A DNA stretch of 64,000 bases from NCBI GenBank assembly GCA_025454795.1, contig JALONT010000002.1, positions 57,848 through 121,847 of the forward strand. The letters run 5' to 3'. The notes under the pieces are model-generated. The model did no database searches, was not told where the DNA came from, and saw nothing but the letters and a program-made list of their open reading frames with translations. Positions 1 to 64,000 of the stretch are shown here, piece after piece. The first letter of the stretch is position 1. Every line of letters begins with the position of its first letter. Origin of the DNA: Bacteroidales bacterium. Lineage in GTDB: Bacteria; Bacteroidota; Bacteroidia; Bacteroidales; VadinHA17. Both the position numbers and the translations under genes were made by a program.

Positions 1-1
1 C

Positions 2-130
2 AAAGAGATGTTGATTAAGTGGGAGAGCCTGCCTGAAACATTCATTTCATCAACAAAAAACAGGTCAGGCAGAGTTGAAATACTGAATTATATTGAAGAA
101 TCTATTAACAAATTATCAAACGAGTTCTGA
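2..130 (+). CDS. engB: Ribosome biogenesis GTP-binding protein EngB/YsxC, C-terminal fragment (truncated by window start)
   Basis: Open frame from base 2: KEMLIKWESLPETFISSTKNRSGRVEILNYIEESINKLSNEF*; resembles the YsxC/EngB C-terminus (W-SLP-F-SS...GR-EIL-YIE). Confidence 0.65.
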   Translation, partial: KEMLIKWESLPETFISSTKNRSGRVEILNYIEESINKLSNEF

Positions 131-197
131 AATCATTGACAGGATTAGTTATTTTTGTAACCGGTATTAACGTTAGAAACAGCATAAAAAACAGAAA

Positions 198-1136
198 ATG
201 TTTGGAAAAGCACCAATGAAACTCTTTTCCGCCAGATCGTCCAGGCACCTCGCAGAAAAGATTGCCGGCGAACTTGGTATTACACTTGGGCAGAGCTCGG
301 TAACCAGCTTCAGCGACGGAGAATTTCAACCTTGTTTTGATGAGTCGGTAAGAGGCGACATGGTATTTATCGTTCAATCAACAAATCCTCCTGCAGAAAA
401 TCTGTTCGAACTTCTTCTGATGATCGATGCCGCGAAGCGGGCATCTGCATATAAAGTTATAGCGGTTATCCCTTATTATGGGTTTGCCCGTCAGGACAGG
501 AAAGACCGTCCCCGGGTTTCAATAGGGTCTAAACTATCTGCTGACCTTCTCAGCACAGCAGGTGTCGACAGGGTGATAACCATGGACTTGCATGCCGATC
601 AGATCCAGGGTTTTTTCAATGTTCCCGTTGATCATCTTTTCGGTTCCGCAATTTTTGCACCATATATTGCAAATCTAAACCTTGAAAACCTTACAGTTTC
701 AGCTCCTGATATGGGCGGATCAAAAAGAGCAAATGCATATTCAAGACATCTTCAGTCTGAAATGGTTTTATGCTATAAGCTTCGTAAGAAACCAAATGTT
801 ATTGAGGAAATGTCGATTATCGGCGAGGTTGAGGGAAGAAACGTAGTGATCATAGACGACATGGTCGATACAGCAGGAACACTCGTCCTTGCAGCAGATA
901 TGATGAAAGAGCGAGGTGCAAGAAGCATCAGGGCTTTTGCCACACACCCGATCCTCTCAGGAAATGCAATAGAAAGAATTGATAACTCTGCAATTGAGGA
1001 ACTCGTTGTTACTGACTCGGTGCCTTTCAATAATACTTCCAAAAAAATTAAAGTGCTTTCAATAGCGGAAATCTTTGCCAATACAATCCAGGCAGTAAAT
1101 ACAAACCAGTCAATCAGTACAAATTTTTTATTCTGA
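198..1136 (+). CDS. prs: Ribose-phosphate pyrophosphokinase
   Basis: Full-length PRPP synthetase; YYGFARQDRKDRPR and VVIIDDMVDTAGT PRPP-binding motifs. Confidence 0.96.
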   Translation: MFGKAPMKLFSARSSRHLAEKIAGELGITLGQSSVTSFSDGEFQPCFDESVRGDMVFIVQSTNPPAENLFELLLMIDAAKRASAYKVIAVIPYYGFARQDRKDRPRVSIGSKLSADLLSTAGVDRVITMDLHADQIQGFFNVPVDHLFGSAIFAPYIANLNLENLTVSAPDMGGSKRANAYSRHLQSEMVLCYKLRKKPNVIEEMSIIGEVEGRNVVIIDDMVDTAGTLVLAADMMKERGARSIRAFATHPILSGNAIERIDNSAIEELVVTDSVPFNNTSKKIKVLSIAEIFANTIQAVNTNQSISTNFLF

Positions 1137-1237
1137 TTTCTTTGTCATATATTTGCAATCCGATTTTTTCAATGTGGAACGTGTAATGGGAGGTCATCCT
1201 GCGGATAACCTTGAGTAGCACAATAATAAATGATTAA

Positions 1238-1900
1238 ATGAAGACAATTGAGATCAAAGGATCACTCAGAAAAGAACTTGGAAAGAAAGATTCCAAAAAT
1301 GTCAGGAAAGCAGGCAATGTGCCTTGTGTAATCTACGGATCAGAAAAGAACATTCACTTTCAAGCTCATGAGAACAGTTTTAAGAACCTCGTTTATACAC
1401 ATCAGGCTCACCTTGTAAAACTGGATCTTGATGGCCAGGAGTATAACGTTGTTTTAAAAGACATGCAGTTTCATCCTGTAACTGACAAAATTTTACATGC
1501 CGATTTCGTTCAGGTTTTTGAAAACAAACCTGTGATTATAGATGTTCCTGTTACGGTAACCGGCGACGCAGAAGGTGTGAAAGCAGGTGGTAAGCTGATA
1601 GTTAAAAGGAGACATCTGAAAGTCAAAGGACTTGCAAAAGACCTTCCTGAAGACCTTGTGGTAGATGTAACAGAACTTCAGATTCATCATTCCATTAAAG
1701 TTGGAGATCTGTCGTTTGAGAAGATTGAACTTCTCGATCCGAAGATCACAACAGTTGTTTCGGTTGCAACATCACGTGTTGTGCTTAAGACTGAAGAAGA
1801 GGAGGCTGCCGAAGCAGCTTTAGCTGCTGCAGCCACTGCTGCTGAAGGAGGTGAAGCACCAGCTGTTGCTCCTGTTGAGGAAAAAGAAAAGAAATCTTAA
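1238..1900 (+). CDS. rplY: 50S ribosomal protein L25/general stress protein Ctc, with Ala/Glu-rich C-terminal tail
   Basis: L25/TL5/CTC family sequence (GSLRKELGKKDSKNVRKAGNVPCVIYG); follows prs. Confidence 0.95.
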   Translation: MKTIEIKGSLRKELGKKDSKNVRKAGNVPCVIYGSEKNIHFQAHENSFKNLVYTHQAHLVKLDLDGQEYNVVLKDMQFHPVTDKILHADFVQVFENKPVIIDVPVTVTGDAEGVKAGGKLIVKRRHLKVKGLAKDLPEDLVVDVTELQIHHSIKVGDLSFEKIELLDPKITTVVSVATSRVVLKTEEEEAAEAALAAAATAAEGGEAPAVAPVEEKEKKS

Positions 1901-1926
1901 TTTTTTAACCATAAGAATCAGGCACA

Positions 1927-2544
1927 ATGAAATATCTGATAGTTGGCCTGGGAAATATAGGGGACGGGTATACAGATACACGTCACAATATAGGATTTAC
2001 AGTATTGGATGCTTTAGCTAAGGCATCCAATATTTCTTTTACAGACAGGCGTTACGGTTCAGTCTGCTCATTCAAATATAAAAGGAGGGTATTCTTACTT
2101 CTTAAACCATCAACCTTCATGAACCTGAGCGGCAATGCAGTCAGATACTGGCTCAATAAAGAGAAGATCCCTATAGAAAACATGCTTGTCATTGTTGACG
2201 ACCTGGCACTTCCACTTGGCAGTATCAGGATGAGACCCAAAGGGAGTGATGGAGGGCATAACGGACTCGCGCACATCAGTGCCATTCTTTCAACAAATGA
2301 ATTTGCAAGAATCAGAATCGGTATTGGTAATGGCTTTAATAAAGGAACACAGGTTGAATATGTGTTAGAGTTATGGAGCGATGAAGAAAAAGAATTTCTT
2401 AAGGAAAGGATATCAGTAGTGACCGATATGATAAAATCATTCGGTACTGCCGGGCTGGAACTTACGATGACTACCTACAATAAAGCCGGCAGGATAGATA
2501 CTGATGAACCACTTAGCTCCCCGTCAAAGGAGGGTAAGAGTTAA
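1927..2544 (+). CDS. pth: Peptidyl-tRNA hydrolase
   Basis: LIVGLGNIGDGYTDTRHNIGF and KPSTFMNLSGNAV, DDLALPLG...GGHNGL motifs. Confidence 0.96.
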   Translation: MKYLIVGLGNIGDGYTDTRHNIGFTVLDALAKASNISFTDRRYGSVCSFKYKRRVFLLLKPSTFMNLSGNAVRYWLNKEKIPIENMLVIVDDLALPLGSIRMRPKGSDGGHNGLAHISAILSTNEFARIRIGIGNGFNKGTQVEYVLELWSDEEKEFLKERISVVTDMIKSFGTAGLELTMTTYNKAGRIDTDEPLSSPSKEGKS

Positions 2545-2558
2545 GTCCTGGTTCTTTA

Positions 2559-2960
2559 ATGCAAATAACAGATAATATGCCTGTTAGAATAGATAAATAC
2601 CTCTGGGCTGTCAGGTTATACAAGACCAGAAGCCTGGCGACAGATGCATGCAGAATGGGAAGAATCCTGATAAATGATTCTTCAGTAAAACCATCCAGAG
2701 GTATTGAAGGGAATGAGATACTCGTCGTCAGAAAACCTCCCGTAAAATATACATACAGGGTGATAAACCCGATTGAAAACAGGGTTTCACCAAAACTTGT
2801 AATTAATTATCTTGAAGACCTTACACCTGACCCGGAAAAGGCAAAACTTGAAATCCAGAAATCATCCCCTGTAGCTTTCAGGAAAAAAGGTACCGGCCGA
2901 CCGACAAAGAAAGAGAGAAGGGTTATTGACAGGTGGCAGGATGGATTTACCGACCTGTAA
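2559..2960 (+). CDS. RNA-binding S4 domain protein (Hsp15-like)
   Basis: RIDKYLWAVRLYKTRSLATDACRMGRILIN S4 domain, basic C-terminus. Confidence 0.88.
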   Translation: MQITDNMPVRIDKYLWAVRLYKTRSLATDACRMGRILINDSSVKPSRGIEGNEILVVRKPPVKYTYRVINPIENRVSPKLVINYLEDLTPDPEKAKLEIQKSSPVAFRKKGTGRPTKKERRVIDRWQDGFTDL

Positions 2961-3105
2961 AAGGTGGTATAAAGACTTATTATTTCGTAAAACGAAGTGA
3001 AAGTAACCGGGATTTTAAATTCTCGAAATCCTTTTTTCTAACTTGCATCATATCATCGGCCTTCCGGTTAACCTCAGGTCTGATGCGAACTTTTCTATTT
3101 CAGGA

Positions 3106-4437
3106 ATGAGCAAAGAAAACATTGAAAAATATTCAAAAAGGTATGCTTTACTAAAGTATGTTGCAGGCTTATGGCATAATAATGTTTATTACAGGAAGGT
3201 TATCGTACTTGGGCAACATAATATTAATCCTGAGGATCATCTGATTTTTGCTCCCAACCATCAGAATGCACTGATGGATGCACTGGCTGTCCTTTTCACA
3301 AATAAAGGACATAATGTCTTTCTTGCACGTGCCGACATTTTCAAGAAGAAAACAATTGCCTCCTTACTCTATTTTCTTAAGATCCTGCCCGTATACAGGA
3401 TAAGGGACGGCTTCAGTACTCTTAAAGGGAATGATGAAATATTCGATAAAACAATAGATGTAATTAAGAATAAGAATGGTTTGGTTGTACTTCCGGAGGG
3501 AGATCACGCGGGGTTCAGAAGGCTTCGGCAGCTTAAAAAGGGGATCTGCAGGATTGCATTCCAGGCAGATGAAGCTTCTGATTTCAACCTTAAGATCAAA
3601 ATAATACCTGTCGGACTGGAATTCACAAACTACAACCGTGTCAGACAGGTTCTCACAGTCGTTTATGGCAGACCTATCAAAGTTTCGGAATTTCACGAAT
3701 TATATAAGAAAAGTCCTGAAATAGCTCTTAACGAGCTGAGAAGCAAACTCTCTTCTGAAATAAAAAAACTTATCGTCCATATTGAATCAGAGGAAGATTA
3801 TGAGGCTATTGATGAACTCAGAATTCTGATAAATGGTCGTTACAGCGACGACATCCATAACCCTAAATTATTCAGAGACAGAATGCTGATTGAGAAACTG
3901 AACCGGCTTAAAGTTTCCGACCTGCCATTATACAGAAAGATATGTTCCCTCAGCCTTCAGGTTAAAGAGAAAGCAAAAGTTCTGAATATTGACTACAGGC
4001 TTCTTGCAAAAAAGAAACACCCACGAGGCTGGCTTATTGCAGGGATGGCCGGTATTATTGTATCATTTCCGCTATTTGTCTATGGTAATATATTCACCCT
4101 CACATTTCATGCCCTGCCTCAGATTCAGGTCAGGAAGATCCGGGATATTCAGTTCCAATCCTCGGTCAGATACGGGATATCACTTGTTCTCTCCTTTATT
4201 TTCTTTCCGCTTTACCTCACCCTCTCTTATTTAATATTTTCTCCCTGGTGGCTTGCAATTCTTATCTTCCTTTCCTTGCCTCCTGCAGGTTTGTTCGCCT
4301 GGAATTATCCTTTTGGATTCCGGCGTATTACCGGTGGATTCAGAATCAGAAAGTATATAAAGAGTAATGTTATGGAGTATGCGGAGCTCAAAAGAAACTA
4401 CGATGAATTGCTTAACCTGGTAAATCCTCCAAGATGA
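3106..4437 (+). CDS. 1-acyl-sn-glycerol-3-phosphate acyltransferase-like membrane protein
   Basis: PlsC-type NHQNALMD and PEGDHAGFRRL motifs, C-terminal TM segments; ATG at 3106 preferred to the TTG at 3043 in the ORF track. Confidence 0.82.
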   Translation: MSKENIEKYSKRYALLKYVAGLWHNNVYYRKVIVLGQHNINPEDHLIFAPNHQNALMDALAVLFTNKGHNVFLARADIFKKKTIASLLYFLKILPVYRIRDGFSTLKGNDEIFDKTIDVIKNKNGLVVLPEGDHAGFRRLRQLKKGICRIAFQADEASDFNLKIKIIPVGLEFTNYNRVRQVLTVVYGRPIKVSEFHELYKKSPEIALNELRSKLSSEIKKLIVHIESEEDYEAIDELRILINGRYSDDIHNPKLFRDRMLIEKLNRLKVSDLPLYRKICSLSLQVKEKAKVLNIDYRLLAKKKHPRGWLIAGMAGIIVSFPLFVYGNIFTLTFHALPQIQVRKIRDIQFQSSVRYGISLVLSFIFFPLYLTLSYLIFSPWWLAILIFLSLPPAGLFAWNYPFGFRRITGGFRIRKYIKSNVMEYAELKRNYDELLNLVNPPR

Positions 4438-5243
4438 CAGGGAGTCATGAAATATTTTCAGGGAAAACAGCATGGATAACCGGGGCTTCATCAGGTATTG
4501 GGGAAGCACTTGTGTATGAATTTGTGAAGAAAGGAGCAACCGTCATCATTTCATCAAACGACAGCCAGGGACTTGAAAGAGTAAAGGCAGCCTGCAACGG
4601 AAGATCTGCAAAGGTCGTCTGTGCTCCTTTTGACCTCTCTGATATGGCAGGGATTGAAAGCCTTGCAAAGGAACAGATAATGAAAGCCGGGAGAATAGAT
4701 TACCTTATTAATCTTGGAGGAATAAGCCAGAGGGCAAGAATAGATGAAACTCCATTATGGCTCGACAGGAAGATCTTTGAGATCAATTATTTCGGAACGA
4801 TAGCCCTTACCAAAGCTGTCCTGCCATACATGATCAGGCAAAAATCAGGACATATTGCAGCAACAAGCAGTATATCAGGCAGGTTCGGCTTTCCTCTTCG
4901 TTCAGCCTATTCTGCTTCAAAACAGGCTCTCCATGGTTTTTTTGAAACACTCTACCTCGAAAATAAGCAAAACAACATAAGAGTTACTGTTATCATCCCG
5001 GGAAGAGTAAGGACCAGTATTTCCTATCATGCACTTGACTCAGAAGGAAGAGAGCACGGGAAAATGGATGAAGGGCTGGCAAAGGGCATTACCCCTGAAA
5101 AGGCAGCAAAAACAATTATCCGGGGACTAATCAGGAACAAGAGAGAGATACTTGTTGGAAGCAGTGAGCTTATAATATTATATATCAGAAGGATCTGCCC
5201 ATGGCTCTTCTTCAGGATCGCAGATAAAATTAAGTCGACATAA
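4434..5243 (+). CDS. Short-chain dehydrogenase/reductase
   Basis: TGASSGIG cofactor motif, YSASK catalytic motif; overlaps the previous stop by 4 bp. Confidence 0.9.
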   Translation: MTGSHEIFSGKTAWITGASSGIGEALVYEFVKKGATVIISSNDSQGLERVKAACNGRSAKVVCAPFDLSDMAGIESLAKEQIMKAGRIDYLINLGGISQRARIDETPLWLDRKIFEINYFGTIALTKAVLPYMIRQKSGHIAATSSISGRFGFPLRSAYSASKQALHGFFETLYLENKQNNIRVTVIIPGRVRTSISYHALDSEGREHGKMDEGLAKGITPEKAAKTIIRGLIRNKREILVGSSELIILYIRRICPWLFFRIADKIKST

Positions 5244-5386
5244 TAAAAAAAGTACTTAAAGTGAGATGGAGTTTGGAGTACTTAAAGTTGAAAAAGGTTA
5301 GCTACGGAATAACAATAATAACTCCAGGTACTCCAGGCACTCTGAGTACTCATATACGGAAAATAACAAATCATAATAATTAAACG

Positions 5387-6463
5387 ATGAAAGGATATGT
5401 AATAAGCGGGATCCAGCAGATAGGGATCGGAGTAAAAAATCTCGGGGAAGCCTGGAAATGGTACAGAGATAAATTCGGTATGGATTGCCGGATATTTGAG
5501 GATGACTCAGAGGCAAAGCTTATGCTCCCTTATACGGGTGGAGAACCCAGAAGAAGGCATGCAGTGCTCGCAATAAATCTCCAGAGCGGAGGTGGTTTTG
5601 AAATCTGGCAGCATAAAGGAAGAGTGCCGCTCCCGATAAGTGAAGAGCTGAGGCTTGGTGATCTTGGTATTCTCATGTGCAAAATTAAAGTCAGAAATAT
5701 CAATTCGGCATACTCGTTCTTTAAGAAAAGTAATACTGACCTTCCAGGAGAACCGGCGGAAGATCCCTCGGGGAATAAGAGTTTCTTTGTGAAAGATCCC
5801 TATGGAAACATGTTCCAGATGGTCGAAAGCGAAGAATGGTTTATAAATGAAAAAAAGGAAACAGGTGGTTCATATGGAGTAATTATTGGTGTCTCGGATG
5901 TTGAAAAAGCAAGACACATTTACTCAGATATTCTTGGTTATGATGAAGTTGTGTATGACAAGACGGGCGTATTCCCTGATCTTTCCGTCTTCCCGGGAGG
6001 AAAAAATGAGTTCCGAAGGGTACTCCTGAAAAGCTCAAAACCTTTCTCGGGTCCATTCGGCAAACTCTTCGGGCAGAGCATGATGGAACTGATTTGTTCG
6101 ACAGGGAAACCCGGGAAAAAGGCTTTTGAAGGCCGTTTATGGGGCGATCTCGGATTTATCCATTTATGTTTCGATATACATCGGATGGATGAGCTTAAGG
6201 AATATTGTAAAAGCAAGGGGTTCCCATTTACTGTAGACAGTAAGCTGAGCCATGACGGGAACAGCTTCGATATGGGAGAAGCTGCTGGTCATTTCGCATA
6301 CATTGCAGATCCTGACGGAACACTCATCGAGTTTGTTGAAACTCATAAAGTGCCTATTCTTAAAAAACTGGGATGGTACCTTGACCTCAGGAAAAGAGAT
6401 TCAAAGAAATCCCTCCCAGATTGGATTCTGAAAACTCTGAAATTTTCAAAGGTGAAAGATTGA
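5387..6463 (+). CDS. Two-domain VOC/glyoxalase family protein
   Basis: Two repeats of VOC-type sequence (IGVKNLGEAWKWYRDKFGMD...; VSDVEKARHIYSDILGYDE...DPDGTLIEFVE). Confidence 0.8.
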   Translation: MKGYVISGIQQIGIGVKNLGEAWKWYRDKFGMDCRIFEDDSEAKLMLPYTGGEPRRRHAVLAINLQSGGGFEIWQHKGRVPLPISEELRLGDLGILMCKIKVRNINSAYSFFKKSNTDLPGEPAEDPSGNKSFFVKDPYGNMFQMVESEEWFINEKKETGGSYGVIIGVSDVEKARHIYSDILGYDEVVYDKTGVFPDLSVFPGGKNEFRRVLLKSSKPFSGPFGKLFGQSMMELICSTGKPGKKAFEGRLWGDLGFIHLCFDIHRMDELKEYCKSKGFPFTVDSKLSHDGNSFDMGEAAGHFAYIADPDGTLIEFVETHKVPILKKLGWYLDLRKRDSKKSLPDWILKTLKFSKVKD

Positions 6464-6545
6464 TAAACTCAGGGCTCAAAGCAAAGGGCATTACTTCAAA
6501 ATCCCCTCCTGGGAGAGGTGAGTGGAGGGTTATCATTTACCTCGA

Positions 6546-7751
6546 TTACATTTTTCCTGCATTCTTTTCCACTTCTCTGAATACTCTCATAATATTTCCT
6601 CCCCATATCTTTTCGATATCGGATTTAGAGTATCCGCGGTGAAGAAGCTCAATTGTTATATTTTTCATTTCTGCAACCGATCTGCAGCCATCTACTCCTC
6701 CTCCTCCATCGAAATCGGTGCCAATACCCACATGATCAATCCCGATTACCTGGACAACATGGTCGATGTGATCAACAACATCCGGCACTGTAGCCAGCTT
6801 TCTGTACTTGTTCTGAATTTCCCATCTTTCAGCCCTGTACAACTTTTTCTGCTCCAAGGTCAGTGTCTTAATTTCACCATATTTCGATTGAAGTTCTTTA
6901 AGCCTGGCATCAAGTTCGGGATTTGGTTCAGGTGTTTTTATATAGCTTGAGAGAATGCATATCTGAATTACTCCACCGTTATTCTTCAGGGCAAGAAGCA
7001 TATCATCTGTAAGATTTCTGGGGCTAGAGCATAATGACCTGCATGAAGAATGAGATGCCATCACGGGGGCTCCGGAAGATTTTATTATATCATAGAAAGA
7101 TTTATCAGATGCATGTGAAACGTCGATGATCATGCCAAGACGATTCATCTCTTTGATCACTTCAGCGCCAAAGGCCGAGAGACCGTCATGTTCAGGTCCG
7201 TTAGGGTCGGATGAGGAATCACAAATATCGTTATTTCCTGAATGACATAGTGTTATATATCTTGCGCCCAGGTCATAATATTGTTTCAGCCTTAAAATAT
7301 CCCTGCCGATAGTATAACCGTTTTCAATACCGATAAATGCTGCAATCTTTCCGTTTTTTTTAATTCTGTAAGCATCATCCGGGGTCAGAGCAATTTCTGC
7401 TACTGAAGAGTTTTTTTCAACATTCTTATGTATAATGTCAATTATGCCCAGGGCATCGATGTACACCATATTAAATGTCGAATCATTCCTGTCTCCCTGG
7501 GCTATGAATACTGCAAAAAATTCGGCATCAAGTCCACCCTCTTTCATCCGTGGGAAATCAACACATCCTATGTCGTGCTTCTCACCTAGGTCAAAACCTG
7601 ATTCGACCATTTTCATCGGAGTATCACAATGTGTGTCGACAGTAAGAATATCATTATGTATTTTCTCAGCACTTTTTACCAGTTGTTCTTCATTACTTCT
7701 ACAACCTGAAAGTAAGAAAAGAGTAAAAGAGACAACCAGAAAGGTTTTCAT
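6546..7751 (-). CDS. Membrane dipeptidase (peptidase M19), predicted lipoprotein
   Basis: DTHCDTP, DVSHASD, MASHSSCRSL, GIGTDFDGGGG motifs; lipobox LLSGC. Confidence 0.92.
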   Translation of the reverse strand: MKTFLVVSFTLFLLSGCRSNEEQLVKSAEKIHNDILTVDTHCDTPMKMVESGFDLGEKHDIGCVDFPRMKEGGLDAEFFAVFIAQGDRNDSTFNMVYIDALGIIDIIHKNVEKNSSVAEIALTPDDAYRIKKNGKIAAFIGIENGYTIGRDILRLKQYYDLGARYITLCHSGNNDICDSSSDPNGPEHDGLSAFGAEVIKEMNRLGMIIDVSHASDKSFYDIIKSSGAPVMASHSSCRSLCSSPRNLTDDMLLALKNNGGVIQICILSSYIKTPEPNPELDARLKELQSKYGEIKTLTLEQKKLYRAERWEIQNKYRKLATVPDVVDHIDHVVQVIGIDHVGIGTDFDGGGGVDGCRSVAEMKNITIELLHRGYSKSDIEKIWGGNIMRVFREVEKNAGKM

Positions 7752-7947
7752 GTTTTTCGGGATTTTTATTGCAAGTTAACAAATTTGGTCCCTGAAATTA
7801 ACCCTGACAGCTTATTTAACACTAATTAACAGTGCATCAAAATCCACCCTCCGAGATTTAATCCGGAAGACCTTATCCTGCTTTCCATCAGAGTAATGAA
7901 ATTCTATACAAAGCTTATTTATAAATCTGGAACCCGGATGACACAAT

Positions 7948-8730
7948 TTATCGTTTACTGATTATAAAATAACAGGTTGTTATAAAGAAATCTCTCAGAT
8001 AGGGGATATTGATTACCCATGGCAGCTTCCTTGCCCTGAGCCTGAACTTAATTTCATAATTTGGGTTTATTAAATAGTAATCTTGCTTATCGATCTTATA
8101 ATCATCACTTTGTAATATTCTTTTGAACCTTGAAATACTTATTCGTGTTTCCCTGACCTCCAGTAGTCCGTTAATTTTCGATTGTGTTTCACCGGATTTT
8201 TTCAGTATCCAGACATACAATCTTTCAGGTAAAAGGTGGAAGTATGGAATTTTATTTAATCTGCTTTCACACATTTGCTGATGTCCGCCAAATGGCATCC
8301 TCCATGGAGGAAAACCCAGGAAGATCTTTCCTTCCTGTTTCAGGAAAAAGTTCAGACAGGATAAAAACTTCTCCTGATCGGGAATGTGTTCCAGAGTGTC
8401 ACGCATAATAATAAGATCAGCTTTCTCAATCTGACCAGGATTGATATTATATATATCCTCAGCAATAAGCGTTAATTTTTCCTTCAAAGGATGGTTTGCA
8501 TAAAATTTCCTGGCATTTTCTATTTTATTTGCGGCAATATCAATTCCAATTACTTTGCATCCCAAATCTAAAAAAGGCCGGAGGTTTCCTGCTTCACCAC
8601 AACCGATCTCGAGGATTACTAAATCACGGGTAACAGTAATTTCACTATTTATAAAAGGTATTACATATTTTTCAGTTACAATTCCCTGCTCCTGAAAGTA
8701 TTTATCTCTGTTTTTATGCCTGTCCTGCAT
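7948..8730 (-). CDS. Class I SAM-dependent methyltransferase
   Basis: VILEIGCGEAGNLRPFLDLGCKVIGIDIA motif I region. Confidence 0.85.
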   Translation of the reverse strand: MQDRHKNRDKYFQEQGIVTEKYVIPFINSEITVTRDLVILEIGCGEAGNLRPFLDLGCKVIGIDIAANKIENARKFYANHPLKEKLTLIAEDIYNINPGQIEKADLIIMRDTLEHIPDQEKFLSCLNFFLKQEGKIFLGFPPWRMPFGGHQQMCESRLNKIPYFHLLPERLYVWILKKSGETQSKINGLLEVRETRISISRFKRILQSDDYKIDKQDYYLINPNYEIKFRLRARKLPWVINIPYLRDFFITTCYFIISKR

Positions 8731-8741
8731 TAATATATTTA

Positions 8742-9320
8742 TTAACGACTAAATAAAACTCCCATTTGAAAGGTGGGATTGTATAATTTATTATTATCAG
8801 ATTTTGCAGTTATCATAGTTGTTTGAAAGGTTAAATTCAATACCTGACTCAAAGCATAATCAAGGCAGATAATTGGTGAATAAACCATAGTAGAGTTTTT
8901 GTACAAATATGCCTCTGTCAGCGTATTGTTGTTTTGACTTTCAATATGCAGATTCCTGATTGTACCTTTTCCTGCAAAAGCCGAAATTGAATAACGTAAC
9001 TTTCCGGCTTTCCTGCTAATTCCTATGAAAGGGCCACCGTATCCAAGATTTAAATATGAGCTGCCGGAGTTGGTTGAGCTATACTTTGTTTTTTGGGTAC
9101 CGCCATAAATTCCTGCTGTAAGAAAATCATAAAAATAAAATCTGAGAATACCCCCAAGGCCAAAACTTACATCATGAATATTTTGGTGCCTGTTTGCTGT
9201 ATAAGTATATCCAAGCTGAAGAACTAACATTCCTCCACTATATTTGTTTTTAGTTATATTTTGCGAAAAAGTAGATACTGCGATAAAGAAATATAGAATA
9301 AGAACTAAAAATCTTTTCAT
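8742..9320 (-). CDS. Hypothetical secreted/outer-membrane beta-barrel-like protein
   Basis: Signal peptide, alternating aromatic/Gly strands, C-terminal MGVLFSR. Confidence 0.55.
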   Translation of the reverse strand: MKRFLVLILYFFIAVSTFSQNITKNKYSGGMLVLQLGYTYTANRHQNIHDVSFGLGGILRFYFYDFLTAGIYGGTQKTKYSSTNSGSSYLNLGYGGPFIGISRKAGKLRYSISAFAGKGTIRNLHIESQNNNTLTEAYLYKNSTMVYSPIICLDYALSQVLNLTFQTTMITAKSDNNKLYNPTFQMGVLFSR

Positions 9321-9450
9321 TTAATATTCATTTTTACTTTAGCCATCCATAATTTAATATCAATAATAGTTCATTTTCTGGTATACAGCAATAAAATCTT
9401 TTTACAATCAGTTTAGAGGCCTCTTCTGTTTTCATAAGCTAATGCAAAAA

Positions 9451-9473
9451 GCCCCGACGTTTAAGGTCGGGGC
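9451..9473 (-). terminator. Rho-independent terminator for the T9SS-cargo gene on the minus strand
   Basis: Perfect 8-bp stem GCCCCGAC-(CTTAAAC region)-GTCGGGGC followed by TTTTT on the minus strand. Confidence 0.85.
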
Positions 9474-9521
9474 AGCCATGAAAAGAATGGAAAAATTTGC
9501 TTTTGGACAGTAAAAGCTTCT

Positions 9522-10004
9522 TTAAAGTTTTACAACTTTATATACGTTTGAGAGTTTGCCTTTTGTAAGTTTAAGGTAATAGACCCCCTCCGGGATATCC
9601 TGAAGGTTGACCTGTGTTTCAATAATTGTTGCTTCAATGATATCAGCTTTCACAACTTTACCCTGTGAGTTAATAAGCTGAAAAGTGACCTCGGTATCCA
9701 ATGCTTCATCAAAGTTAATACTTACCATCTCACTTGTCGGGTTAGGGTATATGGCAACTTTAACCAGGGTCTCGAGGTTCTCCTCAACAGCTGTAATAAA
9801 AAGCTGCTGTTGAAACCCATGAGTCAATATAAGGTCGCCATTCTGGAAGGTCGGGATAATAGTCTCACCAAGCGTCCAGCTGATTGACAGTGCTCCGTTT
9901 ACATTATACCCGCCTGCACTTGCAATCACATCCTGCTTATAAGTCTGTGCAACAGCAGATAATGTAAAAAAACCTGTTATTAGAATTAGAATGTAGCGCT
10001 TCAT
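9522..10004 (-). CDS. Small T9SS type A C-terminal sorting domain protein
   Basis: Signal peptide, short passenger (ASAGGYNVNGALSISWTLGETI), CTD: VAIYPNPTSEMVSI...GVYYLKLTKGKLSNVYKVVKL. Confidence 0.88.
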   Translation of the reverse strand: MKRYILILITGFFTLSAVAQTYKQDVIASAGGYNVNGALSISWTLGETIIPTFQNGDLILTHGFQQQLFITAVEENLETLVKVAIYPNPTSEMVSINFDEALDTEVTFQLINSQGKVVKADIIEATIIETQVNLQDIPEGVYYLKLTKGKLSNVYKVVKL

Positions 10005-10216
10005 TTTGGGATATATTTATGCAACTCGTCTAATACTTTATGTAAAAATATACTATAATCTGACAAAAAACAATAATATTCTTTCCATTTTCATCAGTAT
10101 CAGAAAAAATTAGATGAACTGATGATTTAATGTGGTGAACACCGGGAATTCCTAAAAAGTATCCTGAAATTACTTCTTCTCTGTTTCTTCTGCTATTTTT
10201 GTGCATTTATTGAAGG

Positions 10217-11107
10217 ATGAAGGGTAAAAGAAAAATATGGCACTGGTTAGTGCTTGCAGCTTTGTCACTTATCTGGGGAACCAGCTATATACTTATGAAG
10301 AAAGGGCTTGAATCCTTTTCAACATACCAGATCGGCTCACTAAGGATTATCATAACATTTCTTTCTCTTCTGCCGGTTGCGATCCGGAATCTGCCAAAAC
10401 TTAACAAAACCTACATCCTTTCTATTGCTATTATTGGGTTTTTCGGAAGCGGGATCCCCGCATTCCTGTTTCCACTGGCACAGACCAGGATAGACAGCTC
10501 ACTGGCTGGAATGTTAAATTCATTAAGCCCTGTCTTCACGCTGATCATCGGAATAATGTTTTACCGGCAGCATGTAATAAGGTCACAGATTGCAGGTGTC
10601 TTCCTTGGACTGATTGGTGCATTCGGACTGCTATATAACGGTTCCTTTACTCTGAACTATTATGGCCTTTTCGTTGTCCTGGCCACACTCCTTTATGGTA
10701 TCAGCACAAATGAGGTGAGTAAGATAAAGGGCATGAACGGATTACAGATAGCTTCGCTTGCATTTTTTGTTCTGAGCCCCTTTGCTGTTATCATATTCCT
10801 TTTTACTGATATCCAGGCAGCTGCAGAAACAGCAAACTGGGTGCGGAACTTCGGATTCATCGCAATTCTCTCCGTTTTCGGGAGTGCTATCGCTCTGGCC
10901 CTGTTCTACGTGCTGGTCAGAGACACATCACCAGTATTCGCCTCCATGGTAACATATTTTGCACCCGTAGTTTCCACGCTGTGGGGAATTGCCGATAATG
11001 AGCATCTTATGCCCTATATGCTGGTTTCTGTACTATTGATCCTTGGAGGTGTATACCTGATCTACAGACCCGGATTTCTGACTAACCTGCGAAATATAAT
11101 TAAATGA
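10217..11107 (+). CDS. EamA/DMT family transporter
   Basis: About 10 TM segments; LIWGTSYILMKKGLESF EamA start. Confidence 0.9.
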   Translation: MKGKRKIWHWLVLAALSLIWGTSYILMKKGLESFSTYQIGSLRIIITFLSLLPVAIRNLPKLNKTYILSIAIIGFFGSGIPAFLFPLAQTRIDSSLAGMLNSLSPVFTLIIGIMFYRQHVIRSQIAGVFLGLIGAFGLLYNGSFTLNYYGLFVVLATLLYGISTNEVSKIKGMNGLQIASLAFFVLSPFAVIIFLFTDIQAAAETANWVRNFGFIAILSVFGSAIALALFYVLVRDTSPVFASMVTYFAPVVSTLWGIADNEHLMPYMLVSVLLILGGVYLIYRPGFLTNLRNIIK

Positions 11108-12723
11108 ACAAATATACACTGACGGCTCTTTCGGTTACCGGAGGAATACTTTCGGGGCTGGCATGGACCAGTTGGTGTTCAGGATTAATTCTTCTGGTCT
11201 CATTCGTCCCCTGGTTCCTTATCAAAGATCACATTTTCATGAATTCCAGAAGATACGGGATGAACTCATGTTTTACCTATGTCCTCCCTGGTTTCGTTAT
11301 TTTCAATATTATAACCCTCGGGTGGGTAAGAGCCGCAAATATAGCTGCTGCAATCACTATAATACTTGCACTCTCATTTATAATGTCATTTATACTGTGG
11401 TTTGTACATTTAGTCAGGACAAAGTCCGGGAATGGAACAGGATTCATCGCTCTTATTTCTTTCTGGCTGGCATTTGAGTTTCTTTCACTTAACAGTGTAT
11501 TTCTTTCACCCTGGATTAATCTTGGCAACGGACTCGCAAAAGATATACTGTTCATTCAATGGTATGAAGTTACAGGTGTTGCAGGAGGAACCCTCTGGAT
11601 ATTATCTTCAAATCTTTTATTGTCTCAATTCCTTACAAACTACAGGTTCCGGAATAGTTTAAGCAGACTTTTTCTTGTCTCCTGGATAATAATAATTATA
11701 ATTCCATCTGCTATCTCATTTGTAAGATATTACACAATCAGAGAATCCGGATCCGGTGAAAATGAAGTGGTGATAGTACAGCCAAACATAGATCCTTTTA
11801 CAGAAAAATATAGTATCCCGTTTGAAGAACAGCTGATGAAGGCGCTTGGTATGGCCGGAAGTAAAATTACTGAAAAAACAGTCTGGCTCCTTACACCAGA
11901 GACAACTGTAGATGATCCTGTTAATGAGGATGACACAGAAAACGACAAATATCTTGAATCAATGAGGGATTTTGCCCGGGTATATACCGGGATAAGTATT
12001 GTTTCGGGACTTGTGAGCTTCCGTTTATATCCGGATGCAACTGAGCCTCCAACTTCTTCTGCAAGAAAGATCGATTCATCAGGATTATATTTCGACCATT
12101 TTAATTCCGCTTTTCAGATTGATACCGGGGAAAATGTTCATATCTATCACAAATCCAAGCTGGTAGCAGGAATTGAAATGCAGTTTTCTGCAGCTTTCGG
12201 CAGGCTGGTCAACAAAATCCTTCCGGATATGGGCGGAACAAAATGGGGATATGGCATCCAGAAAGAAAGGATATGTTTTGAGCATCCTGCGACAAAACAG
12301 CTAATTGCCCCGATAATCTGTTATGAATCTGTATTCGGTAATTATGTTGCTGACTATGTAAGAAAAGGGGCATCTGCTTTATTCATTATCACAAACGACG
12401 GATGGTGGAAAAACACCGGAGGTTATGAACAGCATCTCAACTATGCTTCACTGAGAGCAATTGAAACACGCAGGCCGGTTGTCCGGGCAGCCAATACAGG
12501 TGTATCCTGCATAATTGACATCAGGGGCAAACGAACGCAGGAAACAGGTTGGTGGACTGAAGCAGTACTAAAAGGAAGCATTGAATCTGAAACAGCAATC
12601 ACACCTTATGTCCATTATGGTGATTACCTGATGAGGATTGCTTCATTAACAAGTATTCTGATCCTGTTTTATGTTTTTATAACGCTCCCAATGAGAAAAA
12701 AACTGATGATATTTACAAAATAG
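11104..12723 (+). CDS. lnt: Apolipoprotein N-acyltransferase
   Basis: N-terminal TM bundle plus C-N hydrolase domain (TPETTVDD..., KSKLVAGIE, ICYESVFG). Confidence 0.85.
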   Translation: MNKYTLTALSVTGGILSGLAWTSWCSGLILLVSFVPWFLIKDHIFMNSRRYGMNSCFTYVLPGFVIFNIITLGWVRAANIAAAITIILALSFIMSFILWFVHLVRTKSGNGTGFIALISFWLAFEFLSLNSVFLSPWINLGNGLAKDILFIQWYEVTGVAGGTLWILSSNLLLSQFLTNYRFRNSLSRLFLVSWIIIIIIPSAISFVRYYTIRESGSGENEVVIVQPNIDPFTEKYSIPFEEQLMKALGMAGSKITEKTVWLLTPETTVDDPVNEDDTENDKYLESMRDFARVYTGISIVSGLVSFRLYPDATEPPTSSARKIDSSGLYFDHFNSAFQIDTGENVHIYHKSKLVAGIEMQFSAAFGRLVNKILPDMGGTKWGYGIQKERICFEHPATKQLIAPIICYESVFGNYVADYVRKGASALFIITNDGWWKNTGGYEQHLNYASLRAIETRRPVVRAANTGVSCIIDIRGKRTQETGWWTEAVLKGSIESETAITPYVHYGDYLMRIASLTSILILFYVFITLPMRKKLMIFTK

Positions 12724-12773
12724 TGCAACCCTTATATTATCATTTTGTCTTTATAACCAGGTAAGCAATTAAG

Positions 12774-13307
12774 TTGGATTACACGGACCATAGCATACAT
12801 GCCTCTTTAATTGAGGAATGCATAAATGGCAGCAGTAAAGCCCATTTCATGCTGTACACCAAGTATTCTAAAGCTATGTATAACCTGGCCTACAGAATGA
12901 TGAATAACAGGGAAGATGCGGAGGATATGCTTCAGGAAGCATTCCTTGAATGTTTCAGGAACATCAGTTCGTTCAGGTTTGAATCGACTTTCGGAGCATG
13001 GCTGAAAAGCATCCTGATAAACAGATGCATTAACCAGCTGAGAAAGAAAAAGGTCGATCTGGTACTTTGTGAAAATCTTCCCCAGGGGGTTACCGAGGAA
13101 GAACCTGAAACAGTTTACGACACAGGGAAAATCTTCAGGGGTATTGAACAACTGTCTGATGGTTACAGAATTATACTTACGCTTTATCTTCTTGAAGGTT
13201 ACGATCATACCGAGATATCACAGATACTCGGGATATCTGAATCAACTTCAAAATCACAATATTCCCGTGCAAAGGATAAATTAAGAAACATTCTTGTAAA
13301 ACTGTAA
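12774..13307 (+). CDS. ECF-type RNA polymerase sigma factor (TTG start)
   Basis: AYRMMNNREDAEDMLQEAFLECFRNISSFRFESTFGAWLKSILINRCINQLRKK; region 4 HTH. Confidence 0.92.
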   Translation: MDYTDHSIHASLIEECINGSSKAHFMLYTKYSKAMYNLAYRMMNNREDAEDMLQEAFLECFRNISSFRFESTFGAWLKSILINRCINQLRKKKVDLVLCENLPQGVTEEEPETVYDTGKIFRGIEQLSDGYRIILTLYLLEGYDHTEISQILGISESTSKSQYSRAKDKLRNILVKL

Positions 13308-13310
13308 GTT

Positions 13311-13856
13311 ATGGACAAACTGGAAGAACATATCAGGAAAAACAGAGAGGAACTCGACAATTATTCGCCCTCTCGGGAAGTTTGGAACGGGATAAGCAAA
13401 AGTATGCGATCCGGGAAACTGAAGGTAACAGGGTGGCTCTCAGCTGCTGCCATGATAGTCGTCATTCTGACAACTTCCGTGCTATTCTATAAAGGAGAAT
13501 GGAATAAGACTATTTTTCTGACAAGGGATTCTGATGCACAGCTTATGAAAACCAATCCTCAGGTCATGGAGGCTGAAATATATTACAACTCTCTGTTCAA
13601 CAGCCTTTACAGTGAAGCGACTCCTCTGCTTACAACACAACCTGAAATAAAGAAAGAGCTTTTCAGCGACCTTTCGCAGCTTGACAGCCTCTGTGCTGAT
13701 ATTAAAAAAGATCTTAAAGATAATGTTGACAATCAGAATGTTATTGAAGCCCTGATTAAAAACTACAGGATTAAGACTGAGATACTGGAAGATATGCTGG
13801 ATCTCCTGAAACAAAATGAAAATGATCCTCTAAAAAATAACAGCCATGCACTATAA
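13311..13856 (+). CDS. Putative anti-sigma-like single-TM protein
   Basis: Directly follows the ECF sigma gene; one TM helix WLSAAAMIVVILTTSVLFY. Confidence 0.55.
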   Translation: MDKLEEHIRKNREELDNYSPSREVWNGISKSMRSGKLKVTGWLSAAAMIVVILTTSVLFYKGEWNKTIFLTRDSDAQLMKTNPQVMEAEIYYNSLFNSLYSEATPLLTTQPEIKKELFSDLSQLDSLCADIKKDLKDNVDNQNVIEALIKNYRIKTEILEDMLDLLKQNENDPLKNNSHAL

Positions 13857-14931
13857 GACAATTAAAGCAATTCTGGTATTCCTTGTCCTGACTCCCATGG
13901 TCCAGGGTCAGTCATTTTCCGAAAAGAGGACTTTCCGCAAATCACTGTCGGTTAACAAGGATATGACTCTTGAAGTAAACAACAAATACGGAACAATTCA
14001 AATTATTCCATGGATAAAAGATTCCGTTTCTATAAGGGCTGAAGTTGAGGCTAATTCCTCCAACATGGAAAGACTTCACAAAATGTTCAATGGAGTCGAT
14101 ATAAATATCTCGGAAACAAGCTTCCTGTTAAGAGCCAAGACTGAATTTACAGAGAATATCAGCATGCTGTTCGAAAGCTTTAAAGGCATGACCAGCAAAC
14201 TGATTCCTTATGAATCCAGGTTGGAAATAAACTATTTTATCAGTGCTCCCGAATACCTGAATATGAGAATTATCAACAAGTATGGTGACGTATACATGGA
14301 AGACAACACAGGCAGCTTTTCACTTAATCTTTCCAACGGTTCATTCAAAGCCAATTCACTCAATGAGACAGATGAAATCACTCTCACTTTTTGTGATGCG
14401 ACTATCAATAAAATGAAAGACGGGTATATAAATGCTTCATTTTCTGAAGTTCAGATCGGGGAATCGCGGGACCTTTCGATAACTTCCATCTCTTCACATT
14501 TCGACCTTAAGAATACAGGTAAACTCGGAACAGAATCAAAGAGAGATAAGTTCTTCATAGGCAGGGTGATATCATTAAGAGGCAGCTCTTATTTTACTGA
14601 TTACCGCATTGACGAGATTGAAAAAGAGATAAACGTGATCACAAAATATGGGAGACTGAATGCCGATCTGGTTGGTAAAAACCTGGAAATGATCACAATC
14701 AATTCCGGTTACTCTGATATAAATCTTACATTCGACCCTTCACTATCCTATAATCTGGATATCAGGCATGTAAACGCCTTCCTGGTTGTCCCTGAAAACA
14801 ATTCGAGAATCGAAAAGAGGATACTGAATGAGGAAAAAAAAGAGTATTTGACTTCCGGAGCTGTAGGCAAAAATCCCGGAAATATCAAAGTCATGATAGA
14901 TGCCACCAGGGGAAATATTTATGTGAAATAG
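13846..14931 (+). CDS. Secreted DUF4097-like/adhesin-like protein
   Basis: Signal peptide; NKYGTIQIIPW, NKYGDVYMEDNTGSFSLNLSNGSF, KYGRLNADL repeated beta pattern. Confidence 0.6.
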   Translation: MHYKTIKAILVFLVLTPMVQGQSFSEKRTFRKSLSVNKDMTLEVNNKYGTIQIIPWIKDSVSIRAEVEANSSNMERLHKMFNGVDINISETSFLLRAKTEFTENISMLFESFKGMTSKLIPYESRLEINYFISAPEYLNMRIINKYGDVYMEDNTGSFSLNLSNGSFKANSLNETDEITLTFCDATINKMKDGYINASFSEVQIGESRDLSITSISSHFDLKNTGKLGTESKRDKFFIGRVISLRGSSYFTDYRIDEIEKEINVITKYGRLNADLVGKNLEMITINSGYSDINLTFDPSLSYNLDIRHVNAFLVVPENNSRIEKRILNEEKKEYLTSGAVGKNPGNIKVMIDATRGNIYVK

Positions 14932-14991
14932 CTATCCTGATGCAACTTTATTGTTATTCTCCTGTCTTTTCAAAGAAATAAACTCTTTATT

Positions 14992-15504
14992 ATGAAGAAA
15001 CTTCTTCCTGCCATATTTCTCACTATCATATTATTACCTTCATCTGCCTCAGGCCAGGAAGGCTATAGACAAGCAGGTTTCAGGAGCGGATATCATGGAG
15101 GGATCTTCTTCCAGATGAACTTTGATGCAGGAAACACTGAGATCGGTTATAATGCCATGCTTGGATTTAACAACAATGGCATTCAACTAACCGGGCTGAG
15201 AATAATCTATGAAAGAGCCATACTTGATATATCACCGGATCTTTATTTTTGCTGGGGTTATGGTGGACATGCCGGATTCATTGTAACGGATAATATTATG
15301 TACCTCGGTGAGAGGTATAACTTTCCAAACGAAAGGTTCTGCCCTGTTTTTGGTGCTGACGGATGGGCGGCATTCGAGTACAGATTCCGTAAAATACCTC
15401 TTAATATAGGAGTCAACATTAAACCCTTTGTTGAGCTTACAATGCCGTCATTTGTAAATGTCATGCCCGGCAATTTAGGTATCTCAATCTCATATATATT
15501 CTGA
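14992..15504 (+). CDS. Hypothetical outer-membrane protein
   Basis: Signal peptide and beta-barrel-like alternation, terminal NLGISISYIF. Confidence 0.5.
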   Translation: MKKLLPAIFLTIILLPSSASGQEGYRQAGFRSGYHGGIFFQMNFDAGNTEIGYNAMLGFNNNGIQLTGLRIIYERAILDISPDLYFCWGYGGHAGFIVTDNIMYLGERYNFPNERFCPVFGADGWAAFEYRFRKIPLNIGVNIKPFVELTMPSFVNVMPGNLGISISYIF

Positions 15505-15523
15505 TAATTTAAAACAATATAAG

Positions 15524-16165
15524 ATGAAAAAAACATTTATAATCATCGTCTTACTTGTCCTTGGATCAGCAGCATTATTTTCACAGGATCCTGGATTTCA
15601 ATATTACAAAAGCAGGGATATGCAGACATTACTTGGCAGAGACAGAGCCGGAGGCGGATACGCCTCATTTACAACAGGTTATTCTAATATTAACGGAAAA
15701 CATGCTGTTCTTTTCGGAGGAAGATTCTCATGGATAGCCAGCCATTCTATTGGTATCGGCCTTGGTGCTACAGGGTTTATAAATGAATTCCATTACGAAC
15801 CCTCACTCGACAAGGATGTATTTCTTACTGGTGGATATGGTGGCATCTATATAGAACCTATACTGCTTCCACGGTTCCCGGTTCATCTCTCCTTCCCGAT
15901 ACTTATCGGTGCAGGCGGGATTTCATTTATTTCGAAAGATATGGAGTTCAACGATAATCTTGTTGAGGATTCAAATGTATTCATTCTTATTGAGCCCTCT
16001 GCCGAGCTCGAACTTAACCTTACCAAATTCTTCAGGATAGCCTTTGGAGCTTCATACAGGATGCCCTCACAATTTGATGTCGGGCTTCCCGGTACCTACT
16101 CCATTGATGTTGAATCACTAAAGACAGTGAGCTATACGGTTACCTTAAAATTAGGGAAATTCTGA
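15524..16165 (+). CDS. Hypothetical outer-membrane protein
   Basis: Signal peptide, beta-barrel-like, terminal SYTVTLKLGKF. Confidence 0.55.
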   Translation: MKKTFIIIVLLVLGSAALFSQDPGFQYYKSRDMQTLLGRDRAGGGYASFTTGYSNINGKHAVLFGGRFSWIASHSIGIGLGATGFINEFHYEPSLDKDVFLTGGYGGIYIEPILLPRFPVHLSFPILIGAGGISFISKDMEFNDNLVEDSNVFILIEPSAELELNLTKFFRIAFGASYRMPSQFDVGLPGTYSIDVESLKTVSYTVTLKLGKF

Positions 16166-16261
16166 ATTAAAAATCTACTCTCTAACTCCCTTTTCGGTCA
16201 ACCTCATCCCCCCATCCCCCTTCTCCCATGTGTGAAGGGGGAGTATAATGCAGTATATTAG

Positions 16262-18298
16262 CTAAATAGCCCCTCTCCCATGGGAGAGAGCTTGTCCCGC
16301 TTCGGCGGGAGGTTGGGGTGAGGTGAAGAGCGCCACTCCTTCATCAAGCCACTTTTTATATTCTTCGATATTTAAATTGGTGGGCATGGGTTTGTTGACA
16401 GGATTGCCTTCGTGATCAGCAATTACATAAAGAGGGAGTGCATTTGTATTGAATTTTGAGATCTCCAGATCTTCATTTTGTTTTCCGATAGTTTTCTTCT
16501 GTTTTCCATCGATTGCAGATACAAACCATTCATTCTCAGGTAGCTGTGTTCGGTCATCAACATACAGTGAAATGATCACAAAATTATTCCTTAGCCTTGT
16601 CAGTATCTCCTCATCAGACCACACTTTAGCTTCCATCAGCTTGCAATTGGCACAGGCATGTCCCTTAAAATCTATCAGTACAGGCTTTCCCTGTTCTTTT
16701 GCACATGCCAACCCCTGTAAATAATCAAAGTAACCGCTAAGTCCCAGTGGCATATCAAATTTATCGCTGTACTTTGGTCGTGAGCAGAGCAGACTGTTTC
16801 CTGATGATGGGAATGCCGGAATTGTTATCGTTTTGTTCTCAACAACCGGCCGGTTTTTTATGAACCATGATGACTGCTGAGGAGGCAGCAGGGCTGATAA
16901 TCCTTTAAGCGGAGCACCAAAAAGCCCCGGTATCAGGTATAATACAAACGTGAATACTGCAATAACTAAGAAAAACCGGAATGTTCCTATATACGGGAGA
17001 TCGCTGTCATGAGCGAACTTAATCTTACCCATAAGATAAAATCCTAACAAGGAGAACAGTACTATCCAGATAGCAAGATACAGGTCCCTTGAAAGCAATC
17101 CAATGGAATAAACAGAGTCGATGGTCATGATGAATTTCATACTGAATGCAACCATTAAAAATCCAAGGACAACTTTAATGGAATTAAGCCATCCCCCCGA
17201 CCGTGGCATTTTGCTCAGTATTGAAGGAAAGAGCGCAAACAGCACAAATGGCAATGCAAATGCCAGGCCGAAACCAAACATCCCAACCGTTGGTCTGAGG
17301 GCATTTCCGCTGGCTGACTCAACAAGCAGAGCACCTATGATTGGTCCTGTACATGAAAACGAGACAATTACTGTTGTGAGTCCCAGAAAAAAGGCTGCAA
17401 GAATTCCCCCTTTATCGACCTTTGAATCAGCACCAGTAACCCATCTATTCGGAAGTACAATTTCAAAAGCTCCAAAAAATGAGATAGCAAAAATTACGAA
17501 TAATGCGAAGAACAAAATATTTGGTATCCAATGGGTGCTGAGTGCGCTTGCAAACCCCGCACCTGCACTTGTAAGAGAAACAATTATACCCAGTGATGAA
17601 TAAATCAAAACAATAGAAAGTCCAAAAATGATAGCGTTTACAACTGATTTGCGTTTGTTTCCCGATCCCTGCGAAAAGAATGCAACTGTCATCGGGATCA
17701 TGGGGAAAACACATGGTGTCAGAATTCCGGCAAATCCTGCAAGCAGGGAGATAAGGAAGAATCCAATTAATCCTTTACGTACAGGCTGGTCAGATGTGAC
17801 TGTGTCGATGCTGTTATTTACTGCAGAAGGAATATTCCCGGTACTATCTGAAATTCGTATTTCGAATTCAACATCTTTGGGAGGAGAGCATATAGAATTG
17901 TTACATGCCATAAAATTGACCTCACCGCTAATGGTAAAGAATGCAGAATTTGCTATTATTTTCTGCCTGAACTCGGCTTTATCGCTGAAGGTTTTAATCT
18001 TAAAACCGAAAGCCTCGTCCATGATCTCTTCAGGCTGTGTTACTTCGAAAGCGTTTCCGTCGAGTGAATAACTCTTAATTTTATCAAAACTGAAGCTGGT
18101 TGGAATTGGTCCGCCTTTTGGAATATCCATGGAGTAGATGTAAGAGCCCTCGTCAATGGTTGCAGAAAAGACCAGTTCATATATCTTGTCGCCTTTTTTC
18201 TCATAACTGAAATCCCATGTAACAGGGTCAAAGATCTGAGCCTTCGTAACAACTACAAGGGTGGTGAAAACAATTATGAGCAGATCTCTTTTATTCAT
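16262..18298 (-). CDS. dsbD: Thiol:disulfide interchange protein DsbD-like (DsbD-alpha domain, transmembrane domain, C-terminal thioredoxin domain)
   Basis: GILTPCVFPMIPMTVAFFS, FSCTGPIIGALLV, thioredoxin domain KGHACANCKLMEAKVWSDEEI. Confidence 0.9.
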   Translation of the reverse strand: MNKRDLLIIVFTTLVVVTKAQIFDPVTWDFSYEKKGDKIYELVFSATIDEGSYIYSMDIPKGGPIPTSFSFDKIKSYSLDGNAFEVTQPEEIMDEAFGFKIKTFSDKAEFRQKIIANSAFFTISGEVNFMACNNSICSPPKDVEFEIRISDSTGNIPSAVNNSIDTVTSDQPVRKGLIGFFLISLLAGFAGILTPCVFPMIPMTVAFFSQGSGNKRKSVVNAIIFGLSIVLIYSSLGIIVSLTSAGAGFASALSTHWIPNILFFALFVIFAISFFGAFEIVLPNRWVTGADSKVDKGGILAAFFLGLTTVIVSFSCTGPIIGALLVESASGNALRPTVGMFGFGLAFALPFVLFALFPSILSKMPRSGGWLNSIKVVLGFLMVAFSMKFIMTIDSVYSIGLLSRDLYLAIWIVLFSLLGFYLMGKIKFAHDSDLPYIGTFRFFLVIAVFTFVLYLIPGLFGAPLKGLSALLPPQQSSWFIKNRPVVENKTITIPAFPSSGNSLLCSRPKYSDKFDMPLGLSGYFDYLQGLACAKEQGKPVLIDFKGHACANCKLMEAKVWSDEEILTRLRNNFVIISLYVDDRTQLPENEWFVSAIDGKQKKTIGKQNEDLEISKFNTNALPLYVIADHEGNPVNKPMPTNLNIEEYKKWLDEGVALFTSPQPPAEAGQALSHGRGAI

Positions 18299-18403
18299 AA
18301 CACAGGAATTTATTCACTGCAAAAGTAATAAATCATAAAACAACAAAGGAGAGTAAATGGAAAAAGGGTATCATAAAAGAGTAAAACCACCCCGTCCCGA
18401 CAC

Positions 18404-19963
18404 TTATGTAAGATCGATTTCGTTATCGTACCTGTCGTAGAAATGGTACTCCAGCATATGATATGAGGTAGCTGCCTGTACTTTAAGGCTAATCCTGTAT
18501 TTGAAATTCCATTTCCAGCTTTTCGGGAAAAATCCTTTCTTCAGGTATGAGGCAACGAATGGATGAACATTCAAAGTCAGTTTCCGGGTTTTTATCTTAT
18601 CGACAATAAAAGCGAGACTTCTCTCCAGTTCATCTGTAAACAAAATGGTTGGTCTTGTTTGACCTGACCCCTGGCAAGCAGGGCATTTCTCATCTGTAAC
18701 GATATTCATTTCGGGGCGTACTCTCTGCCGGGTGATCTGCATAAGCCCGAATTTTGTAAGCGGAAGAATATTATGCTTTGTCCTGTCAGAAGCCATCAGA
18801 TCCTTCATTTTATCATAAAGTGTCTGTTTATTTTCTGACGACTGCATATCGATAAAATCTATCACTATGATCCCGCCCATATCCCTTAACCGAAGCTGGC
18901 GTGCAATTTCAATAGCAGCTTCTATGTTAACTTCCAGCGCGTTTAATTCCTGGTCATTTCCTGTCCTTGACCTGTTGCCGCTGTTCACATCAATTACATG
19001 AAGGGCTTCAGTGTGATCTATGATCAGGTATGCACCATGCTTGAAGGAGACCGTTTTACCGAAAAGGGCTTTTATCTGTTTATTAACTCCAAAATGGTCA
19101 AAGATCGGAATGGTCCCTTTGTAAAGCTTGACTATTTTGGATTTCTCAGGGGCTATCTCCTGGATATACTTTCTTATTTCATCGACCAGTCCGGGATCAT
19201 TGACATGAATGCTGTTAAAGGTAACATTCAGCATATCCCTGATGATAGTTGTTGTTCTGTTCAGTTCTCCGATGAAGAGTCTTGGTGATTTAATCTCTTT
19301 TTTAACTGAGAAAAAAGCCGATTCCCATTTTCTTACAAGATCCCTGAGTTCAGCATCCAGAACTGCCACCTTTTTCCCTTCAGCTGCAGTTCTGACAATT
19401 ATTCCGTAATTTCTCGGTTTAATGCTTTGCAGTATTGTTTTGAGACGGTTTTTTTCTTCCTGGCTTTCAATCTTCGAGGAGATTGATACCTTATCTGAAT
19501 AGGGAATAAGCACAAGGTTCCTGCCGGCAAGCGCAATCTCTGATGCCAGCCTGGGGCCTTTTGTAGAAATAGGTTCTTTGGTAATCTGGACGATAACAGT
19601 TTGTCCCTGGGTAAGCACATCTGTTATCTTCCCGTCCTTGTCAATATCGGGTTCAGGTTTGAATTTATGCACAGGCACAACCCTGCCCTGTTTTTGAAGG
19701 GCACTGATATAGTATTTATGCTGAGTTCGGAACTGGGCACCCAGATCGAGATAATGAAGAAACGCATCACGATCGTAACCAACATTAATAAAAGCTGCAT
19801 TCAGCCCGGGCATTATCTTTTTAACCTTTCCCAGGTAAATGTCCCCGACTGAAAACCTGATATTTTGCTTTTCCTTGTTAAGTTCGATTAGCTGTTTGTC
19901 TTCCAGCAGTGCGAGAGAAACCTCGGAATCACTAACATCAATGATCAGATCCTTATTTGCCAC
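18404..19963 (-). CDS. rng: Ribonuclease E/G family protein
   Basis: GDIYLGKVKKIMPGLNAAFINVGYDRDAFLHYLDLG S1 start; DVNSGNRS; CPACQGSGQTR zinc link. Confidence 0.93.
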   Translation of the reverse strand: MANKDLIIDVSDSEVSLALLEDKQLIELNKEKQNIRFSVGDIYLGKVKKIMPGLNAAFINVGYDRDAFLHYLDLGAQFRTQHKYYISALQKQGRVVPVHKFKPEPDIDKDGKITDVLTQGQTVIVQITKEPISTKGPRLASEIALAGRNLVLIPYSDKVSISSKIESQEEKNRLKTILQSIKPRNYGIIVRTAAEGKKVAVLDAELRDLVRKWESAFFSVKKEIKSPRLFIGELNRTTTIIRDMLNVTFNSIHVNDPGLVDEIRKYIQEIAPEKSKIVKLYKGTIPIFDHFGVNKQIKALFGKTVSFKHGAYLIIDHTEALHVIDVNSGNRSRTGNDQELNALEVNIEAAIEIARQLRLRDMGGIIVIDFIDMQSSENKQTLYDKMKDLMASDRTKHNILPLTKFGLMQITRQRVRPEMNIVTDEKCPACQGSGQTRPTILFTDELERSLAFIVDKIKTRKLTLNVHPFVASYLKKGFFPKSWKWNFKYRISLKVQAATSYHMLEYHFYDRYDNEIDLT

Positions 19964-20019
19964 TTCCTATATTAATCAGAGTTAATATATCAACCACAAT
20001 TACCAACACCCGTATACAA

Positions 20020-20051
20020 TAAACCTAAAGATCATTGGACCTTTAGGTTTA
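20020..20051. terminator. Stem-loop between the small basic protein gene and rng
   Basis: taaacctaaag...cctttaggttta, ~11-12-bp arms; weak T tract. Confidence 0.5.
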
Positions 20052-20082
20052 AAATATTCGTTTATGACCACCCAATGATCTG

Positions 20083-20172
20083 CTATTTCTTTTTATGTCT
20101 GTTCTTCCGCAAACGCTTTTTGCGTTTGTGGGTGGCCATCTTATGTCTTTTTCTTTTTTTACCGCTTGGCAT
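20083..20172 (-). CDS. 29-aa highly basic protein, AURKAIP1/COX24-domain-like small ribosomal protein candidate
   Basis: Minus-strand ATG...TAG translates to MPSGKKRKRHKMATHKRKKRLRKNRHKKK; too short for the supplied ORF track. Confidence 0.85.
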   Translation of the reverse strand: MPSGKKRKRHKMATHKRKKRLRKNRHKKK

Positions 20173-20178
20173 ACAGGA

Positions 20179-20466
20179 TTACTTCTTAACGTGCGATTTA
20201 ACTTTAGTGATGAAAGTTTTTGCCGGCTTGAAAGCTGGGATATTGTGTGCAGGAATGATAATGGTAGTGTTTTTCGAAATATTCCTCGCAGTTTTCTTTG
20301 CTCTCTTCTTAACGATAAAGCTGCCGAAACCTCTGAGATAAACGTTATTACCAGTTACCATCGAATGCTTTATAGTTTCCATTAAGGCTTCAACTGTTTT
20401 CTGTACAGTTACCTTTTCAATACCAGTGTTCTTGGCAATTTCATTAACAATGTCTGCTTTAGTCAT
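20179..20466 (-). CDS. HU family DNA-binding protein
   Basis: MTKADIVNEIAKNTGIEKVTVQKTVEALMETIKHSM...GNNVYLRGFGSFIVKKRAKKTARNI. Confidence 0.95.
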   Translation of the reverse strand: MTKADIVNEIAKNTGIEKVTVQKTVEALMETIKHSMVTGNNVYLRGFGSFIVKKRAKKTARNISKNTTIIIPAHNIPAFKPAKTFITKVKSHVKK

Positions 20467-20792
20467 TTTACTTGAAGTTTAAAAATTCAACAAATTATTT
20501 TGAGTATTCGTTTTTTCAATCCTGCAAATATAGAAATATTATTTGTTTAAATTGAAACACTTACATAATAATTTTTTTTTTAAGGTTTTTATTATTGCCT
20601 TAAATACAATGAAATAGATAAATAATTCTATCCTGCTCTCCGGTCATTAATGATAGTAATTCATTTATCCGGAATAATCCTTTTTGATACCCTGCTGCTG
20701 CCTGCCGGGATTTAGTACAAAACTTAATGCACTTATCCACAATGAATCACGAAGAGTCACATAATGTAACACAAAGGTTAATCAACCAGTCG

Positions 20793-20822
20793 TTGCTTTA
20801 AGTGGTTTTTTTCTTAACTTTA
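20793..20822 (+). promoter_or_regulatory. Bacteroidetes-type promoter for ssb
   Basis: TTG (20793-20795), 19-nt spacer, TAACTTTA (20815-20822; consensus TAnnTTTG), 38 bp before the ssb ATG. Confidence 0.55.
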
Positions 20823-20860
20823 CGGTTCTGTTTCCATACTTAACAATAAAATATAACTAT

Positions 20861-21373
20861 ATGTCAATCAATAAAGTCATTCTTGTCGGTAATGTTGGGA
20901 AAGATCCGGTTATCAGGTATTTTGACAAAGGAGTTGCCAAAGCAACTTTCCCACTTGCTACCAGCGAAACTTATACGAACCAGCAGGGGGAGACCATAAC
21001 TTCAACCGAATGGCATAATATTGTTTTATGGCGCTCTCTGGCCGAAGTTGCCGAAAAAACGGTCAAAAAGGGCGCTCAGCTCTATATTGTCGGAAAAATC
21101 AAGACACGCTCATATGTCGATAAAGACGGTAATAACAAATATATTACCGAGATACTGGCTGATACCATCCTGTTACTTGAGAAGAAACAGACACAAACCA
21201 GTTATTCCGGGAAACCGGATGGACCCAGGGATAATCATCATGAGAAAAGCGGATCTTCATCTGCTGTTAATGAACCGGGGGCAACTTATAACCCACCGGA
21301 CGAAACCATTCCCGGTACACCCCTTAGCAACGGAACAGGCAACGGACAGAATGAAGATGACCTGCCTTTCTAG
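20861..21373 (+). CDS. ssb: Single-stranded DNA-binding protein
   Basis: SINKVILVGNVGKDPVIRYFDKG...; acidic C-terminal tip EDDLPF. Confidence 0.96.
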   Translation: MSINKVILVGNVGKDPVIRYFDKGVAKATFPLATSETYTNQQGETITSTEWHNIVLWRSLAEVAEKTVKKGAQLYIVGKIKTRSYVDKDGNNKYITEILADTILLLEKKQTQTSYSGKPDGPRDNHHEKSGSSSAVNEPGATYNPPDETIPGTPLSNGTGNGQNEDDLPF

Positions 21374-21397
21374 ATTATTTTATTAATAGCGATCCAG

Positions 21398-22738
21398 TTG
21401 GAACCAGCATATATATTCTCATTCCTTTCTCTTTCAGAGGTAGTTGTCAACAATCCTGATCTGAAGGTTATTATCGGGTTTATAGTTCTTGCAGGAATGC
21501 TGTTAGGATCAGCCCTTATGTCGGCATCAGAAGTAGCATATTTCTCATTCAGCCCGGATGATATCGAAAATATTAAAACTGCCAGGACAAAAAAATCAAA
21601 GACAGTCCTGAAGCTTTATAAAAATCCGGAAAAACTTCTCAGCACCATACTTGTTGCAAATAATACCATTAATATAACTATCGTACTGTTGGCTGCATTC
21701 ATCAGCTCAAAGTTATTTGACTTCAGCACCAACCCGGTAATCGGATTCATAGTCGAAGCAGTTGTAATTACTTTCCTGCTTCTGTTCTTTGGTGAAATAA
21801 TGCCAAAAGTCTATGCATCAAGGAATAATTTATCCACAGCGCTTTTTATGGCTTATCCCCTGATTTGGCTGCAAAAGTTTTTTACTCCTGTTACTGCATT
21901 ACTGATCCTTTCCTCTTCATTTGTAAAGAGGAGAACCGGTACACGCAGGGCAAATATCAGCATGGACGACCTGTCAGATGCTCTTGAACTGACTTCTGAC
22001 GAACTGGATGAAGATGAAAAGATACTCAAAGGGATAGTAAACTTCGGCAATCTCAATGTAAGTGCCATTATGTGTCCGCGAATGGATGTAACGACAATTG
22101 ATATCAGCTCAGGATTCAACCAGATTATACCAGTCTTAATCAATTCAGGATTTTCAAGGATCCCGGTTTATTCAGAATCGTTCGATAATGTAAAGGGTAT
22201 CTTATATGCGAAGGATGTCCTCCCTTATATGAACAATCCTGATAGTTTTAAATGGCAATCGCTTCTGAGACCCCCATATTTCGTTCCTGAAACAAAAAAG
22301 ATCAACAACCTGCTGAAAGAGTTTCAAATCAAAAAGATACATATGGCCGTGGTTATAGATGAGTATGGAGGGACCTCCGGAATTGTCACTCTCGAGGATA
22401 TTCTGGAAGAGATTGTTGGTGAAATAACCGATGAAAGCGATCAGGATGATTCTCTTTACAGGAAACTCGACGAAAATATTTATGTATTCGAGGGTAAGAT
22501 ATTACTAAATGACTTCTATAAGGTAATGGAGCTTGATGATGATCTGTTTGATGATGTAAGGGGTGAATCAGAAACCCTTGCCGGACTTATTCTTGAGCTT
22601 ACCGGGGAGATACCTGTGAAGGACCAGGCTATTAAGTACAGGAATTTCACTTTCAAGATAGAATCAGCCGACAGGAGAAGGGTCAGACAGATCCGTGTAG
22701 AAATAAACAAAGAACAAGGTGATGCCCGCGAAGAGTAA
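21398..22738 (+). CDS. gldE: Gliding motility-associated protein GldE (CNNM/CBS/CorC-HlyC domains)
   Basis: CNNM TM domain, paired CBS, VVIDEYGGTSGIVTLEDILEEIVGEI; located ssb-gldE-gldD. Confidence 0.9.
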   Translation: MEPAYIFSFLSLSEVVVNNPDLKVIIGFIVLAGMLLGSALMSASEVAYFSFSPDDIENIKTARTKKSKTVLKLYKNPEKLLSTILVANNTINITIVLLAAFISSKLFDFSTNPVIGFIVEAVVITFLLLFFGEIMPKVYASRNNLSTALFMAYPLIWLQKFFTPVTALLILSSSFVKRRTGTRRANISMDDLSDALELTSDELDEDEKILKGIVNFGNLNVSAIMCPRMDVTTIDISSGFNQIIPVLINSGFSRIPVYSESFDNVKGILYAKDVLPYMNNPDSFKWQSLLRPPYFVPETKKINNLLKEFQIKKIHMAVVIDEYGGTSGIVTLEDILEEIVGEITDESDQDDSLYRKLDENIYVFEGKILLNDFYKVMELDDDLFDDVRGESETLAGLILELTGEIPVKDQAIKYRNFTFKIESADRRRVRQIRVEINKEQGDAREE

Positions 22739-23321
22739 TCTGATGATTATAGTCGCCATAATCATACTTTCCGGATGCAGGGAAGTATCTGTTCCGAAAC
22801 CAAAGGGCTTTTTCAGGATTGACATGCCAGCCAGGGAATACACCGTATTCAATGGAAACATAACAAATACAGCAAACTTGCCAATTTCATTCGAATATCC
22901 GGTATATGGTAGTATATCATTAAATAGTAATTATAAATCAGAACCCGGTTGGTTTAATATTGAGTTCCCATCTTACAAAGCAAAGATTTATCTTACATAT
23001 AAGGATTTGACAAGCAACCTTGATACTTTGATGGAAGAGACTTACAGGCTGAATATAAAAAATCACATAACAAAAGCCGATGCAATAAATGAGCTGGTTA
23101 TCAGTGATCCTGATAATCATGTTTATGGGATACTTTATGATCTGAAAGGCAGTACTGCCACTGCAGTGCAGTTTTTTTTAACTGACAGCATAAGTCATTT
23201 TTTAAGAGGTTCCTTATATTTCGAGGCTGAACCAGATCCCGATTCCCTGGCACCGGTAATCAGTTTTTTCAGGGAGGATATCCTTCACATGATAAAAACC
23301 ACTAAATGGAAAAAAGAATAA
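22719..23321 (+). CDS. gldD: Gliding motility lipoprotein GldD
   Basis: Lipobox LSGC, then VPKPKGFFRIDMP; directly after gldE. Confidence 0.9.
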   Translation: MMPAKSNLMIIVAIIILSGCREVSVPKPKGFFRIDMPAREYTVFNGNITNTANLPISFEYPVYGSISLNSNYKSEPGWFNIEFPSYKAKIYLTYKDLTSNLDTLMEETYRLNIKNHITKADAINELVISDPDNHVYGILYDLKGSTATAVQFFLTDSISHFLRGSLYFEAEPDPDSLAPVISFFREDILHMIKTTKWKKE

Positions 23322-23337
23322 AGAATTATCTCTTTTA

Positions 23338-23985
23338 ATGGGCTGTATTACAAAACATATTCTCAACGAATCCACTATCCTGGGTGTTTGGAAGATTGAA
23401 GAAGATATTAACACTCTTCTTAACATGGTTGTACTGGATACCGAGGAGAAGAAAAAATACAGGGTATTCACCAGTACCTCCCGCAAAATGGAGTTCCTCA
23501 GCGTAAGGGCACTGCTTTCGGAATTACTGGGGAGAGATGCAAGAATCGTTTACAACAAGAACAATAAACCATTCTTGCAGGATGGTTCAAGATTCATAAG
23601 CATCTCACATTCTCACAAACTCACCTCAATTCTCTGCAGTTCCAATGAAAGGGTCGGTATTGACCTGGAATGCATGAGCTCCAACATAGGTGCCCTTGCT
23701 TTTAAATTTCTTAACAGGAAGGAGAAAATAACTAAAAACCCTGATGACAGAAAATATCATTTATATATTCACTGGTGCGCCAAAGAATCTCTTTACAAGA
23801 TATGTGACAAAGAGGGGATCAACATCAGAAAAAACATTACTATTGAGCCTTTTGAAGTTAAGGAATCCGGAGAAATAAAGGGCAAAGTACAGACTGATAA
23901 AATAAACGAATCCTTTGATCTTTTTTATTCCAGGTACGACAATTATGCTATAGTGTGGACAAAAAAGAACTATGAAAGCGAATAA
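23338..23985 (+). CDS. 4'-phosphopantetheinyl transferase superfamily protein
   Basis: FISISHSHKLTSILCS, GIDLECM, WCAKESLYK motifs. Confidence 0.85.
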   Translation: MGCITKHILNESTILGVWKIEEDINTLLNMVVLDTEEKKKYRVFTSTSRKMEFLSVRALLSELLGRDARIVYNKNNKPFLQDGSRFISISHSHKLTSILCSSNERVGIDLECMSSNIGALAFKFLNRKEKITKNPDDRKYHLYIHWCAKESLYKICDKEGINIRKNITIEPFEVKESGEIKGKVQTDKINESFDLFYSRYDNYAIVWTKKNYESE

Positions 23986-24700
23986 ATTTCCCGGTAAAAA
24001 GTGCGTTGCACTTCTTCTTGATCCCGATAAGACCAGGGAGAAATCATTGCAGAATATATTACAGATTGCGGAAAATTGCCATACCGACTTTATCATGGCT
24101 GGAGGCAGCCTGACTTTCTCCAGCATTGATCAGATGATCGATGATGTAAGAAAACATTGCAATATCCCGGTAGTTCTTTTTCCAGGTAACCTTTTGCAAC
24201 TGAGTCAGAAAGCAGATATTATATTGCTGCTTTCTCTTATCTCCGGAAGGAATTCCGAACTTCTGATCGGGAATCATGTCATTGCGGCACCATTCCTCAG
24301 GAATGTTAAACACAAGCTCGTTTCGGTTGGGTACATCTTAATCAGCTGTGGATCAAAGACATCTGTAGAGTACATTAGCCAGACTGAAGCTATTCCTTCA
24401 GATAAACCTGATATTGTGGTAGCCACAGCCATGGCTGGTGAAATGCTTGGACTCAGCTTAATATACCTCGAGGCAGGCAGCGGTGCCTCAAATACTATCC
24501 CCCCAGGCATTATAAGGTCAGTCAGGGAGAACATAAACGTTCCCCTGGCAGTTGGTGGCGGCATCAGGAATAAAAAGGAGGTTGAAGAAATATTTAAGGC
24601 AGGCGCTGACCTTATTGTACTTGGCAACGGTTGCGAAAAGAATCCGAACCTTCTGACTGAAGCCTGTTCTGTCAGGGATAAATTCAGGTTATCTGAATAA
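23972..24700 (+). CDS. Geranylgeranylglyceryl/heptaprenylglyceryl phosphate synthase (PcrB/GGGPS family)
   Basis: LLLDPDKT, DFIMAGGSLTFS, YLEAGSGA, PLAVGGGIRNKKEVEEIFKAGADLIVLGNG TIM-barrel motifs. Confidence 0.92.
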   Translation: MKANKFPGKKCVALLLDPDKTREKSLQNILQIAENCHTDFIMAGGSLTFSSIDQMIDDVRKHCNIPVVLFPGNLLQLSQKADIILLLSLISGRNSELLIGNHVIAAPFLRNVKHKLVSVGYILISCGSKTSVEYISQTEAIPSDKPDIVVATAMAGEMLGLSLIYLEAGSGASNTIPPGIIRSVRENINVPLAVGGGIRNKKEVEEIFKAGADLIVLGNGCEKNPNLLTEACSVRDKFRLSE

Positions 24701-26356
24701 TTCGAACAATGGTTCTCCTGTGCATGCGTTGGGATAAGGTATCTTGCAGAGCGATGAGAGAGTTGCTGCAATATCAGTCATATTAACTTTCCTCGTTACT
24801 TCTCCCCTGTTTACTCTCCAGCCATACCAGATCAAAGGGACATGCGAATCATATTCATATTGTGAATTATGGTTCGTTACCTGATCGCTTTCTTTCTCAA
24901 CCCAGCCTGAATTAAGTGTAATAATAACATCACCAGATCTTTGCTGACTGAAATTGTTAATAATCCTTTTCAGATTCCCGTTTCCGAAATCATTGGCTTC
25001 AAAAGCCGAATACGGGTAGGCTGATGCAACTCCGGAAAACTGTACCAGGAACCTTGCAACCTTTTTCTGCATCTCTTCGAGGGGAATCTTTGAATCTTCT
25101 ATCAGCGTCCTGTTAAGAAATATCTGCTTCTCCGTATATCCTTTAACCCAGTCACCCTCACCATAAACAGCATTCAGATAGCTTCTCAGCAAATGCAGTG
25201 CCTGAGTCTGCCTGAAATAACCGGAAGGGATACGATTGCTTTCAAGGATAGCTGGCAATTCGGAAATCCCATGAGCGGATGTGAAATATACCAGTACATT
25301 TTTCTTCCCCAGGCTATCGGTCAGAAATTTCAGGAGATCTTCAATGTCCCTATCAAGTCTGAAAATCGCGTCAGCCATCTCGAACGATGATGGCCCAAAC
25401 CTGTGTCCTACATAATCAGTTGATGTATAGCATATTGAAAGAAAATCTGTTATGTCATCCTTCCCAAGCTCTTCCTTCTCAATCAGGGCCATTGCAAATT
25501 TTGTTGTAAAAGAATTCCCAAACGGTGTTTCTCTGAGGACAGAATAATCGCGGCTTAAACCGCTCCTGTCCCTTGTACTTAGTTTCTTCAGATCATATGG
25601 GAAATAATTCAATCCGCCAAAACCTGATTCGAAAGCATTTGTGTCATGGACACAGCCTGAATAATCTGCCTGAGGCCTCAAAAGCAACCATTGGTTATTG
25701 AGGTATGATTCAGAGTATTTCATTGCATTGAAGTCGGTTACCCAACCCGGCAGAGTATCTGTATAATAACTACTGGACATCATTGTACCACTCTTATTAT
25801 CGTACCAGTATGCACCATCGGCTGCATGTCCGGCTGAAAAAATTACCGGATTCTCCTTAATCCCTACTGCAAAAACCTTTGACTGGCTTCCTGTTGCCAT
25901 CTTAAGTTCATCAGAAAAGGTGGATGACTTAAGATTCACCGGGGAATGAATACCCGCCTCATAACTTCCGCCAACAGGATTTACAGATATATCCTTTGTA
26001 CAATAGATAAGTTCATTTTTTAATGGCAGATACCAGCTATCGGAAGTAATCCCATGATATGCAGGTTCAGCACCAGTCGAAACAGTTGCATGACCCGGGG
26101 CAGACTGCGTCAGCATATACTGGTACGACGCATTCTGAAAAAAAGTTCCCTCGTTTAGCAGCTTCCTGATACCGTTTTCGGAGAATCGACTCCTGAATTT
26201 TTCAATCTGATCATATCTGAGCTGCTCAACTACAATCCCGATAACCAGCTTTGGTTTATCCGGTGGAATATATGCACTTTGTCCGAATGTGCAAGTGTAA
26301 AACAATATTGAAATAAAGAAAAATGCTGTCCTTTTTAATGTCTTTTTTCCATTCAT
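24689..26356 (-). CDS. Alkaline phosphatase family protein (PafA-like)
   Basis: IVVEQLRYDQIEKF, TQSAPGHATVSTGAEPAYHGI, STDYVGHRFGP; ATG at 26356 precedes a signal peptide. Confidence 0.88.
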   Translation of the reverse strand: MNGKKTLKRTAFFFISILFYTCTFGQSAYIPPDKPKLVIGIVVEQLRYDQIEKFRSRFSENGIRKLLNEGTFFQNASYQYMLTQSAPGHATVSTGAEPAYHGITSDSWYLPLKNELIYCTKDISVNPVGGSYEAGIHSPVNLKSSTFSDELKMATGSQSKVFAVGIKENPVIFSAGHAADGAYWYDNKSGTMMSSSYYTDTLPGWVTDFNAMKYSESYLNNQWLLLRPQADYSGCVHDTNAFESGFGGLNYFPYDLKKLSTRDRSGLSRDYSVLRETPFGNSFTTKFAMALIEKEELGKDDITDFLSICYTSTDYVGHRFGPSSFEMADAIFRLDRDIEDLLKFLTDSLGKKNVLVYFTSAHGISELPAILESNRIPSGYFRQTQALHLLRSYLNAVYGEGDWVKGYTEKQIFLNRTLIEDSKIPLEEMQKKVARFLVQFSGVASAYPYSAFEANDFGNGNLKRIINNFSQQRSGDVIITLNSGWVEKESDQVTNHNSQYEYDSHVPLIWYGWRVNRGEVTRKVNMTDIAATLSSLCKIPYPNACTGEPLFELFR

Positions 26357-26467
26357 AAATCTTGTCCTATATTTCTGATAAAATCTAACTTCAAAATAAA
26401 CAAGGTTCAAAAGTAGCTTTTTCAGGCAGAGTAGCAACAATGAAAATAAATAAATGCATACATGCAA

Positions 26468-28165
26468 TTACCTCCTGACTACAACAAACCGGCTCCTGTC
26501 AGTGGCATTTGTTGCTGTGTTGGTGATTATCAGGGAATAGACACCCCTCGGGAAACTGTTAACATCTATTAAAACAGGAATTTCTTCAAATGTATTCTCA
26601 TAATAATCTCTCAGTATCATCCCGATCATGTTGTATATCCTGATATGTACCAAACCATACTGACGGGCAGGAAGTATCACTTTAAAGATATCAAATGCAG
26701 GATTGGGATAGAGCCGCATAACGGGCGTTTCAACAGTGTCTATCGGATTCAGGATGGAGACCATCTCAACCATAACCTCTGTTTTCTGCCCTTCTATAAC
26801 AACCACATTTACAGTTTTATCAATATAACCATTGGCAGTAAACAGAAGATTATATGTACCAGGGGCCAGAAATCTGATGAAACTACCTGTCAGGGTATCA
26901 GAATAAACATGAGAACTATCCTTATCATAGCCGGTGATAAAAATCCTTGCATGAACAGGAGAAAGAGATTCACTATCCTTCACATATCCGTGGATCCCAA
27001 ATAGTGCATTTTCGAGGTAACCAAGCATGGATCTCCAGTTGTATTGCCATAATGAGTTAAGATTTGCAGCAGGAGTTACATGAATATCATCAAGCTCTAT
27101 CGTAACCTCGCGTCCGTGCAACTCATGTGTGACAAAATCCTGCCTTCCTCCATATATTATATACCAGTCAGCTCCGTTAGTAATTCCATTGTCCAGATCT
27201 GTCATATACCCCGGGACTGAATTAACATGAACTGTATCAGCATATTTCCGGCTGATTTGGTAAAACCAGTCATTATCAGCATGCAGCCTGGACCATCTGT
27301 CCCACGGATAATTTACCACTTCGGCTCCGGAATGGAAATTTGCCGAGAGAACAAAATGGTGATTTCTCATAAATTTCATCATATCGAGGGTTTCCTGCTG
27401 CTTAACAGTATTGGGTGTGATGGGATCCGGAAAATTTCTGTTAAGATCATATCCGCTGGCATTATCCCTTGTTGGTGATATTATTTTATCTCCTGTTTTG
27501 TATGTACCATCCGGATTTGCAAGAGGATTGATCCATATTTCAAGATTATCGACAAGGTTAGTAACCCTCGTATCAGACGAATAGTTCTTAAGAAGGTATT
27601 CAGCAAGCCGCAGCATCAGAACAAAACCACCGGTCTCATCGCCATGGATAGTGGATGAATAGAATGTCTCGGGTTCATCCTCCTCTGTGCCGGCATTATC
27701 AGAAATCTTCAGTGCCAGGACAAGCTTCCCGTTAATGCTTGTACCGATAGTATCAAGATGGCATAATGAAGGATACAGGGTACTGAAGCTTTGCATTATT
27801 GAATCATACTGGGTATATGTCGGATAGACATCCCAACCGAGAGCCTGCTTAAAACTTGTTGCTGTAATGATCTTTTTAGAGTCATCACTTTCAATAATCT
27901 GATAATTTATGCTTTGCGCAATAAACCAGTCTAATGTCAGAGGAGAAATGACAATTTCAACAGATTTTCCCTTCACTGAACTTATAGAAATATACTTAGA
28001 AAGATCGACAATGGTTTTTGAATTTTGCACAGAGATTATTATTCTTGCCTGTCCCTGTCTGGCAACTATTTCGCGAAGGTGATTGTTATCAGTAATGTTC
28101 TGGGACTGAGATTCAGAAACAAATAAAGCCAGAACAGATAATATGACAATCAATCGTCTAACCAT
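26468..28165 (-). CDS. Secreted M14 zinc carboxypeptidase with T9SS sorting domain
   Basis: STIHGDETGG (HxxE), DLNRNFPD, SANFHSGAEVVNYPWD; CTD RLYPNPAFDIFKV...GVYSLIITNT. Confidence 0.92.
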   Translation of the reverse strand: MVRRLIVILSVLALFVSESQSQNITDNNHLREIVARQGQARIIISVQNSKTIVDLSKYISISSVKGKSVEIVISPLTLDWFIAQSINYQIIESDDSKKIITATSFKQALGWDVYPTYTQYDSIMQSFSTLYPSLCHLDTIGTSINGKLVLALKISDNAGTEEDEPETFYSSTIHGDETGGFVLMLRLAEYLLKNYSSDTRVTNLVDNLEIWINPLANPDGTYKTGDKIISPTRDNASGYDLNRNFPDPITPNTVKQQETLDMMKFMRNHHFVLSANFHSGAEVVNYPWDRWSRLHADNDWFYQISRKYADTVHVNSVPGYMTDLDNGITNGADWYIIYGGRQDFVTHELHGREVTIELDDIHVTPAANLNSLWQYNWRSMLGYLENALFGIHGYVKDSESLSPVHARIFITGYDKDSSHVYSDTLTGSFIRFLAPGTYNLLFTANGYIDKTVNVVVIEGQKTEVMVEMVSILNPIDTVETPVMRLYPNPAFDIFKVILPARQYGLVHIRIYNMIGMILRDYYENTFEEIPVLIDVNSFPRGVYSLIITNTATNATDRSRFVVVRR

Positions 28166-29262
28166 TAAACATTGAATCGTATATGGATTATATCACCATC
28201 ACCGACAATATAATTCTTCCCTTCAATAAAAAACTTTCCCGATTCCTTACAGGCATGTTCTGATCCAAGAGTTATAAAATCTGTGTATTTCATTACCTCT
28301 GCCCTGATAAATCCTCTCTCAAGGTCGCTATGGATCACTCCTGCTGCCTGAGGAGCAGTCATCCCTTTTTTAATTGTCCATGCCTTAATCTCTTTTGGGC
28401 CGACAGTGAAGAAAGTCTGTAAATTAAGCATTTTATAAGCTGCCCTCACAAGTTTATATACACCCGGTTCCGTCAGACCTGCATCTTTTAAGAACGCCAA
28501 CCGGTCATCAATATTTTCCAGTTCTGCTATTTCAGCTTCAATAGCTCCTGCAATGATCAGTATTTCAACGTATTTGTCTCTCAGAAACTCTTTCACTCTT
28601 TCAACATACGGATTACCGCTGATTGCAGATTTCTCATCCACATTGCAGACGTACATAACCGGTTTCATGGTGAGAAGGAACAAGTCGTCGATGTATTTTT
28701 TATCATCTTCTTTCACCTGTAGAGTCCTGGCGTTATTAAAACCTTCGATATGATCTCTGAAGCGCTGAAGCACTTCCAGCCCATGGGTTGCATCCTTATC
28801 ACCGGTTTTTGCAGCTCTCCGGAGACGTTCGATCTTTTTTTCAACCGATTCAAGATCCTTGACCTGCAATTCAAGGTCAATAGTTTCAAGATCCCTGACC
28901 GGATCTACAGAGCCGTCTATATGTGGCAAAGCTTCATTATCAAAACACCTTAGCACATGAATAAGGGCATCAGTGTTCCTGATATCACCCAGGAATTTGT
29001 TGCCTACACCTTCACCCTTGTTCGACCCCTTTGCAAGCCCGGGAATATCAACTATTTCAACCGTAGTATGGACAATCTTTTCAGTAACCTGATGTTTTTC
29101 AAGCTCATAAAGTCTCTGATCAGGAACCAGTACAACACCCATATTTGACTTGGTTGCACTGAATGCAAATGCATTAGTCTCACCTTTGGTATTTGATATA
29201 CAGTTAAATATTGTAGTTTTACCGACATTGGTTATTCCAATTATTCCGCATTGTAAAGCCAT
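28165..29262 (-). CDS. ychF: Redox-regulated ATPase YchF
   Basis: GIIGITNVGKTTIFN, DIPGLAKGSNKGEGVGNKFL, C-terminal TGS-like domain. Confidence 0.96.
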   Translation of the reverse strand: MALQCGIIGITNVGKTTIFNCISNTKGETNAFAFSATKSNMGVVLVPDQRLYELEKHQVTEKIVHTTVEIVDIPGLAKGSNKGEGVGNKFLGDIRNTDALIHVLRCFDNEALPHIDGSVDPVRDLETIDLELQVKDLESVEKKIERLRRAAKTGDKDATHGLEVLQRFRDHIEGFNNARTLQVKEDDKKYIDDLFLLTMKPVMYVCNVDEKSAISGNPYVERVKEFLRDKYVEILIIAGAIEAEIAELENIDDRLAFLKDAGLTEPGVYKLVRAAYKMLNLQTFFTVGPKEIKAWTIKKGMTAPQAAGVIHSDLERGFIRAEVMKYTDFITLGSEHACKESGKFFIEGKNYIVGDGDIIHIRFNV

Positions 29263-29450
29263 CAGATATCCGGATTAGTATATTTGATTGCAAATTTATC
29301 ATAATTCCAGGGATTATTCAATCTTTACAATTTATCCAGACGGCCAGAGTTTAGAGTACTTTGGGTGCCTGGAGTACTTAGAGTACTTTTTGTTCTTAAC
29401 TTTAAACCTTTGATGGTTCTTTCAATCAAAGAATAAATGCGAGCTTCCTT

Positions 29451-29996
29451 TTGAATAATAATAGCCCGGATAACGATGTAATTCAACTCCTTAAGACAGA
29501 CATAAATAAGGGGTTCAGACTTTTAGTTGAGAAGTACAGCTCAAAACTCTACTGGCATATCCGTCGACTGGTGATACTTCACGAAGATGCTGATGATGCT
29601 CTTCAGAATACCTTTATAAATGTATGGAGAAACATCGGGGAGTTCAGAAATGAGAGCGCCCTCTATACATGGCTTTATGCTATTGCGACAAATGAGGCCC
29701 TGTCACTGATTAACAGGAGAAAAAGGAATGCGGCACTTTCCCTTGATGACCTTGAGAGCTATTTCACCGGATCGATGGAAGGGAGTACATGGTTCGACGG
29801 TGATGAAGCACAGGTGAAATTGCAAAACGCGATATTACAACTTCCTGATAAACAACGTATTGTCTTTAATATGAAATATTTTGAGGAGATGAGCTATGAA
29901 GATATGAGTAAAGTGCTTAAGACCTCAGAAGGGGCATTGAAGGCATCATATCATCATGCTGTAAAAAAAATTGAAAAAATACTGGGAGGAAGTTAA
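29451..29996 (+). CDS. ECF-type sigma factor (TTG start)
   Basis: HEDADDALQNTFINVWRNIGEFRNESALYTWLYAIATNEALSLINRRKR; region 4 QRIVFNMKYFEEMSYEDMSK. Confidence 0.94.
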   Translation: MNNNSPDNDVIQLLKTDINKGFRLLVEKYSSKLYWHIRRLVILHEDADDALQNTFINVWRNIGEFRNESALYTWLYAIATNEALSLINRRKRNAALSLDDLESYFTGSMEGSTWFDGDEAQVKLQNAILQLPDKQRIVFNMKYFEEMSYEDMSKVLKTSEGALKASYHHAVKKIEKILGGS

Positions 29997-30025
29997 ACCT
30001 TTTTCATACTTAACTATCTAACTTA

Positions 30026-30451
30026 GTGATGAAAAACTTAAAAGAAATAAAAGACAGGAATCCTTTCAAAGTGCCGGATAATTACTTTGAAGAGGTAAAC
30101 AGGAAAATCATTTCTTCAACTGACAGATATGAGACTTTTGTACTAAAAAAAGGATTAAGCCACAGAATGAGGCCTCTTCTTTCAGTGGCAGCTGCTGTTG
30201 CTGTACTGATTCTTTTAGGCTATGCAACGATTAAAATTTTCTTTCCTTCAGAAAATTATAAGCAGGTCCCTGAAATTAGCATGCAGGAATTTTCTGATTC
30301 ATATCTTAATGATATTGATGTGCTTACACTTGAGGAATATATTGATCCTATGGCTTTTTATGACAAGGTTCCAGATGTTAGCAACTCGGAAATAATTGAT
30401 TACCTTATGCTTGAAGACGTCGGTTTGAATGAGATTTCTGAACTTCTATAA
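30026..30451 (+). CDS. Hypothetical single-TM protein following the ECF sigma gene
   Basis: One central TM helix; operon position. Confidence 0.6.
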   Translation: MMKNLKEIKDRNPFKVPDNYFEEVNRKIISSTDRYETFVLKKGLSHRMRPLLSVAAAVAVLILLGYATIKIFFPSENYKQVPEISMQEFSDSYLNDIDVLTLEEYIDPMAFYDKVPDVSNSEIIDYLMLEDVGLNEISELL

Positions 30452-30461
30452 AAATAAGGTT

Positions 30462-30923
30462 ATGAAAAGCGGAGCATGTGTTTTAATTGCATTGATGTCA
30501 TTATCAATTATCAGCGTATCTGCCCAGAATCCAAACCGGGAAAGACTGGATTCCTACAGAATTGCATTTTTTACTCAAAAATTAAAGCTTACTCCATATG
30601 AGGCTGAAAAATTCTGGCCTTTATTTAACGACTTACAGGACAGGAAGATTAAAATCCAGCTGGGAAAAATGCAGCTTAACAGAAAAATCAACCAGGAAGC
30701 AGCTACGCTGAGTGATAAGGAAATGACAGAAATGGGTGATAAACTTATTGAGCTTGAAGTCATGGAGGCTGAGCTTTCCAGGACATTTCATAAGAATTTC
30801 AAGGAGGTCCTCCCTCCTGAAAAAGTCCTGAGACTTTATCAGGCGGAGACTCAATACAAGCTGCTGTTACTTAATGAACTAAAGGACAGAAGGCAGGAAA
30901 AAGGCAGTAATTTTAGAAGGTAA
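30462..30923 (+). CDS. Periplasmic Spy/CpxP-like helical protein
   Basis: Signal peptide; charged helices LKLTPYEAEKFWPLFNDLQDRKIKI; start moved to MKSGACVLIAL. Confidence 0.55.
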   Translation: MKSGACVLIALMSLSIISVSAQNPNRERLDSYRIAFFTQKLKLTPYEAEKFWPLFNDLQDRKIKIQLGKMQLNRKINQEAATLSDKEMTEMGDKLIELEVMEAELSRTFHKNFKEVLPPEKVLRLYQAETQYKLLLLNELKDRRQEKGSNFRR

Positions 30924-30949
30924 ACCCGGGGATTCTGAATAAGAACGGA

Positions 30950-32332
30950 TCACCTCTGTTTTATAATGAGAGTCGATAAATATGCCTCAAGGTCAATAAA
31001 TGGTATTCTTTTCTGCTCCCCTGAAGACATGACCTTAAGAGTTATTTCATCAGTTCTTACCTCATCTTCACCTGCAATAATAATATAGGGTATCTTCCTT
31101 GAATCAGCATAGGACATCTGTTTTTTTAGCTTCAGAGGATCAGGGTATAGTTCGGCTTTTATTTCCATGTTCCTGAGCAATCCGAGTATTTTAAGAGCAT
31201 ATTGAAGTTCACCTTCGCCGAAATTCAGTACCAGGACTTCTGTCGATGAAGTTAAAATATTATTAAAGAGGCCTAGTTGCTCCATCACATCATATATTCT
31301 GTCGGCTCCGAACGAAACCCCAACACCTGATATCCCTTCCATACCAAAAACCCCGGTGAGGTTATCGTAGCGTCCTCCTCCACAGATGCTCCCAATAGTA
31401 ACATCAGATGATTTGACCTCAATGATAGCCCCGGTGTAATAATTGAGTCCCCGTGCAAGCGTGAGGTCGAGTTCAACCCGTCCAGACATTTCTGCAAGAC
31501 CTAAATATGAAAAGAGTGTTCTTAGCTCTGCTATACCCTTCATCCCTGTTTCAGAAGTTGGCAGTAACTCTTCCAGTTTTATGAGTTTGTCTTCTGTTGT
31601 GCCTTTCAGAACCAGGAGAGGCTGCAACTTTTTAACAGAAGCCCGGGAGACACCTTTTTCCCTGAGTTCTTCATTTACAGCATCGATGCCTATCTTATCG
31701 AGTTTGTCAATTGCTACGGTAATATCTGTTATCCTGCTTCCTTCACCTATATATTCTGCAATACCTGAAAGAATTTTCCTGTTATTGATCTTGATAACTA
31801 TGGCAATTCTGAGCTTTGAAAAAATATCATCAATAATTCTAACGAGCTCATATTCATTTAATAACGAATCACTTCCAATGACATCAACATCGCATTGGGA
31901 AAATTCACGGTATCTTCCTTTTTGGGGGCGATCAGCCCTCCAGACAGGTTGGATCTGGTACCTTTTGAAAGGAAATACTATCTCATTTCGATGCTGAACC
32001 ACATAACGTGCAAACGGGACAGTAAGATCGTACCTCAGTCCTTTTTCACAAATCTGAGCGGAAAGTTTTCCGGTGTCTTTCTTCAGCAGGTCCTCATCGC
32101 TAATTCCGGAGAAAAAATCTCCCGAGTTCAGTATCCTGAAAATGAGTTTATCTCCTTCCTCCCCGTATTTGCCAAGAAGTGTCGAAAGGTTTTCCATGGC
32201 AGGAGTTTCAATAGGTTGATAACCATATAATTTAAAGACCTTTTTTATAGTATCAAAAATAAATTCTCTTTTCAGCATCTCATCAGCTGAAAAATCCCTT
32301 GTCCCGGTTGGTATGGTTGGTTTGGATGCCAT
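30950..32332 (-). CDS. hisS: Histidine--tRNA ligase
   Basis: [50 protein letters not shown] motifs. Confidence 0.96.
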
Positions 32333-32414
32333 TTAATCTTGTCAGTAAGGTAAAAGGCAAAAATAAGAAAGAATTATTAATTGTCATGCATGTTGTGCAG
32401 GTCATGCAGGTCCT

Positions 32415-32526
32415 GCAAGACTGCAAGACTGCAAGACTGCAAGACCGCAAGACCGCAAGACCGCAAGACCGCAAGACCGCAAGACTGCAAGACTGCAAGA
32501 CTGCAAGACCATAAGACCGCAAGACC
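32415..32526. repeat. 8-bp tandem repeat, about 14 copies of GCAAGACY
   Basis: Uninterrupted gcaagact/gcaagacc units, one degenerate copy (ataagacc). Confidence 0.95.
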
Positions 32527-32527
32527 C

Positions 32528-33391
32528 TTAAAATATCTCCGGAACGAATGTCTGGTCTGTTAAAGGAGGCCGGACATAAGCCACATCATGCTTTAAGGGA
32601 GGAAGCTTAAATGGTTTAGGTGTGAGATCCTTGTATGGAATAAGTGAAAGCAGATGAGATATAGTATTCAGTCTTGCTCTTTTTTTATCATCAGCATGGA
32701 CAACATACCAGGGTGATTGTTTGGAATCAGTATAGGAAAACATTTTGTCTTTGGCCATGGAATACTCGACCCATTTATCGCGTGATTCAACATCCATAGG
32801 ACTTATCTTCCATCTCTTTGTAGGATCCTGGATCCTGTCCTGGAAACGCTTTTCCTGTTCATGGTCACTTACTGAGAACCAGTATTTAATCAGGATTATC
32901 CCTGACCGGATAAGCATTTTTTCAAATTCGGGACACGATCTGAGGAATTCTTCATATTCTTCATTTGAGCAGTATCCCATTACCTTTTCAACTCCGGCCC
33001 TGTTATACCAGCTCCTGTCAAAGAGAACTATTTCGCCACCGGCAGGCAGTTCGGTGACATATCTCTGGAAATACCATTGTGATTTTTCTTTTTCGGTAGG
33101 GATTCCAAGAGCAACAATCCGGCAGATCCTTGGATTGAGACAACCTGCAATTGTTTTAATTACCCCGCCTTTCCCGGCAGCATCTCTCCCTTCAAAGATC
33201 ACTACAACTTTCAACTTATTTGCCTTGACCCATTCCTGAAGTTTTACAAGCTCTACTTCAAGTTTCAGAAGTTCTTCTTCAAATTCTTTGTTGCCCAGCT
33301 TTTCCCTTTTTTCAGGTTTTACATCGTGATATAGGTCCTCTTTTTTGAATTTCTCAACCTTGATCTTCTTTTGTTTCTCATGTGATCCCAT
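32528..33391 (-). CDS. ppk2: Polyphosphate kinase 2 family protein
   Basis: VIFEGRDAAGKGGVIKTI Walker A, LFDRSWYNRAGVEKVMG, DVESRDKWVEYSMAKD. Confidence 0.92.
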   Translation of the reverse strand: MGSHEKQKKIKVEKFKKEDLYHDVKPEKREKLGNKEFEEELLKLEVELVKLQEWVKANKLKVVVIFEGRDAAGKGGVIKTIAGCLNPRICRIVALGIPTEKEKSQWYFQRYVTELPAGGEIVLFDRSWYNRAGVEKVMGYCSNEEYEEFLRSCPEFEKMLIRSGIILIKYWFSVSDHEQEKRFQDRIQDPTKRWKISPMDVESRDKWVEYSMAKDKMFSYTDSKQSPWYVVHADDKKRARLNTISHLLSLIPYKDLTPKPFKLPPLKHDVAYVRPPLTDQTFVPEIF

Positions 33392-33460
33392 GGCAAATAG
33401 TTTAATATGAAGAAGAAAGATAATAAAAAATCCTGAAAAAGAGAAACTCAGGATTAGAAA

Positions 33461-33575
33461 GTTTGGAGTATTTAGAGTTTGGAGTACTTAGAGTTAAAGG
33501 ACTCATAACTTTAAGTACTCGAAGTACTCGAAGTACTCGAAGTACTCGAAGTACTTTAAGTACTCTAAATACTTT
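33461..33575. repeat. AGTACT-based tandem/inverted repeat
   Basis: Four consecutive aagtactcg units with flanking agtactt/ggagtact copies in inverted orientation. Confidence 0.9.
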
Positions 33576-33578
33576 CAA

Positions 33579-33935
33579 CTATTGTATAAAAGGTATCGCA
33601 AGCGGATATTTGAATTTCTCGCCTTTTGAAGCCTTGATGCTTGCTATGACTATACACACGATTTTAAGGACTCCCAGGAAAGCAACTATTGGTATTCCTA
33701 TTAATATGAAACATAATGGAATCGCGAGGACCATATAGAGCAGTATAGATAGCTGAAAATTCATAGATGATTTTCCGTTTTCATTAACCCATGCTGATTC
33801 ATCTTTTCGTGAGAGCCAGCAGATGAGTGGACCAATTATACCTCCGAAAGGAAAAAAGAAACCGGCAAATGCTGAAAGGTGGCAAAGCATAGCCCAGTTT
33901 CTTTCCGGTTCCGATAATTCTCTAATATCTTCCAT
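33579..33935 (-). CDS. DUF4870 domain-containing membrane protein
   Basis: ERNWAMLCHLSAFAGFFFPFGGIIGPLICWLSRKDES...NGKSSMNFQ. Confidence 0.88.
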   Translation of the reverse strand: MEDIRELSEPERNWAMLCHLSAFAGFFFPFGGIIGPLICWLSRKDESAWVNENGKSSMNFQLSILLYMVLAIPLCFILIGIPIVAFLGVLKIVCIVIASIKASKGEKFKYPLAIPFIQ

Positions 33936-33983
33936 GACATTTACTATTTTATCAAAAGACGATCAATTTTGCAGTTTGATGCA

Positions 33984-34838
33984 TTATTCAAACCTGGCAA
34001 GGCGTTTAAGGTCTGATGGAAGAAGTCCGTTTGGATTGCTTTTATCAATTGTATGTACATTATAATAATACATATTTGCATCATCGGTTCCTATTAACAT
34101 TTTAAAACAGTATCCCCTATCTTTCGTTTCACCCACAGGTCCGACTTTATGCAAAATTACAGTATCAGGTGTTTTTCCATCTATTGCTTTCACAATTAAC
34201 TCTTCTGGAACAATCTCAATATCATTTGAATAGATTGATCTTATTCTTTCAATAGTCCCGATATCAGGCGTAAGGTCCTCCTCTTTAACCAGTATTTTCT
34301 TTTTCATTAATGCAGGCACATTCTCATTATAGAATTTAAGATATTTCCTGCCTGTTTTGGAAGGGTCCTCCATTATCAGCTGTGCATGTTTCTGCATAAA
34401 CTCAAGTATGACTCCCAGTTTATAGCCATAATCAAGGTCATCTTCACCTGCATATGAAAGAGGTACGGCACATATCTCAGGATTATCACCCAGCTTGTCA
34501 ACATCCTTTCCCTGAAGGAGATTTATAAAATTAAAAACCGAATTCGATTTATCCTTATCAAAATTAGTCTCTGTAAGAACTATAAAAGAAAAGCCCGGCT
34601 TCGGTCGTCTTATATTAAATTCGTTGACATCAATAAACTCATAAGGAGTCACCTTCCAGTATTTAGTCATAGCCTCTTTAATATAGGAATTAAAGGCGGA
34701 AAACGGGTCAGCCTCAAGAACGACACAAGTTGTAGATTCACTGAACTGCTTTATCTCATCCTTGTTTGGAAATGGTGCCTGACCTGAGACCATCCCCGGA
34801 AGGAAGAACAGAAACAGGATGAAAAATATATTTCTCAT
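33984..34838 (-). CDS. Hypothetical secreted protein
   Basis: Signal peptide; long ORF with coherent composition. Confidence 0.65.
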   Translation of the reverse strand: MRNIFFILFLFFLPGMVSGQAPFPNKDEIKQFSESTTCVVLEADPFSAFNSYIKEAMTKYWKVTPYEFIDVNEFNIRRPKPGFSFIVLTETNFDKDKSNSVFNFINLLQGKDVDKLGDNPEICAVPLSYAGEDDLDYGYKLGVILEFMQKHAQLIMEDPSKTGRKYLKFYNENVPALMKKKILVKEEDLTPDIGTIERIRSIYSNDIEIVPEELIVKAIDGKTPDTVILHKVGPVGETKDRGYCFKMLIGTDDANMYYYNVHTIDKSNPNGLLPSDLKRLARFE

Positions 34839-34840
34839 AT

Positions 34841-35608
34841 TTATTGTTGATTGACAGGTATATACAGAGGATTATTTTCATTAAACTTACGAATATAAAC
34901 AAACATTAATTCCTTTTTCTTCTTTCTGGGAAGCTGAACAAACTCCTCATAAAGCGCAGCATCCTTCATTAGTAACAGCAATGTGCTCTCCAGGTCAAAT
35001 TCAAGGATCTTGCCGGATTCAAAATCCAGCAGATATTGTCTCACCTCACTCCTGGACATGTTGTTGCGTCCGTACGGCGAATAATATGAGCCGTATGGGG
35101 AATAGTAATTCCCATAACCATAACTGGAATATGGTGAATAGTAGGAATAAGGATCATAATAGCCTCCATATGGAGAATTATAATAGCGTGAATCATAAGT
35201 CGTTACATCTGCAACAAAGTGACAGATGCTTCCCACAAATGTAATCCTGTTGAAATTTTCCTGCACCTGGATATATATTACCCCATTTCTTGCATATCCC
35301 CATATGTCCTTCCTTGGAACTTCCTGTCTTATACCCATTCCATCGTAGAAATAGATATTTTCAGATTCAAAAAGCTTCTTGAAGAACTCCTTGTCATTGT
35401 AATCTGTGGATGTAAGAAGCTTTGCCTTTGGCACCGGGTTGTTCAGTTTAACCTGGTCGAAATTAAGGTAGATGCCATCCTTAAAACGGAAATCAGGCGT
35501 ATACTTAACCGTTCCATCCTGACCCTGACCGTTAACCTGAACAAAAGAGAAAAAAGGAATAACAGTGACAGTGGCAGTGAGAATAAATATCCTGAAAAAC
35601 TGTTTCAT
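34841..35608 (-). CDS. Hypothetical secreted protein with Tyr/Pro/Gly/Ser-rich low-complexity segment
   Basis: Signal peptide; YYNSPYGGYYDPYSYYSPYSSYGYGNYYSPYGSYYSPYGRNN; 2-bp gap to downstream ORF. Confidence 0.7.
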   Translation of the reverse strand: MKQFFRIFILTATVTVIPFFSFVQVNGQGQDGTVKYTPDFRFKDGIYLNFDQVKLNNPVPKAKLLTSTDYNDKEFFKKLFESENIYFYDGMGIRQEVPRKDIWGYARNGVIYIQVQENFNRITFVGSICHFVADVTTYDSRYYNSPYGGYYDPYSYYSPYSSYGYGNYYSPYGSYYSPYGRNNMSRSEVRQYLLDFESGKILEFDLESTLLLLMKDAALYEEFVQLPRKKKKELMFVYIRKFNENNPLYIPVNQQ

Positions 35609-35749
35609 AACAATAGCGCTTTACCTATCCCGTTCAAATATCATACCATTAGGACAAAATTAACGATTTCCTTTAAAGGGAGTTAAAAACGGTTAATGTA
35701 TATTTATTATATATTTGTTTAATTTTACAAAATCTCAACGAAGAGCAGT

Positions 35750-37096
35750 ATGGTCAAGGAAACCAGAAACAAGAATAATGGTGAAATAAATCCCCCTGCC
35801 GGTGATTTATTTGAAAAAGACCGAAAGCAGATAGAGACCTATTCATATTTATTGATAACAGGACTGATCATTGCTCTCCTTTTCTTAATGCTTGATCTTA
35901 AGCTTCTAGCAGGGGTCATTATCATTGCTTCAGCCTGTCTTGGAGTTTTTCTGATCAAAAAAGGCACGAGACTGATAAGTAGCGCTACGAGTTCTATTAA
36001 TGATGTATCCACACTGAATGAAAAGAAAGACAATGTGATAACAGACTTTTCGCATAAAATCAGGGAGCCGCTGAATAATCTCGTAATCATTACCGATATG
36101 CTTATGGAGTCGGGTCTTCAGAAAAAGCAGAAGGACCTTATTGAGACTTTTGTTGCATCTACAAACAACATGGTTACAACTGTTAATGAATTAACAATGC
36201 AGTCTGCCGGCAACCTGAGCTATGAATCAAGAAAGCATATTAAGTTCAACCTTTTATCTACAATCCAGAATACAATAGAGCTTTACAGCCTTAAGGATAA
36301 GGTCAATATCGATTTTATTCTCAACAAAAGGGAATTTGGAGAATTTGAATGCCTTGGAGATCCAATAATTCTTAAACAGATATTCCTCGACATCTTCAAC
36401 ATAATCGAAACACAGAATACCGAAAGGACGACCAAGGTTACAATTAATCTTAAAAGAGAAAAAGAGACAGGAAACGAAACTATTATCGGCTTCAGGATCC
36501 AGACAGACAAGAATATAGTACTGATAAGCGAAAATGCATCAGATCATAGTCTTGCTGCCAGACTTATTTTAACAAAAAAGGGCACTTACAGTCAGGAATT
36601 CGGAAAGAATTACACCGTACTGAATATAAGTCTTCCGTTTACAAACATTGTTCAGGAGACAAAACAAAATATAGCCTCTCAGAAAATTGAAGAACTTATT
36701 CAAAAGGAAAAAACTCATAAGGATCTGAAAGACATTAAAATACTTCTCGTTGAAGATAACCTGATAAACCAGAAAATAACACTTCTCACTCTTAAACCTT
36801 TGGTAAGCAGTATTGATACTGCTTCAAACGGGAAAGAGGCTCTCGATAAATTCGGGACTGCCAGCTACGACCTGATACTCATGGATATCCAGATGCCGGT
36901 AATGAGCGGTCTTACTGCAGCTGAAAAGATCAGAGCTCTTGAGTCAAGTACTAATTCCCATGTCCCGATAATTGCAATTACTGCAAATGCTATGCTTGGG
37001 GATAAGGAGAAATGCATCTCTGCAGGTATAGACGATTATATCAGCAAGCCGTTCCAGCCTTCAGCCCTTATTGAAAAGATCAAGAAAAGTATTTAA
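35750..37096 (+). CDS. Membrane histidine kinase-like protein with degenerate ATPase domain and C-terminal receiver domain
   Basis: TM pair; [12 protein letters not shown] HisKA-like; REC domain [13 protein letters not shown]...[15 protein letters not shown]...KPF. Confidence 0.85.
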
Positions 37097-38142
37097 CTGC
37101 CGCCGGTAAAGGGTTTAAAACCCATAACCATAATATCGTCAATCTGGGGATTACCGGCCATCCAGGTTTTTATATTGTCTTCCAAAATTGTTTTCTGATC
37201 AATCACCGGGAAATTGTGAATCGTCATCAGAAGATACCTGAACCTGCGATACATGAACTTCTTGTTTTCGTTGCCGCCGAACTGGTCAATATACCCGTCA
37301 GAAAACATATATAGAATATCATCTTCCATAAGATCCATCTCGTGATCGGTATATGGGATTCCGGCAGGATTCATGCCAATGATCACCTTATCTCCCTTAA
37401 TCTCGATCAATGAATTGTCCCTGATAATGTACAGAGGGAAAAAAGCTCCGGCATACCAGATCTTTTTCCTCGTCCTGTCGATTACACAGAGTCCTATATC
37501 CATGCCGTCACGGATAATTGTTCCAATATTCTTTTCCCTGCTAAATGTTTTTTCAAGAGCTTTATTCATGACAGCCAGAACTGCAGAAGGTATCTCAATA
37601 TTATCCTCATTGATGGCTTTTTCGATGATCTTCAGCCCAATCATCGACATGAGGGCTCCGGGGACACCATGACCGGTACAGTCAGCGCCGACAATAAATA
37701 TCTTGTCCCCCTTCTCTCCTATCCAGTAAAAATCGCCGCTCACTATATCCTTTGGCCGGAAAAAAATAAAAGAGTCCCTTAAATGTTTTCTGAAATAGTC
37801 TTCTGAAGGCAGAAGTGCCTCCTGTATCCTCTGAGCATAATTGAGGCTGTCAGTAATATTCCTGTCCCTGAGCTCAAGCTCAAATTTCTGTCTTTCAATC
37901 TGCTCAAATGCCTGCTCTTTTTCTTTCAGGAGTTTCCTGGTTTTAATCAGCCTCCTGTTCTGAAACATTACAATCAGGTAAACTAAAGCCAGGATAAGTG
38001 CACTGTAAAGTATAAAACGGTAGGGCAAAGCAGCAGGATCAATAGTCAGGTTTTCCTGCTGGCCCGCCGTAAGCAAACCAGAGGAGATGATAATCTGAAT
38101 ATAATTATATGTAGAACAGAGAGGCCCCATCAGATAGTGCAA
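37093..38142 (-). CDS. PP2C/SpoIIE-type serine phosphatase with N-terminal TM and coiled coil
   Basis: [60 protein letters not shown]. Confidence 0.9.
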
Positions 38143-38198
38143 AAATAGTCTAAAAATCGGTACCTGTTACCGGCGGGAATCTGAAAAAAGGATCAGCA

Positions 38199-40076
38199 TT
38201 AAGGGACCATCACTTCATCATTGCCTGCATACGATAAAAGTGAATGGTTCAATGATGGTGAAGGGATAAAAGGACCAATCTCCAGGGAATCCCATTTCTG
38301 GTCGGTATTTTTTATAGTTTCTTCAGATGAACGTACTATATTCGGCCATCTACGTGGAAAGCCTCCTTCCCTGAAAGCTTTTATCGTACCATCAATAAAA
38401 ATTATATTGTCGGAAATGTAATCGATATCGCGTTTCGGATCACTGTTCCCCAGCACCTGCCATGCGACTGTAAACATATCAAATGCATCAGCATTATGGT
38501 CAACAGCAAGAATAAGCCTGAGAATACCTTTGAAATCTTCTTTCCTGAACCATTCTTTTGACTTTTCAACAGCCAGAGGATTCTCTGACTGGTTAAGCCC
38601 CACAACAGCTACCTGGATATCTCTGAGCAGGTTTAGATTTCTTTGACCGGAAGGGTTGCTGTTCTGATAAGATCCTGTTGAAATATCAGCATTTAGTCCA
38701 GGTTTACGGATCACCTCCCCTTCCATTTTGATCGTCCCGTCAATACCCAGTTTCCCGCCCAGAGAAAAAGTATCTGATGAATGATCGAGTACATCGAGCG
38801 GTCCTTCACCGAATAAAAGATCCTGTCTGAAATCAGTATTTTCAAGTACATGCAGAATCAAACTCCTGTAATTCCTGATATCTATATCTCCGCTGACTAC
38901 TAAAAGATACTTGGTGAACATCATCTGACCTGCCCCGAACAATGAGCTAATCACTTTCTTCCCCTGTCCAGGATATGTCTTATCTATCTTAACAATAACC
39001 AGGTTATGGGCGATGCCGGCATCAGGCATATGAAAGTCTTCAACCTCAGGCTGCATAGAAAGTTTTATGGGGGCAAGGAATATTTTTTCAGAAGCCCGCG
39101 CAAGCAAGGCATCTTCCATTGGAGGAATACCTACTATCGTTGCCGGATAAACGGCTCTTTCTGAATGGGTTATACAAGTTACATGAAACCGGGGATACCA
39201 GTCGGCCAGGGAATAGAATCCAGTGTGGTCGCCAAAAGGACCTTCCCAAACCGGTTCTTCAGCAGGATCGACGAACCCTTCAATTACTATATCAGCATCA
39301 AATGGTACATATATATCATTAGTTATACATTTAACAAGTCTCACCTTCTTATTTCTGAGAAAACCCGCAAGAAGATATTCATCTATATTTTCAGGCAATG
39401 GAGCTGTAGCGGCATAGGTATAGACCGGGTCTCCTCCAAGAGTGACAGATACAGGCATTCGCTTTCCGGATTTCTTCCAGGCTTCAAAGTGGTTGGCACC
39501 TGTTTTATGGCGCTGCCAGTGCATGGCTGTTGTATTCTTATCAAGAATCTGCATCCTGTACATTCCGACATTGGTTTTACCTGTGACCGGATGCACCGTA
39601 TGTACCATTGGGAGGGTCACAAACCGGCCTCCATCATGAGGCCAGCATTTAAGAACAGGGAATATTGCCAGGTCAGGATCTCTGTGTATCACCTGTTGAC
39701 AGATACCTTTCCTTCCTGAACGAGCAGGAAGGATCCCGGAAATTCTATTCAGATCCGGCAGGACAGATAACTTTTTAAAAAGATTTCCCTGTGTACCCGT
39801 AATTTTTTCAAATAAGGTTACTATTTCCAATCCGGCATCATCGAGATCTTTTCTGCTCATCGCCATTGCCATTCGTTTTTCAGATCCGAAAGCATTTATG
39901 AGAAGAGGGAAGCCTGTTCCGGTATTTTCAAAAAGGAGTGCTTTGCCTCCGTTTTTAGAAACACGATCGGTTATTTCGGCAATCTCAAGTACAGGATCAA
40001 CAAAAGCTCTTATCCTTGTTAGTTCTCCTTTGTTTTCGAGCTGGTCAATAAAATCCGATAATCCTGAAAATGGCAT
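38199..40076 (-). CDS. UbiD family decarboxylase (menaquinone biosynthesis type)
   Basis: LENKGELTRI, GKTNVGMYRMQ, EGPFGDHTGFY motifs; start placed at MPFSGLSDFIDQLENKG because the ORF-track start lies in the upstream repeat. Confidence 0.9.
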   Translation of the reverse strand: MPFSGLSDFIDQLENKGELTRIRAFVDPVLEIAEITDRVSKNGGKALLFENTGTGFPLLINAFGSEKRMAMAMSRKDLDDAGLEIVTLFEKITGTQGNLFKKLSVLPDLNRISGILPARSGRKGICQQVIHRDPDLAIFPVLKCWPHDGGRFVTLPMVHTVHPVTGKTNVGMYRMQILDKNTTAMHWQRHKTGANHFEAWKKSGKRMPVSVTLGGDPVYTYAATAPLPENIDEYLLAGFLRNKKVRLVKCITNDIYVPFDADIVIEGFVDPAEEPVWEGPFGDHTGFYSLADWYPRFHVTCITHSERAVYPATIVGIPPMEDALLARASEKIFLAPIKLSMQPEVEDFHMPDAGIAHNLVIVKIDKTYPGQGKKVISSLFGAGQMMFTKYLLVVSGDIDIRNYRSLILHVLENTDFRQDLLFGEGPLDVLDHSSDTFSLGGKLGIDGTIKMEGEVIRKPGLNADISTGSYQNSNPSGQRNLNLLRDIQVAVVGLNQSENPLAVEKSKEWFRKEDFKGILRLILAVDHNADAFDMFTVAWQVLGNSDPKRDIDYISDNIIFIDGTIKAFREGGFPRRWPNIVRSSEETIKNTDQKWDSLEIGPFIPSPSLNHSLLSYAGNDEVMVP

Positions 40077-40086
40077 AAGCTGGAGG

Positions 40087-40177
40087 TAAAGATCAAAGAT
40101 CAAAGATCAAAGATCAAAGATAAAAGATCAAAGATAAAAGATCAAAGATAAAAGATAAAAGATAAGAGATCAGAGAT
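40087..40177. repeat. Short tandem repeat of aaagatc/aaagata words
   Basis: About a dozen imperfect 7-bp units directly upstream of the ubiD-like start. Confidence 0.92.
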
Positions 40178-40202
40178 ATTGAGTTAACAAATAAAGGGAA
40201 AA

Positions 40203-40244
40203 GATTGCTTCGTCTCCGCCAATTGGCGGATCCTCGCAATGACT
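40203..40244. repeat. REP-like element containing GTCATTGCGAGG...GAAGCAATCT
   Basis: Minus strand AGTCATTGCGAGGATCCGCCAATTGGCGGAGACGAAGCAATCT; matches a repeat wording widespread in bacterial intergenic DNA. Confidence 0.7.
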
Positions 40245-40315
40245 GGATACCGGAAAAAAATCCCCTCCATGGAGGACCTGCCCCGAGCGAAGCTTCGGGG
40301 GGACTGGGGCGGTTC

Positions 40316-40826
40316 TATAAAACAATAATGGGAACTATTCTTGCGAGTAGTTCCCATTCACCGTTTACAGCCGAGGCCGCATACGGCGTCGGATTACTGT
40401 TATTCTGACCGGTTGCATTGCAGGTCTTACGATCTGTTCCTGCAACCCATGGCTTTCGGGTTGTGCTTGTTACAGCATAACCTTTCGGCTGTCCGTTTTT
40501 TCCGTCTCACGACGGACTTTCCCGGACGAAATGTCATTCAGGCTCCATTGCACATTTCCCGAAGGATTTGGCTCTGGTTCCAGGTCATTTGGGGCCGAAG
40601 CCCTTCATTTTCTGAGGCCCTGTGACTCAGTCGCTGAAAGAACGTTTCCGGTTTTCGTCGACTTACTGAACACCCGGTATTGGTCTGGGACCAGTTCCCT
40701 TCGCTCAGGTTTCGGCTCTCTTGGTGCGCAGACCCGAGGGTCTGGATGAACCGGATTGTGTTTCATTTAAGTAACCTTTTCCGATTCCACATCTTTCGAG
40801 CAGTCTTTTATCGCTCACCCGATAGA
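40316..40826 (-). ncRNA. Candidate large structured non-coding RNA, class not recognised
   Basis: Promoter TTG-N19-TAAATTTG directly upstream, terminator-like hairpin at the 3' end, no credible ORF, dense hairpins with GNRA/UUCG-type loops. Confidence 0.6.
40327..40358 (-). terminator. Terminator-like hairpin ending the candidate ncRNA
   Basis: Minus strand AATGGGAACTACTCGCAAGAATAGTTCCCATT then ATTGTTTTAT. Confidence 0.65.
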
Positions 40827-40827
40827 C

Positions 40828-40858
40828 CAAATTTAATTCAAGTATGTCAAAAAACAAT
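40828..40858 (-). promoter_or_regulatory. Bacteroidetes-type promoter for the candidate ncRNA
   Basis: Minus strand ATTG, 19-nt spacer, TAAATTTG (exact TAnnTTTG match). Confidence 0.65.
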
Positions 40859-40965
40859 AAAATAGACTTCCTTGTTGTAAACCCGATATAAACATATGTT
40901 ATCAACAATTGTTAATAACGACGGAAAATATGAAAGGATGGCTTATTCTTTCTCTCTTGCTGCAT

Positions 40966-41033
40966 GTACTCACCCCCAAGCCCCCTCTTTCCGCCGACTG
41001 GCGGAGAGAGGGGGAAAAGAAGGGGGTGAGTAC
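40966..41033. repeat. Long palindromic element 5 bp downstream of the eno stop
   Basis: Outer 12-bp perfect arms GTACTCACCCCC/GGGGGTGAGTAC; inner ~14-bp arms CCCCTCTTTCCGCC/GGCGGAGAGAGGGG. Confidence 0.9.
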
Positions 41034-41038
41034 GTGAA

Positions 41039-42322
<1,284 letters not shown>

Positions 42323-42411
42323 TTAAATTTTTATTAAACAATTGTGCAGTATACAAAAAAGGGGATAATGACTCCAATTGATTATCCCTTTCAGTTTAAA
42401 TATAATATAAA

Positions 42412-42963
42412 TTATTTTTCTTCTTCAGCAACCGTTTCCTCTGATTCATTTTCGGGTTCTTCAACTTGCTTTTCAGCTTTTGCTTTAAAAGTCTTTACTT
42501 CTTTCTCAACGCCTGTTGTCTCAGCTTTTTTCTTAGGTGCTCTTCTCCTTCTTGTTGTTGTCGTTGTTTTTCCTTTTGTTCCTTGACCGCCGCCCAGCAT
42601 TGCTTCGTTGTAATCAACGAGCTCAAGAATACACATTTCAGCATTGTCTCCTATTCTGTTTCCGATTTTCAATATACGGGTATATCCACCTGGCCTTTCG
42701 CCTACTTTTGGCGAGATTTCCCTGAATAATTCAGATACAGCTTCCTTATCTTTCAGGTAGCTGAAGACCACTCTCCTCGAGTGTGTTGAATCCTCTTTCG
42801 ATTTAGTGATAAGCGGTTCAACGAAGCTCTTCAGAGCTTTAGCTTTGGCAGTAGTGGTTGTGATCCTTTTATGAATGATCAGAGACGTTGCCATATTGGA
42901 AAGCATCGACTTCCTGTGTGAACTCGTTCTCCCTAAATGATTTATAACTTTTGAATGTCGCAT
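42412..42963 (-). CDS. rplQ: 50S ribosomal protein L17 with C-terminal extension
   Basis: [29 protein letters not shown]; low-complexity Thr/Lys/Glu-rich tail. Confidence 0.97.
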
Positions 42964-42990
42964 TTCTATATTCTCAAACAGTTTTCTAAT

Positions 42991-43983
42991 TTAATCTTTC
43001 TCTAACTTATATTTGCTCACATCCATGCCGAATGAAAGACTCATTGACTCAAGCAGTTCATCGAGTTCCGTAAGTGACTTTTTGCCGAAGTTTCTGAATT
43101 TAAGAAGATCGTTCTTGTTAAATTTGACAAGATCGCCGAGTGTTTCAACTTCAGCGGCTTTAAGGCAATTGAGAGCTCTGACGGACAGGTCAAGGTCGAC
43201 AAGCTTTGTTTTCAGGAGCTGTCTCATATGGAGAACCTCCTCATCAAATTCCTCATTAGCCATCTTGTCGTCCGAGTCGAGAGTAATCTTTTCATCGGAG
43301 AAGAGCATAAAGTGATAAATAAGAATTTTTGCAGCTTCTTTAAGAGCATCTTTTGGATGAATTGATCCGTCAGTTTCGATCTCAAAGAGGAGCTTCTCAT
43401 AGTCAGTTTTTTGCTCAACACGGTAGTCCTCAACTGTATATTTCACATTCCTTACAGGAGTGAAGATTGAGTCGATTGCAATAAGTCCAAACTCTGCATC
43501 GGCAGGTTCATTTTCCTCAGCCGGCACATAACCTCTCCCTTTGCTGATGGTAAGTTCGACCTGAAGCTTGACATCGTGCTCCATTCTGAAGATTACAAGG
43601 TCAGAATTAAGCACCTCGAAGCTGCTGAGAGAGTTATTCAGGTCAGCCGCCTTGAAGACATCCTTATTATGGATCTTAATCGTGACTTTTTCATGATCGA
43701 CATCCTCAACGGTTCTCTTAAACCTCACCTGTTTAAGGTTAAGGATGATCTCGGTAACATCTTCAATAACACCTGTAATGGTAGAGAACTCGTGGTCAAT
43801 ACCCTCTATCTTTACCGTTGTGATGGCAAAACCTTCAAGTGAAGAGAGAAGTATTCTTCTCAGAGCATTACCTACAGTAATACCATAGCCAGGTTCAAGA
43901 GGACGGAACTCGAATTTTCCGAGTTTCTCATCCGCTTCCAGCATTATTACTTTATCGGGCTTCTGGAATGATAAAATGGCCAT
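42991..43983 (-). CDS. rpoA: DNA-directed RNA polymerase subunit alpha
   Basis: [26 protein letters not shown]; alpha-[29 protein letters not shown]. Confidence 0.98.
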
Positions 43984-44000
43984 AATTATTTCTTATATTA

Positions 44001-44609
44001 TTACTTTGAATACAATTCGACGATGAGCTGTTCTTTAATATTTTCCGGGATATCAGTACGTTCAGGAACGTTCATGAATTTACCTGCCATCTGTGTATCA
44101 TCCCATTCAAGCCATGAAAGTTTTGATGACTTCCTTGTTGTAAGTGAATCAACTACTGTTTCAAGAGATTTCGATTTTTCGCGTACACCGATAATGTCAC
44201 CTGGTCTGAGCTGGTACGAAGGAATATTTACGACCCCTCCATTAACTGTAATATGACGATGGGATACCAGCTGACGGGCGCCTGCCCTGGTTGGAGCAAC
44301 CCCGAGACGGTATACGACGTTATCAAGACGCGACTCGAGGAGCTGAAGGAGAACTTCTCCCGTTACGCCTTTGGAACGTGATGCCTTCTCAAAAGTATTG
44401 CGAAACTGACGTTCCAGTACCCCATATGTGTACTTTGCTTTCTGTTTTTCTCTGAGCTGGACGCCATATTCAGAAGTCTTTTTCCTTTTTTTATTCATCC
44501 CATGCTGACCGGGAGGGAAATTCTTTCTGTCGAGGTGCTTATCAGGGCCGAATATCGCTTCTCCGAATTTTCTTGCGATTCTTGTTTTTGGGCCGGTATA
44601 TCTTGCCAT
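44001..44609 (-). CDS. rpsD: 30S ribosomal protein S4
   Basis: [22 protein letters not shown]4 RNA-binding domain. Confidence 0.98.
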
Positions 44610-44650
44610 TTTATTTTAAAATTTGAACTTAGTTAATTTATTTAATATTT

Positions 44651-44710
44651 CGGATTGCGGATTTTAGATTTCGGATTCAATCCGCATTCGTAAATCCGAA
44701 TTCCGCAATC
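44651..44710. repeat. CGGATT-word repeat/inverted repeat in the rpsK-rpsD spacer
   Basis: Direct copies of (t)cggatt/gcggatt and inverted aatccg; outer arms gattgcgga/ttccgcaatc. Confidence 0.85.
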
Positions 44711-44713
44711 ACA

Positions 44714-45103
44714 TTATACTCTTCTCCTTCCGGGAGCACGGCAGCCATTGTGTGGCATTGGGGTAACATCTATTATTTCAGTAACTTCAATGCCTGTGTT
44801 GGCAATAGCCCTTATAGCTGATTCACGTCCCGATCCTGGTCCTTTAACGAATACCTTGACTTTCCTCAGTCCCAGGTCATAAGCTACCTTTCCACATTCT
44901 TCCGATGCCATCTGGGCAGCATAAGGAGTGTTCTTCTTGGAACCTTTAAAACCCATTTTACCGGCAGATGCCCATGAAATAACCTGCCCCGAATTATTGG
45001 TCAGAGTTACAATAATATTATTGAATGATGAATGAACGTGTGCCTGGCCTGATGGTTCAACCTTAACGATCCTCTTCTTTAATGCTCCGGTCTTCTTTGC
45101 CAT
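44714..45103 (-). CDS. rpsK: 30S ribosomal protein S11
   Basis: [19 protein letters not shown]...[14 protein letters not shown]. Confidence 0.98.
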
Positions 45104-45110
45104 AATCTAT

Positions 45111-45488
45111 TTATTTAGTAGCTTTTTTCTTGTTTGCAACAGTTTTCTTTCTTCCTTTGCGTGTCCTGGCATTATTTTTTGTGCTCTGGCCTCTGACAGG
45201 AAGACCTATTCTGTGGCGAACACCACGATAACAGCCGATATCCATAAGCCTTTTAATATTCATCTGAGTCTCCGAACGAAGCTCACCTTCAAGCTTATAA
45301 TTATCATTAAGGATGCGACGGATGTTATTTATCTGATCATCAGTCCATTCCTCAACCTTTACATTTCTGTCAACGCCGGCCTCATCAAGTACTTTCTGGG
45401 CAGTGCTTCTGCCAACTCCGTAAATGTAAGTCAGGCCAACTTCGCCTATTTTATGTCTTGGTAAATCTACCCCAACAATACGTGCCAT
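45111..45488 (-). CDS. rpsM: 30S ribosomal protein S13
   Basis: [30 protein letters not shown]. Confidence 0.98.
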
Positions 45489-45527
45489 ATAAAACTTTTC
45501 TTAAATTGAGTTGCAAAATTAATTAAA

Positions 45528-45644
45528 TTATCCCTGTCTCTGTTTGAACTTGGGATTTTTCTTATTTATTACGTAAATGCGTCCTTTTCTTCTGACTATC
45601 TTACAGTCAGCGCTACGCTTTTTTACAGATGCTCTTACTTTCAT
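45528..45644 (-). CDS. rpmJ: 50S ribosomal protein L36 (zinc-ligand-poor form)
   Basis: Minus-strand ORF absent from the track: [38 protein letters not shown]. Confidence 0.96.
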
Positions 45645-45658
45645 TACCTTGAATATTT

Positions 45659-45877
45659 CTATTTATACCTGAATGTTATTCTTCCTTTTGTCAGATCATA
45701 TGGTGACATTTCAACCTTCACTTTATCGCCGGGCAGGATCTTGATATAATGCATCCTCATTTTCCCCGAGATGTGTGCAGTAATTACGTGCCCGTTTTCG
45801 AGCTCTACCCTGAACATCGCGTTGGAAAGGGCCTCAATGATCGTGCCGTCCTGCTCAATAGATGGTTGTTTAGCCAT
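45659..45877 (-). CDS. infA: Translation initiation factor IF-1
   Basis: [32 protein letters not shown]. Confidence 0.97.
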
Positions 45878-46661
45878 ACGCTTCCATTTTATTTAAAACT
45901 TCTTCTATAAATTCAAATGTTGTCAATATGTCGGCCTTACCCTTATTAACTGCAACGGCATATTCAAAATGTGCCGATGGTTTTCCGTCAGCGGTTTTTA
46001 TTGTCCATCCATCCTTCATCTGGAGTGTCTCCTTCTTGCCAAGATTTATCATCGGCTCAATGCATATTACAAGACCTTTTTCCATTTTCGGCCCAGCTCC
46101 TCTTTTACCGTAATTTGGCACTTCCGGAGGTTCGTGCATCTTTTTCCCGATTCCATGGCCAACAAGTTCCCTGACTACTGAATAGCCGCCGCTTTCTGCT
46201 TTCTCCTGGACTGCTGAAGAAATGTCTCCAATCCTGTTTCCTGCAACAGCTGCTTTGACACCCTCCTCGAGCGATGCTCTTGTAAAATCCATCAGCCGTT
46301 TAACATCTTCAGCTACCTCACCGACAGCAAAAGTGTAAGCGCTGTCTCCAACCCATCCATTAAGTATGACCCCGCAATCAACAGAAATAATGTCTCCTTC
46401 TTCCAGACAATAATCAGATGGTATTCCATGAACCACTTCGTCATTGACAGATGTGCAGAGTGTGTTAGGAAACCCTCCGTATCCCTTGAATGCCGGTACC
46501 GCATGATGATCGCGGATAAATGTTTCGGCAACATTATCGAGATAAAGAGTAGTAACCCCGGGTTTTATAAGCATGGCAATTTCTGCAAGTGTTCTCGACA
46601 CCAGAATATTGCTCTCTTTTAACAACCCTATCTCTTCATCAGTCTTTATATACAACATCAA
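45870..46661 (-). CDS. map: Type I methionine aminopeptidase
   Basis: [58 protein letters not shown]. Confidence 0.97.
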
Positions 46662-46677
46662 AGAACGTAATACTTAT

Positions 46678-48006
46678 TTAAATTGATGAAACAGAACCCG
46701 ATCTGCCTTTCACCCTGCCTGTCTTCATAAGTCCGTCGTAATGACGCATAAGCAAGTGGCTCTCAATTTGCTGTAGTGTATCAAGAACTACTCCTACAAG
46801 GATTAATAGTGATGTTCCTCCATAAAATTGTGCAAACTGGGCTGTTACACCCGCTTTAACCGCAAGAGAGGGAAGAATTGCAATAATTGCCAGGAAAATT
46901 GAACCTGGTAGTGTTATCCTTGACATAATTGTATCAAAGAACTCCACGGTTTTCCTGCCGGGTTTGATCCCCGGAATAAATCCTCCGTTCTTCTTCATAT
47001 CTTCAGCCATCTGAACAGGATTGATGGTGATGGCGGTGTAAAAATATGTAAATGCTATTATCATTAATGCGGTAACAAAGTTGTACCAGAATCCGTACAT
47101 ATTGGAAAATGCCACAACAAATCCTGAGCTTGAATTGGAATATCCTGCAATAATAATCGGGAGCATCATAATTGCCTGCGCAAAGATGATAGGCATTACA
47201 CCTGCTGCATTGACTTTCAGAGGGATATACTGACGCACTCCGCCATATTGCTTATTTCCGACTATCCTTCTTGCATACTGAACCGGTATACGGCGTGTTC
47301 CCTGCACAAGTAATATTGTACCGAGAATGACAACGAACAGTATAACTATTTCAACGATAAGCGCTATCGGGCCTCCTGCTCCATTAAGTCTTGCTCCGGA
47401 TTCGAAAATGAAATTCGCGGGCATTCTGGCAATGATACCGATCATAATTATGAGAGATATCCCGTTTCCAATACCCTTATCAGTTATCTTTTCGCCGAGC
47501 CACATTACAAAGATGGTTCCCGCAGTAAGTATTATCACCGAAGAGATCTGGAAAAACGGCCCCGTAAGAACGAATGCTTCAGCCGGTAAAGTATGCGTAA
47601 GATTTAAGAGATATGTGGGACCCTGAAGAATAAGAATAAGAACTGTAAGATACCGGGTATGCTGATTCATTTTACGTCTGCCGCTTTCTCCCTCTTTCTG
47701 AAGTTTCTGATAGTAAGGAAAAACAATGCCAAGCAGCTGAATTACGATTGAGGCAGAGATATATGGCATGATACCGAGTGCAAATACTGAGGCCTGTGAA
47801 AATGCACCTCCGGAGAACATATCCAGAAGTCCCATAATTCCTGAAGAGGTCTGGTTCTTCAGGTTAGCAAGCTGGGACGGGTCGATGCCCGGAAGGGTAA
47901 TATACTTACCAAGCCTGTATAACAGAATTATTCCCAAAGTATATAAAAGTCTTGCACGAAGATCTTCTATCTTGAAAATATTTTTTATGGTCTGGATAAG
48001 TCTCAT
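46678..48006 (-). CDS. secY: Preprotein translocase subunit SecY
   Basis: 10-TM SecY; LGIMPYISASIVIQLL, GIGNGISLIIMIGI. Confidence 0.97.
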   Translation of the reverse strand: MRLIQTIKNIFKIEDLRARLLYTLGIILLYRLGKYITLPGIDPSQLANLKNQTSSGIMGLLDMFSGGAFSQASVFALGIMPYISASIVIQLLGIVFPYYQKLQKEGESGRRKMNQHTRYLTVLILILQGPTYLLNLTHTLPAEAFVLTGPFFQISSVIILTAGTIFVMWLGEKITDKGIGNGISLIIMIGIIARMPANFIFESGARLNGAGGPIALIVEIVILFVVILGTILLVQGTRRIPVQYARRIVGNKQYGGVRQYIPLKVNAAGVMPIIFAQAIMMLPIIIAGYSNSSSGFVVAFSNMYGFWYNFVTALMIIAFTYFYTAITINPVQMAEDMKKNGGFIPGIKPGRKTVEFFDTIMSRITLPGSIFLAIIAILPSLAVKAGVTAQFAQFYGGTSLLILVGVVLDTLQQIESHLLMRHYDGLMKTGRVKGRSGSVSSI

Positions 48007-48010
48007 GGAA

Positions 48011-48457
48011 TTACAGTTTTACAACGGTACCGTTTTTTGATTCGATGGCTGCAACAGCTGATTTACTGAATGCGTGAGCATGAACTTCAAGTTTCTTTTC
48101 GAGAGTTCCTTTACCCAGTATCTTGACAAGAGCATTCTTTGAAACAAATCCTGCTGAAATAAGCACTTCCATGTCGATCTTCTCGAGATTGTTTTTTTCT
48201 GCAAGAGTCTGAAGCACTCCAATATTGATACCTTTATATTCTTTGCGATTGACATTTTTGAAACCGTACTTGGGAACACGCCGCTGAAGTGGCATTTGAC
48301 CGCCCTCAAATCCGATTTTCTTGCTGTAACCTGATCTGGACTTTGCGCCTTTATGTCCTCTTGTCGAAGTTCCTCCCTTGCCTGAACCTTGTCCGCGACC
48401 AAGACGCTTACTTCTCTTTACTGATCCTTTAGCAGGTTTTAAGTTACTCAAATCCAT
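48011..48457 (-). CDS. rplO: 50S ribosomal protein L15
   Basis: KRLGRGQGSGKGGTSTRGHKGAKSRSGY. Confidence 0.97.
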   Translation of the reverse strand: MDLSNLKPAKGSVKRSKRLGRGQGSGKGGTSTRGHKGAKSRSGYSKKIGFEGGQMPLQRRVPKYGFKNVNRKEYKGINIGVLQTLAEKNNLEKIDMEVLISAGFVSKNALVKILGKGTLEKKLEVHAHAFSKSAVAAIESKNGTVVKL

Positions 48458-48488
48458 AACTTTATATCTTATAAATATGGTTTATACC

Positions 48489-48668
48489 TTAAATATTTTC
48501 AATTTTAACCAGGTGTCTGACCTTCTCCACCATTCCCAATATCTGGGGAGTAGCTTCATGTTCAACACTATGGTTTAATTTGTGTATGCCGAGAGCTTCA
48601 AGAGTTCTTTTCTGTCTCTCGGGTTTCCCGTTTTTGCTTTTCACCTGGGTTATACGAATTTTTGCCAT
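48489..48668 (-). CDS. rpmD: 50S ribosomal protein L30
   Basis: Minus-strand ORF absent from the track: MAKIRITQVKSKNGKPERQKRTLEALGIHKLNHSVEHEATPQILGMVEKVRHLVKIENI. Confidence 0.96.
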   Translation of the reverse strand: MAKIRITQVKSKNGKPERQKRTLEALGIHKLNHSVEHEATPQILGMVEKVRHLVKIENI

Positions 48669-48682
48669 CGTAATGTAGTTTA

Positions 48683-49198
48683 CTAACCGTTAAAAACTTT
48701 TTCCATTTTTATACCTCTGTGTTCAGCGATAGAGAATGCGTCCCGCATTTCAAGAAGTGCAGCGAATGTTGCCTTCACCAGGTTGTGAGGGTTTGAGGAG
48801 CCTTTCGATTTTGCAAGCACATTCTTAACACCCACACTTTCAAGAACAGCGCGCATAGCGCCGCCTGCTTTGACCCCGGTACCTGCAGAAGCCGGTTTGA
48901 TGAACACTTTTGCACCGCCGAATTTGGCAACCTGTTCATGCGGTACTGTGCCATTTATCACTGGAACTTTTATCAGGTTCTTTTTTGCGTCTTCAATGCC
49001 TTTTGCAATAGCTGCTGTTACTTCACTGGCCTTACCAAGGCCATGACCGACAATACCATCTTCATTCCCGACAACAACGATAGCCGAGAAGCTGAATGTA
49101 CGTCCTCCTTTTGTTACCTTGGTAACTCTCTGAATACTAACGAGCCTGTCTTTTAGTTCAAGGTCGCTGGTCTTTACTTTTCTTATTCCTTCTGCCAT
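48683..49198 (-). CDS. rpsE: 30S ribosomal protein S5
   Basis: [39 protein letters not shown]. Confidence 0.98.
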
Positions 49199-49204
49199 AA
49201 TTCC

Positions 49205-49564
49205 TTAGAATTTTAAGCCGCCTTCGCGTGCTGCATCAGCCAATGATTTAACTCTTCCATGATATTTATAACCGCTCCTGTCAAAAACGACATTTTCGAT
49301 ACCTTTCTCTTTGCATCTTGTTGCAAGGAGCTTACCAACAAGCTTTGCCTGTTCGGTTTTTTTGATACCTGCTTTCCCTGCAACCTCTTTCTCTTTTGAA
49401 GAAGCCGACAGAAGAGTCACTTTATTCAGGTCGTCAACAACCTGGACATAAATCTCTTTATTGCTGCGATATACTGCGAGTCTTGGAAGAGATGCAGTTC
49501 CGCTTATCTTTTTCCGGATCCGCATTTTGATCCGTGTTCTTCTTTCCAACTTGGTTAAAGCCAT
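49205..49564 (-). CDS. rplR: 50S ribosomal protein L18
   Basis: [31 protein letters not shown]...[24 protein letters not shown]. Confidence 0.97.
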
Positions 49565-49584
49565 TTTTCTTAACTCTTAACAGA

Positions 49585-50139
49585 TTATACACTTGCAGAT
49601 TTTCCAGCTTTTCTTCTCAGCTGCTCACCCACAAACTTGATACCTTTACCTTTATAAGGTTCAGGCGGACGAAGAGATCTGATTTTTGCAGCTACATGAC
49701 CGATGAGTTGTTTATCGATACAGGTAAGTGTAATAACAGGATTGCTCCTTCTCTCAGTCTTTGTTTCAATTTTTACTTCATTCGGAACCTGCAGGATAAC
49801 TTCGTGAGAAAAGCCAAGGCTCATTTCAAGCTGCTGCCCTTTAGCTTCGGCACGATAACCAACTCCTACAAGTTCAAGCTCTTTCTTGTATCCCTGTGAA
49901 ACACCGGTCACCATATTGGCAATAAGTGCCCTGTAAAGACCATGAAGCGATTTATGATTTTTCGATTCTGTGGGTCTTGACAATATGACCTCGTTATCCA
50001 CAACTTCAACCTTCAGGTCTTTGTCAATTGCCTGATGCAATTCACCCAAAGGTCCTTTCACACTAACCATATTGGTGTCGCTGATTGTCACAGTGACTCC
50101 TTTTGGCAGGTTTACAGGTAATTTTCCTATTCGTGACAT
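49585..50139 (-). CDS. rplF: 50S ribosomal protein L6
   Basis: MSRIGKLPVNLPKGV...GVGYRAEAKG...PYKGKGI. Confidence 0.97.
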   Translation of the reverse strand: MSRIGKLPVNLPKGVTVTISDTNMVSVKGPLGELHQAIDKDLKVEVVDNEVILSRPTESKNHKSLHGLYRALIANMVTGVSQGYKKELELVGVGYRAEAKGQQLEMSLGFSHEVILQVPNEVKIETKTERRSNPVITLTCIDKQLIGHVAAKIRSLRPPEPYKGKGIKFVGEQLRRKAGKSASV

Positions 50140-50154
50140 TAAGCTATCCTCCTT

Positions 50155-50553
50155 TTAGTAAACATAACATAATACTTCACCACCTATTTTCTCTTTCTTA
50201 GCCTCTTTGTCGGTCATCAAACCCTTTGAGGTTGAAATAATTGCAATTCCAAGACCGTTCAGGATTCTTGGCAGTTCCTCTACGCTGGCATAATGTCTGA
50301 GACCCGGGCGGCTTACACGCTGCAATTCTTTAATTGCAGGTTTTTTTGTTTTCTGATTGTATTTCAGAGCAATTTTCAGCACACCCTGAACGCCTTCACC
50401 TTCAACAACTTTATAGCTGAGGATATAACCTTTTTCAAAAAGTATTCTTGCAACCTCTTTCTTAAGATTGGATGCTGGTGCCTCCACAACCTTATGACCG
50501 GCCATAATAGCGTTTCTTATTCTGGTCAGTAAATCTGCAATTGGATCAGTCAT
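50155..50553 (-). CDS. rpsH: 30S ribosomal protein S8
   Basis: MTDPIADLLTRIRNA...GLGIAIISTSKGLMTDKEAKKEKIGGEVLCYVY. Confidence 0.98.
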   Translation of the reverse strand: MTDPIADLLTRIRNAIMAGHKVVEAPASNLKKEVARILFEKGYILSYKVVEGEGVQGVLKIALKYNQKTKKPAIKELQRVSRPGLRHYASVEELPRILNGLGIAIISTSKGLMTDKEAKKEKIGGEVLCYVY

Positions 50554-50588
50554 CTTCTGTTATTTTTTTGTTTATATTCCTATTGTAA

Positions 50589-50858
50589 TTACCAGCTGGC
50601 TTTTTTAACACCCGGGATAAGTCCGAATGATGCCATTTCCCTGAAAGTTATCCTGCTGACTCCGAATTGTCTCATATACCCCCTGGAACGACCGGTCAGT
50701 TTACAGCGGTTACGCTGCCTGTTCGGATTTGAGTTTCTGGGCAGCCGGCTTAAAGCAACATAATTGCCTTCAGCTTTCAGTTTGGCTCTTTTTTCAGCAT
50801 ATTTCTGAGCCAGCTTCACGCGTTTAACTTCGCGGGCTATCATTGATTCCTTAGCCAT
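50589..50858 (-). CDS. rpsN: 30S ribosomal protein S14 (long, zinc-free form)
   Basis: [28 protein letters not shown]...; start moved downstream from the ORF-track M. Confidence 0.97.
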
Positions 50859-50862
50859 ATCG

Positions 50863-51414
50863 TCAGTTTTTAGATGTTTTGAATGGTAAACCAAAATTTT
50901 TCAGCAAGGCCAGAGCTTCTTCGTCGGTTTTGGCTGATGTCACAAAAGTGATCTGCAGACCCATGATCTTCGCGATCTTATCGAGGTCAATCTCCGGGAA
51001 AATGATCTGCTCTGTAATTCCGAGTGTGTAGTTTCCTCTTCCGTCGAGTTTGGCACTAATGCCTTTAAAATCCCTGATACGTGGAAGTGCCACAGATATG
51101 AGTCTCTCAAGAAACTCATACATTCTGTCTCTTCGTAATGTGACCATTATGCCGATTGGCATATTCTTTCTGAGTTTAAAGTTTGATATATCCTTTGATG
51201 AGTATGTCAGAACAGCTTTCTGACCTGCTATATCTGACATTTCCTTAACTCCGAATTCAAGAAGTTTCTTATCTGCAATAGCCTGACCTACACCCTGGTT
51301 GAGAACTATCTTTTGCAGTTTCGGGACCTGCATCACGGTTTTATAACCGAATTCCTTTGTCAATGCAGGGACGATCTCGTCTTTATACTTGGTTTCTAGC
51401 GCAGGTACATACAT
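50863..51414 (-). CDS. rplE: 50S ribosomal protein L5
   Basis: [21 protein letters not shown]. Confidence 0.97.
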
Positions 51415-51737
51415 TACTTGATCTCCTCTCCTGATTTTTTTGAATAACGCACTAATTTATTTTTCTCATTAAGCCTTTTTCCGATACGTGTTGGCTTACC
51501 GCTGGTAGGATCAATAAGCATCAGATTTGAAATATGAATCGGTGATTCTTTCTTTACAATTCCACCCTGGGGAGCTTTTGCATTAGGTTTAGTATGTTTT
51601 GAAACCATATTTACACCTTCCACAAAGGCTCTGTTTTTTCCCCTGTCAACTTCCAGGACACGTCCTTTCTGACCTTTTGATTCACCGGTTATAACCATAA
51701 CCGTATCTCCCTTTTTTATATGAACTTTCTTTTGCAT
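51414..51737 (-). CDS. rplX: 50S ribosomal protein L24
   Basis: [46 protein letters not shown]. Confidence 0.97.
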
Positions 51738-51755
51738 TGTTGTGTACTTAATATA

Positions 51756-52121
51756 TTACAACACTTCAGGTGCCAGTGAAACGATCTTCATGTATTTATC
51801 ACGGAGCTCTCTGGCCACCGGGCCAAAGATACGGGTTCCCCGAACCTCATCCAGGTTAGTGAGAAGTACCACGGCATTATCGTCGAATCTTATATAGGAA
51901 CCATCAGGACGACGGATCTCCTTGGTAGTTCTGACGACAACAGCCTTGCTCACTGTTCCTTTCTTTGCTTCACCTGACGGGAGTGCTGATTTCACACTCA
52001 CAACAATCTTGTCGCCTACAGAAGCATATCTTTTTTTGCTGCCACCGAGCACTCTGATGCATAATACCTCCTTGGCGCCCGAGTTGTCGGCTACTGTTAG
52101 TCTGCTTTCCTGCTGTATCAT
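51756..52121 (-). CDS. rplN: 50S ribosomal protein L14
   Basis: [37 protein letters not shown]. Confidence 0.98.
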
Positions 52122-52123
52122 GA

Positions 52124-52378
52124 TTACTTAGCTCTTTCGATAATTTCAATTAGTCTCCAGGTTTTATTTTTGCTCAGAGGCCTGGTCTCTGAAATACGAA
52201 CAGTATCGCCGATATTACATGAATTCTCTTCATCGTGCGCCATCAGTTTTGTTGTTCTGTTTACAAACTTCCCATAGATAGGGTGTTTAACTTTCCTTTT
52301 CACGGCAACGGTGATCGATTTGTCCATTTTATTACTGACAACAACACCAATACGTTCTTTTCTAAGATTCCTTTCCAT
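52124..52378 (-). CDS. rpsQ: 30S ribosomal protein S17
   Basis: [33 protein letters not shown]. Confidence 0.97.
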
Positions 52379-52390
52379 TGCTGATTTCGG

Positions 52391-52594
52391 CTATTTTGAT
52401 TTCTGTTTCATTTCTCTTGAGCGCAATTCAGTAAGCAGACGTGCAACCGTAAGCTTAGCCTCCTTTAGCTTCTGCGTATTATCGAGGGGAGTTATTGCAT
52501 GATTTAGCCTCATGCGAACAAGCATCGTCTTCTCCGTGTCGATACGCTCGAGGAGATCAGGTGTGCTTAATTCCCTTATTTCTGTAGTTTTCAT
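52391..52594 (-). CDS. rpmC: 50S ribosomal protein L29
   Basis: MKTTEIRELSTPDLLERIDTEK; position between L16 and S17. Confidence 0.96.
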   Translation of the reverse strand: MKTTEIRELSTPDLLERIDTEKTMLVRMRLNHAITPLDNTQKLKEAKLTVARLLTELRSREMKQKSK

Positions 52595-52608
52595 CTGTTA
52601 TAAAAATT

Positions 52609-53031
52609 TTATTTCTCTACATAATCGCGCCTTACCACGAATTTTGTTGTTATAGGAAGCTTCTGAGCACCCAGGCGAAGAGCCTCCCTGGCTACTTCAT
52701 AAGAAACTCCTTCAGCTTCCAGCAAGATTCTTCCCGGGGTAACCGGAACCACAAAACCTTCAGGCGCCCCTTTTCCTTTACCCATACGAACCTCAGCGGG
52801 TTTCTTGGTAATGGGTTTATCAGGGAAAATCCTTATCCAGAGTTGTCCTTCACGTTTCATATAACGTGTAACAGCCTGACGAGCCGCTTCTATCTGCCTT
52901 CCGGTGATCCAGCTCTGCTCCAGTGCCTTGATACCAAATGACCCGAATGCCAGCTGGTTGCCTCTTTGTGCATTGCCTTTCATTTTCCCTTTCTGGGCTC
53001 TCCTGAATTTGGATCTTTTTGGTTGTAACAT
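52609..53031 (-). CDS. rplP: 50S ribosomal protein L16
   Basis: [25 protein letters not shown]. Confidence 0.98.
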
Positions 53032-53061
53032 TGTTTAATATCTTAAAAATTATGAACTGAA

Positions 53062-53769
53062 CTACTTATTTCTCTCTTTACCTTTCCTCTTAAGGCTTTT
53101 GCTCTTGGCATTTCTGGCACCTATATTGGGGCTCAGGTCTCTCTTTCCAAAAACTTCACCATTGCAGATCCAAACTTTTACACCAAGCAGACCAACTTTT
53201 GTATGTGCTTCAGCTAAAGCATAATCAATATCAGCACGCAAAGTATGAAGAGGAATACGTCCCTCCTTATATGATTCGCTTCTGGCCATTTCTGCACCAC
53301 CCAGGCGACCGGAGATCATAACTTTTATACCCTCGGCACCCATACGCATTGTTGATGCAATTGCCATTTTGATAGCGCGGCGATAAGATATCTTGCCTTC
53401 AAGCTGACGGGCAATATTGTTTCCGACAATATTTGCATCAAGCTCGGGGCGTTTAACTTCGAATATATTTATCTGTACTTCTTTCTTTGTAATTTTCTTT
53501 AGTTCTTCCTTCAGCTTATCAACTTCCTGTCCTCCTTTACCAATTATGATACCCGGACGAGCAGTATTGACCGTTACGGTAATAAGCTTAAGAGTTCTCT
53601 CAATAATAATTTTTGAGATACTTGCTTTTGCTAGCCTGGCATTCAGGTATTCCCTGATCTTTGTGTCTTCAACCAGTTTGCCGGAAAAATCCTTTCCCCC
53701 GAACCAGTTTGAATCCCAGCCCTTTATTATACCTAATCTGTTACCAATCGGATTTACTTTTTGTCCCAT
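53062..53769 (-). CDS. rpsC: 30S ribosomal protein S3
   Basis: [24 protein letters not shown] domain [11 protein letters not shown]. Confidence 0.98.
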
Positions 53770-53774
53770 CTGAA

Positions 53775-54194
53775 TTATTTTGATCTGTTTTCAACGTCCT
53801 TATTCATACTGTCAAGCACAAGAGTCACATGGTTTGATCTTTTTCTCAACCTGTAAGCTCTTCCCTGCGGGGCTGTCTGCAGTCTTTTCATCACACGTCC
53901 CCCGTCGACATGAACAGTTTTAACATAGAGGTTGCTCTCTTCGACTCTTACACCTTCATTCTTTGCCTGCCAGTTGGCAATGGCTGAGAGGAGAAGTTTC
54001 TCCAGTCTGCGTGATGCATCCTGTGAGCTGTATTTAAGTATATCAAGCGCTTTATTAACTTCCTTTCCGCTGATCAGATCAGTTACAAGTCTCATCTTGC
54101 GCGGGGAGGTGGGACAGTTCCTGAGGATTGCCTGGTATCTTGATCTGGCTGCCTCTTTTTTCTGTTCGGCCGTATTTCTTTTTCTTGCACCCAT
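53775..54194 (-). CDS. rplV: 50S ribosomal protein L22
   Basis: [28 protein letters not shown]...[17 protein letters not shown]. Confidence 0.97.
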
Positions 54195-54226
54195 TACTGA
54201 TAGTTTTTCAATGTTTACTTTACCGA

Positions 54227-54490
54227 TTACTTATTGCCGGAGTGCCCTCTGAAGGTACGTGTAGGCGCAAATTCTCCAAGCTTATGACCTACCATATTCT
54301 CGGTAATGTAAACAGGTATAAATTTGTTCCCGTTATGAACTGCTATAGTATGTCCGACAAAGTCAGGTGAGATCACCGATCTTCTTGACCAGGTCTTGAC
54401 CACTGATTTTTTCCCGCCCTCGTTCATCTCAAGAACTCTTTTATCAAGTTTGAAATCTATGAAAGGGCCTTTTTTTATGGATCTGCTCAT
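54227..54490 (-). CDS. rpsS: 30S ribosomal protein S19
   Basis: [19 protein letters not shown]...[43 protein letters not shown]. Confidence 0.98.
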
Positions 54491-54500
54491 AATATATCAG

Positions 54501-55325
54501 TTATTTTTTCCTTCTTTCTATTATATGTTTTGCGGAATATTTCTTCTTGTCCCTGGTCTTGAATCCTTTTGCAGGAATACCTCTTCGTGACCTTGGGTGT
54601 CCGCCAGATGCTCTTCCTTCGCCACCACCCATCGGGTGATCGACCGGGTTCATGACGACGCCTCTGACTCTCGGACGGCGTCCCTGCCAGCGTGAACGGC
54701 CTGCTTTTCCTGATTTCTCAAGGTTATGGTCAGGATTGGAAACAGTTCCGATAGTAGCGCGGCATGTAGTAAGTACCAATCTTGTTTCACCTGAAGGAAG
54801 CTTGATGGTTGCATATTTTCCATCACGGGCTGAAAGCTGGGCATAAGTTCCTGCACTGCGTGCAATGGCTCCGCCTTTCCCGGGTTTAAGCTCTATATTA
54901 TGAACAATTGTCCCAAGAGGAATATCGCTGAGGAATAATGTGTTCCCTATTTCAGGTGTTGCTTCCTTACCCGAAACGATTTTACTTCCGGTTTTCAATC
55001 CGGTGGGAGCAACTATATATCTCTTCTCACCGTCCTCATAAACAACAAGTGCGATCCTTGATGACCTGTTGGGATCGTACTCTATGGTTTTTACAGTTGC
55101 ATGCATGCCATCTTTTTCCCTTAAGAAATCGATAACCCTGTACATCTTCTTATGACCGCCTCCGATATACCTCATAGTCCGTTTTCCGTTAACATTCCTT
55201 CCTCCGGATTTTCTGTGCGGTCGAAGGAGGGATTTCTCCGGCGTAGCGCTTGTGATGCCATCAAAAGCACTAATGATCTTGTTTCTTTGACCTGGTGTAA
55301 CAGGTTTGATCTTTCTGACTGCCAT
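54501..55325 (-). CDS. rplB: 50S ribosomal protein L2
   Basis: [30 protein letters not shown]. Confidence 0.98.
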
Positions 55326-55333
55326 TCTGGTTA

Positions 55334-55627
55334 TTAAATATTGCTATAAAAATCAATTTTATTTCCTTCGGCAAGTGTCACTACTGCTTTCTTTGTCGCA
55401 TTAGTTTTTCCTATAAGAAGGCCCGACTTTGTATTACGGGATTTTATTTTCCCGCCATAAAGCATCGTATTTACCGAATCAACTGTAACACCGTACAGTT
55501 CTTCAACGGCTTTTTTTATCTGTAACTTGTTTGCGTGTTTAGCAACGAGAAAACCATAGCGATTAAATTTATCGCCCTGGCTTGTCATCTTTTCCGTTAC
55601 AATCGGTTTAAGTAAAATATTCATCAC
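55334..55627 (-). CDS. rplW: 50S ribosomal protein L23
   Basis: [12 protein letters not shown]...[24 protein letters not shown]. Confidence 0.97.
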
Positions 55628-55637
55628 TCAAATTTTT

Positions 55638-56267
55638 CTAGTTTTCAAAAGTTGCCTGCAAAACGTCAACTGCACTCTCCACAAGTACTAAAGTTGAAGC
55701 CTTCATAATTTCGTAAGTGCTTAATTCTCCGGCAGTTACAACTTCAACCCCTTGTACATTTCGGGATGACAAATATATATTTTTATTTTGTTCCGATAAA
55801 ACAAACAGTGATTTTTTATTTGTAATATTCAGGTTATTTCCCATTTCGACCATCTCCCTGGTTTTAGGAGCCTCAAATGAGAAGTCTTCCAGAACTATAA
55901 TACTATTTGTTGATGCCTTATAGGAAAGTGCTGATTTTCTTGCAAGCTGCTTGACTTTTTTATTAAGCTTGAACCCGTAGTATCTTGGTTTCGGGCCAAA
56001 AATTCTTCCACCTCCCCTGAATAAAGGGTTTTTAATACTGCCTGCACGTGCTGTACCGGTGCCTTTCTGCTTTTTTATCTTACGGGTACTGCCGGCAACC
56101 TCACCACGCTCCTTGGCTTTATGAGTTCCCTGGCGCTGATTAGCGAGGAACTGTTTTGTATCCAGGTAAATGGCATGGTCGTTAGGTTCAATACCGAAAA
56201 TGGAATCGTTAAGCTTAACTTTCCTTCCGGTTTCCTTACCACTAATATTAACAACAGTTAATTCCAT
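55638..56267 (-). CDS. rplD: 50S ribosomal protein L4
   Basis: [43 protein letters not shown]. Confidence 0.97.
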
Positions 56268-56887
56268 TATTTTGTAATTATTACGTAACCACCTTTCGGA
56301 CCGGGAACTGATCCTTTAACTATAATTAAATTGTTTTCGGCCATGAGCTTCACAACGCGCATGCTGATCGCTTTAATCTGGTCTCCGCCGGTGCGTCCTG
56401 CCATTCTCATTCCGGGTAATACTCTAGACGGGAACGATGATGCACCAAGTGAGCCCGGTGCCCTGCCTCTGTTATGCTGTCCATGGGTCTGACCACCAAC
56501 ACCGCTGAAGCCGTGCCTCTTGACAACGCCCTGGAATCCTTTTCCTTTTGACCAGCCTCTGACGTCAACCCAGTTGTCGGGTTTGAAAAGCTCAGCTGTT
56601 ACCACGTCACCCTCTTTAACCTGACCTTCGGTAAAACCGTCAAACTCTATAAGTTTCCTTTTCGGAGTTGTATTGACCTTCTTAAAATGACCTAGCTCAG
56701 CTTTTGTGGTGTGCTTTTCCTTTTTATCATCGAATCCAAGCTGTACAGCAAAATAGCCGTCTCTTTCAGTTGTTTTGATCTGAGTCACAACACACGGGCC
56801 GGCCTGCAGTACCGTACAAGGAATATTCTTCCCGTTTTCATCGAAAACGGAAGTCATTCCAACCTTCTTACCTATTAATCCCTGCAT
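56267..56887 (-). CDS. rplC: 50S ribosomal protein L3
   Basis: [27 protein letters not shown]. Confidence 0.97.
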
Positions 56888-56908
56888 CTCTATAAATCTT
56901 TACTGGTT

Positions 56909-57214
56909 TCACACTTTAATTTCAACTTCAACACCGCTCGGAAGCTCCAGTTTCATAAGAGCATCGATCGTTTTTGGCGTAGAGCTGTAAATGTCGAGCA
57001 GTCTTTTATAAGAAGATAGCTGGAACTGTTCTCTTGCCTTTTTGTTAACAAATGGCGACCTGAGAACTGTATAAATCTTTTTGTGGGTAGGAAGCGGAAT
57101 CGGACCGCTGACCACTGCACCAGTAGATTTTACTGTTTTTACAATCTTCTCTGCTGATTTATCCACCAGGTTATGATCGTAAGATTTCAGTTTAATACGA
57201 ATTTTCTGACTCAT
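56909..57214 (-). CDS. rpsJ: 30S ribosomal protein S10
   Basis: [43 protein letters not shown]. Confidence 0.98.
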
Positions 57215-57216
57215 CT

Positions 57217-59319
57217 TTAAAGAATTTTTCCTTTTGTAATTTCGACAATTCTGTTAGCTATTTCTGCAGGCACCTCATCGTAATGGGAGAACTCCATTGT
57301 TGATGTTGCTCTTCCCGAGGTTATTGTACGGAGTACAGTGACATAGCCGAATTTTTCTGCCAGAGGTACTTTTGCCCTTACAACCCTTGAACCTGCTTTC
57401 GATTCCATACCTTCCACCTTACCTCTTCTTCTGTTAAAATCGCTGATTACATCACCTACATATTCTTCAGGGGTTACAACCTCTGTCGACATTATAGGTT
57501 CCAGAATCACGGGATTGCATCTGCCTGCAAAACGACGAAATGCCTGTTTAGCAGCGATTTCAAAAGAAAGAGCATCGGAGTCAACCGGATGGTATGAACC
57601 GTCTTTGAGTACTACCTTGAGACTATTGAGTGGGAATCCTGCAAGAGGTCCGTTAGACATCGCTTCACGGAATCCCTTTTCCACTGAAGGAATATACTCT
57701 TTAGGTATGTTACCGCCTTTTATTTCATTCACAAACTGCAGGCCTCTCACTTCATCATCTGCAGGCATAAGTTCAACTGTTATATCTGCAAACTTGCCTC
57801 TGCCTCCTGTCTGTTTCTTAAATACTTCACGGAATTCGGCTGAGGTTGTAAGAGCCTCCTTATATGCAACCTGTGGCGGACCCTGGTTACATTCGACGTT
57901 AAATTCCCTCTTAAGACGGTCGACCAGGATCTCGAGGTGCAGTTCACCCATACCGTTGATAATAGTTTGTCCGCTATCGGGATCAATTCTGACCTGAAAA
58001 GTAGGATCTTCTTCTGCAAGCTTATGGAGAGCTACCGACAATTTGTCGACATCGGCCTGTGTTTTAGGCTCTATAGCCACTCCGAGAACCGGTTCAGGAA
58101 AATCCATTGATTCCAGTAAAATAGGTTTGTGAATTGCACAAAGGGTATCTCCGGTTTTAAGATCTTTAAAACCAACCCCTGCACAAATATCGCCTGCCGA
58201 TATACTTTCTTTGGGATTCTGTTTGTTGGCATGCATCTGGAACAGCCGGTTTATCCTTTCACGCTTGCCGGTACGCACATTCAGGACTGTATCGCCTGAA
58301 TGGAGAATTCCGGAATAAATACGAAGGAATACCAGGCGGCCTACAAACGGGTCAGTTGCTATTTTAAATGCGAGAGCCGATAAAGGTCCTTCATCGTCTG
58401 GCTCACGTGTAATTTCTTCATCATTTCTGGGGTCAATTCCGGTAATCGCACCCTTGTCAACCGGTGAAGGAAGAAATGCAACTGCACAATCGAGAAGGCT
58501 CTGAATGCCTTTATTCTTGAGTGCAGCTCCACATATCACAGGTATTGCAGAACCGGATATCGCTGATTTTCTTAAGGCTGTAATGATCTCTTCAGGTGTT
58601 ATCGATTCGTGATCATCGATGTATCTCTGGAGCAGTGTATCATCAACCTCGGCAACTGCTTCTATGAGCTTTCCTCTCCACTCCTCAGCTTCTTCCTTAA
58701 TCTCAGCAGGTATCTCTTCTATCTGAAACCTTGTTCCATTCTCTTCATCGTTGTAATAAACAATCGCCTTCATCTTAATCAGGTCAACTACTCCCAGAAA
58801 GTTCTCTTCTGCCCCTATGGGTATCTGTATCGGGACCGGATGAGCTCCGAGTTTATCCTTTATCTGCTGAACCACGCTAAAGAAATCAGCTCCGGCACGG
58901 TCCATTTTATTTATAAAGGCTACTCTGGGAACTATATATTTATTTGCCTGTCTCCAAACTGTTTCAGACTGAGGTTCAACACCTCCGACAGCACAGAATA
59001 CGGCAACGGCACCGTCAAGGACTCTCAGTGATCTTTCTACCTCAACAGTAAAATCAACGTGTCCCGGAGTATCAATGATATTTATCTTATAATCCTCACC
59101 ATTATATTTCCAGTATGTTGTTGTTGCAGCTGAAGTTATGGTAATACCTCTTTCCTGCTCCTGAATCATCCAGTCCATCTGGGCGTTTCCGTCATGTACC
59201 TCACCCATACGATGGGTACGACCGGTGTAATACAGAATACGCTCTGTAGTAGTGGTCTTACCGGCATCGATGTGTGCCATGATTCCGATGTTCCTGGTAT
59301 ATTTCAGATTATTATCCAT
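57217..59319 (-). CDS. fusA: Elongation factor G (canonical)
   Basis: [44 protein letters not shown]. Confidence 0.98.
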
Positions 59320-59345
59320 TTATCTTCTGCTGCCCTGGTAATCAA

Positions 59346-59822
59346 TTAGAAACGGAAATGTGCAAATGCCTTGTTGGCTTCCGCCATCCTGTGAGTATCT
59401 TCTTTTTTCTTGTATGCTCCGCCTTCAAGCTTGTATGCAGCCATGAGTTCTGCAGCAAGACGTTCAGCCATTGAGTGACCGGTTCTTTTGCGTGCAAATG
59501 AGATCATGTTCTTCATGCTGATGCTTACTTTGCGGTCGGCACGTATTTCCATAGGAACCTGAAATGTTGCGCCACCTACCCGGCGGGCTTTAACTTCAAC
59601 CTGTGGTGTAACATTCTCAAGAGCCTGCTTGAATATCTCAAGGGGTGTTTTGCCTTCGTTCTTGAATTTATCGCCAACGATTTCAAGTGAATCGTAGACA
59701 ATCTGATAAGCAATACTCTTCTTACCGCTATACATAAGATTATTAACAAACCTTGTTACATAGGGATCCTTATATTTGGGATCCGGTAACAGAATCCTCT
59801 TCTTTGGTTTTGCTTTTCTCAT
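59346..59822 (-). CDS. rpsG: 30S ribosomal protein S7
   Basis: [46 protein letters not shown]. Confidence 0.98.
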
Positions 59823-59840
59823 TATCTTATTCCTTTAATG

Positions 59841-60215
59841 TTACTTCTTGGGCCTTTTTGCTCCATATTTTGATCTTCTCTGAGTCCGGCCGTCAACTCC
59901 GGAGGTATCAAGAGCACCCCTTACGAGGTGATAACGGACACCCGGAAGATCTTTTACCCTGCCACCCCTGATAAGCACTATGGAGTGTTCCTGGAGATTA
60001 TGACCTTCTCCCGGAATATAGGCATTTACTTCTTTCTGGTTTGTAAGTCTAACCCTGGCTACCTTCCTCATTGCTGAATTGGGTTTTTTCGGAGTTGTAG
60101 TGTACACACGTACACAAACACCTCTTCTCTGAGGACATGAGTCCAGTGCAGGAGCCTTACTCTTGTCTACCAGCTTTTTCCTGCCTTTTCTTACTAACTG
60201 TTGAATTGTCGGCAT
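59841..60215 (-). CDS. rpsL: 30S ribosomal protein S12
   Basis: [57 protein letters not shown]. Confidence 0.98.
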
Positions 60216-60618
60216 ATTTCCAGTTATTTTCGTATTAAATATTACTTAAAAAATTGGTTTGCAAAGGTATTGATTTAATTTCTTAATTTACAAACAAGCC
60301 TTATATTTTTTTAAAACAATAATCCTTACATCTTCTACGTGCCTGAAATTGAAATAAATCAGGCCCGTCAGCATGTCTTGAAACTATATCTGGTCAAACT
60401 TAATTGTAAGTTATGAACAGGTAACTTCCCGATCTTTCCTGCAGAAAAACGTTTTGTAAACTTACATTCGAAAGGAAAACCGGTACTCCTGTGTTTCAAA
60501 AATCTGGTGCAAAGAAAATAAAAATTTTGTAATTCTGCTCTCTTTCTTAAACTGTTTTTAAAAAATTATTATTTTTGCCCACTCCAAATTGATATAATAT
60601 ATAAATATCCATACAAAT

Positions 60619-62775
60619 ATGAAGACATACCAGACTGACCAGATAAAGAACATCGCGCTCCTGGGTAATTCAGGATCAGGTAAAACAATTCTGGGAGAAG
60701 CGATGCTCTTTAACGGGGGCGTTATTGAACGAAGAGGAAATATTGAAGGAAAAAATACAGCTTCCGACTATCGTCCAATAGAGCACGAGAACGGAAACTC
60801 CATTTATTCCACAGTGCTCTATACAGAGTACATGAATAAGAAACTGAATATCCTCGATACCCCCGGTCTGGATGACTTCAGCGGAGGGGCAATCTCTTCA
60901 CTTTTCGCTGCCGACACCGCTCTCCTTCTGATAAATGCCCAGAATGGTGTGGAAGTAGGTACTGAGATTCACTTCAGGCATGCCGAGAAAGTAAACAAAC
61001 CGATGATAATAGCTATCAACGGGCTGGATCATGAAAAGGCAAATTTCGATAAGTCTCTTGAGATGATGAAAGAGAGACTCAGCACTAATCTTATCATTGT
61101 TCAGTATCCAGTTAATGAAGGTGCAGGTTTTAACTCAGTTATTGATGTCCTCATAATGAAGATGCTCCGTTATGGCAAAGAGGGAGGTAAAGCTGAAATT
61201 GTAGATATTCCCGCCGATCAGGCTTCAAAAGCTGCTGAACTGCATGGTGCCCTTGTTGAAAAAGCAGCTGAGAGCGATGAGTCACTTATGGAACTCTTTT
61301 TTGCTAACGATACTCTGTCTGAAGAAGAGATAAGAAAAGGCATCGCCAAGGGAATTCTTACACGCAGCCTCTTCCCTGTTTTCTGCATATCGGCAAAACA
61401 TAATATGGGTATTGACCGTCTGATGGAATTTATTATAAATGAAGCGCCTTCAATCACTGATATGCCTGCCATTAAAAACAATAAAGGCAATGAGGTTAAA
61501 CCAAATTCATCCGGCCCGGCATCTGTTTACGTATTCAAGTCATCGATTGAAGAACATATCGGTGAAATAAATTACTTCAGGGTATATTCTGGCAAGATCA
61601 CTGAAAACCTTGATGTTGTAAACACAAACAATGGAACAAAGGAAAGATTATCCCAGCTTTACGTATCAGCAGGTAAAAACAGAACCAGGATCCCTGAACT
61701 TCATGTGGGCGATATTGGAGCTTTTGTTAAGCTCAAGAACACAAAAATGGATCATACCCTTAATGCTGCCGGGAATGACTGGAAAATAGAAGGTGTAAAA
61801 TTTCCTGCACCAAAATACCGGACAGCTATTAAGGCACAAAGCGAAAGCAATGATGAGAAACTTGGTGAAGCATTGAACAAGATACATCTTGAAGATCCGA
61901 CCATCATTATTGAATATTCAAAGGAACTCAAACAGATAATTATTCATGGTCAGGGTGAATACCATCTAAATATTATGAAGTGGCATCTTGATAACATCTA
62001 CAAGATACCTACAAACTTTAATCCTCCCAAAATACCTTATCGTGAGACAATCACAAAATCTGCACAAGCCGATTACCGACACAGGAAACAGTCCGGCGGT
62101 GCAGGGCAGTTTGGTGAGGTCCATATGATAATTGAGCCCTATGAGGCGGGTTCACAGGAACTTACAATGCAGAAAATCGGTGGTAAAGATGTCAAACTCT
62201 CTGTCAGAGGCAAGGATGAAATAGACCTTGACTGGGGGGGAAAGCTTATTTATTGCAACTGTATAGTGGGCGGATCCATCGATGCAAGGTTTATGCCTGC
62301 TATACTCAAGGGAATAATGGAAAAAATGGAAGTCGGTCCGTTAACAGGTTCATACGCCCGTGATATAAGGGTATATGTTTACGATGGTAAAATGCATCCT
62401 GTTGACTCCAATGAAATATCCTTCCGCCTTGCCGGGCGTAATGCTTTCAGCCAGGCATTTAAGAATGCCAGCCCCAAGATCCTGGAGCCGATTTATGATG
62501 TTGAGATAATGGTTCCCTCCGATCGCATGGGGGATGTCATCAGCGACCTTCAGGGACGCCGCGGAATGGTTATCGGTATGTCAAGCGAGAAAAGGTTTGA
62601 GGTCATTAAAGCAAGAGTCCCTCTTGCCGAGATGAATAAATATTCAACTGCTCTTAGCTCAGTAACAGGTGGCCGTGCGATATACACCATGAAATTCTCT
62701 GAATATGCACAGGTTCCTGGTGATGTACAGGAAGCAGTTATCAAAGCTTACACCGAAGAGGAAGAAGAAGAATAG
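60619..62775 (+). CDS. EF-G-like paralog with non-canonical G-domain motifs
   Basis: Full EF-G domain layout; GNSGSGKT P-loop, DTPGLDDF instead of [12 protein letters not shown] instead of NKMD. Confidence 0.93.
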   Translation: MKTYQTDQIKNIALLGNSGSGKTILGEAMLFNGGVIERRGNIEGKNTASDYRPIEHENGNSIYSTVLYTEYMNKKLNILDTPGLDDFSGGAISSLFAADTALLLINAQNGVEVGTEIHFRHAEKVNKPMIIAINGLDHEKANFDKSLEMMKERLSTNLIIVQYPVNEGAGFNSVIDVLIMKMLRYGKEGGKAEIVDIPADQASKAAELHGALVEKAAESDESLMELFFANDTLSEEEIRKGIAKGILTRSLFPVFCISAKHNMGIDRLMEFIINEAPSITDMPAIKNNKGNEVKPNSSGPASVYVFKSSIEEHIGEINYFRVYSGKITENLDVVNTNNGTKERLSQLYVSAGKNRTRIPELHVGDIGAFVKLKNTKMDHTLNAAGNDWKIEGVKFPAPKYRTAIKAQSESNDEKLGEALNKIHLEDPTIIIEYSKELKQIIIHGQGEYHLNIMKWHLDNIYKIPTNFNPPKIPYRETITKSAQADYRHRKQSGGAGQFGEVHMIIEPYEAGSQELTMQKIGGKDVKLSVRGKDEIDLDWGGKLIYCNCIVGGSIDARFMPAILKGIMEKMEVGPLTGSYARDIRVYVYDGKMHPVDSNEISFRLAGRNAFSQAFKNASPKILEPIYDVEIMVPSDRMGDVISDLQGRRGMVIGMSSEKRFEVIKARVPLAEMNKYSTALSSVTGGRAIYTMKFSEYAQVPGDVQEAVIKAYTEEEEEE

Positions 62776-62838
62776 ATTATATTTTTCTTTTAAAACCAAT
62801 AAAATCTAAAGTAAATAGTCATTAACTGATTGTTAATT

Positions 62839-63516
62839 TCAAAAGGTAAACCCTATAACCAGGAAGAGCTGCTCCCTGTCAGGATTAAGAATAACCTGTC
62901 CGGTTACCGGGATTGAAAAATTATCACTAACGATAATTGTTTTTGTAGTACCTATCCCAAGATTGCACAATTTAAATTCACCATCAGAAGTGTGCCATCC
63001 ATTACCTGCGCCCACCCATAAGCTTACTGCATTGAATCCGTAACCTGCCTGAAAGTACATATCCCCGCCTGCAGAGGCTGCGCCACCTGCTTCATTTAAT
63101 ATGTAATTAGCACTCAGGGTTAATCCTTTATAGCTATACCCTGCATTTAATTCAAGGGCATGACTTCCTGCAGTGTCGGAAATTTCAAATAGTGGTAAAC
63201 CTGGGTAATAATAATCGGTAACACCAAGACTCAATCCAAAAGGCATGGAGTATGATATATAAGGGTCAGTTTCCGAATAACCGTTCAGATCAAAAGAACC
63301 CCATATTCCAATTGTTAACCCCCCGTTTGAATACTTTACAGTTGGTTGAAGATGAGGACCCTGGCCAAACCTTGTACCACGCCAAACGTAATTAGAATAA
63401 AGGTCTGCTCCCGTAGTGAATTTTGAACTTTTCTCTTCATCCTGAGCATTCACACCGATTGTCAAGGTAAATAGCATCAAAACCATACCTGCAAAAATTA
63501 AAACTGGATTCTTCAT
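62839..63516 (-). CDS. TorF family putative porin
   Basis: Signal peptide; TTGADLYSNYVWRGTRFGQGPHLQPTVKYSNGGLTIGIWGSFDL; start set at MKNPVLIFAGM rather than upstream TTG. Confidence 0.85.
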   Translation of the reverse strand: MKNPVLIFAGMVLMLFTLTIGVNAQDEEKSSKFTTGADLYSNYVWRGTRFGQGPHLQPTVKYSNGGLTIGIWGSFDLNGYSETDPYISYSMPFGLSLGVTDYYYPGLPLFEISDTAGSHALELNAGYSYKGLTLSANYILNEAGGAASAGGDMYFQAGYGFNAVSLWVGAGNGWHTSDGEFKLCNLGIGTTKTIIVSDNFSIPVTGQVILNPDREQLFLVIGFTF

Positions 63517-63574
63517 TGTTAGTGTTTTTAAGTTATTAATAGAAATTCGTTGCAAAAGTATGCTATTTTTTAAT

Positions 63575-63650
63575 ATACCCTATTTTATTAGGGGTATTTT
63601 TAATATTTTATATATTATTTTATCTTTATACCCTATTATAAATGAGGTAT
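63575..63650. promoter_or_regulatory. Two 23-bp operator-like semi-palindromes upstream of the TorF-like porin
   Basis: ATACCCTATTTTATTAGGGGTAT (63575-63597) and ATACCCTATTATAAATGAGGTAT (63628-63650), 18/23 identical. Confidence 0.5.
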
Positions 63651-63748
63651 GTCTGTCTTTTTTATATCTTTTTTATGTATGACCCTCCTTTTTTTATAAT
63701 TGAACAATTAATTATTCAGAGAACCAATCTTAATTCATTTTCAAAAAA

Positions 63749-63931
63749 AGAGGGTGTCTCAAAAGGGCACCCTCTATTATTTATTTGGATTATGTTCATT
63801 TCTTTTGCTCCTCCAAAAGAAATGAACCAAAGAAAAGGAGTCCGGAAAAGACAACCGCACCCTGTTTCTCGCCTATTGCGCAATGCCATTTTCCGCTCCA
63901 GAAAACAGGGTGCGGTTCGCGCCTTTTCCGG
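63749..63931. repeat. Cluster of three palindromic elements
   Basis: Hairpins at 63749-63775 (8-bp arms), 63794-63827 (perfect 14-bp arms, 6-nt loop) and 63842-63931 (9-bp outer plus ~17-bp inner arms). Confidence 0.85.
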
Positions 63932-64000
63932 TTTGCCCACGCGCCATCATAAGACGTAATTTGTTGATAACTAATGAAAAGAAGGGGGATGCCTCCCCCC

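Follow-up and report, generated by a model that had tools for sequence, protein, structure and literature searches.

The ornate large bacterial RNAs OLE, ROOL and GOLLD are long, stand-alone and highly structured; their peripheral domains are rich in tetraloops, and no general function has been agreed for them (PMC12286853). RNase P RNA and tmRNA, which are similar in size to the RNA described here, usually occur in one copy and likewise have paired ends and a variable periphery. Structured RNA candidates from the same bacteria include Bacteroidales-1 and the other Bacteroidetes motifs of Weinberg 2010 (PMC2864571). On the DNA side, clusters of DnaA boxes outside oriC are represented by datA, DARS and DnaA-regulated promoters. 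The locus analysed here shares features with each of these: it encodes a predicted RNA of about 505 nt and carries a DnaA-box-like cluster away from oriC, upstream of the promoter.

Locus and transcription signals

The predicted RNA occupies 40317..40823 on the minus strand of the window (the whole 64,000-nucleotide stretch of DNA analysed) and is flanked by eno and ubiD, both Pfam-confirmed and co-directional on the same strand. Its −33 element TTG (40855..40857, minus strand), assigned on the basis of the sigma-ABfr consensus (PMC7366714), is followed 19 nt further on by the −7 element TAAATTTG (40828..40835, minus strand), with the start site expected near 40823. The intrinsic terminator AATGGGAACTA...TAGTTCCCATT-ATTGTTTTAT (40317..40358, minus strand) forms helix 15 of the genus alignment described below and is 100% paired. 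GC content is 50.1% in the RNA versus 40.5% upstream and 43.2% downstream. A previous sequence-only reading of this stretch had reported such a promoter, a terminator hairpin and some 500 nt richer in GC than the neighbouring spacers, and all are present. A simple sigma-70/terminator scan missed both the promoter and the terminator, its consensus being unsuited to this phylum.

Upstream of the promoter lie the palindrome TTATTAACAATTGTTGATAA (40899..40918, minus strand), composed of two inverted DnaA-box-like sites, and two weaker direct half-sites, TGTTTATAT and GGTTTACAA (40872..40898, minus strand); relatives keep the same spacing and often have TGTGNATA there. Farther out, just 3′ of eno, a long imperfect inverted repeat (40961-41038) draws spurious miRNA-model matches and is probably the eno terminator or a palindromic repeat.

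Fold and pairing within the genus

The native fold is far more stable than shuffled versions of the sequence (z = −5.96; 0/100 shuffles as stable). By blastn the RNA is found in 52/57 congeneric genomes and in 0/40 genomes from other Bacteroidales families, and genus loci long enough to include flanks place it beside eno and ubiD. An alignment of 30 sequences from the genus (A1) yields 15 helices with 96.5% of cells paired and 33 pairs with two-sided changes. Covariation in A1 is 0.237 versus 0.147 ± 0.004 when shuffled and ≤0.06 when slid. A compact member of the RNA family (L207) has a modest fold advantage over its shuffles (z = −1.58).

Across six frames of the 30 homologues no reading frame is kept, the longest stop-free runs ranging from 28 to 152 aa, which rules out a protein-coding reading and bears out the earlier view that the stretch holds no credible ORF. 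The homologues are neither decayed genes nor transposons, and the strong covariation among them answers a test of the ncRNA call that had been set beforehand. As far as sequence comparison can tell, RNA pairing over several hundred nt is clearly under selection, and the structured RNA is almost certainly real.

The individual hairpins proposed from the single sequence fared unevenly. The sequence elements of all nine are present, but in A1 these hairpins are 84.9% paired, below the 96.5% of the 15 alignment-supported helices, and four have clear support in the alignment, namely AGACC/GGTCT, GGGC/GCCC, TCCGTC/GACGGA and the terminator. The 5′ bases assigned to a local TATCG/CGATA hairpin instead form a closing helix, P1, with the 3′ end. 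Only 9/30 relatives have any letters at the place of TGGTC/GACCA, GAAATGT/ACATTTC is 73.5% paired and unsupported by the alignment, and TTGCAGG/CCTGCAA (58.1% paired) is outdone by GGTTGCA/TGCAACC (90.5%). AGCC/GGTT pairs frequently, but it lacks two-sided changes and is in competition with helices that have better support. Those outside the four are specific to the window or compete with helices that the alignment favours, and about half of the nine are not conserved. That first description lacked P1, the array of boxes upstream and the RNA's wide distribution.

Conserved core

The core consists of P1 and a near-invariant internal loop (GAGNGAUAAAAG / AAUAACNGUA), around which the peripheral domains vary. 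P1 pairs the two ends of the RNA: its 5′ strand, TCGGGT (40817-40822), belongs to the 5′ box ATCGGGTGAGCGATAAAAG (40805..40823, minus strand), and its 3′ strand, ATCCGA (40389-40394), to the 3′ box AATAACAGTAATCCGACGC (40386..40404, minus strand). The helix occurs in 58 distinct covarying versions, among them TCAAGT-ACTTGA, CCAAGT-ACTTGG, TCAGGT-ACCTGA, TCGGGT-ACCCGA and CCGAGT-GCTCGG, and is 97.4% paired, with a covariation of 0.573 versus 0.355 ± 0.021 when shuffled. The A-rich strands of the internal loop (also written GAUAAAAG/AAUAACNGUA) are almost invariant across loci, and across members the two boxes read AYCRRGYGAGNGATAARRG (5′) and AATAACNGTANCYTGRC (3′).

The 3′ core (40386..40543, minus strand) was modelled as R1, built from a 29-sequence alignment that extends beyond the genus; two-sided changes are seen in 25/28 pairs, covariation is 0.454 versus 0.184 ± 0.013 when shuffled, and the window's copy scores 141.6 bits. 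The penultimate hairpin CGCCGTATGCGGCCTCGGCTGTAAACGGTG (40359..40388, minus strand) has two-sided changes in 7/11 pairs. Measured from the first base of the 5′ box to the last base of the 3′ box, the loci span about 190 to 1040 nt, so the peripheral domains are optional. In a Prolixibacteraceae MAG (L063:2501-3613), an insert that may resemble a group II intron stretches the RNA to over 1 kb.

Genomic context

Neighbouring genes are lineage-specific and differ between families, and homologues retain a promoter and terminator of their own whatever their location. Since the neighbours change in this way, the RNA does not behave as a cis-element, and very likely it is a trans-acting stand-alone unit. 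Its co-directional placement between eno and ubiD would suit a cis-regulatory RNA, either in the 3′ UTR of eno or in the 5′ UTR of ubiD, but the RNA has its own promoter and terminator, and in sister genera and other families it lies away from both genes, so that this explanation is scarcely credible. Among the neighbours of the loci examined, no conserved gene for a protein partner was seen beside the RNA.

Distribution

Three signatures were searched for in 394 genomes of the order. R1 matches 37/394, and 30/30 loci fetched with it, even those near 25 bits, show the 5′ and 3′ boxes at plausible spacing. The 5′ box alone matches 55/394 (reversed control, 0), and all 30 of the 30 loci fetched through it also have the 3′ box; among 398 genomes sampled across the phylum, only the window's own genome matches. 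One additional 5′ box pattern match, in G294 (L244), is a chance match and not the RNA. The upstream palindrome alone matches 81/394, with one control match, and its search led to 16 further genomes in which the RNA has a more divergent 5′ box (for example ATCAGGCCAGCGATAC in family f6, GTCAGGTGAGCGATAAAAGG in f84), in each case followed by a 3′ box-like sequence, a penultimate hairpin and a terminator. That the palindrome predicts RNA genes provides an independent confirmation of the RNA family.

In union, the covariance model, the 5′ box and the palindrome place the RNA in 79/394 sampled genomes from 31 families, a lower bound for the order that includes a few matches by the model alone. A GTDB pattern scan has, among the matches listed, Draconibacterium orientale, D. 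sediminis, D. aestuarii and D. mangrovi, Prolixibacter denitrificans (two copies), Sunxiuqinia, Maribellus, Mariniphaga and many Bacteroidales MAGs. The distribution within Bacteroidales is patchy, at about a fifth of the sampled genomes, and the RNA is therefore either dispensable or often undetected. Members cluster in this order, but its border is not sharp, because L323, a locus outside the order but inside the class, combines a clear 5′ box with the array and promoter. In L323 and two further loci from other orders of the class (L320 and L321), the array and promoter are followed by RNA-like sequence, and the latter two may be far relatives of the RNA.

Several genomes carry more than one copy. 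The two copies of P. denitrificans (L151) are 2.2 kb apart, those of Bacteroidales 6E (L158, also L075/L122) are adjacent, and those of G095 (L169) are 1.5 kb apart, with possibly a third; in family f8 (G064 and G177), two divergent copies are dispersed in one genome. In Marinilabiliaceae MAG16, a dispersed repeat on several contigs, CGATAGCTATCGGATGAGCGATAAAAGATCGCT, mimics the 5′ box (L086, L094, L100, L106, L130, L131). These pattern matches are not the RNA: one of the six was read and is another repeat, and the other five give no significant match to the model.

The patchiness, the change of genomic position between families and the presence of two or more copies in some genomes, some of them in tandem, would be expected of a mobile or selfish RNA element such as an intron, an omega-RNA or a retron-like element. 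Against this, there is no linked ORF, most genomes have a single copy, the position between eno and ubiD is fixed through the genus, and neither an Rfam intron match nor a phage match was obtained, which makes a mobile element very improbable. A single IMG/VR pattern match was put down to chance and viral carriage was rejected.

Upstream array

Among relatives the array opens with TTATTAACAATTGTTNATAA, continues with two more half-sites and mostly starts 95-98 bp before the 5′ box. Of 106 distinct upstream regions, 96 contain a palindrome match, though the neighbouring genes differ. In the 3.29 Mb genome of the window the palindrome is unique at 0-1 mismatches, its one site being that upstream of the RNA.

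The complete chromosome of D. orientale gives the array a possible meaning. GC skew reverses its sign at about 1.93-1.94 Mb. Within the 640 kb sampled, TTATNMACA sites are densest at 1,929,000-1,929,312, at this skew minimum; the cluster contains TTATTAACA twice together with TTATCCACA, TTATACACA and TTATTCACA. Since the densest cluster coincides with the minimum, TTATTAACA is used at the probable oriC. The promoter of the D. orientale RNA, at 421,393, lies 1.5 Mb from the origin and carries these boxes too. OriC-type boxes stand at a fixed distance from the RNA promoter. The RNA locus as oriC itself was considered and rejected, as at 0.42 Mb it lies inside a constant-skew arm, away from the minimum.

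The palindrome also precedes dnaB in three genomes (L262, L272 and L273, about 90 bp upstream), which suggests DnaA-controlled dnaB in some Bacteroidales, and in L293 it is found beside DUF4175, a neighbour of oriC in D. orientale. Because the same boxes mark the probable D. orientale oriC and precede dnaB in some relatives, the simplest reading is that the array probably consists of DnaA boxes, and control of the RNA promoter through them seems likely. In several families (L268-L271, L276, L277, L288-L291) the palindrome adjoins a conserved gene whose secreted-protein-like product has no Pfam match, and in most of these loci the opposite side is taken by a LOG-family gene; they are possibly oriC or another DnaA-regulated site.

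Other proteins could bind the half-sites, which vary and lie one or two positions off the classical TTATCCACA, and the DnaA reading is drawn from sequence. An RNA with a housekeeping or regulatory task but no connection to replication, whose array binds another dedicated regulator or acts as an enhancer that gives strong expression, would account for this, as well as for the palindrome occurring only at the RNA in the window's genome, as the site of a dedicated regulator would. The clustering of the same box variants at the probable oriC and their position before dnaB speak against it, and we regard this alternative as unlikely, though a serious one. A box cluster away from oriC could also be primarily a DNA element, that is, a DnaA-titrating or DnaA-reactivating locus (datA/DARS-like) with the transcript as by-product. 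Selection clearly acts on the pairing of several hundred nt of RNA, and promoter and terminator are retained; both facts are at odds with this reading, which we consider very improbable.

Proposed role

The best explanation of the locus as a whole, supported by the agreement of the three signatures (model, 5′ box and palindrome), is in our judgement a trans-acting structured RNA of a new Bacteroidales family whose synthesis is tied to DnaA, a reading that we hold to be reasonably probable. DnaA would bind the upstream array and time or tune transcription of the RNA with the replication cycle. The transcript would fold around the P1/internal-loop core, the conserved loop serving as a functional or protein-binding centre, and, probably together with a partner protein whose gene lies elsewhere, might have a scaffolding or regulatory role in the control of replication, the cell cycle or growth. 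That the role of the RNA is itself tied to replication or the cell cycle is a tentative suggestion. More speculatively still, it could be an RNA arm of replication control: DnaA would directly switch on the RNA, and the P1/internal-loop core would bind a protein of replication or the cell cycle, which might be DnaA itself, and would adjust initiation to growth.

A large structured RNA that has a near-invariant core, persists in some 31 families of one order and is absent from Rfam likely has a basic task. The DnaA-type array at a fixed promoter distance would, if confirmed, couple this structured RNA to the replication initiator. D. orientale, which is cultured and has a complete genome with one copy of the RNA, makes two questions testable: the task of large bacterial RNAs, and the way in which replication is coupled to physiology in Bacteroidota.

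Comparison with known systems

Rfam 15 gives 0 matches in the window at the gathering threshold and only weak ones at E up to 10, mostly miRNA models on the inverted repeat outside the RNA; in 15 divergent homologous loci, it gives nothing within the RNA. The suspicion of novelty thus withstood the Rfam search, and the original call, a stand-alone structured ncRNA of a class that could not be named, is supported by the promoter and terminator, the covariation and the lack of an Rfam match. No prior description was found in the open-access literature (subscription papers and most preprints fall outside this scope).

RNase P RNA and tmRNA, which the sequence-only reading had already discounted, differ from the RNA in that both are elsewhere in the genome (RF00010, 225 bits, contig C32; RF00023, 132.5 bits, contig C62) and their signature sequences are absent from it; ARAGORN finds no tmRNA in the window. 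The Bacteroidetes motifs of Weinberg 2010 that have Rfam models gave no match. Neither the window nor the divergent loci show a sequence or covariance-model match to OLE, ROOL or GOLLD, and, unlike these, the RNA has an order-level distribution in Bacteroidales, a DnaA-box-like array and a core made by pairing of its ends. It differs from datA, DARS and DnaA-regulated promoters, with DnaA binding here putative, in that the product is a covarying structured RNA and not a protein or a bare DNA site. Unrelated as an RNA class to any catalogued one, it broadly joins the known kind of large structured bacterial ncRNA.
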